A DNA stretch of 33,578 nt from Thioalkalivibrio sp. (GTDB taxonomy: Bacteria > Pseudomonadota > Gammaproteobacteria > Ectothiorhodospirales > Ectothiorhodospiraceae), in NCBI GenBank assembly GCA_007692435.1, contig RECA01000101.1, positions 1-33,578 of the forward strand, in the 5' to 3' direction. The notes below the pieces were generated by a model. That model did no database searches and had not been told where the DNA came from. It was given only the letters and a program-made list of their open reading frames with translations. The stretch's first letter is position 1, and every line of letters begins with the position of its first letter. Shown here piece by piece: positions 1 to 33,578 of this stretch. Position numbers and translations under genes: made by a program.

Positions 1-674
1 TCGACATCATCGTCTGGAACGAGAATCCGGCCCAGTTCGTGATCAACGCGATGTCGCCCGCCGAGGTGCTGTCGATCGTGGTGGACGAGGAAAAGCAGAG
101 CATGGATATCGCGGTCGCGGAGGACAAGCTCTCCCTGGCGATCGGGCGCGGCGGGCAGAACATCCGCCTGGCGTCGCAGTTGACGGGCTGGGATCTGAAC
201 GTGATGACCGAGGCGCAGGCGGCGGAGAAGAGCGATGCCGAGGCGCAGGTGGTCCAGCAGCAGTTCATGGATTCCCTGGACGTGGACGAAGAGGTCGCGG
301 CGATCCTGGTGCAGGAGGGCTTCACCACGCTCGACGAGGTGGCCTACGTCGACGAGCAGGAACTGCTGGGAATCGAGGAATTCGATGCCGATATCGTCGC
401 GGAACTCCGCTCACGCGCAGGCGACGCACTGCTGACGCGGGCGATCGCGGCGGAGGAGGAGCTCGAGGGTGCACAACCCGCGGACGATCTGGTCAACATG
501 GAAGGCATGACGCCGGCGCTGGCGAACAAGCTGGCGGCCCACGGCATCTGCAGCATGGAAGACCTGGCCGAGCAGGCGGTCGATGACGTGGTGGAGGCCA
601 CCGGGATCGACGCCGAGCAGGCGGCCGAGCTGATCATGACGGCGCGGGCCCCCTGGTTCGCGGCCGACGCCTGA
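1..674 (+). CDS. nusA: Transcription termination/antitermination factor NusA, C-terminal part (5' end outside window)
   Basis: NusA binds RNA polymerase and nascent RNA and modulates pausing, termination and antitermination. The reading frame is open from the window edge (first full codon at base 3), so the gene is truncated at its 5' end. The visible part begins in the S1/KH region with DIIVWNENPAQFVINAM, matching the KH1-KH2 junction of gammaproteobacterial NusA. The KH2 motif AIGRGGQNIRLASQL follows. The last ~130 residues form two acidic helix-hairpin-helix repeats (AR1/AR2 type), which in Enterobacteria contact the RNA polymerase alpha C-terminal domain and N protein. The stop at 672-674 is 84 bases before infB, and a nusA-infB operon is usual in this group. 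Confidence 0.97.
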   Translation, partial: DIIVWNENPAQFVINAMSPAEVLSIVVDEEKQSMDIAVAEDKLSLAIGRGGQNIRLASQLTGWDLNVMTEAQAAEKSDAEAQVVQQQFMDSLDVDEEVAAILVQEGFTTLDEVAYVDEQELLGIEEFDADIVAELRSRAGDALLTRAIAAEEELEGAQPADDLVNMEGMTPALANKLAAHGICSMEDLAEQAVDDVVEATGIDAEQAAELIMTARAPWFAADA

Positions 675-758
675 GGTCGCACGTGGCCGGTGAAACCAGG
701 CGCGCTTCGAGCGTGTAGAGCGCTTAGAGCGCACAGAATTGGACAGGAGGTAGGCGCA

Positions 759-3503
759 ATGTCGCAGATGACGGTACAGCAACTCGCGGAATCGGTCGGT
801 ACGCCGGTCGAGCGCCTGATCGGCCAGCTGAAGGAGGCCGGTGTCGAGGTGGAAGGCCCGGCGGCCCGAGTGACCGACGCGCAGAAGCTGCGTCTGCTGG
901 CGCACCTGCGCGAGACGCACGGCGGTGCCGAGAAGGACGACGGCGGGCGCGTCACGCTGAAGCGCCGCGCCACCACGCAGACCCTGAAGGTCAATGCCGG
1001 GCAGGGGCGGACCAAGACCGTCAACGTCGAGGTGCGCAAGCGCCGCCAGGTCCTGCGCAAGCCGCCCGAGGCCGCTCCGGAGGCGGAGCCGGCCGCGGCT
1101 CCCGCCCAGGAGGCGGTGCCGGAACCGGTCGTGGAACCACACGTTCCGGAGGCGCCCGCGCCCGAGCCCGTCCCCGAGCCCGTCCCCGAGATGCCGGCGG
1201 CCGAGGCCGCACCGGCCCCCGAACCCGAGGTCCCGGTGACCGAGGTGCCCGCCGAGCCCGAGGCCCCGGCGGCGCCCGAGCTGGAGGTCGAGCCTGAACC
1301 GGCGGACACGCCCCCGGCACGCCCGCTGAGCCGCACCGAGCAGCTCGCCCGCCAGGTCGAGGTCGAGCGCGATGCGATGCGCCGCGCGGTCGAGCAGCGT
1401 CAGCAGGAGCAGGAAGACCGCCGGCAGCGGCAGGAACAGAAGCAGCGCGACGAGGAGGCCGCGGCCCTCGCGAAGGCCGAGGAAAAGGCGCGCATGGAGC
1501 GCAAGGAAGAGGCCCTCAGGCTGCTCGCGGACAAGGAGGTCAAGGCCAAGCAGGAGGCCGCAGCCAAGGGCGAGCCGGCGAAGAAGAAGGGTCGGCGCGG
1601 TGGTCGCGACGACGCGGGCGGGCGTCGTGAACTGCACGTCACCGGCGAGCGCCGCGGGCGTCGCGAGAAGGGCCGGAGCCGCGTCGCGCAGACTGCGGCC
1701 GCGGCGGCGGTGGCCAGCAAGCACGGCTTCGCACGGCCCACCGCGCCGGTGGTGCGCGAGATCGAGATCCCGGAGACCATCACCGTGGGTGAACTGGCCC
1801 AGGCGATGGCGATCAAGGCCCCCCAGCTGATCAAGGCACTGATGGGCATGGGCGTGATGGCCACGATCAACCAGAGCATCGACCAGGACACCGCGGTGCT
1901 GGTGGTCGAGGAGATGGGGCACAAGGCCGTCCCCGCCGAGGCCCGGAGCATCGAGGACGAGATCACCCTGGACATCGAGCAGAGCCTCGACATGAAGCCC
2001 CGCCCGCCGGTGGTCACGGTGATGGGTCACGTGGACCACGGCAAGACCTCGCTGCTGGACTACATCCGCAAGGCCAAGGTCGCCTCGGGCGAGGCGGGCG
2101 GTATCACCCAGCACATCGGGGCCTACCACGTCCCGAACACGCGGGACGGCATCACCTTCCTCGATACCCCGGGGCACGCCGCGTTCACCGCGATGCGTGC
2201 CCGGGGTGCCAAGGCCACGGACATCGTGATCCTGGTGGTCGCGGCGGACGACGGCGTGATGCCGCAGACCATGGAGGCGATCGAACACGCGAAGGCCGGC
2301 GGCGTGCCGCTGGTGGTTGCGGTGAACAAGGTCGACAAGCCGGATGCGGACCCCGACCGGGTGATGAACGAGCTTGCCCAGCGCGAGGTGATTCCGGAGG
2401 CCTGGGGGGGTGACACGCAGTTCGTCCAGGTCTCGGCGCTGACCGGCAAGGGCGTCGACGGGCTGCTCGAGGCGCTCGGCCTGCAGGCCGAACTGATGGA
2501 GCTGAAGGCGCCCGACGAGGGCCCCGCGCGCGGCGTGGTGATCGAGTCACGCCTGGACAAGGGGCGGGGTCCGGTCGCGACGGTGCTGGTGCAGTCCGGT
2601 TCCCTGAAGCATGGCGACATCCTGCTCAGTGGCCAGGAATACGGCCGCGTGCGCGCGATGTTCGACGATACCGGCTCGGCGGTCAGGGAGATCGGGCCGT
2701 CGATGCCGGTGGAGGTCCTCGGCCTTTCGGGGGTGCCCAATGCCGGGGACGAGGTCCTCGTGGTCGCGGACGACAAGACCGCGCGCGAGGTGGCCGCGCA
2801 CCGCGAGACCCGCCAGCGCGAACACAAGCTGGCCGCGCAGCAGGCCGCGAAGCTGGAGAACATCTTCAACCAGATGCAGGAAGGCAAGGTCGCGACCGTG
2901 AACATCCTGCTGAAGGCGGACGTCCAGGGCTCGGCCGAGGCACTGCGCGATTCGCTGATCAAGCTGTCCACAGACGAGGTGCGGGTGAAGGTGGTGTCCA
3001 CCGGGGTCGGTGGCATCTCGGAGTCCGACATCAACCTCGCGATGGCCAGCCAGGCGATCATCATCGCGTTCAACGTGCGCGCCGACGCCGGTGCGCGCCG
3101 CCTGGCCTCGGACAACGAGGTCGACATCCGCTACTACTCGGTGATCTACGAGGCGATCGAGGACGTGAAGCACGCGCTCTCCGGCCTGCTGTCGCCCGAG
3201 ACGCGGGAGGAGATCGTCGGGCTGGCCGAGGTGCGCGACGTCTTCAAGGCGTCGGGATTCGGCGCGGTTGCCGGCTGCCTGGTGGTCGAGGGCACGGTCC
3301 GGCGGGGCAACCCGATCCGCGTGCTGCGCGACAACGTGGTGATCTACGAGGGCGAACTGGAAAGCCTGCGCCGCTTCAAGGAAGACGTCAGCGAGGTTCG
3401 TACCGGCACCGAGTGCGGGATCGCGGTGAAGAACTACAACGATGTCCGCCCGGGTGACCAGATCGAGGTCTACCAGCGGGTCGAAGTGGCGCGGACCCTC
3501 TGA
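759..3503 (+). CDS. infB: Translation initiation factor IF-2
   Basis: IF-2 is the GTPase that places initiator fMet-tRNA on the 30S subunit and promotes 50S joining. I chose the ATG at 759 because GGAGG lies 9 bases upstream and the product then begins [20 protein letters not shown], a typical IF2_N domain. Upstream in-frame codons to 690 look like leader. The protein has 914 residues, against 890 in E. coli. The order is an IF2_N subdomain, a Pro/Glu-rich linker (~120-190), a charged coiled-coil region, a basic GRRGGR stretch, a second IF2_N domain, the G domain and the C-terminal domains. GTP motifs are intact: GHVDHGKT at ~423-430, DTPGH at ~469 and NKVD at ~523. The stop overlaps the rbfA start by one base (TGATG), implying translational coupling. 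Confidence 0.98.
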
Positions 3504-3919
3504 TGACGGCCCGTCGGGACTACCAGCGCAGTGATCGCGTCGGCGACCAGATGCAGCGTGAGCTGGCGGAGCTGATCCGGCAGGAGGTCAAGGACCCCCG
3601 GGTCGGGATGGTGACGCTCTCCGGGGTCGAGGTCTCGCGCGACCTCGCGTATGCGAAGGTCTTCTTCACCCAGCTCGGTGGGGAGGCAAAGGGACGCGAG
3701 GCGGAGCAGGGGTTGAACCACGCGGCCGGCTACCTGCGCCGCGAGCTCGGAGCGCGCATGCGGTTGCGGGCCGTGCCGCAGCTGCGCTTCATCTATGACG
3801 ACACCCCCGAGCGCGGCGCGCGCCTCTCGGCCCTGATCGACTCGGCGATTGCGGAGGACGAGGCCCACCATTCCGGTGAGCCGCCGCCGGATGACACCGG
3901 CGGCCGGGACGACCGCTGA
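3503..3919 (+). CDS. rbfA: 30S ribosome-binding factor A
   Basis: RbfA assists late 30S maturation, binding near the 5' helix of 16S rRNA, and is needed for growth in the cold in E. coli. The 138-residue product has the family length (133 in E. coli). It reads RSDRVGDQMQRELAELI at the N terminus, then DPRVGMVTLSGVEVSRDLAYAKVFF, the single KH-like fold of the family, and PQLRFIYDDTPERG near the end. The C-terminal ~20 residues are acidic and disordered. The start codon overlaps the infB stop, with no strong independent ribosome-binding site, so translation probably depends on infB. Confidence 0.97.
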   Translation: MTARRDYQRSDRVGDQMQRELAELIRQEVKDPRVGMVTLSGVEVSRDLAYAKVFFTQLGGEAKGREAEQGLNHAAGYLRRELGARMRLRAVPQLRFIYDDTPERGARLSALIDSAIAEDEAHHSGEPPPDDTGGRDDR

Positions 3920-3965
3920 GGCGCGGGGGGTCACCCCAGCGGTGTCCTCCGCCCGCCTCAAACGC

Positions 3966-4886
3966 ATGCCGATCCAGCGCCGCGACATCGATGGCATCAT
4001 CCTGCTGGACAAGCCCCGGGGCTGGACGTCAAACCAGGCACTGGGGCGGGTCAAGTACCTGCTGGCCGCGCGCAAGGCGGGGCACACCGGCAGCCTCGAT
4101 CCCCTGGCGACCGGCCTGCTGCCGCTGTGTTTCGGCCAGGCCACGAAGGTCTCCGGCTGGCTGCTGGACGCCGACAAGCGCTACGAGGCGGAGGCCCGGC
4201 TGGGGCTGGTGACCACCACGGGCGACATGGAGGGCGAGGTGATCCGGGAGGATCCGGTGCCGCCCCTGTCCGCCGATGCGATAGAGCGGGCCTGCGCGGG
4301 CCTGCGCGGCGAGATCCGGCAGGTGCCCCCGATGTACTCCGCACTGAAACACGAGGGACGGCGCCTCTACGAGCTCGCGCGCGCGGGTGTCGAGGTGGAG
4401 CGACCGGCCCGCAAGGTGACGGTGCACAGGCTGACCGCTGCGCGGGTCGCGCCGGATCGGATTCGCCTGGAGGTCCGGTGCAGCAAGGGCACCTACATCC
4501 GCACCCTGGTCGAGGACCTCGGCCGGGCGCTCGGTTGCGGTGCGACGGTCTCGGAGCTGCGCCGTACCGGTCACGGCAACTTCGAGGCGGCCGACATGGT
4601 GACGCTGGAGACCCTCGAGGCCGCGGCCGCGGAGGCGGGGCCGCAGGGTCTCGAGCGCTGGCTGCTGCCGGCCGACCGGGCGCTGGCGGACCATCCCGCG
4701 ATCCGGCTGGACGCCGCGAGCAGCCGATTCCTGCGCCAGGGGCAGCCGGTCTTCGTCCCGGGGGTGCGCGAGGCCGGGCCCCTGCGCCTCTACGATGCCA
4801 CGGGTGTCTTCATCGGCATCGGGTCGCTGCAGGACGACGGCAGGGTCGCGCCGCGCCGCCTGTTCGTTTCGGCTGTTTCCTGTTAA
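3966..4886 (+). CDS. truB: tRNA pseudouridine(55) synthase TruB
   Basis: TruB makes pseudouridine 55 in the T loop of elongator tRNAs. The frame is open from 3849. The ATG at 3966 gives MPIQRRDIDGIILLDKPRGWTS, matching the family N terminus and a 306-residue product (314 in E. coli); the extra upstream residues resemble no TruB and overlap rbfA. The catalytic-aspartate motif HTGSLDPLATGLLP is intact. Downstream, KRYEAEARLG, PPMYSALKHEG, RLYELARAG and SKGTYIRTLVEDLG are standard TruB motifs, and a C-terminal PUA-like region follows. No strong Shine-Dalgarno precedes 3966, so coupling to rbfA, 46 bases upstream, is likely. Confidence 0.96.
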   Translation: MPIQRRDIDGIILLDKPRGWTSNQALGRVKYLLAARKAGHTGSLDPLATGLLPLCFGQATKVSGWLLDADKRYEAEARLGLVTTTGDMEGEVIREDPVPPLSADAIERACAGLRGEIRQVPPMYSALKHEGRRLYELARAGVEVERPARKVTVHRLTAARVAPDRIRLEVRCSKGTYIRTLVEDLGRALGCGATVSELRRTGHGNFEAADMVTLETLEAAAAEAGPQGLERWLLPADRALADHPAIRLDAASSRFLRQGQPVFVPGVREAGPLRLYDATGVFIGIGSLQDDGRVAPRRLFVSAVSC

Positions 4887-4910
4887 TTCATGCCGCTGGC
4901 ATGCTACTAT
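4883..4910 (+). promoter_or_regulatory. Possible sigma70-type promoter for rpsO
   Basis: TACTAT at 4905-4910 is a fair -10 element, preceded 16 bases upstream by TTAATT (4883-4888) as a weak -35. It begins at the truB stop codon, in one of the few AT-richer stretches here, and lies upstream of the rpsO leader structure. A promoter between truB and rpsO is usual in gammaproteobacteria. The -35 match is poor, so this is tentative. Confidence 0.35.
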
Positions 4911-4922
4911 TTCGCGCCTTTA

Positions 4923-4990
4923 CCGGAGCGCGCGCGGTGAAGGGTCGTCCGCGCGCGCACCGGAAACGCCCCTCCCCCGCGGCTGCGGGG
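4923..4990 (+). promoter_or_regulatory. Structured rpsO leader: candidate S15 autoregulatory RNA
   Basis: A strong stem-loop pairs 4928-4937 (GCGCGCGCGG) with 4949-4958, with an 11-base loop. It is extended after one A-A mismatch by CCGG (4923-4926) with CCGG (4960-4963). A second hairpin, CCCCGC-GGCT-GCGGGG, lies at 4975-4990. Neither is followed by a T run, so a plain terminator is unlikely. S15 represses its own translation through leader structures in several bacteria, but those structures differ between lineages. The autoregulatory role is therefore inferred from position and structure only. Confidence 0.45.
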
Positions 4991-5084
4991 CGGCACCGGT
5001 CTGGACTGCGCCAGGTCGCGTGATCCGCGCGCGCCGCGCCGGGGGCAGACAACAGGTTTTCCGTTCTCAGGAGTCGAGCAAGAC

Positions 5085-5354
5085 ATGCCATTCAATACCG
5101 AAACCAAGACGGCCATCGTCGAGGAACACGGCCGGGGTCCGACGGACACCGGCTCGCCCGAGGTCCAGGTTGCCCTGCTGACCGCGCGCATCCAGCACCT
5201 GATGGGGCACTTCGAGAACCACAAGAAGGACCATCACTCGCGCCGCGGCCTGCTGAAGATGGTCAATCAGCGTCGCAAGCTGCTCAGCTATCTGAAGGGC
5301 AAGGATCAGGAGCGTTACCAGGCACTGGTGCAGAGCCTCGGGCTGCGCCGCTAA
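5085..5354 (+). CDS. rpsO: 30S ribosomal protein S15
   Basis: S15 is a primary binding protein of the 16S rRNA central domain. It also contributes to intersubunit bridge B4. The product has the exact family length of 89 residues. It shows the family signatures [30 protein letters not shown] and [15 protein letters not shown] at 5068-5073 provides a good ribosome-binding site ahead of ATG 5085. The 198-base gap from truB holds a candidate promoter and a structured leader. The gene is followed 26 bases later by pnp, the usual rpsO-pnp pairing. Confidence 0.98.
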
Positions 5355-5380
5355 GTCCACCTCGAAGCGGGAAGGAAAGC

Positions 5381-7465
5381 GTGTCATACAAGAAGACATT
5401 TGAGTACGGAAATCACACGGTCGTGATGGAGACTGGCGACATGGCTCGCCAGGCCAGCGGGGCCGTATTGGTCAACGTGGCAGATACCGTGGTGCTGGTC
5501 ACCGTGGTGGCACGCAAGGAGGCCGACCCTGGCCGCGACTTCTTCCCGCTGACGGTGAACTACCAGGAGCGGACCTATGCCGCCGGCAAGATCCCCGGCG
5601 GCTTTTTCAAGCGCGAGGGGCGCCCGAACGAGAAGGAGACGCTGACCAGCCGGCTGATCGACCGGCCGCTGCGGCCGCTCTTCCCGGAGGGCTTCAAGCA
5701 CGAGACGCAGGTCGTCGCGACGGTGATGTCGATCAATCCCGAGGTGGATCCCGACATCCCCGCACTGCTCGGCGCCTCCGCCGCGCTGGCGGTCTCCGGC
5801 ATCCCCTTTGCCGGTCCGGTCGGTGCCGCCCGGGTCGGTTACCGCGACGGCGGCTATCTGCTGAACCCCACGGCCAGCGAGTTGGCGGAATCGGGTCTCG
5901 ACCTGGTGGTCGCGGGCACCGAGAACGCCGTGATCATGGTGGAGTCCGAGGCGCACGAGCTGCCGGAGCAGGTGATGCTGGGTGCGGTGATGTACGGCCA
6001 CGAGCAGATGCAGGCCGCGATCAACGCGATCCGCGAACTTGCGGCCGCGGCCGGCAAGCCGGCCTGGGACTGGACGGCCCCCGCGGGCGCCCACGGGCTC
6101 GAGGAGCAGGTGGCCGCCGTGGTCCGCGACGACCTGATCAGTGCCTACCAGATCGCCGAGAAGCAGGCCCGGACCGAGCGCCTGAACAGCCTGCGCTCGG
6201 CCGCCGTCGAGCGGCTCGCGACGGGTGAGGAGGGTGCGCCTTCCGCCGACGCGGTGAAGCATGCCTTCCACGATCTCGAGTACCGGATCGTCCGGGACCG
6301 CATCCTCGACGGCAATCCGCGCATCGATGGCCGCGATACCCGCACCGTGCGTCCCATCACGGTGCAGACCGGCGTGCTGCCGCGTGCCCACGGTTCGGCC
6401 CTGTTCACGCGTGGCGAGACCCAGGCGCTGGTGGTCGCGACCCTCGGCACCGACCGCGACGCGCAGGTGATCGACGCGATCGAGGGCGAACGCCGCGAGC
6501 GCTTCATGCTGCACTACAACTTCCCCCCGTACTGCACCGGCGAGACCGGCATGGTCGGGTCGCCGAAGCGCCGCGAGATCGGCCACGGTCGCCTGGCGAA
6601 ACGGGGTGTGCACGCGGTGATCCCGAAGGGCGACAGTTTCCCTTACGTGGTCCGCGTGGTCTCCGAGATCACCGAATCGAACGGTTCCAGCTCGATGGCC
6701 TCGGTCTGCGGCACCAGCCTGGCGCTGATGGATGCCGGCGTCCCGCTGAAGGCCCCGGTGGCGGGCATCGCGATGGGACTGATCAAGGAGGGGGACCGCT
6801 TTGCCGTGCTGTCCGACATCCTCGGCGACGAGGACCACCTCGGCGACATGGACTTCAAGGTGGCCGGCACCCGGGACGGCGTGACCGCGCTGCAGATGGA
6901 CATCAAGATCGACGGCATCACCCGGGAGATCATGGAACGGGCACTCGACCAGGCGCTCGCGGGCCGGCTGCACATCCTGGACCGCATGAGCGAGTCGATC
7001 AGTGCGCACCGCACGGAGATGTCGACCTACGCGCCGCGTTTCATCACGATGCGGATCAACCCCGAGAAGATCCGGGACGTGATCGGCAAGGGCGGTGCCA
7101 CCATCCGGGCACTGACCGAGGAGACCGGTACCTCCATCGACATCACCGACGACGGCACCGTGAAGATCGCCTCCACGGACCAGGCCGCCGGTGAAGAGGC
7201 GCGTCGCCGGATCGAGGAACTGACGGCCGATGTCGAGGTGGGTCGCGTCTACAGCGGGCGGGTCGTGAAGATCATGGACTTCGGGGCCTTCGTGTCGATC
7301 CTGCCGGGCCGCGACGGGCTGGTGCACATCTCCCAGATCTCCAACGAGCGGGTGGAGAATGTCACCGACTTTCTGACCGAGGGCGACACCATCACCGTGA
7401 AGGTGCTGGAGGTCGACAAGCAGGGACGCATCCGGCTCAGCATGAAGGCCGTAGAAGCCGCCTGA
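5381..7465 (+). CDS. pnp: Polyribonucleotide nucleotidyltransferase (PNPase)
   Basis: PNPase degrades RNA 3' to 5' by phosphorolysis and is a core member of the RNA degradosome. The start is GTG at 5381, preceded by GAAGGAAAG, giving [19 protein letters not shown] as in the family. The 694-residue product (711 in E. coli) has two RNase PH domains separated by an alpha-helical linker. [20 protein letters not shown] and [14 protein letters not shown] mark the first, and the catalytic domain contains [19 protein letters not shown] domain (IGKGG at ~568-572) and an S1 domain (~622-690, with [12 protein letters not shown]) complete it. Confidence 0.98.
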
Positions 7466-7488
7466 TGTTCCCGGCGAAGGCCCTCTCC

Positions 7489-7524
7489 GACCTGGCACCG
7501 CGTCGTCGGGCCAGGTCTCTCTAG
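7489..7524 (+). terminator. Hairpin terminator after pnp
   Basis: GACCTGGC (7489-7496) pairs with GCCAGGTC (7510-7517). The stem continues inward, past a bulged A, with CCG/CGG around a CGTCGT loop. The following tract TCTCTCT is pyrimidine-rich but not a pure T run. It sits 24 bases after the pnp stop and before the next gene, so it probably terminates or protects the rpsO-pnp transcript. Confidence 0.5.
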
Positions 7525-7540
7525 AAGTTGCGGGTGGTTC

Positions 7541-8161
7541 GTGGATCTGGTCAGCATACGGAAGAGTTACCGGCGCTACGCACGGCACTATGACGTGATC
7601 TTCGGGCGCGTCTTTGCCCCGGGGCGCCAGCTTGCGCTGGAGACCCTCGCGCCGGTCTCCGGGAAGCGGGTGCTGGAGGTCGGGGTGGGGACCGGGATCT
7701 CCCTGCCGTTCTACAAGCCGGACGCCGAGGTCGTGGGCATCGATGTCAGCCGCGAGATGCTCGACGTGGCCCGCCAGCGCCTCGCCGACGGCGACTGCGG
7801 GGCCGTGACCGGCCTGGTCGAGATGAATGCCGAGCAACTGGCCTTTGCCGACGACAGCTTCGACGCCGTGGTCGCGATGTATGTCGCGTCGGTGGTCCCG
7901 AATCCGGAACGGCTGTTTTCCGAGATGTGGCGCGTCTGCCGGCCCGACGGGCAGATCCTCGTGGTGAACCACTTTGCATCGCGACAGTGGATCCTGCGCA
8001 CCCTGGAACGCAGCCTGCGGCCGCTGTCCCGGGCGGTCGGCTTCCGCCCCGACATGGAACTCGACGACTTCGTGGCGGTGGCCGGCCGCACGCCGGTGGC
8101 CATCGAGCCCGCGAGCCTCTTCGGCTACTGGAAGCAGGTGCAGTTCACCAAGTCCATCTGA
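7541..8161 (+). CDS. Class I SAM-dependent methyltransferase, PmtA-like (phosphatidylethanolamine N-methyltransferase type)
   Basis: The 206-residue product begins (GTG 7541) MDLVSIRKSYRRYARHYDVIFG and has a glycine-rich SAM motif I, VLEVGVGTGISLPFYKP. The acidic motif II follows in VVGIDVSREMLDVARQR. These two motifs, the short length and the N-terminal SYRRYARHYD block resemble the Rhodobacter-type PmtA, which methylates phosphatidylethanolamine towards phosphatidylcholine. The C terminus (LFGYWKQVQF) also fits that type. A ubiquinone/menaquinone-type methyltransferase of the same superfamily is the main alternative. There is no transmembrane segment. It follows the pnp terminator and has no visible functional link to neighbours. 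Confidence 0.7.
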   Translation: MDLVSIRKSYRRYARHYDVIFGRVFAPGRQLALETLAPVSGKRVLEVGVGTGISLPFYKPDAEVVGIDVSREMLDVARQRLADGDCGAVTGLVEMNAEQLAFADDSFDAVVAMYVASVVPNPERLFSEMWRVCRPDGQILVVNHFASRQWILRTLERSLRPLSRAVGFRPDMELDDFVAVAGRTPVAIEPASLFGYWKQVQFTKSI

Positions 8162-8195
8162 AGCCGGGGCACCCTTCGGCCACCCTTCCCGTCCC

Positions 8196-8220
8196 GCAGG
8201 AGCGGCGTCCAGCCGCGATG
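8196..8220 (+). repeat. REP-like palindromic element, copy 1
   Basis: A 25-base element GCAGGAGCGGC...GCCGCGATG folds into GCGGC/GCCGC around GTCCA. It matches 21 of 25 bases with the reverse complement of 18789-18813. It lies in the 200-base gap before the ATP-grasp gene. REP elements of the GGAGCGGC...GCCGCGA type are common between genes in gammaproteobacteria. Confidence 0.6.
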
Positions 8221-8361
8221 CCCTCGGCAGGCCTGAGGCCCCGGCAGCCCCTGGCCCCGATTCGACCGGCATCTAAATCCTTCGATGGGGTCCTTCTTTG
8301 CCGGGGGTGCTCTGGAGTAGAGTAGCGGAGTCTTCGCTTCCGCCTCAGGAGCCTGGCCCGG

Positions 8362-9810
8362 ATGTCCATCGACTGGAAGTCCTACGACCCTTCGCCCTTC
8401 TACGACGAGCTGATCGCCGCGCCGGGCAAGCCGCGCCCGGTGGCGCGCAGGCTGACCGAGTACCTCAGTTCCCTGGGCGACCAGGAGCTGCAGGCCCGCA
8501 AGCAGGCCGCCGACCACGCGATTCTCGAGATGGGCATCAGCTTCACGGTCTACAGCGAGGGCGAGAACATCGACCGCGCGTGGCCCTTCGACATCGTCCC
8601 GCGGGTGATCCCGAAGCGCGAGTGGGAGGAGGTGCAGGCCGGCCTCGTGCAGCGCCTGACCGCACTGAACCTGTTCATCGACGACGTCTACAACGACCAG
8701 CGGATCTTCCGCGACAAGGTCATGCCCAAGTATGTACTGAACAAGTCCCGGAACTTCCGGGAGCAGTGCCGGGGCATCAAGCCGCCGCACGGCGTGTGGG
8801 CGCACATCTGCGGTTCCGACCTGGTGCGCGACCGTGATGGCACGCTGTACGTGCTCGAGGACAATCTCCGGGTACCGTCGGGGGTGTCGTACATGCTCGA
8901 GAACCGCGAGGTGACCAAGCGGGTCTTCCCCGAGATCTTCGAGAACTCGAGCATCCTGCCGGTTGACGAATACCCGACGCAGCTGTTCGACATGCTGGCC
9001 GCGATCTCGCCGCGGCCCCAGGACTACCCCGAGATCGCGGTGCTGACGCCCGGGATCTTCAACTCGGCCTACTTCGAGCACTCCTTCCTGGCCCAGCGCA
9101 TGGGCGCGGAGCTGGTGGAGGGTGCGGACCTCGTGGTCGGCGACGACGACTGCGTGTACATGCGCACCATCGAGGGGCTGGAGCGGGTGGACGTGATCTA
9201 CCGCCGGATCGACGACGACTTCATGGATCCGGAGGAATTCAATCCCGATTCGCTGCTCGGCGTGCCGGGCCTGATGCGCGCCTGGCGCAACGGGAAGGTG
9301 GGGCTTGCGAATGCGCCGGGCGCGGGCGTGGCGGACGACAAGGTGATCTACGCCTACGTGCCGGCGATGATCAAGTACTACCTGGACCAGGATCCGATCA
9401 TCCCCAACGTGCCGACCTATCTCTGCGTGAACGAGAAGGACCGGGCCTACGTGCTCGACCACCTGGACGAACTGGTGGTGAAGCCGGCGAACGAGTCGGG
9501 CGGCTACGGGATGCTGGTGGGCCCGCACGCGTCGAAGAAGCAGCGGGCCGAGTTCGCCAGCCTGATCAAGAAGGATCCGCGCAACTACATCGCGCAGCCG
9601 ACACTGAGCCTGTCGGTGGCGCCGACGCTGTGTGACGACAGCCTGGAGCCGCGCCACCTGGACCTGCGGCCCTTCGTGCTGCAGGGCGTGCGCACGGACG
9701 TGACCGCGGGTGGCCTGACCCGGGTGGCGATGCGCAAGGGCTCCCTGGTGGTGAACTCCTCGCAGGGCGGGGGCAGCAAGGACACCTGGATCGTGGACGA
9801 GGAGGACTGA
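8362..9810 (+). CDS. Circularly permuted ATP-grasp protein (COG2308 family)
   Basis: This is a predicted carboxylate-amine (peptide-bond forming) ligase. The 482-residue product has the usual length of stand-alone members. It shows the family blocks FTVYSEGENIDRAWPFDIVP, YVLEDNLRVPSGVSYMLENR (E166, D167, N168), LTPGIFNSAYFEHSFLA, VVKPANESGGYGM (K374 and glycine loop) and SLEPRHLDLRPFVL. It ends with NSSQGGGSKDTW. The putative ATP and metal ligands all appear intact. AGGAG at 8346-8350 lies ahead of ATG 8362. The alpha-E gene starts one base after the stop. These proteins regularly occur with alpha-E and transglutaminase-like genes; the substrate is unknown. Confidence 0.9.
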   Translation: MSIDWKSYDPSPFYDELIAAPGKPRPVARRLTEYLSSLGDQELQARKQAADHAILEMGISFTVYSEGENIDRAWPFDIVPRVIPKREWEEVQAGLVQRLTALNLFIDDVYNDQRIFRDKVMPKYVLNKSRNFREQCRGIKPPHGVWAHICGSDLVRDRDGTLYVLEDNLRVPSGVSYMLENREVTKRVFPEIFENSSILPVDEYPTQLFDMLAAISPRPQDYPEIAVLTPGIFNSAYFEHSFLAQRMGAELVEGADLVVGDDDCVYMRTIEGLERVDVIYRRIDDDFMDPEEFNPDSLLGVPGLMRAWRNGKVGLANAPGAGVADDKVIYAYVPAMIKYYLDQDPIIPNVPTYLCVNEKDRAYVLDHLDELVVKPANESGGYGMLVGPHASKKQRAEFASLIKKDPRNYIAQPTLSLSVAPTLCDDSLEPRHLDLRPFVLQGVRTDVTAGGLTRVAMRKGSLVVNSSQGGGSKDTWIVDEED

Positions 9811-9811
9811 G

Positions 9812-10756
9812 ATGCTCTCGAGGGTCGCGGAACGCGTGTATTGGCTGGCCCGGTACATCGAACGCGCGGAGAACACCGCGCGCATGGTGATGTCCTTCCA
9901 CCTGGTCTCCCTGGACATGCCGAGGTCGGTCCCCCTGACCTGGAAGAACCTGGTCGCGGTGACCGGCAACGACGACGTCTTCGAGGAGCACTACCAGCGC
10001 GAGGACGAACGCAACTGCGTGAAGTTCCTGCTCGCGGATCACTACAACTCCAGCTCGGTCGTCAGCTCCCTGAAGGCGGCGCGGGAGAATGTGCGCACCA
10101 CCCGGGACCTGGTCCCGTCGGAGGCCTGGGAGATCGTCAACGAGCTGCATCTCTTCGCTCGCGACAACATCGACAGCGGCCTCGGGAAGCGCGGGCGCTA
10201 CCAGTTCCTGACCGAGGTGGTGCAGCGCTGCCAGACCCTGACCGGACTGCTGGCGGGCTGCATGAGTCACGACCCGGCCTACGACTTCATCCGTCTGGGG
10301 CGCAACCTGGAGCGCGCGGACATGGCCTCGCGCCAGATCGACGTCGGCGCCTTCCGCCTGCTGAAGCGGCCGGAGGACGAGTCGGCGGGCCCCTACGAGG
10401 GGCTGTTGTGGACCAGCATCCTGCGCTCGCAGAGCGGCTTCCAGATGTACCGCCAGCACGTGAAGCGACGCATCAACGGTGTCGACGTGGTCCGCTTCCT
10501 GCTGCAGGACATCCCGTTCCCCCGCGCGGTCGCGCACTCGCTGGACTACGTGCGGGGCGCGATCGAGCGGCTGCCGCGCAACGAGGTGCCGCTGCGGCTG
10601 GCGATGCAGACGCGGCGGCACGTGCTGAAGGCAGAGGTCGAGCAGCTGATCAAGGAGGATCGCCTGCACGCCTTCATCGACACGCTGCAGCTGGAGATCG
10701 CCGGGGTTCACGACGCGCTCGCCGACAACTGGTTCGCCCTGGACAAGGCGGCCTGA
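9812..10756 (+). CDS. Alpha-E domain protein (DUF403)
   Basis: The 314-residue all-helical product starts MLSRVAERVYWLARYIERAENTARM, the hallmark of the alpha-E family. It has no catalytic signature. Conserved blocks such as FIRLGRNLERADMASRQIDVG and FLLQDIPFPRAVAHSL are visible. The GAGGAGGAC ribosome-binding site lies inside the end of the preceding ATP-grasp gene, and the two genes are one base apart, so they are co-translated. The constant pairing or fusion of alpha-E with the ATP-grasp partner suggests a scaffold or accessory subunit of the ligase. That role is an inference; no biochemical function is known to me. Confidence 0.9.
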   Translation: MLSRVAERVYWLARYIERAENTARMVMSFHLVSLDMPRSVPLTWKNLVAVTGNDDVFEEHYQREDERNCVKFLLADHYNSSSVVSSLKAARENVRTTRDLVPSEAWEIVNELHLFARDNIDSGLGKRGRYQFLTEVVQRCQTLTGLLAGCMSHDPAYDFIRLGRNLERADMASRQIDVGAFRLLKRPEDESAGPYEGLLWTSILRSQSGFQMYRQHVKRRINGVDVVRFLLQDIPFPRAVAHSLDYVRGAIERLPRNEVPLRLAMQTRRHVLKAEVEQLIKEDRLHAFIDTLQLEIAGVHDALADNWFALDKAA

Positions 10757-10778
10757 AGGGCCGGGGTCCGGCCGGCCG

Positions 10779-10798
10779 CCGGCGCGTGCGCGCGCCGG
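10779..10798 (+). other. Perfect GC hairpin between the alpha-E and transglutaminase genes
   Basis: CCGGCGCG-TGCG-CGCGCCGG forms an 8-bp perfect stem with a four-base loop in the 100-base gap. No T tract follows, so it is not a canonical terminator. It could adjust expression or protect mRNA inside the operon, or be a chance product of base composition. Confidence 0.35.
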
Positions 10799-10856
10799 GC
10801 CCCACGCGCGATCGATTGGCCGCCGCCGCATTCCGCGTGCACATGGAGAACAGCAG

Positions 10857-13800
10857 ATGGCGATACGCGTAGGACTGACCCACCACACCCGCTACCAGTT
10901 CGATCGCCTGGTGCGGGTCTCGCCGCACCTGATCCGGTTGCGGCCGGCGGCGCACAGCCGTACGCCGGTGCCGGCCTATTCACTGAACATCGCGCCGGAA
11001 CCGTTCTTCATCCACTGGCAGCAGGACCCCTTCGGGAACTGGCTGGCGCGGGTGACCTTCCCCGAGGCGGTCCCGTTCATCGAGATCAACGTCGACCTGG
11101 TCGCCGAGATGACGGTGATCAACCCCTTCGACTTCTTCGTGGAGGGCTACGCCGAGCGCTATCCCTTCCGCTACGACGGCATCCTCGCGCAGGAGCTGGT
11201 GCCCTATCTCGAGACCACCGAGGACGGGCCCCTGCTGCAGGCGTGGCTTGCGGAGGTGCCGGCCGAGCATCACAGCACGGTCACCTTCCTGGTCGAACTG
11301 AACCGGCGGCTGAACCAGGACATCGCCTACAGCGTGCGCATGGAGGCCGGGGTCCAGTCCTGCGAGGTGACGCTCGAGCGACGCATCGGTTCCTGCCGCG
11401 ATTCCGCCTGGCTGCTGGTACAGATCCTGCGCCACAAGGGCCTCGCCGCCCGCTTCGTGTCGGGATACCTGGTCCAGCTGAAGGCGGACCGGAAGTCCCT
11501 GGACGGTCCCTCCGGCCCGGAAGAGGACTTCACCGACCTGCACGCCTGGGCCGAGGTCTATGTGCCCGGCGCCGGCTGGATCGGGCTGGACCCCACCTCG
11601 GGACTGATCGCCGGCGAGGGGCACATCCCGCTGGCCGGCACCCCCGACCCGATCTCGGCGGCGCCGGTCACCGGCTACACCGAGGCCTGCGAGGTCAGCC
11701 TGGTGCACGACAACCGCGTGCAGCGGATCCACGAGGACCCGCGCGTGACGCGTCCCTACAGCGACGCGCAGTGGGCGGCGATCGACGCCCTCGGCGAGCG
11801 TGTCGACCGCGAACTGCAGGCCATGGACGTGCGCCTCACCATGGGCGGCGAGCCGACCTTCGTGTCCATCGACGACATGGATGGCCCGGAGTGGAAGACG
11901 CAGGCAGACGGGCCGGACAAGCGCCGCCTCGCGCGTGAACTGGCCCGGCGTCTGCAGGAGCGCTTTGCGCCTGGCGGTTTTCTGCACTTCGGGCAGGGCA
12001 AGTGGTACCCGGGCGAGCCGCTGCCACGCTGGGCGCTCGGGATCTTCTGGCGGCGCGACGGCGAGCCCGTGTGGAGTGATCCCCGCTGGCTGGCCGACTT
12101 CAGCCGGGATTACGGGCACGGCGTCGAGGATGCGCGCCGGTTTGCGGAGGCGCTGGTGCAAGGGCTCGGGCTGGGGGCGGACAACCTGGTCGCGGCCTTC
12201 GAGGATCCCTTCCCGGCCTGCTGGGCCGAGAACAACCTGCCGCCCGGGGTGGATCCGGAGGCGGTCGATCTGAAGTCGGACAGCGAGCGGCAGCGACTCG
12301 CCCGCGTACTCAGCCACGGGCTCGACCGGCCTGCCGGCTTCGTGCTGCCTTTGAAGCGCGAACACGAGAGCTGGCGCAGCGGCCGCTGGGCCTTCCGCGA
12401 CGGCCGCCTGCGCCTGATTCCCGGTGATTCGCCGCTGGGACTGCGCCTGCCGCTGGACCGCCTGCCGCGGTCGCCGTCGGGCGAGGTGGCGTTACCGCCG
12501 CAACCGCGGGATCCCTTCGACACGCCGGGGCCGCTGCCGGTCTTCACGCCGGGGACCGCTGCCCGGCCGGCCCGCCCGGGGCCGCCACCGCGCGCGCAGG
12601 CGGTCGATCTCCCGCACACCGCGATGGCCTTCGAGGCCCGCAAAGGCCGCGTGCACGTCTTCATGCCCCCGCTGCCCCTGCTCGAGGACTATCTGGCCCT
12701 GCTCGAACGGGTCGAGGCAACCGCCGCTGCGCTCGACCTGCCGGTGGTGATCGAGGGCTACGAGCCGCCCCGGGACTCGCGCCTGCTGCGGCTGACGGTG
12801 ACCCCGGACCCGGGCGTGATCGAGGTCAACATCCATCCGGCGGCGGACTGGGAGGGGCTCAAGGAGAACATTACCGCGCTGTACGAGGAGGCCCGGCGCT
12901 CCCGGCTCGGCGCCGAGAAATTCATGCTCGACGGCCGCCACACCGGCACCGGGGGCGGCAACCACGTGACCCTGGGCGGATCCACCGCCGCGGACAGCCC
13001 GCTGCTGCGCCGCCCGAGCCTGCTTGGCTCGCTGCTCACCTTCTGGCAGCACCATCCGGGCCTGTCGTATCTCTTTTCGGGCACCTTCATCGGGCCGACT
13101 TCGCAGGCCCCGCGCGTGGACGAGGCGCGTCACGAGAACCTCTACGAACTCGAGATCGCGCTGGCGCAGATGCCCGACGGCGAGTGTGCGGAGCCGTGGC
13201 GGGTGGACCGGCTGTTCCGCAACCTGCTGGTGGACATCACCGGAAACACCCACCGGGCCGAGTTCTGCATCGACAAGCTCTACTCGCCGGACAGCGCGTC
13301 GGGCCGCCTCGGCATCCTCGAACTGCGCGCCTTCGAGATGCCGCCGCACGCGCGCATGAGCCTGGTGCAGGCGCTGCTGCTGCGCACGCTGGTCGCCCGC
13401 TTCTGGAGCCGGCCCTACCGCCACCGCCTGGTGCGCTGGGGCACCGCGCTGCACGACCGCTTCCTCCTGCCGCACTACGTTGAGAACGACCTGCGCGAGG
13501 TGATCGAGGACCTGCAGCGCGACGGCTACCCCTTCGATCTCGAGTGGCTGGCCCCCTTCTTCGAATTCCGTTTCCCCACCTTCGGGCGGGTGCGCATCGG
13601 CGAGGTCGAGATCGAGCTGAAGATGGCGATCGAGCCCTGGCACGTGCTCGGGGAAGAGGTCACGCAGTCGGGCACCGCGCGCTTCGTGGACTCCTCGCTG
13701 GAGCGCCTGCAGGTCCGCGTCACCGGACTCTCCGGGGACCGCTACGTGCTCACCTGCAACGGGCGGCGCGTGCCGCTGCGGTCCACCCGGATCCAGGGCA

Positions 13801-14204
13801 CCAAGGTCGCCGGGGTGCGCTATCGCGCCTGGCAGCCGCCGGCTGCGCTGCATCCGACCATCGGCGTGCACTCGCCGCTGGTGTTCGACCTGATCGACAC
13901 CTGGAACGGGCGCGCGGTGGGCGGGTGCACCTATCACGTGGTGCACCCCGGCGGACGCAACTACGAGACGCTGCCGGTCAACGCCTTCGAGGCCGAGGCC
14001 CGGCGCATCGCCCGGTTCTGGCCCTATGGACATACGCCCGGGCCACTCGGGCCGCACACCGTGGTGGCGGGGCCGGTGGCCGGTGAGCGGCGCTTCGAGG
14101 ACCACGGCAGCGGGGTGCGTCCGATGGCGCCGCCGGTGGAGGGCTGGAACCCGGAGTATCCGCACACGCTGGACCTGCGCCGGGGCCCGGAGCCCATCCC
14201 GTGA
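10857..14204 (+). CDS. Transglutaminase-like/DUF2126 fusion protein
   Basis: The 1115-residue product has two parts. Residues ~1-280 are a bacterial transglutaminase-like module: an N-terminal beta domain from MAIRVGLTHHTRYQFDR, then a papain-like core with an intact triad, C180 (GSCRDSAW), H229 (DLHAWAEVY) and D245 (GLDPTSGL). Residues ~300-1110 are DUF2126. There GGGNH at 699-703 and ELRAFEMPP at ~822 recall active-site patterns of glutamate-cysteine-ligase-like amidoligases; that link is my inference. The start at ATG 10857 follows GGAGAACAG. The family is always seen with ATP-grasp and alpha-E genes, and a peptidase or peptide-ligase role is predicted. There is no signal peptide, so it is probably cytoplasmic. 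Confidence 0.9.
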   Translation: MAIRVGLTHHTRYQFDRLVRVSPHLIRLRPAAHSRTPVPAYSLNIAPEPFFIHWQQDPFGNWLARVTFPEAVPFIEINVDLVAEMTVINPFDFFVEGYAERYPFRYDGILAQELVPYLETTEDGPLLQAWLAEVPAEHHSTVTFLVELNRRLNQDIAYSVRMEAGVQSCEVTLERRIGSCRDSAWLLVQILRHKGLAARFVSGYLVQLKADRKSLDGPSGPEEDFTDLHAWAEVYVPGAGWIGLDPTSGLIAGEGHIPLAGTPDPISAAPVTGYTEACEVSLVHDNRVQRIHEDPRVTRPYSDAQWAAIDALGERVDRELQAMDVRLTMGGEPTFVSIDDMDGPEWKTQADGPDKRRLARELARRLQERFAPGGFLHFGQGKWYPGEPLPRWALGIFWRRDGEPVWSDPRWLADFSRDYGHGVEDARRFAEALVQGLGLGADNLVAAFEDPFPACWAENNLPPGVDPEAVDLKSDSERQRLARVLSHGLDRPAGFVLPLKREHESWRSGRWAFRDGRLRLIPGDSPLGLRLPLDRLPRSPSGEVALPPQPRDPFDTPGPLPVFTPGTAARPARPGPPPRAQAVDLPHTAMAFEARKGRVHVFMPPLPLLEDYLALLERVEATAAALDLPVVIEGYEPPRDSRLLRLTVTPDPGVIEVNIHPAADWEGLKENITALYEEARRSRLGAEKFMLDGRHTGTGGGNHVTLGGSTAADSPLLRRPSLLGSLLTFWQHHPGLSYLFSGTFIGPTSQAPRVDEARHENLYELEIALAQMPDGECAEPWRVDRLFRNLLVDITGNTHRAEFCIDKLYSPDSASGRLGILELRAFEMPPHARMSLVQALLLRTLVARFWSRPYRHRLVRWGTALHDRFLLPHYVENDLREVIEDLQRDGYPFDLEWLAPFFEFRFPTFGRVRIGEVEIELKMAIEPWHVLGEEVTQSGTARFVDSSLERLQVRVTGLSGDRYVLTCNGRRVPLRSTRIQGTKVAGVRYRAWQPPAALHPTIGVHSPLVFDLIDTWNGRAVGGCTYHVVHPGGRNYETLPVNAFEAEARRIARFWPYGHTPGPLGPHTVVAGPVAGERRFEDHGSGVRPMAPPVEGWNPEYPHTLDLRRGPEPIP

Positions 14205-14217
14205 TTACGCGCAGCCG

Positions 14218-16800
14218 ATGAACGGCATGAGGCAGGTGCAGGGCGCGGTGCCGCGTCCGCAGCCGGATTCCCCGCACGGCCTGCCGGGCGGCTATGCACC
14301 GGTCGCGGGGGACGCCGACGAACTGCTGCTGGCGGACGGCACGCCACGCGGGCACTGGAGGCCGCTGCTGCGTGCGCTGGAGGCGCACGACGGTGGCGTG
14401 CTGCGCGACATCGGGCGCGAGACCCGGCGCCTGGTCGATGAGCTTGGCGTCACCTACCACGTGTACTCGGACCCCGCGGGCGTGCAGCGCCCGTGGCCGC
14501 TGGACGCGATACCGCAGCTGCTGGACGCGGGCGAGTGGGCGGCGATCGAGCGCGGCCTGTCGCAGCGGGCGCGCCTCTTCGAGTGGATCCTGAAGGATGT
14601 CTTCGGCCCGGGCGAGCTGCTGCGTGCCGGCCGGGTGCCACCGGAGTTCCTCGCGGCGCACGCCGGCTTCCTGCCGGCGCTGCAGGGGACCCTGCAGCGC
14701 GAACTGCCGGCGGTGAACCTGTACGCGGCCGACCTCGCCCGGGGCCCGGACGGCGGCTTCCGGGTGATCGGCGATCGCGCCCAGGCGCCGTCCGGCAGCG
14801 GCTACGCGCTGCAGAACCGGGACATCCTGTCGCGGACCTGGCCCGCGACCTTCGCGGAACTCGCCGTGCGCGACCTGGGGCCGTTCTTCGACGGCCTGCA
14901 CCGGGGGCTGCGCGAACTGGCCCCGGAGGTCGCGGAGCCGCGCATCGTGCTGCTGTCTCCGGGGCCGCTGAACGAGGCCTGGTTCGAGCACGTGCTGCTC
15001 GCGCGCCGGCTCGGCCTGGTGCTGGTGCAGGGTCAGGACCTGGTCTTTCGCGGCGGGCATGTCTGGCTGAGCACGCTGGGGCAACTGGAACGGGTCGATG
15101 TGATCCTGCGCCGCGTGGACGACGCCTGGTGCGACCCGCTGAGCCTGGACCCGGATTCGCAGCTGGGCGTCGCGGGTCTGGTCGAGGCGGTGCGTCGCGG
15201 CAACGTGGTGGTGGCCAACGCGCTCGGCGCCGGTCTGCTGGAGAGCCCGGCATGGCCCGCGTTCCTGCCCGCCATCGCGCGCTTCGCCCTCGGCGAGGAC
15301 CTGCTGCTTCCCTCGGTGGCCACCTGGTGGTGCGGTGATCCCGACGCGCTGGAGCACGTGATCGCGCATGGTGACCGCCTCGTCGTGCGCAGCATCGACC
15401 GGATCGAGGGTGGCCGGCCGCTGTTCCCGGCCGAGATGCCGGGCCCGGAGCGGGAGGCGCTGTACCGGCAGATCCGCGCGCAGCCCAGCCGCTTCGTCGG
15501 CCAGGAACGCGCAGGGCTGTCCACCATGCCCTGCCTGAACGAGCAGGGATTCCTGGAACCGCGGCACGGAACGATCCGGGTCTTTGCCAGCCAGTTTCCG
15601 GCTGGGCTCCGCGTGCTGCCGGGCGGTCTCAGCCGGGTCGCGCGGTGGCCGGGAGACCGCCTCGTGTCGAACCAGGAAGGCGGTGTCAGCAAGGACACCT
15701 GGGTCCTGCCGGAGGCGGGCGGGACGGTCGCGCTGATCGGGGAGCCCGGCCTGTCGGAGCCGGAGCCCGGGGTCAGCCAGCCGGCCAGCCTTCCGCGTCG
15801 GGTTGCCGACAACCTGCTGTGGGCCGGACGCTACGCGGAGCGCGCCGAGGGCCTGATCCGCTGGTTCCGCCTGCTCCTGCGCCGGCTGCAGGCGATGCGC
15901 GCCGAGGGCCGCGCGGGCGATGAGGTCACCGACCGCATGCTGCGGGCGCTGACCCACCTCAGCTGCAGTTATCCGGGCTTCGTGGGTCCGGACGGCACCG
16001 GCCGGAAGCTGTTGCATCCGGAGCCGGAACTGCTCCGGCTCCTGAACGACCCGCACGCGCCGGGCAGCGTGCCCGCGGCGCTCGCTGCGCTGCAGAACAC
16101 CGCCAATGCGCTGCTCGACCGGCTCTCCGCCGACAGCGTGCGCGTGCTCACCGGGCTGCGCGAAGTGGCGCAGCCGCTGACCGGGCTGCGCGATCCGCTG
16201 GCGGCGGGGGGCGTGCTCGACGATCTGACCGTGCACCTGCTGGCGCTGTCAGGCCTGGCCCAGGAGAGCATGCTGCGCGAGGACGGGTGGCGCTTCCTGG
16301 ACTGCGGCCGGCGGCTGGAGCGGGGCCTGCTGCTGGTGAACCTGTTGCGCGCCACCGTGGTGGCGCCACCCGCGCCGCGGCAGGCGGTACTGCTGAACGA
16401 CATGGTGCTGGCCTTCGCCGAGAGCCTCTCGGTGTATCGGGCGCAGCCGGCGAGCCGTCGCGACGACGCCGGGCTGCTCGATCTGCTGCTGCTGGAGACC
16501 GCCAACCCGCGCGCCCTGATCTACCAGCTGGACCGGTTGCTGGAGCACCTGGAGCGGCTGCCGCGCCTGGACGGGCAGCCGCGCCTTCCGGAGCACGTCC
16601 GGCACTTCGAGGAGGCGAGAGCGCGCCTGCGGCTCGCGGCGATCGAGGACTGGACTGCGCGGCAGGGCAACACGCGCAGCGCGCTGGACGCGCTCCTGGC
16701 GGCCCAGCAGCAGGCGCTGGGCTCGGGCTACCGCGCGCTGTTCGCGCACTACCTCGCGCCGGCACCGACCCTGCCCCTGGTCGGGCGGGTGGACGGGTGA
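14218..16800 (+). CDS. Circularly permuted ATP-grasp/alpha-E fusion protein
   Basis: The frame is open from 14026, but that stretch overlaps the previous gene. The first sensible start is ATG 14218, 13 bases after its stop (ATG 14227 is possible), giving 860 residues. Residues ~60-500 align with the ATP-grasp protein at 8362 through VYSDPAG, RPWPLDAIP, APSGSGYALQNR, LSPGPLNEAWFEHVLLA, FLEPRH and GGVSKDTW. Residues from ~525 (LPRRVADNLLWAGRYAERAE) are an alpha-E domain. Several putative ATP-site residues differ from the stand-alone paralogue: E166 and N168 there correspond to G185 and R187 here, and K374 to R391 with loss of the glycine loop. It may have altered catalysis or act with the intact paralogue. 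Confidence 0.87.
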   Translation: MNGMRQVQGAVPRPQPDSPHGLPGGYAPVAGDADELLLADGTPRGHWRPLLRALEAHDGGVLRDIGRETRRLVDELGVTYHVYSDPAGVQRPWPLDAIPQLLDAGEWAAIERGLSQRARLFEWILKDVFGPGELLRAGRVPPEFLAAHAGFLPALQGTLQRELPAVNLYAADLARGPDGGFRVIGDRAQAPSGSGYALQNRDILSRTWPATFAELAVRDLGPFFDGLHRGLRELAPEVAEPRIVLLSPGPLNEAWFEHVLLARRLGLVLVQGQDLVFRGGHVWLSTLGQLERVDVILRRVDDAWCDPLSLDPDSQLGVAGLVEAVRRGNVVVANALGAGLLESPAWPAFLPAIARFALGEDLLLPSVATWWCGDPDALEHVIAHGDRLVVRSIDRIEGGRPLFPAEMPGPEREALYRQIRAQPSRFVGQERAGLSTMPCLNEQGFLEPRHGTIRVFASQFPAGLRVLPGGLSRVARWPGDRLVSNQEGGVSKDTWVLPEAGGTVALIGEPGLSEPEPGVSQPASLPRRVADNLLWAGRYAERAEGLIRWFRLLLRRLQAMRAEGRAGDEVTDRMLRALTHLSCSYPGFVGPDGTGRKLLHPEPELLRLLNDPHAPGSVPAALAALQNTANALLDRLSADSVRVLTGLREVAQPLTGLRDPLAAGGVLDDLTVHLLALSGLAQESMLREDGWRFLDCGRRLERGLLLVNLLRATVVAPPAPRQAVLLNDMVLAFAESLSVYRAQPASRRDDAGLLDLLLLETANPRALIYQLDRLLEHLERLPRLDGQPRLPEHVRHFEEARARLRLAAIEDWTARQGNTRSALDALLAAQQQALGSGYRALFAHYLAPAPTLPLVGRVDG

Positions 16801-17684
16801 GATACCGGGTCCGTCACCTCACCCGCTACCGCTATCCGGCGCCGGTGCACGGCAGCCTGAACGAGCTGCGCCTGAAGCCGCGGCCGGCGCCGCTGCAGCG
16901 GCTCGATCACTACCGGCTGGAGGTCCAGCCGAGCGCGCGCTACCGCGCGGAGCACGTGGACGCCTTCGGCAACCCGGCCACCGTGCTGAACATCGACCAG
17001 GTGCACCAGGAGTGGAGCGTCAGCGCGGTCTTCGAGGTCACACGCCACCCGGTCGAGGCCGAACTCGCCTTCGAGCCGTGGCTGTCCCTGTCGGCGGCCC
17101 GTGCGCACCTGCGTCAGGACACCAGCGCTGCGGCCCTGGATGCGCGCGGGTACACCCAGGCGTCGCCGCTGCTGTCGATCCAGCCGGCGCTGCCGCAGCG
17201 TCTCGGTCTCGCCCCCGAGCCGGATCAGGGCATCGAGGCCGTGGCCCGGCAGGTCACCCGCCTGATCCACCGGGAGTTCGCCTACCGACCCGGACAGACG
17301 GAGGTGAGCACGCCGCTGTCCCGGGTGATCGAGAGCCGGGTGGGCGTCTGCCAGGACTTTGCCCACCTCGCGGTCGCCTGCAGCCGTGCGCTCGGCATTC
17401 CGGCGCGCTATGTGTCCGGATACCTGGAGACGCGGCCGCCCGCCGGCGCCGAGCGGCTGGTGGGTGCCGACGCCACGCACGCCTGGTTCGCGGTCTACGA
17501 CCCGGCGCGCGGCTGGCTGGAATTCGACCCGACCAACGACGCCGTGCCGGACCAGCGCTACATCACGCTGGCCTGGGGACGCGATTACAGTGATGTCGCA
17601 CCGGTCCGCGGGGTGGTCCGTGGCGGCGGCCGCGGTCACGGCCTGCAGGTCTCGGTCGATGTCCAGCCGATCGGAGAGGGCTGA
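16797..17684 (+). CDS. Transglutaminase-like cysteine peptidase family protein (stand-alone)
   Basis: The GTG start at 16797 overlaps the previous stop by four bases (GTGA), so translation is coupled. The 295-residue product has an N-terminal beta domain (MRYRVRHLTRYRYPAPVHGS) and a transglutaminase core. The triad is intact: C185 in GVCQDFAH, H228 in ATHAWFAVY and D244 in EFDPTND. It closes with ITLAWGRDYSDVAPVRGV, typical of the COG1305 proteins found beside ATP-grasp/alpha-E genes. No signal peptide is visible. It probably acts as a peptidase or amide-exchanging enzyme on the product of the neighbouring ligases; the substrate is unknown. It is the last gene of the + strand module. Confidence 0.9.
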   Translation: MRYRVRHLTRYRYPAPVHGSLNELRLKPRPAPLQRLDHYRLEVQPSARYRAEHVDAFGNPATVLNIDQVHQEWSVSAVFEVTRHPVEAELAFEPWLSLSAARAHLRQDTSAAALDARGYTQASPLLSIQPALPQRLGLAPEPDQGIEAVARQVTRLIHREFAYRPGQTEVSTPLSRVIESRVGVCQDFAHLAVACSRALGIPARYVSGYLETRPPAGAERLVGADATHAWFAVYDPARGWLEFDPTNDAVPDQRYITLAWGRDYSDVAPVRGVVRGGGRGHGLQVSVDVQPIGEG

Positions 17685-17714
17685 GCGACCGGTGCCCGCG
17701 GCGCGCCATGAGAG

Positions 17715-17733
17715 TTAACGTGAAAGAACACGG
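17715..17733. repeat. 19-base dispersed sequence, copy 1
   Basis: TTAACGTGAAAGAACACGG matches 17 of 19 bases with 33498-33516. Both copies are intergenic, and each lies within 35 bases of a palindromic repeat on the same side. Function is unknown; it may be a conserved edge of a non-coding repeat element. Confidence 0.45.
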
Positions 17734-17751
17734 CGTGCGCCTCCGGAACCG

Positions 17752-17864
17752 GTAGGGCGGAAGAGCGTAGCGTCATCCGCCATGCAGCGATCGCGATGTC
17801 CTGGAGCACGCGTTTACCCTGGCGCCGGATGGCGGATGACGGGCTTCGCCCTCTTCCGCCCTAC
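17752..17864. repeat. Long inverted-repeat element between convergent operons
   Basis: GTAGGGCGGAAGAG (17752-17765) and GTCATCCGCCAT (17772-17783) pair with ATGGCGGATGAC (17829-17840) and CTCTTCCGCCCTAC (17851-17864). The arms are separated by a 45-base loop, and a small internal GGGC/GCCC hairpin interrupts the right arm. It lies between the ends of the convergent transglutaminase and Anbu genes, where it could act as a bidirectional terminator. The GTAGGGCGGA...TCCGCC pattern resembles dispersed intergenic repeats of proteobacteria. Confidence 0.65.
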
Positions 17865-17903
17865 GCTTCTTTCATTGTCGGGGGTGGCGCAGCGCCATGA
17901 CCG

Positions 17904-18707
17904 TTAGCGCGACGACTTGTGCACCTTGTGGTGGGCCCGGGTGTGGAACAGCGTGCCGCGCCGCTTGGGGTTGCGCGTCGACTCCCAGTCGAAACGGGGC
18001 AGTTCCAGGAAGGCCTTGCGGATGTTTTCGTCCCAGGCGTTGGTGAGCGCGCGCAGGTAGTCGTTGTCCGCTTCCAGGCAGAGGTAGTGCTCGAAGGCGA
18101 AGGAGCCGGCCTCGTAGACGAAGACCTCGATCGGAGGCCCGACGGTCAGGTTGGAGCGGATGGTGGAGTCGATCGACACCAGCGCGCAGCGCGCGGCGTC
18201 TCCCAGTTCGCTCTCCGGCGTGATGATGCGGTCCAGGATGGGCTTGCCGTACTTGCTCTCGCCGATCTGCAGGAAGGGCGTATGCGGACTGGTGGTGATG
18301 TAGTTGCCCTGCGGGTAGACGCGGTAGATCTCCGGCTCCTGGCCACTGATCTGTCCCCCGACGATCAGCGTGGCCTCCGCGGCGATACCGGACTTCGACA
18401 GTGCCTCGGAGTGCTTCTCCTGCTCCTCCCGGTTCACCCGGCCGAGGTATTCGGCGGCCTCCGACATGTGGCCGACGTCGGCGAAGCTGCCCTCGACCCC
18501 TTCCTCCATCTCGCGTTTCAGGCGATTGACGATGGCCTGGGTGGTCGCCAGGTTGCCCGCGGTGAGCACCAGGAAGAGGCGTTCCCCCTGGGTCTCGAAG
18601 GTGTGCATCTTGCTGTAGGTGCTGACCTGGTCCACGCCGGCATTGGTCCGGGAATCCGACGCGAACACGAGGCCTTCTTCGAGCTTGATCGCAACACAGT
18701 AGGTCAT
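17904..18707 (-). CDS. Anbu-type proteasome-like Ntn-hydrolase (peptidase T1 family)
   Basis: The frame is open to 18758, but ATG 18707 is chosen because it places threonine directly after Met: MTYCVAIKLEEGLVFASDSR. Removal of Met would expose Thr1. Counting from it, D17 (ASDSR) and K32 (YSKMHTF) match proteasome and Anbu catalytic residues, and there is no propeptide. The 267-residue length fits Anbu, an ancestral beta-subunit homologue that forms self-compartmentalised or open-ring assemblies. SIDSTIRSNLTVGPPIEVFVY is a further family block. It sits convergent to the ATP-grasp/transglutaminase genes, its usual neighbours, and has its own promoter at 18742-18771. It may degrade or process the product of that module. 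Confidence 0.92.
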   Translation of the reverse strand: MTYCVAIKLEEGLVFASDSRTNAGVDQVSTYSKMHTFETQGERLFLVLTAGNLATTQAIVNRLKREMEEGVEGSFADVGHMSEAAEYLGRVNREEQEKHSEALSKSGIAAEATLIVGGQISGQEPEIYRVYPQGNYITTSPHTPFLQIGESKYGKPILDRIITPESELGDAARCALVSIDSTIRSNLTVGPPIEVFVYEAGSFAFEHYLCLEADNDYLRALTNAWDENIRKAFLELPRFDWESTRNPKRRGTLFHTRAHHKVHKSSR

Positions 18708-18717
18708 CGCTGGGGGG

Positions 18718-18743
18718 ATTCCGGGGCCATGCGGACCCGGAAT
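18718..18743. promoter_or_regulatory. Operator-like inverted repeat at the Anbu promoter
   Basis: ATTCCGGG (18718-18725) and CCCGGAAT (18736-18743) form a perfect 8-bp inverted repeat with a 10-base spacer. It overlaps the -10 element by two bases and the predicted transcription start. A repressor site or a 5' mRNA hairpin would both fit. Confidence 0.5.
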
Positions 18744-18771
18744 ACTAGGACCGGGCACCGGCCAGCGTCAA
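18742..18771 (-). promoter_or_regulatory. Sigma70-type promoter of the Anbu gene
   Basis: On the - strand TTGACG (18771-18766) and TAGTAT (18747-18742) are separated by 18 bases. The predicted start near 18735 gives a leader of about 28 bases to ATG 18707. The -35 matches the consensus at five of six positions and the -10 at four of six. No other gene lies between it and the Anbu start. Confidence 0.6.
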
Positions 18772-18788
18772 CGCAAACCGGCCGAAGC

Positions 18789-18813
18789 CATCGCGGCCAG
18801 AGGCCGCTCCCGC
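18789..18813 (-). repeat. REP-like palindromic element, copy 2 (inverted)
   Basis: Read on the - strand, this 25-base element has GCGGCC/GGCCGC around TCT, with the same GGGAGCGGC start and GCCGCGATG end as 8196-8220. It lies just upstream of the Anbu promoter, so the two copies bracket the whole peptide-modification module in opposite orientation. Confidence 0.6.
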
Positions 18814-18856
18814 GACCCTTTGCGCCCGGAGGGCACCCCTTACAGGGCGGGAATCC

Positions 18857-19519
18857 TCACGGCCGGATCACGGTGAGCCCGAGCAGGTGCCACAGCTGCA
18901 TGCCGCCCCGATACCACTTGAGGCGGTCGGCCGGGTACCCGAGGTTGGTCAGGGTGCGCATGTTGGTCGGCGATTGACCGCACCACGGGCCGTTGCAGAA
19001 CAGCACCAGCGTCTTTGCCTGGCTGAAGTCGTAGAAGTCGCCGTCGAAGAGCACGCCGAAGTCCTCGAGGTGGTCCTGCACCGATTCCGGGGACGCGCCG
19101 GACGCGAAATGCAGCGCGTCCCACGGGACACTGACCGCGCCGGGGATCGTGCCGCGCGCGTACTCGTCCGCGCCGCGCGAGTCGATCACCAGGATGCCGT
19201 CGTCCGTGCCGGCACGCTCGAGGTACTCGAGGAACTCGATCTCGCCCAGGGTCTCGATCCCCGGGCCCGCGCTCATCGGCTGGATGCAGTAGGGCGGGCA
19301 GGGGCGCGAGGTCATGCTGAAGTCGGGTGTTACGGTATTGAAGGTGTCCTGGTCTCGTTTGATCACCACCGGCTCGCCGTCGTGCAGGACCTCGACGCGA
19401 TCGATCTCGGCGGTGATGCCGACCTCCAGGGAGTCGGCCTGGCCGGCCGTGGGTAGCAGTGCCGCCAACAGGAGGCTTGCCGGCAGGGCCCGGTACAGGA
19501 ACCGGTTCGTCAGGAACAT
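18857..19519 (-). CDS. Periplasmic rhodanese-like domain protein
   Basis: ATG 19519 follows GAGAGGTG and starts a 220-residue protein with a clear signal peptide: MFLTNRFLYRALPASLLLAA, then a likely cleavage after AGQA at ~28. A rhodanese-like fold follows (ILVIDSRGADEYARGTIPGA at ~109-128). The active-site loop reads FCNGPWCGQSP, with C175 and C180 in place of the usual CxxxxR loop. A second pair, C74 and C78, occurs in RPCPPYC. This four-cysteine arrangement suggests thiol-disulfide or sulfur-relay chemistry in the periplasm rather than simple thiosulfate sulfurtransferase activity; that is inference. Upstream on the same strand is acs, separated by a strong hairpin. Confidence 0.85.
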   Translation of the reverse strand: MFLTNRFLYRALPASLLLAALLPTAGQADSLEVGITAEIDRVEVLHDGEPVVIKRDQDTFNTVTPDFSMTSRPCPPYCIQPMSAGPGIETLGEIEFLEYLERAGTDDGILVIDSRGADEYARGTIPGAVSVPWDALHFASGASPESVQDHLEDFGVLFDGDFYDFSQAKTLVLFCNGPWCGQSPTNMRTLTNLGYPADRLKWYRGGMQLWHLLGLTVIRP

Positions 19520-19670
19520 GGTGTTCACCTCTCGCAGCAGGGAAGGGGGGCGGGGCCTTCGCGATGCCCAGTACGAACGTAGCAGAGGAACGGCGGGCCG
19601 GCAGAGTAGAGGCCCGCGATGCAGGGGGTTTCGCCCTTCCGGCAGACCGCCGGTCGTCACCCGGCGCAGG

Positions 19671-19699
19671 GCCCCGTCCCGCCGCCGGCGGGACGGGGC
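19671..19699 (-). terminator. 13-bp perfect hairpin directly after acs
   Basis: GCCCCGTCCCGCC (19671-19683) pairs perfectly with 19687-19699 around a GCC loop, eight bases past the acs stop in the direction of transcription. No T run follows on the - strand, so it may terminate weakly or protect the mRNA 3' end. Confidence 0.5.
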
Positions 19700-19706
19700 G
19701 CGTCGG

Positions 19707-21665
19707 TCAGGCCTTGCCCTGCAGCTGGGCGACCACGTTCTCGTTTTCGAGGGTGGAGATATCGGAGGTGATCTCCTCGCCCTTGGCGACGGAACGCAGC
19801 AGGCGGCGCATGATCTTGCCGGAACGCGTCTTCGGCAGGCCGTCGGCGAAGCGGACATCGTCGGGCTTTGCGATCGGACCAATGTGATCGCTGACCCAGT
19901 TCCGCAGTTCCTTCACCATCTGCTCCGCGGCGTCGCCGGTGGGCCGGTCACCCTTCAGGATCACGAAGGCGACGATGGACTCGCCCTTCACATCGTGCGG
20001 ACGGCCGACGACCGCGGCCTCGGCGACGGCCTCATGGGCCACCAGGGCGGATTCGATCTCCATCGTGCCCAGCCGGTGACCGGAGACGTTGAGCACGTCG
20101 TCGATCCGGCCCATGATCCAGATGTTGCCTTCCGAGTCGCGCCGTGCCGAGTCCCCCGCAAGGTAGTACTTGCCGTCGAACTTCGGCCAGTAGGTGGACT
20201 TGTAGCGGTTGTCGTCCTGCCACACGGTGCGCAGCATCGACGGCCAGGGCTTCTTGATCACCAGCAGGCCGCCCTGGTCGGGTCCGAGGCTCTCGCCCTC
20301 CTCGTTCACCACGTCGGCCGCGATCCCCGGGAGCGGGCGCGTGCAGGAACCGGGAACCAGGGTGGTCACGCCGGGAAGGGGCGCGATCATGTTCGCCCCC
20401 GTCTCGGTCTGCCACCAGGTGTCGACCACCGGGCAGCGGGAGGCCCCGATCTTTTCGTAGTACCACATCCATGCCTCGGGGTTGATCGGTTCGCCCACGG
20501 TCCCGAGCAGGCGCAGCTTCGACAGGTCGTACTCGTCCGGGATCTCGTCCCCGGCCTTCATCAGCGCGCGGATCGCGGTGGGCGCGGTGTAGAACACGGT
20601 GACCCCGTGTGCCTGGCACATCTTCCACCAGCGGCCCGCGTCGGGCACCGTGGGCACGCCCTCGTAGACGATCTGTGTCGCGCCGACGGACAGCGGGCCG
20701 TAGGTGACGTAGGTGTGGCCGGTGATCCAGCCGACGTCCGCGGTGCACCAGAAGACGTCATCGTCCTGCAGGTCGAAGACCCACTCGTTGGTGATGATCG
20801 CGTTCAGCAGGTAGCCCGCGCTGGAGTGCTGGATGCCCTTGGGCTTGCCGGTGGAGCCGGAGGTGTAGAGCAGGAACAGCGGGTGCTCGGCCTCCACCCA
20901 CTCGGGTTCGCAGTCGTTGGACTGGTCGGCCACCGCGTCGTGCCACCAGACGTCGCGGCCCTCCGTCATGTCGATATCGTTGCCGGCACGCTTGAGCACG
21001 ACGATCCGCTCGACCGAGCCCTCGCTGATCCCCAGTGCCTTGTCGGCGTTCTTCTTCAGCGACACGACCCGGCCGCCGCGTGTGCCGCCGTCCGAGGTGA
21101 TCATCAGCCGCGCGCCGGAGTTGTCGATGCGGTCGCGCAGCGCGTCGGCCGAGAAGCCCCCGAAGACCACCGAGTGGATCGCCCCGATGCGTGCGCAGGC
21201 CTGCATCGCGATCACCGCCTCGGCGATCATCGGCATGTAGATCACGACCCGGTCGCCCTTCTCCACGCCCATGGAGCGCAGGGCGTTCCCGAGCTTGCCC
21301 ACTTCGTTGTAGAGGTCGCGGTAGGTGTAGGTGCGCGTGTCGCCGGCCTCGCCTTCGAAGATGATCGCGGGCTTGTCGCCACGTTCCTCGAGATGGCGGT
21401 CGATGCAGTTGTAGGAGACGTTGACCAGCCCGTCGGTGAACCAGGCAAAGTGGGGTGCGCGGCTGTCGTCGAGGCCGACGCTGAATTCCTTCTTCCAGGT
21501 GATCTTCTCGCGTGCGAGGTCGCACCAGAAGCCCTCGTAGTCTTCCTCGGCCTTCTTGTACAGGGCCTCCGCATCCGCGGGCTTCAGTCGCGCCTTGGCC
21601 ACGAAGTCTTCCGGTGGCGGAAAATGGCGTTCTTCATGCAGCGCGGATTCGATGGTTTCGCTCAT
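19707..21665 (-). CDS. acs: Acetyl-CoA synthetase (AMP-forming)
   Basis: Acs converts acetate, ATP and CoA to acetyl-CoA through acetyl-AMP. The 652-residue product equals the E. coli length. It carries [21 protein letters not shown] near the N terminus, the P-loop [31 protein letters not shown] and [16 protein letters not shown]. It ends with the [14 protein letters not shown] motif, whose lysine (~617) is the residue reversibly acetylated in this family. CTGGAGGCACC provides the ribosome-binding site before ATG 21665. Its upstream region holds a tandem 16-bp duplication, a sigma54-like match and a palindrome. Location in a locus with a VC_2705-type symporter and a transporter-linked kinase supports coordinated acetate use. 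Confidence 0.98.
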
Positions 21666-21690
21666 CTGGTGCCTCCAGCATGGTTAGCAT

Positions 21691-21722
21691 CTTGGTTTTA
21701 TCGGGTCTTGGTTTTATCGGGT
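21691..21722. repeat. Perfect tandem duplication of 16 bp upstream of acs
   Basis: CTTGGTTTTATCGGGT occurs twice head to tail, ending 26 bases before the acs start on the - strand. On that strand each unit reads ACCCGATAAAACCAAG. It lies in the expected 5' leader or promoter-proximal region and may be a duplicated regulator site. Confidence 0.75.
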
Positions 21723-21723
21723 C

Positions 21724-21739
21724 CGCTACCGCGGTGCCC
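21724..21739 (-). promoter_or_regulatory. Possible sigma54 promoter for acs
   Basis: On the - strand GGGCACC-GCGG-TAGCG keeps the GG-N10-GC spacing and the GGCAC core of -24/-12 promoters. The -12 TTGC reads TAGC, and no matching upstream activator half-sites were seen. In GC-rich DNA such matches occur by chance. Confidence 0.27.
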
Positions 21740-21805
21740 GTATTTCTTCGGTGTCTGTACGGCGGCGCCCGTTCCCCCGTGGCGCGACGGTACAACCGGT
21801 AGAGC

Positions 21806-21815
21806 TGTGATCACA
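21806..21815. promoter_or_regulatory. 10-bp palindrome TGTGATCACA
   Basis: This perfect palindrome lies about 140 bases upstream of the acs start. It contains both CRP-like half-sites but lacks the six-base spacer CRP requires, so it is recorded only as a possible operator of unknown specificity. Confidence 0.3.
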
Positions 21816-21992
21816 AAGGCCCCGCCGCCGGCGGGTTCGTGCGGTTCCCCGCCGCGCGGGCAGGGACCTCGACTGCAGGCGGGACCCCTTCCGGAAATGG
21901 CTGTACGGAACGCGCCGGGCCTGCGCAGGAGGCGTCACCAGAGCGCTGACGCCAACCACCAGAGGATAGCACGTGCACGGGCGCCCTCCACG

Positions 21993-22700
21993 TCACCAGA
22001 GCGGCCCCGGGCGATGCAGTACGCGGTGCAGCGGCAGGGGTTTGTCCTCGGCGCGGTGCGTGATCTGCGCGGCGAAGAGTTCCGCCGCGGCCAGCGCGTC
22101 GTTGAGCGCGTCGTGACCCTTGTAGCGCGGGAGGTTGTAGCGTTCGCGCAGCGCGTTCAGCCGCAATCCGCCGGACCGGACGGTCTCCTGGCGGCGCTCC
22201 ATGTCCTGCTGCGCCAGGCGCAGGGTATCCACGGTCGGGATCATGCAGGCAAACCCGTATTCACTCTGGCAGGCCCGGTCGAGGAAGCCGAGTTCGACCG
22301 TTGCATGGTGGGCCAGCATCACGCGGCCCTCGAGCACCTCGAGAAACCGCCCCAGCGCCTCGCTGAGGCTGCCGCCGCGCGCAGCCTGGTCATCGGTGAT
22401 CTGGTGGATCACGGCGCTGGCCTCGGGGATCTCCCGGGTCGGTCGCACCCAGCATTGGCCGGCCGTGTCGAGGCGGATGGTCAGACCGTCCATCGCCACC
22501 CAGCCGATGGACAGGATCTGGTCCTCCGCCGGGTTCAGGCCGGTCGTCTCGAGATCCACCGCGAGGAACGGGGTCTCGCGGCAGTCCTTCGACAGGTCCG
22601 GGATCTTGCCGGCAAGGTAGTCGCGCAGCGGCCCCGCAGGAACCTTTGCCGCGCGCCGCTGGCGGCGCCAGCAGAACAGCAGGGGCCCGGGGGGCTGCAT
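21993..22700 (-). CDS. 3'-5' exonuclease, DnaQ/DEDDh type
   Basis: The 235-residue product has a DEDDh exonuclease fold: Exo I with D49 and E51 (AVDLETTGLNP), Exo II in LAHHATVELGFLD, and Exo III with H196 and D201 (GHDALNDALAAAELF). At the usual Exo II aspartate the protein has E136, a conservative change that may still bind metal. It is not the replicative epsilon subunit, as it lacks the usual start and C-terminal region. The start overlaps the stop of the DUF294 gene by one base (TGATG). The pair is commonly seen beside DUF294 and VC_2705 symporter genes, though the role of an exonuclease there is unexplained. Confidence 0.88.
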   Translation of the reverse strand: MQPPGPLLFCWRRQRRAAKVPAGPLRDYLAGKIPDLSKDCRETPFLAVDLETTGLNPAEDQILSIGWVAMDGLTIRLDTAGQCWVRPTREIPEASAVIHQITDDQAARGGSLSEALGRFLEVLEGRVMLAHHATVELGFLDRACQSEYGFACMIPTVDTLRLAQQDMERRQETVRSGGLRLNALRERYNLPRYKGHDALNDALAAAELFAAQITHRAEDKPLPLHRVLHRPGPLW

Positions 22701-24562
22701 CAGAGCGTGCCCTTGGCGGCCAGTCGGGAGCGCAGGTTCTTCTGCATCGTTCCGATCACCGCGAAGGCATCCTTCAGGTGCGCGCGCTCCAGCGCCGACA
22801 GCGTCTTCGGCGGGATGTGGTTGTCGGGAGCCTCGCCCGCCTTCACCTGGTCCACCTGGTGGCGCGCACGCAGCGTGAACAGGGTCTCGTAGGCATCACA
22901 CAGGTTCTCGCCCGCGTCCCGCGTGATCACGCCCGCGTGGACGGCGCCGGCCAGTCGGTCGAGGGTGTGCATCCCCGTGAGCCCGCCCTGGAAGGCGTAC
23001 ACCTGGGCCAGGCTGGAGATCAGCAGCAGGCCCTGCTTCTTCACGTCCAGGGTGTCCGCCTGCTCGCCCGAGGGCACCAGCACCAGCTGGCGGAAGAAGC
23101 CGAGCGGCGGCGAGCGCCGCAGCGCGTTGCGGGCCATCTGGGCGAGGAAGGGGGGTTGTCCCCCGACCATGGTCAGCGCCTCGGACCGCAACGGGTCGAA
23201 CAGCGCGGCGTCGCCGTGAACGACACGAAGGTCGAAATAGTGGGCGGCCAGCATCGCCCGCTTCGTGTCCGGGGTGTAGGTGACCCGGCTGAACTCCTTG
23301 CGCCAGCCGCTGACGCTGCGCCGCCAGTGGGCGTTGGCTGGCGTGACATCGCCCGGGCAGTGCGGCAGTCCGCACGCATCCAGCCCGTCGGTGACGAATT
23401 CCGCCAGTCGGGCGAAGTAGGCGTCGACCTCCTCGTCCTTCGAGTCCGCGTGGATCAGGGCGTTGTCCTGGTCGGTGTGCACCGACTGCTCGCGGCGCCC
23501 CTGGGAGCCGCAGGCCAGCCAGGCATAGGGCACCGGCGGCGGTCCCAGCTGGGTTTCGGCCAGCTTCAGCAGGCGCCGGGTGAGGGCGTCGATCACCGCC
23601 GTGACCGCCTGGCCCAGGTGAAACGCGGTGGCGCCGGACTGGACCAGCTGGATCTGCAGTTCCGGCAGCGACCGGGCCACCTGGCTCAGCGCTTCAACGG
23701 ACTCGCAGCGACGGATGTCGCGAACCAGGTACACCGCATTGGTGCCCTGGTGACGGATCAGGTCGGTGGTCGAGATCAGTCCCACGGGCTGCTGGCCGGA
23801 CATCACCGGGAGGTGGTGGATGTCCTGGCGGGACATCATCAGCAGCGCCTCGAAGGCGGGTGTCTCGCGCGTGACCGTCTGCAGACGGCTGCTCATGATG
23901 TTGCCGACCGGCTCCTGCCGCGATCGGCCCGCGGCCAGGCAGCGCTTGCGCAGGTCGTGATCGGTGACGATGCCCGCCAGCGCGTCGCCGGACATCACGA
24001 TCAGCGCGGACACCTCCTGCTCCGTCATGCGCTCGGCGGCATCCCGGATCGTCGACTCGGGGGTGATGGTGATCGGCGGGCGCGTGACCAGTTCGCCCAC
24101 CGATACGGTGAGCACCCCTTGGCCGCGGTTGCCACCGGCCCCCAGCGCGGCGCGCGCCTGTTCCGCGGGCCGCCGGCTGGCCCGTTCGAAGCGTTCCGCG
24201 AACCCGGGATGCTGCTGGCGCAGTTCCCGTGCGTCTGGCCCCGGCAGCAGGTAGAACAGGGCATCCTCGACCACCCGGCCCGAGACCGGGTTCAGCGGGT
24301 CCGCGTCCTCGGGCACGGCGAAGATGTCGCCCTCCCCGAGCTTGTCCAGCAGTTCGTCCTGGGAATCGCGCAGGTCCACGGCGCCGGCGCGGACCAGCCA
24401 CAGGTCATCGGCCGCCGACTCCTCCGGCGGGAAGGGCGTGCCGCGGCGCAGGTACCGGACGTTCAGCAGTTTCGGCAAACGGTCCAGGACCGGCTCGGGA
24501 AGCACCGCGTAATCGGGGCTCGTGAGCAGGAAGTCGCGGATTTCCTGAAGTTCGGCGTCCAT
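22700..24562 (-). CDS. cNMP-binding/CBS/DUF294 nucleotidyltransferase-like protein (copy 1)
   Basis: The 620-residue product has an N-terminal cyclic-nucleotide-binding-like beta barrel (~10-140), a CBS pair (~155-285; SVGELVTRPPITITPESTIRDA, then SSRLQTVTRETPAFEALLMM), a nucleotidyltransferase domain with GSQGRREQ at ~352 and DQDN at ~364, and a helical DUF294 C-terminal domain. The nucleotidyltransferase signature relates it to GlnD-like uridylyltransferases, so it may nucleotidylate a target protein under adenylate control; this is inference. ATG 24562 was chosen because upstream codons have no family similarity; GTG 24580 is an alternative. It is coupled to the exonuclease downstream. An AT-rich stretch at about 24611-24640 may hold the promoter. 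Confidence 0.9.
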   Translation of the reverse strand: MDAELQEIRDFLLTSPDYAVLPEPVLDRLPKLLNVRYLRRGTPFPPEESAADDLWLVRAGAVDLRDSQDELLDKLGEGDIFAVPEDADPLNPVSGRVVEDALFYLLPGPDARELRQQHPGFAERFERASRRPAEQARAALGAGGNRGQGVLTVSVGELVTRPPITITPESTIRDAAERMTEQEVSALIVMSGDALAGIVTDHDLRKRCLAAGRSRQEPVGNIMSSRLQTVTRETPAFEALLMMSRQDIHHLPVMSGQQPVGLISTTDLIRHQGTNAVYLVRDIRRCESVEALSQVARSLPELQIQLVQSGATAFHLGQAVTAVIDALTRRLLKLAETQLGPPPVPYAWLACGSQGRREQSVHTDQDNALIHADSKDEEVDAYFARLAEFVTDGLDACGLPHCPGDVTPANAHWRRSVSGWRKEFSRVTYTPDTKRAMLAAHYFDLRVVHGDAALFDPLRSEALTMVGGQPPFLAQMARNALRRSPPLGFFRQLVLVPSGEQADTLDVKKQGLLLISSLAQVYAFQGGLTGMHTLDRLAGAVHAGVITRDAGENLCDAYETLFTLRARHQVDQVKAGEAPDNHIPPKTLSALERAHLKDAFAVIGTMQKNLRSRLAAKGTL

Positions 24563-24675
24563 CCTCCATGCATACCCCACATGGAGCCTCAAGGCAACGC
24601 TGCACTGCACCAAAAACGATTTGAAAAACAGTTCCTTAACGCGAGATCCCGCGCGGGCCAGCGGTGCCGTCCCGC

Positions 24676-24703
24676 AAAGAAAAGGCCCGCCTTGCGGCGG
24701 GCC
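24676..24703 (-). terminator. Intrinsic terminator of the symporter operon
   Basis: On the - strand GGCCCGCC-GCAA-GGCGGGCC forms a perfect 8-bp stem with a four-base loop, followed directly by TTTTCTTT. It lies about 150 bases past the symporter stop and ahead of the second DUF294 gene, separating the two transcription units. Confidence 0.85.
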
Positions 24704-24854
24704 CGAATGAGGCGGGGCGTGATCACCATCGCGATACGCGCCTCCTCGGGAGATCGGAGCGGTCACGGGTTGCCGCGATCGTTCGGTCTCCCCACCCCCC
24801 GCCCGCAAGCGCGGGAGAGGGGCTTGTGATCGCGCTCGGCGCGACCCTTTTACC

Positions 24855-26627
24855 TCAGCTGGTACCCACGCGCGGTACCCGCACGTCCTCGACCAGGTGC
24901 TGGATGTGCTCCGGCGGCTCCTTCGTGATCTTCATCACCAGGAATGCCGCGATGAAGTTCAGGATCGCGCCGATCACGCCGAAGCCGGTCGGGTTGATGC
25001 CCAGCAGCCAGTACTCGGCCGTATCCGGGAACATGTTGGTGCCCGGCAGGAAGAACCACCCCTTGAACAGGAAGATGTAGAGCAGGGTGCTCCCAAGGCC
25101 CGCCAGCATGCCGGCGATCGCCCCTTCCCGGTTCATCTTCTTCACGAAGATGCCCATCATCAGCACCGGGAACAGGCTGGCCGCCGCCAGACCGAAGGCC
25201 AGTGCGACCACCTCGGCCGCGAACCCGGGTGGATTCAGTCCTAGATATCCGGCCAGCAGGATGGCTGCCGCCATCGCGATCCGTCCCGAGAGCAGTTCGG
25301 ACCGCTCCGATATCCCGGGCGTCAGCACCCCCTTCATCAGGTCATGGGATATCGAGGACGATATCGCGAGCAACAGGCCGGCCGCGGTCGACAACGCGGC
25401 CGCGATACCTCCCGCCGCGACCAGCGCGATCACCCAGTTTGGCAGGCCGGCGATCTGCGGGTTGGCGAGCACCATGATGTCGCGGTCGATCGTGGTGAAC
25501 TCGTTGCCTTCCCAGCCCCACTCCTCGCGGGCCATCTCCGCGAATTCCTCATCGGCGTCGTTGTAGTACTGGAGCCGGCCGTCCTCGTTCTTGTCCTCCC
25601 ACTCGAGCAGGCCGGTGCGCTCCCAGCGCAGCATCCAGTCCGGACGTTCCTCGATCACCACGTTGCCCTGGGGATCGCCGACCGGGCCCGGCTGCACGGT
25701 GTTGATGAAGTTGTACATGGCCATCGCGCCCACGGCGGGTGCGGTGGTGTACAGGATGCCGATGAAGAGCAGTGCGAAGCCGGCGGACTTGCGGGCGTCA
25801 CGCACGCGCGGCACGGTGAAGAACCGGATGATCACGTGCGGAAGGCCCGCGGTGCCGATCATCAGCGCCAGTGTCAGCAGGAACATGTTCAGCAGGGACA
25901 TGCCGGTGACGGAGGTGTAGGCCGCGAAGCCCAGATCCATCAGCGTCTGGTCCAGTGCCTGCAGCAGCTGGGTGTCCTCGCCGATCAGCGTCGAGCCCAG
26001 GCCGATCTGCGGGAAGGCGTGACCGGTCAGCGTCAGCGAGATGAAGACCGCGGGCACGGTGTAGGCGAAGATCATGATCACGTACTGCGCGATCTGCGTG
26101 TAGGTGATGCCCTTCATCCCGCCGAACACCGCATAGATGAACACCACCACCATGCCCGAGAGCAGGCCGATGGCGAGGTCCATCTCGAGGATGTTCGAGA
26201 ACGCGATCCCGACCCCGCGCATCTGCCCGATCACGTAGGTGATCGAGATCACGAGCAGGCTGATCACCGCGACGATGCGCGCGGTCTTCGAGTAGAAGCG
26301 GTCACCGATGAACTCGGGCACGGTGAACTTCCCGAATTTGCGCAGATAGGGCGCAAGCAGCAGGGCCATCAGCACGTAGCCGCCGGTCCAGCCCATCAGA
26401 TAGGCGCCCCCGGTGAAGCCGAGGAAGGCGATCAGGCCCGCCATCGAGATGAAGCTGGCTGCGGACATCCAGTCGGCCGCGGTGGCCATGCCGTTCAGGA
26501 TCGGGTTGACGCCCTTGCCGGCGACGTAGAACTCGCTGGTGCTGCCGGCCCGTGCCCAGATCGCGATCCCGATGTAGAGCACGAAGGTCGCACCAACGAC
26601 CAGAAAACTCAGTGTTTGAAGGTCCAT
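24855..26627 (-). CDS. Sodium:solute symporter, large subunit (VC_2705 subfamily, acetate/carboxylate type)
   Basis: The 590-residue product is a multi-pass SSS-family transporter, starting MDLQTLSFLVVGATFVLYIG and continuing IWARAGSTSEFYVAGKGVNP, a common SSS N-terminal block. GMATAADWMSAASFISMAGL and GVGIAFSNILEMDLAIGLL are further family blocks. Between helices lies a long polar loop (~315-385) with an EF-hand-like DKNEDG at 345-350. It resembles ActP-type acetate permeases but belongs to the two-subunit VC_2705 group, whose substrate is not firmly known to me. The small DUF4212 subunit lies 7 bases upstream. Proximity to acs supports acetate or another short carboxylate. Confidence 0.9.
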   Translation of the reverse strand: MDLQTLSFLVVGATFVLYIGIAIWARAGSTSEFYVAGKGVNPILNGMATAADWMSAASFISMAGLIAFLGFTGGAYLMGWTGGYVLMALLLAPYLRKFGKFTVPEFIGDRFYSKTARIVAVISLLVISITYVIGQMRGVGIAFSNILEMDLAIGLLSGMVVVFIYAVFGGMKGITYTQIAQYVIMIFAYTVPAVFISLTLTGHAFPQIGLGSTLIGEDTQLLQALDQTLMDLGFAAYTSVTGMSLLNMFLLTLALMIGTAGLPHVIIRFFTVPRVRDARKSAGFALLFIGILYTTAPAVGAMAMYNFINTVQPGPVGDPQGNVVIEERPDWMLRWERTGLLEWEDKNEDGRLQYYNDADEEFAEMAREEWGWEGNEFTTIDRDIMVLANPQIAGLPNWVIALVAAGGIAAALSTAAGLLLAISSSISHDLMKGVLTPGISERSELLSGRIAMAAAILLAGYLGLNPPGFAAEVVALAFGLAAASLFPVLMMGIFVKKMNREGAIAGMLAGLGSTLLYIFLFKGWFFLPGTNMFPDTAEYWLLGINPTGFGVIGAILNFIAAFLVMKITKEPPEHIQHLVEDVRVPRVGTS

Positions 26628-26634
26628 GGCGTTG

Positions 26635-26895
26635 TTATTCCTCGTGTACGTCGAACTTGCGGTCCAGGGCGTTCATGCGCCAGGCGTAGAAGAAGATCAG
26701 CACGATGAAGGTGTACATCGAACCCTGCTGGGCGAACCAGAAGCCCAGGGGGTAACCTCCGATGCTGAAGGTGTTCAGCGGCTGGGCGAGCAGGATGCCG
26801 AGCCCGAAGGACACGACGAACCAGATCGTCAGAAGTACCGCGAGCAGCCGCAGATTGGCCTTCCAGTAGGCGGCTCTGCTTTCCTCTAGTGTCAT
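26635..26895 (-). CDS. Sodium:solute symporter small subunit (DUF4212)
   Basis: The 86-residue protein has two hydrophobic helices, LLAVLLTIWFVVSFGLGILL and MYTFIVLIFFYAW. Between them lies the DUF4212 signature FSIGGYPLGFWFAQQGS. ATG 26895 follows GGAGAC. The gene ends 7 bases before the large subunit. The two-gene arrangement is standard for VC_2705 symporters, where the small protein is presumed to assist assembly or function of the large one. Confidence 0.92.
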   Translation of the reverse strand: MTLEESRAAYWKANLRLLAVLLTIWFVVSFGLGILLAQPLNTFSIGGYPLGFWFAQQGSMYTFIVLIFFYAWRMNALDRKFDVHEE

Positions 26896-26943
26896 GGGAA
26901 TGTCTCCGTGGTGTTGGTTTTGAAGTTTTCCTCCGACACGCGG

Positions 26944-28818
26944 TCAGAGCTGGTACTGAACCGCAAGCTGACCCTGCAGCTTGCGGGCCTGCCGGAAGGC
27001 CTCCTTCAGCACCCTGGCCTCCAGGGTGCCGAGCTCCTCCGGTCGGATTTGGTTGCTGTCTTCACGGTTCGCGTCCAGCGCCTGCTGCTGGGTGCGCAGC
27101 CGCAGCATCTGCAGGTAGCGCAGCGCGGCGTGATAGTCGCGGACATCGTTCTCGCGCATCACCTCCGCCGAGACCGCCTGGTCCAGGCGGTCGTGGGTGC
27201 GTGTGGCGGGCAGTTCCGCGGCCAGCGCGATCACCCGGGCCCCGTCCACGAAGGGCGTCAGGCCCTGCAGCTTGATGTTGATGCCGTTGGCGCCGCTGCG
27301 GATCTCGCCGAACAGCCCCAGCGGCGGGCGGAAGCTCATCTGGTTGGCCGCCATCTGGCGCCGGAAGCGGCTGTTGAATGCGGTCCTGCGCAGCATCTCC
27401 GAGCGCAGGGCCTCCACCGGATCCCGGTCGCCGTCGATCGCGCGCAGGTCGAAGAAGATCGAGCTCTTCAGCAGGTGTTCCGGCGTCCCCTGGTCGATCC
27501 AGCGCCCGAAGCGCCGCTCCCACTCCGGGCCGCTGAGACAGCAATCCGGGTTGCCCGCCATGATGTCCCCGGGGCAGAGCTCGAAGCCGCACTCGTCCAG
27601 GGCGCGGTTCACCGCCTGCGCGTAGGGGAGGAGGCGTTCGCGCACCGTGTCTTCCTGTCCCTTGTCGCAGCGGAAGAGGATGCCGTTGTCCTGGTCCGTC
27701 TTCAGCGCCTGCTCTTCCCGGGCCTGCGACCCGAAGGCCAGCCAGGTGAACTCGATGCCGTCGATGTCGTGTTCCTGCCGGATCAGCGCCAGCACGCGCC
27801 GGGTGGCGTGGTCGTTGATGCGGGTGATCAGGCGGAGGATCTGGTCCGCCTCGGCCCCCTGGCTGATCACCGCGCCGATCAGCCGCGGCACCTCGCGCAG
27901 GTGGCTGGCGATCGTGGCGACGGTGTCCGCGCGCAGGATGCCCCGGACCAGCCGGTCCAGGGTCAGCGGATGCGAGGTGAGCAGGTCGCGCTCACCCAGC
28001 ACCCCGACCAGGCGCCCGTCGGAGACCACGCAGATGTGCTTCATCCCGTGTTCGGCCATGGTCTCGATGCCCTCGAAGCCCGGGGCCGAGTCCGGCAATG
28101 CAATGGGGTCCGGGGTCATCACCCGGCGCAGCGCGGTATCGAGAGGCAGCTCCTCCAGCGCGACGCGGCCGAGGAGATCGGTCATCGTGAAGATGCCGAC
28201 CGGCCGGCGGTCTTCGTCGACCGCGACGATGGAGCCGACCCGCGCGTCGCGCATTGCGGTCAGCGCCTCGCGCAGCGACGCGTCCGCCGCACAGGTGACC
28301 GGGTCGCGCGCGATGCGGGCCCCCAGCGGGGTGTTCAGCTGGCCGCTGCCGCTGCCGGCGCCGAGGTTGCGCGTCAGCAGTCCCTGGTGCACGCGCTCCA
28401 GCAGGCTCGCCAGGCGTCGGGAGCAGAAATCGCTGAAGATCTGCGACCGGGCCCGCAGGCGGTCGAAGTCCTCGACCGACAGTTCGAGACAGATGGTGTC
28501 CTCGAGCGCGCGATGCACCGTGTGCACCGGACGCCGACCCAGCAGTGCGCCGATCGGGAAGGACTCTCCGGGGACTAGTTCCCAGGCCTTGCCGGAGATC
28601 TGCTCGTCCTCGCTGGGGGTCTCCCCGCGGACGCGACCCTGGCGGATGATGAAGAAGCGCTGCGCGGGCCCGCTGTCCGGATCGGTGATGCGTTCACCGC
28701 TGGCGTAGAACCGCGTCTCCAGCCGGGGCAGCAGGAACTCCAGCGCGTCCGCTTCGATCTGGTCGAACGGAGCGTGCGTGTTCAGGAATTCCCGGGTCGT
28801 GTCGAGCGCGTCGGCCAT
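26944..28818 (-). CDS. cNMP-binding/CBS/DUF294 nucleotidyltransferase-like protein (copy 2)
   Basis: A second DUF294 protein with the same order as copy 1: N-terminal cNMP-binding-like domain (RFFIIRQGRVRGETPSEDEQ), CBS pair (~170-290), nucleotidyltransferase (FGSQAREEQ at ~362, DQDNG) and helical C terminus. It ends 48 bases before the symporter small subunit and starts close to the sigma54 promoter, so it is the first gene of the transporter operon. The frame is open to TTG 28860; ATG 28836 and 28818 are candidates. I chose 28818 (624 residues) because the predicted transcription start near 28845 leaves too short a leader for 28836. It likely senses nucleotide status and modifies the transporter or its partners; this is inferred. 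Confidence 0.88.
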   Translation of the reverse strand: MADALDTTREFLNTHAPFDQIEADALEFLLPRLETRFYASGERITDPDSGPAQRFFIIRQGRVRGETPSEDEQISGKAWELVPGESFPIGALLGRRPVHTVHRALEDTICLELSVEDFDRLRARSQIFSDFCSRRLASLLERVHQGLLTRNLGAGSGSGQLNTPLGARIARDPVTCAADASLREALTAMRDARVGSIVAVDEDRRPVGIFTMTDLLGRVALEELPLDTALRRVMTPDPIALPDSAPGFEGIETMAEHGMKHICVVSDGRLVGVLGERDLLTSHPLTLDRLVRGILRADTVATIASHLREVPRLIGAVISQGAEADQILRLITRINDHATRRVLALIRQEHDIDGIEFTWLAFGSQAREEQALKTDQDNGILFRCDKGQEDTVRERLLPYAQAVNRALDECGFELCPGDIMAGNPDCCLSGPEWERRFGRWIDQGTPEHLLKSSIFFDLRAIDGDRDPVEALRSEMLRRTAFNSRFRRQMAANQMSFRPPLGLFGEIRSGANGINIKLQGLTPFVDGARVIALAAELPATRTHDRLDQAVSAEVMRENDVRDYHAALRYLQMLRLRTQQQALDANREDSNQIRPEELGTLEARVLKEAFRQARKLQGQLAVQYQL

Positions 28819-28855
28819 TGGCTTCCGGAGGGTCATGGCATCGTGCCGACCGTCG

Positions 28856-28871
28856 AGCAAAAATCAAGCCA
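28856..28871 (-). promoter_or_regulatory. Sigma54 (-24/-12) promoter of the DUF294-symporter operon
   Basis: On the - strand TGGCTTGATTTTTGCT matches the consensus TGGCACG-N4-TTGCW at GG, C, G, TTGC and W, with exact GG-N10-GC spacing. The start is predicted near 28845. It lies beside a gene for a sigma54-dependent activator and downstream of clustered activator-like sites. Confidence 0.75.
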
Positions 28872-28934
28872 CGATCCGCGACCCCGCGCGTACAAGGACT
28901 TGCCGCCGGGCGGATACGATCGCGCCCGGCCGGC

Positions 28935-28973
28935 TGTTACATCAGGTAACAGCGGGTGTTACGCAAGGTAACG
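28935..28973. promoter_or_regulatory. Four-half-site upstream activating sequence for a sigma54 activator
   Basis: TGTTAC-N5-GTAACA-N5-TGTTAC-N5-GTAACG gives two 17-bp palindromes with half-sites every 11 bp. The array lies about 90-128 bases upstream of the predicted transcription start, the normal distance for an enhancer-binding protein. The half-sites resemble those I recall for CbrB (TGTTAC/GTAACA). Confidence 0.75.
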
Positions 28974-28983
28974 CCGCGGCATC

Positions 28984-29001
28984 GGGCGGCCCCTGCCGCC
29001 C
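28984..29001 (-). terminator. Hairpin after the response-regulator gene
   Basis: GGGCGGC-AGGG-GCCGCCC on the - strand forms a perfect 7-bp stem six bases past the stop. No T run follows, so termination efficiency is uncertain. Confidence 0.4.
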
Positions 29002-29007
29002 CGGCCC

Positions 29008-30315
29008 TCAGGTCCGCGGCAGGTTCTCGCGCTGGCGGCGCTCCCACAGGGTCTTGCGGCTGATGCCGAGCGCGCGCGCGAGCTCCGTCTCGTTCATGCG
29101 GTGCTGGTTCTCGATCACGAAGCGCCGGAAATACTCGGTCAGGGTCGCGGAGCGGGAGCGGGCCTCGGGCGCCGCGGGGACAAGCCCGAGGTTCTCCCAG
29201 TCGATGCTGTTGTCCTCGGACAGCACCACCGCGCGCTCCAGCGCGTTCTTCAGTTCGCGGACGTTCCCCGGCCAGTCGTAGGCATGCATGCGCCGGCGTG
29301 TCTCCTCGTCCAGCGTCAGCCCCGGGGCGCCGAAGCGCTGTTCCAGTTCCGCGAGGAAATGACTGACCAGGCCGTCCAGGTCGTCCAGGCGTTCCCGCAA
29401 TGGCGGAATGCGCAGTTCGAGCACCCGCAGACGGTAGTAGAGGTCCGCGCGGAATGCGCCGGTATCGATCATCGCCTCGAGGTCCCGGTGGGTCGCCGCC
29501 AGCAGCCGCACATCGACCCGTCTGGCCTGGTTGGCGCCCACTGGCCGGATCTCGCCCTCCTGCAGCACGCGCAGCAGCCGGGCCTGGGCCGCCGGGGCCA
29601 GTTCCCCGATCTCGTCGAGAAACAGCACGCCGCCGTCGGCCGATTCGATCAGGCCGGTGCGGGCCTTGACCGCACCGGTGTACGCCCCCTGGGCGTGTCC
29701 GAAGAGCTCCGCCTCGACCAGCCCCTCCGGGATCGACGCGCAGTTGACCGGAACGAAGGGCTGGCCGGCGCGTGGGCTCAGGGCGTGGATCGCGCAGGCC
29801 GCGACCTCCTTGCCGGTACCCGATTCGCCCCGGATCAGCACCGTCGAGTCGGCGGCGGCGACCTTGCGCATCTGCTGGCGCAGCGTGGCGATCGCCGGAG
29901 ACTCGCCGATGAGCCCCTGCTCCTGCGCGGCAGGCGTTCCGGGCGCGTGCGGACGCCGGTGGTGGGCACTGCTGCGCAGCGCGGCGCGCAGGGTCAGCAA
30001 CAGCGCGTCGTGATCGAAGGGCTTGGCGATGTAGTCGATCGCCCCGGACTTCATCGCCTCCACGGCCGAAGCGACCGAGGCATAGCTGGTCATGATCACG
30101 GTCGGCAGCCGCGGGTATTCGCCGATCAGGGCGGTGCCTTCGCCGTCGGGCAGGCGCAGGTCGGCCAGCAGCAGATCGAAGCCGGTGCGTTCCGCCTGTT
30201 CGCGCGCGCCGGAGAGGTCCTCGGCCAGGGCGACCTCGAAGCCCTGGTGCTCCAGGAACCGGCGCACGGCGCGCCGGATCGCCGCTTCGTCATCGACCAG
30301 AAGGATTCGTGTCAT
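29008..30315 (-). CDS. Sigma54-dependent response regulator, CbrB/NtrC type
   Basis: The 435-residue protein has a receiver domain with acidic pocket VDDE (8-10) and phospho-acceptor D52 (LLLADLRLPDGEG), a AAA+ domain with Walker A GESGTGKE (163-170) and Walker B LFLDEIGEL (231-239), and a C-terminal Fis-type helix-turn-helix (ELARALGISRKTLWERRQR). The sigma54-contact loop reads GAYTGA (210-215), a tolerated variant of GAFTGA. The start overlaps the kinase stop by four bases (ATGA), so the two are coupled. It most likely binds the half-site array at 28935-28973 and activates the adjacent operon. Confidence 0.94.
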   Translation of the reverse strand: MTRILLVDDEAAIRRAVRRFLEHQGFEVALAEDLSGAREQAERTGFDLLLADLRLPDGEGTALIGEYPRLPTVIMTSYASVASAVEAMKSGAIDYIAKPFDHDALLLTLRAALRSSAHHRRPHAPGTPAAQEQGLIGESPAIATLRQQMRKVAAADSTVLIRGESGTGKEVAACAIHALSPRAGQPFVPVNCASIPEGLVEAELFGHAQGAYTGAVKARTGLIESADGGVLFLDEIGELAPAAQARLLRVLQEGEIRPVGANQARRVDVRLLAATHRDLEAMIDTGAFRADLYYRLRVLELRIPPLRERLDDLDGLVSHFLAELEQRFGAPGLTLDEETRRRMHAYDWPGNVRELKNALERAVVLSEDNSIDWENLGLVPAAPEARSRSATLTEYFRRFVIENQHRMNETELARALGISRKTLWERRQRENLPRT

Positions 30316-33242
30316 GTCGGTCTGCCGGTCGGTAGGGTCAGGATGAACTGGGCACCGCCCTCGGTGGCGTTCATGGCGACTAGGCTACCACCATGATCCT
30401 GCACGATGCTGTAGGCGACCGGCAGTCCGAGTCCGGTGCCCTGGCCGGCGGGCTTGGTCGTGAAGAAGGGTTCGAACAGCCGGTCCAGCGTGGATGCGGC
30501 AATCCCCGGTCCCGCATCGTGGATGACGATGCGCACCCGACCGCCCGTCCGGCGTGCCTGGATGTGGATCGCCGCGCCGGGCGGCGAGGCCTGCTCCGCG
30601 TTGGTCAGCAGGTTGATGAAGACCTGCAGCAGCTTCGGCCGCGCACCCAGCAGCGTCTCTCCCTCCAGTCCGCTCAGCTCGTAGCGGATGTCCTTGCGCC
30701 CGGCGAGGCGGGTCAGGCGGATCGCCTCGTCCACCAGGTCGTCGAGCTCGACCGGCTCGAAGCGGTTGCGCGGCGGCGTGTCCGAGTGGGCGAAGGCGAC
30801 CAGCGACTGCACGATGGCATTGATGCGCCGGGTCTGGGCAACGATGTCATCGGCGATGTCGCGGATCTCTCCGGGGTCGTCCTCCAGCGGCAGGGTCTGT
30901 GCGAGCGAGGCGATGCCCGCCAGCGGGTTGCCGATCTCGTGCGCGACACCCGCCGCGAAGCGCCCGATGGACGCGAGCCGGTCGCCGTGGGCCACCTCGT
31001 TCTCCAGCTGCACCCGGGCGGTGACGTCCTCGATCAGGATCACGTAGCCCTCCCGGTGCCCCGCGGTGACCGCCACCGTGGACTTGTGCAGGTTCAGCCG
31101 CCGCGGGCCGTGGCGGGTCTCCAGGTTCAGCTTGTAGAGCTGGCGGTCCTGGCTGTCGAGGAAGGCCTGCAGCAGTCCGCCCCAGGGCCGCTCCAGCCGC
31201 TCGACGAGCTGGCCGACCGCGGCATCCGACCGGATACCCGTGAGTTCGGTCAGCGCCTGATTCCAGCCGGTGATCTCGCCGCCGGGGGTCAGGCTGCACA
31301 CACCCAGCGGCAGTTCGTGCAGGATCTTGCGGTGGAACCGACGCAGCGCATCGAGCTCGGCCGCGAGCCCGGTAAGGGGCAGGCGGGCATCCTCGAGCTG
31401 CTGTTCGATCCGGCGCAGGCTCTCGCCAAGGCTCGAACGGCCGGCGGCATCCAGGCGCAGGTGCTGATCCACGATCATCCGGGCCAGCACCGGGCCGAGC
31501 AGGCCGGAGAGGTTCCGCTCGATGCGCTCGCGCAGCCGCCGCAGATCCCGGCGCGACCGCGTGTGCCGCGGCAGGCCGAGATCATCCAGCGCCCGCTGCA
31601 CCTCGTGCCGGGCGGGCATGCTGCCGAGCGTGGCCGCCAGCTCCGCCTCCATCTCGGGCACGTCGCGCGCCAGCGGCAGGTCGATGGTGGTGTAGATCGG
31701 CTCGCGCGGGCAGCAGAGCCGGCCGGCCTCGACCTCCTGCTCGTTGGGCCGGGACAGCAGCGAGCCGAGGATGAACAGCACGGTATTGGCCCCCAGGCTG
31801 ACCGTGAGCGCAAAGGTCCAGGTGTCGAGGCCGCCACCGGCGACCAGCTCCTGCAGGCGCGGCGCCTGCGGCCAGATGCCGGCATTGCCCAGCAGGGGCG
31901 TGACCAGGCTGAAGAACCAGCCGGTGATGCCCGCGGCAAGTCCGAGCAGGAAGCCGATGCGGGTCGCCCGCGGCCACAGCAGCAGCCCGAAGAGGCCGGG
32001 CAGGAACTGGGCGACGGCGGCGAAGGAGATCAGGCCGAGCTGTGCCAGCCCCTCGATCACCTGCAGCAGGCCGTAGAAGCCGTAGCCCAGGGCGATGATC
32101 AGCACGATCCAGATGCGCCGCCCCCACAGCAGGTTGCGGTACAGGTTCGCCGGCATGCCCTGGCGCTCCCGCAGACTGGCCGGCGGAGAGAGGTAGTTCA
32201 TGCCCATGTTGGCCAGGGCGAGCGTGGTGACGATCATCATCGCGCTTGCCGCGGACAGCCCGCCGATGAAGATCAGCAGTGCCAGCGTTGGAGACTCGAG
32301 CCAGGCGGCCAGCCCCAGGGCGTAGTAGTTGGTCTGCTGGGTGAGGTCGGCCGCCTGGCCGGCCCAGTAGAGCAGCGGCATCGGCAGGTTCAGCAGCAGC
32401 AGGAACAGCGGAAAGGCCCACGCGGCGCGGTTCAGTGCCTCGGGGTTGATGTTCTCCGTGAACAGCATGTGAAACTGCCGCGGCAGCAGGAAGGCGGCGG
32501 CGAAGGCCAGCACCATCAGGCTGGTCCAGCCACCCTCGAGCACCGGCTGGTACAGCGCGGTGACCGCCTCGGGATGCGACTCCAGCCACGCGTCCAGTCC
32601 CCGCAGGCCACCGAAGACCGCGAACAGGGCGATGCCGGCGATGACCAGCAGCGCGACCAGCTTCACCAGCGACTCGAAGGCGATCGCCACCACCAGCCCG
32701 GAGTGTTTCTCCCGCGGCGAGATGTGCCGCGCCCCGAAGAGGATCGCGAACAGCGCGATGGTCGCGGTAAAACTGAGTGCCAGCAGGTGCGGCGGCGTGT
32801 CCGCGGTCAGGACCGCCGCCGACTCGGCGACCGCCTTGATCTGCAGCGCGATGTAGGGAAGGACGCCGGCCAGCATGAACAACGCGACCGTCGGCCCGGT
32901 GAGCCGGCTGCGATAGCGGAAGGCGAACAGGTCGGCCAGCGAGGTCAGCTGATGCTCGCGCGCCAGTGCCAGCATCGGGCGCAGCAGGAAGGGCGTGGCC
33001 GCGAAGGCCAGCGTGACGCCGAGGTAGATCGTCAGGTAGAGATAGCCGTGGGTCTCCAGGAAACCGAGGTTGCCGTAGAAGGTCCAGGAGGTGGCGTAGA
33101 CGCCCAGCGACAGCGTGTACACCCAGGCGTTGCCGGCCATGCCCCCGACCAGGCGGGAGCGCTCGGCGGCGAAGGCGATGCCGAACAGCAGTGCGAGGTA
33201 GACCACCCCGACCGCGTAAACGAGTCCGAGGCTAAGGGTCAC
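30312..33242 (-). CDS. Solute-symporter/sensor histidine kinase fusion, CbrA type
   Basis: The 976-residue protein starts at GTG 33242. Residues ~1-500 are a multi-helix sodium:solute symporter domain (SLGVYATSWTFYGNLGFL and later helices). A soluble STAC-like linker (~510-620), a PAS domain (~640-750), a HisKA domain with H768 (AAGVAHEIGNPLAG) and an HATPase domain (N box INLLTNAEQA, G boxes DAGPGI and GQGTGLGL) follow. This order is that of CbrA and related kinases, which link substrate transport to carbon-source signalling; CbrA takes up histidine in Pseudomonas, but the ligand here is unknown. It is coupled to a small membrane-protein gene upstream by a GTGA overlap and to the response regulator downstream. 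Confidence 0.93.
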   Translation of the reverse strand: MTLSLGLVYAVGVVYLALLFGIAFAAERSRLVGGMAGNAWVYTLSLGVYATSWTFYGNLGFLETHGYLYLTIYLGVTLAFAATPFLLRPMLALAREHQLTSLADLFAFRYRSRLTGPTVALFMLAGVLPYIALQIKAVAESAAVLTADTPPHLLALSFTATIALFAILFGARHISPREKHSGLVVAIAFESLVKLVALLVIAGIALFAVFGGLRGLDAWLESHPEAVTALYQPVLEGGWTSLMVLAFAAAFLLPRQFHMLFTENINPEALNRAAWAFPLFLLLLNLPMPLLYWAGQAADLTQQTNYYALGLAAWLESPTLALLIFIGGLSAASAMMIVTTLALANMGMNYLSPPASLRERQGMPANLYRNLLWGRRIWIVLIIALGYGFYGLLQVIEGLAQLGLISFAAVAQFLPGLFGLLLWPRATRIGFLLGLAAGITGWFFSLVTPLLGNAGIWPQAPRLQELVAGGGLDTWTFALTVSLGANTVLFILGSLLSRPNEQEVEAGRLCCPREPIYTTIDLPLARDVPEMEAELAATLGSMPARHEVQRALDDLGLPRHTRSRRDLRRLRERIERNLSGLLGPVLARMIVDQHLRLDAAGRSSLGESLRRIEQQLEDARLPLTGLAAELDALRRFHRKILHELPLGVCSLTPGGEITGWNQALTELTGIRSDAAVGQLVERLERPWGGLLQAFLDSQDRQLYKLNLETRHGPRRLNLHKSTVAVTAGHREGYVILIEDVTARVQLENEVAHGDRLASIGRFAAGVAHEIGNPLAGIASLAQTLPLEDDPGEIRDIADDIVAQTRRINAIVQSLVAFAHSDTPPRNRFEPVELDDLVDEAIRLTRLAGRKDIRYELSGLEGETLLGARPKLLQVFINLLTNAEQASPPGAAIHIQARRTGGRVRIVIHDAGPGIAASTLDRLFEPFFTTKPAGQGTGLGLPVAYSIVQDHGGSLVAMNATEGGAQFILTLPTGRPT

Positions 33243-33402
33243 GGCGTCCGATCATCGTCAGGGCGATCAGGCCCACGAACACCGCCCAGGCCGCGAAGGG
33301 CCACCACCACGCGGGCGCGATCGCCGCGATCCACACGACCACCGGCGACAGGAACAGCAGCACGCCGATCAGCAGCACCAGCACGCTGGCCGCCTGGCTC
33401 AC
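33232..33402 (-). CDS. Small two-helix membrane protein overlapping the kinase start (CbrX-like)
   Basis: A 56-residue frame opens at GTG 33402 and ends at TAG 33234-33232, eleven bases inside the kinase gene. It reads MSQAASVLVLLIGVLLFLSP, then a VVVWIAAIAP/AWWWPFAAWAVFVGLIALT hydrophobic stretch, and ends IGRRDP. Two transmembrane helices joined by a WWWPF turn with a basic C-terminal tail is a plausible real protein. The overlapping - strand frame at 33239-33421 is Arg/Gly/Ala-rich and looks like a shadow. From memory, Pseudomonas cbrA is preceded by an overlapping small gene, cbrX, translationally coupled to it. This arrangement fits, but sequence similarity to CbrX was not tested. Confidence 0.68.
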   Translation of the reverse strand: MSQAASVLVLLIGVLLFLSPVVVWIAAIAPAWWWPFAAWAVFVGLIALTMIGRRDP

Positions 33403-33497
33403 GGGCGCCCCCGCGCGTCAAGGATCGATCTTCTGTGATGTTTCATCGCTCGTAACCTGGCCAACGATCAAGGCGCTCCGCGCACAGCCCCTGGACT

Positions 33498-33516
33498 TTA
33501 GCGCGAAAGAACACGG
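33498..33516. repeat. 19-base dispersed sequence, copy 2
   Basis: TTAGCGCGAAAGAACACGG differs at two positions from 17715-17733. It lies about 100 bases upstream of the small membrane-protein gene and 34 bases before a palindrome. Confidence 0.45.
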
Positions 33517-33550
33517 TCGGCCGTCTCCTGTGCCCCGTTAGCCATGGAGT

Positions 33551-33568
33551 GCGGGAGCTTGCTCCCGC
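33551..33568. repeat. Palindrome GCGGGAGC-TT-GCTCCCGC
   Basis: A perfect 8-bp inverted repeat near the window end, in the style of the GCGGGAGCTTGCTCCCGC elements frequent between genes of Pseudomonas and relatives. It lies upstream of the kinase operon. Confidence 0.6.
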
Positions 33569-33578
33569 TTTCAATCGC

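Follow-up and report, generated by a model that had tools for sequence, protein, structure and literature searches.

Which regulator switches on the transporter operon that begins with a DUF294 gene in Thioalkalivibrio sp., and from what promoter? We examined this question in a 33,578-nt stretch of contig RECA01000101.1, hereafter the window, in which the original prediction had recognized a sigma54 promoter, an upstream array of half-sites, and, next to both, the gene of an NtrC-type activator proposed to drive the DUF294-symporter operon. Promoter architecture, regulator orthology, exclusivity of the sites, and linkage, all assessed by sequence comparison, support this proposal, and we assign a probability of roughly 0.87 to regulator-driven sigma54 control of the operon.

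Table 1. Features of the operon, its control region and the adjoining two-component system (window coordinates)
Feature	Position	Strand	Remarks
DnaQ-like 3'-5' exonuclease, probable last operon gene	21993-22700	-	
Second CBS/DUF294 protein of the operon	22700-24808	-	
VC_2705-family Na+/solute symporter	24855-26627	-	TIGR03648, 827 bits (cut-off 321)
DUF4212/TIGR03647 symporter small subunit	26635-26895	-	
First target gene, cNMP-binding/CBS/DUF294/DUF294_C protein	26944-28818	-	Conserved start MADALDTT at 28818; alternative ATG at 28836
Predicted transcription start	28845	-	~12 nt after the -12 GC, from promoter geometry
Sigma54 -24/-12 promoter, TGGCTTGATTTTTGC	28857-28871	-	GG-N10-GC; 9/11 specified positions of TGGCACG-N4-TTGC
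Spacer element, CAAGTCCTTGTAC	28890-28902	-	IHF-like (YAAN4TTGATW), CAA-N4-YTG; fixed offset of -31 from the -24 box
Putative proximal upstream activating site, TGTTACATCAGGTAACA	28935-28951		Perfect dyad TGTTAC-N5-GTAACA
Putative distal upstream activating site, TGTTACGCAAGGTAACG	28957-28973		Dyad TGTTAC-N5-GTAACG; conserved in relatives
CbrB-type NtrC-family response regulator (REC-AAA+-HTH), probable activator	29008-30315	-	
CbrA-type SLC5-STAC-PAS-HisKA-HATPase sensor kinase	30312-33242	-	
cbrX-like membrane-peptide ORF, 56 aa	33232-33402	-	11-nt overlap with the kinase start
Lone GTTAC half-site before cbrX-kinase	33452-33456	-	Intact dyad there in relatives

The GG-N10-GC promoter with TTGC at -12 was confirmed on the minus strand, and the four TGTTAC/GTAAC half-sites announced upstream of it proved to be two dyads, each with an N5 loop, separated from the -24 box by 64 bp. 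Along the minus strand, 5' to 3', the stop codon of the regulator gene (near 29008) is followed by the dyad CGTTACCTTGCGTAACA, 5 bp, the dyad TGTTACCTGATGTAACA, ~64 bp, the promoter, and the DUF294 gene. Hexamers start every 11 bp in the window, with a dyad-to-dyad spacing of 22 bp. Allowing for up to one mismatch, the window contains four matches to the dyad pattern, two sites each read in both directions, where 0.01 would be expected; shuffled sequences never gave four. The genome also encodes its own RpoN (PF04552, 223 bits). Absent from the original prediction were the spacer element, the cbrX-like ORF, and the lineage-specific character of the 22-bp spacing.

The array had been expected to recur upstream of DUF294/DUF4212 operons in relatives, and it does. 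Our family sample comprised 47 genomes, in 44 of which the DUF294 gene was called at E<=1e-60; each of these 44 has a GG-N10-GC promoter preceded by one GTTAC-N5-GTAAC dyad or by two. The dyad stands 52-65 bp from the -24 box in 43 genomes; in the outlier (G032) the distance is 73 bp, the promoter is weaker, and a single dyad is intact. Alignment of 43 family promoters on the -24 box revealed invariant GGC and TGC and, at offset -31, a second conserved block, CAA-N4-YTG-WTT. This spacer scored on average 7.4 of 9 against the IHF consensus in reverse (YAAN4TTGATW), with a shuffle maximum of 4.3, and its YAA-N4-YTG core is kept in 32/43 genomes and missing in 11/43. The 11-bp phasing holds in the window but is not conserved, palindrome spacing ranging from 19 to 24 bp across relatives and from 19 to 23 bp within the family (22 or 23 bp in Thioalkalivibrio, 20 in family group g3, 19 in g5 and g2), and we therefore rejected exact phasing as a special feature of this promoter. 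Moreover, 13 genus members hold a single intact dyad, several of them with a degenerate one ~22 bp upstream. As to the proposed cooperative binding of two dimers on one helix face, two dimers remain plausible, whereas the notion of exactly one face is weak because conservation extends only to the N5 dyad and to a spacing of about two helical turns.

The sites are also nearly exclusive to this operon. The whole 2.7 Mb genome contains three dyads with at most one mismatch, two of which are at this promoter; the third (C50, L002) was treated as chance, given the unrelated genes nearby and its background-level occurrence. Genome-wide in 30 Thioalkalivibrio genomes, 43 of 48 dyads belong to this one promoter, and the five non-operon dyads fall below the 20 matches that a reversed control pattern gives. 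These counts, together with the lack of any CrcZ (RF01675) match in the own genome, speak against a regulator that uses the dyads but also governs a broader regulon through many weaker half-site targets. Such a regulon would resemble that of Pseudomonas CbrB, which acts on imperfect, variably spaced subsites at ~61 genes (PMC6296734), and single half-sites are not reliably countable; we regard this alternative as unlikely, though worth keeping in view.

We then turn to the identity of the regulator. The adjoining gene does encode an activator of the NtrC type, as predicted, which is orthologous to CbrB and is paired with a CbrA-like kinase. Its sigma54-contact motif (residues ~211-216) reads GAYTGA in this genus, a rarer form than the GAFTGA found in the other relatives aligned. 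Residues 2-595 of the kinase match PDB 10ED (P. putida CbrXA SLC5-STAC) with E=3.9e-139, and PAS, HisKA, and HATPase domains were also found. The 11-nt overlap of cbrX and kinase is likewise usual in class relatives, the published overlap in P. putida being 17 nt. In the class genome G207, CrcZ (RF01675, 307 bits) lies directly 3' of the regulator gene, which identifies this regulator as CbrB by synteny, and in a 41-row tree it nests inside the regulator clade, apart from NtrC-type paralogues, the outer branch support being 93/80 owing to one long-branch paralogue. TGTTAC/GTAACA, which the original prediction named as the CbrB half-site, is likewise the published CbrB subsite, with IHF and sigma54 involved (PMC6296734). 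Reviews describe CbrAB as unique to Pseudomonadaceae, that is, Pseudomonas and its closest kin, and in the openly accessible papers searched we found no account of the control of this operon or of CbrAB outside that family. On the above comparisons, orthologous CbrAB-type systems, cbrX included, are placed well outside Pseudomonadaceae.

Sites and regulator also co-occur on a wider scale. A profile search found the regulator in 38 of 369 gammaproteobacterial genomes, and the seven genomes with the exact tandem array, always before a DUF294 gene, are all among these 38 (hypergeometric p = 7e-8). Scanning a genome collection for the tandem array returned at least 120 stretches, mostly repeats of Prevotella, Treponema, Mycobacterium, and Planctomycetota. 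Among the matches listed, the array stands beside the system in Thioalkalivibrio, three species of Ectothiorhodospira (mobilis, magna, lacustris), Thiohalomonas denitrificans, and a Rhodocyclaceae MAG. Those listed for Prevotella, Treponema, Mycobacterium, and Planctomycetota have no system genes near the array and look like unrelated repeats; the exception is L164, a Planctomycetota stretch that contains a weaker match to the regulator. One Prevotellaceae genome (RUG12386; L101 and other loci) contains very many scattered tandem GTTAC-N5-GTAAC arrays with a 22-bp period, unrelated to the system.

Tandem palindromes can serve as operators of many regulators, and the same pattern turns up in repeats of Prevotella, Treponema, and further taxa that have nothing to do with this system. 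The dyads could accordingly be occupied by a different protein, such as a repressor, while the linked regulator acts elsewhere. This is improbable in our judgement, since the half-site is identical to the published CbrB subsite (PMC6296734), the linked regulator is a CbrB orthologue, arrays in the class sample are confined to genomes with the regulator, and the sites stand at enhancer distance from sigma54 promoters. Linkage itself is informative where it is broken. In 15 genus members (e.g. L034, L036, L037) the regulator gene is on another contig or ~58 kb to >1 Mb away, and the dyad is still in front of DUF294, which indicates that the sites belong to the promoter of the operon and not to the 3' end of the regulator gene. 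The inverted repeats, some 35-75 bp after the regulator stop codon, might finally be read as a terminator or hairpin that ends the kinase-regulator transcript and precedes the operon incidentally, but we rejected this RNA element as highly improbable because no T-run or terminator exists at the repeats, the array precedes DUF294 without the regulator upstream in those 15 genomes and in G125, and the letters GTTAC/GTAAC are conserved across relatives beyond what pairing requires, with a variable N5 loop.

Under the preferred reading, that is, sigma54-dependent activation by the CbrB-type regulator, the SLC5/STAC kinase would sense a small-molecule or carbon-status signal and phosphorylate its partner, which would then, probably as a pair of dimers or a larger oligomer, bind both tandem dyads ~90-130 bp upstream of the predicted start. 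Between dyads and promoter, the DNA would be bent at the IHF-like site, enabling the AAA+ domain to open RNA polymerase-sigma54 at the promoter. The predicted transcript would span DUF294-DUF4212-symporter-DUF294-exonuclease, and as the likely outcome, acetate or a related monocarboxylate would be taken up on demand. Counting against this reading are the G032 promoter, the absence of the spacer core in 11/43 genomes, the GAYTGA form of the contact motif, and the non-palindromic, wider-spaced subsites reported for P. putida CbrB. The locus appears to be a complete on-switch, family-wide in sulfur bacteria, with which a nutrient-sensing protein pair would activate an operon for nutrient uptake.

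The slot directly 3' of the regulator points to acetate or a related monocarboxylate as the likely substrate, being occupied in relatives by acs or by other symporters. DUF294 occupies this slot in six genomes (G355, G033, G035, G172, G380, and G010), acs or an acs-like start in G247, G107, G133, and G256 (NCBIfam acs together with a dyad in G247 only), a TIGR03648 symporter in the Rhodocyclaceae MAG and probably also in G050, another symporter type in G369, G139, and G259 (with a dyad in G369), a solute-binding protein in G200, and crcZ in G207. The best sequence evidence on the substrate comes from G247 (L317), in which dyads at 1580 and 3793 stand one before acs and the other before DUF4212/symporter genes, with the same two-component system adjoining.

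The tree places the regulator of G408 as sister to CbrB, and in this genome the slot is a ~680-bp stretch without any ORF of 110 aa. Some 230-715 bp 3' of the regulator gene (L246), it combines a sigma54 box and a terminator-like hairpin with nine AANAAYAA motifs, where 0.2 would be expected, and it is followed, as in G207, by a pcnB-like gene (labelled by eye). An Rfam search returned no RF01675 match there, and the slot likely encodes a divergent, Rfam-invisible crcZ-type RNA. We would place at slightly under even odds the broader scenario in which the slot 3' of cbrB is the ancient output of CbrAB-type systems. Its sigma54 promoter, read from NtrC-like dyads, would in most lineages serve genes for acetate/monocarboxylate uptake and activation (DUF294-symporter, other symporters, acs), whereas on the branch to Pseudomonas crcZ came to fill the slot and the half-sites moved apart, the sister lineage G408 having a crcZ-like RNA there. 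If so, a local uptake switch became a global catabolite-repression hub on that branch.

The dyad also marks a second location. About 20 class and family relatives (L283-L301, L089, L090) carry a single GTTAC-N5-GTAAC dyad 14-70 bp, mostly ~20 bp, upstream of cbrX in the cbrX-kinase operon; a TAGGCT resembling a -10 box often comes next, and no convincing sigma54 box was found at these dyads. Their position in the likely -35 region suggests sigma54-independent autoregulation, be it repression or sigma70-type control by the regulator. The lone half-site in the window is probably a decayed version of this autoregulatory site, the intact dyad having been lost in Thioalkalivibrio. No dyad precedes cbrX-kinase in G207, which fits the reported CbrB-independent expression of CbrA in P. 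putida.

Descriptions of Pseudomonas CbrAB present it as regulating globally, from sites that are, oddly, not palindromic. Sulfur-oxidising and phototrophic bacteria now provide a CbrAB-type system with clean dyads and a direct regulon of apparently one transporter operon, and hence a simple model in which to search for the signal of SLC5/STAC kinases. This system further suggests that the unusual operators of Pseudomonas arose secondarily, and it renders the origin of crcZ-based catabolite repression testable.

In its architecture the promoter is of the ordinary enhancer-binding-protein type, and its unusual traits are the taxonomic spread and the target. NtrC-type sigma54 enhancers, such as that of glnA, are likewise tandem 17-bp dyads with N5 between half-sites, ~100 bp upstream, but their half-site is of the TGCACC type, whereas it is TGTTAC here and the sensor kinase is of a carbon/transporter type. 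CrbS/CrbR and RpuS/RpuR (PMC5715377, PMC9100948) share the SLC5/STAC kinase and control acetate or pyruvate use, symporter genes included, through a LuxR-type regulator instead of a sigma54 activator. The closest counterpart is CbrA/CbrB with the crcZ promoter (PMC6296734, PMC8871633, PMC13022988), which has in common with the window the SLC5-STAC kinase, the overlapping cbrX ORF, the NtrC-type regulator, TGTTAC/GTAACA half-sites, an IHF-like spacer, a sigma54 promoter, and the position of this output promoter immediately 3' of the regulator gene. In the Pseudomonas-type genome G207, the crcZ promoter combines the sigma54 box TGGCACGACAACTGC with the spacer CAAGCCACTGATT at -32 and three half-sites, at -123, -103, and -80; it follows the same plan as the window but fits the wider, non-dyad geometry of the published CbrB consensus, TGTTAC-N12-14-GTAACA-N15-19-GTAACA, into which the tandem N5 dyads of the window do not fit. 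As P. putida CbrB has been reported on non-palindromic subsites with wider spacing (PMC6296734), the mode of binding here must differ somewhat. The target differs as well, being a DUF294/DUF4212/symporter operon in place of the sRNA crcZ. The window thus encodes a CbrAB-type system of another family, outside Pseudomonadaceae, that would read compact, NtrC-like tandem dyads at what seems to be a single direct target.
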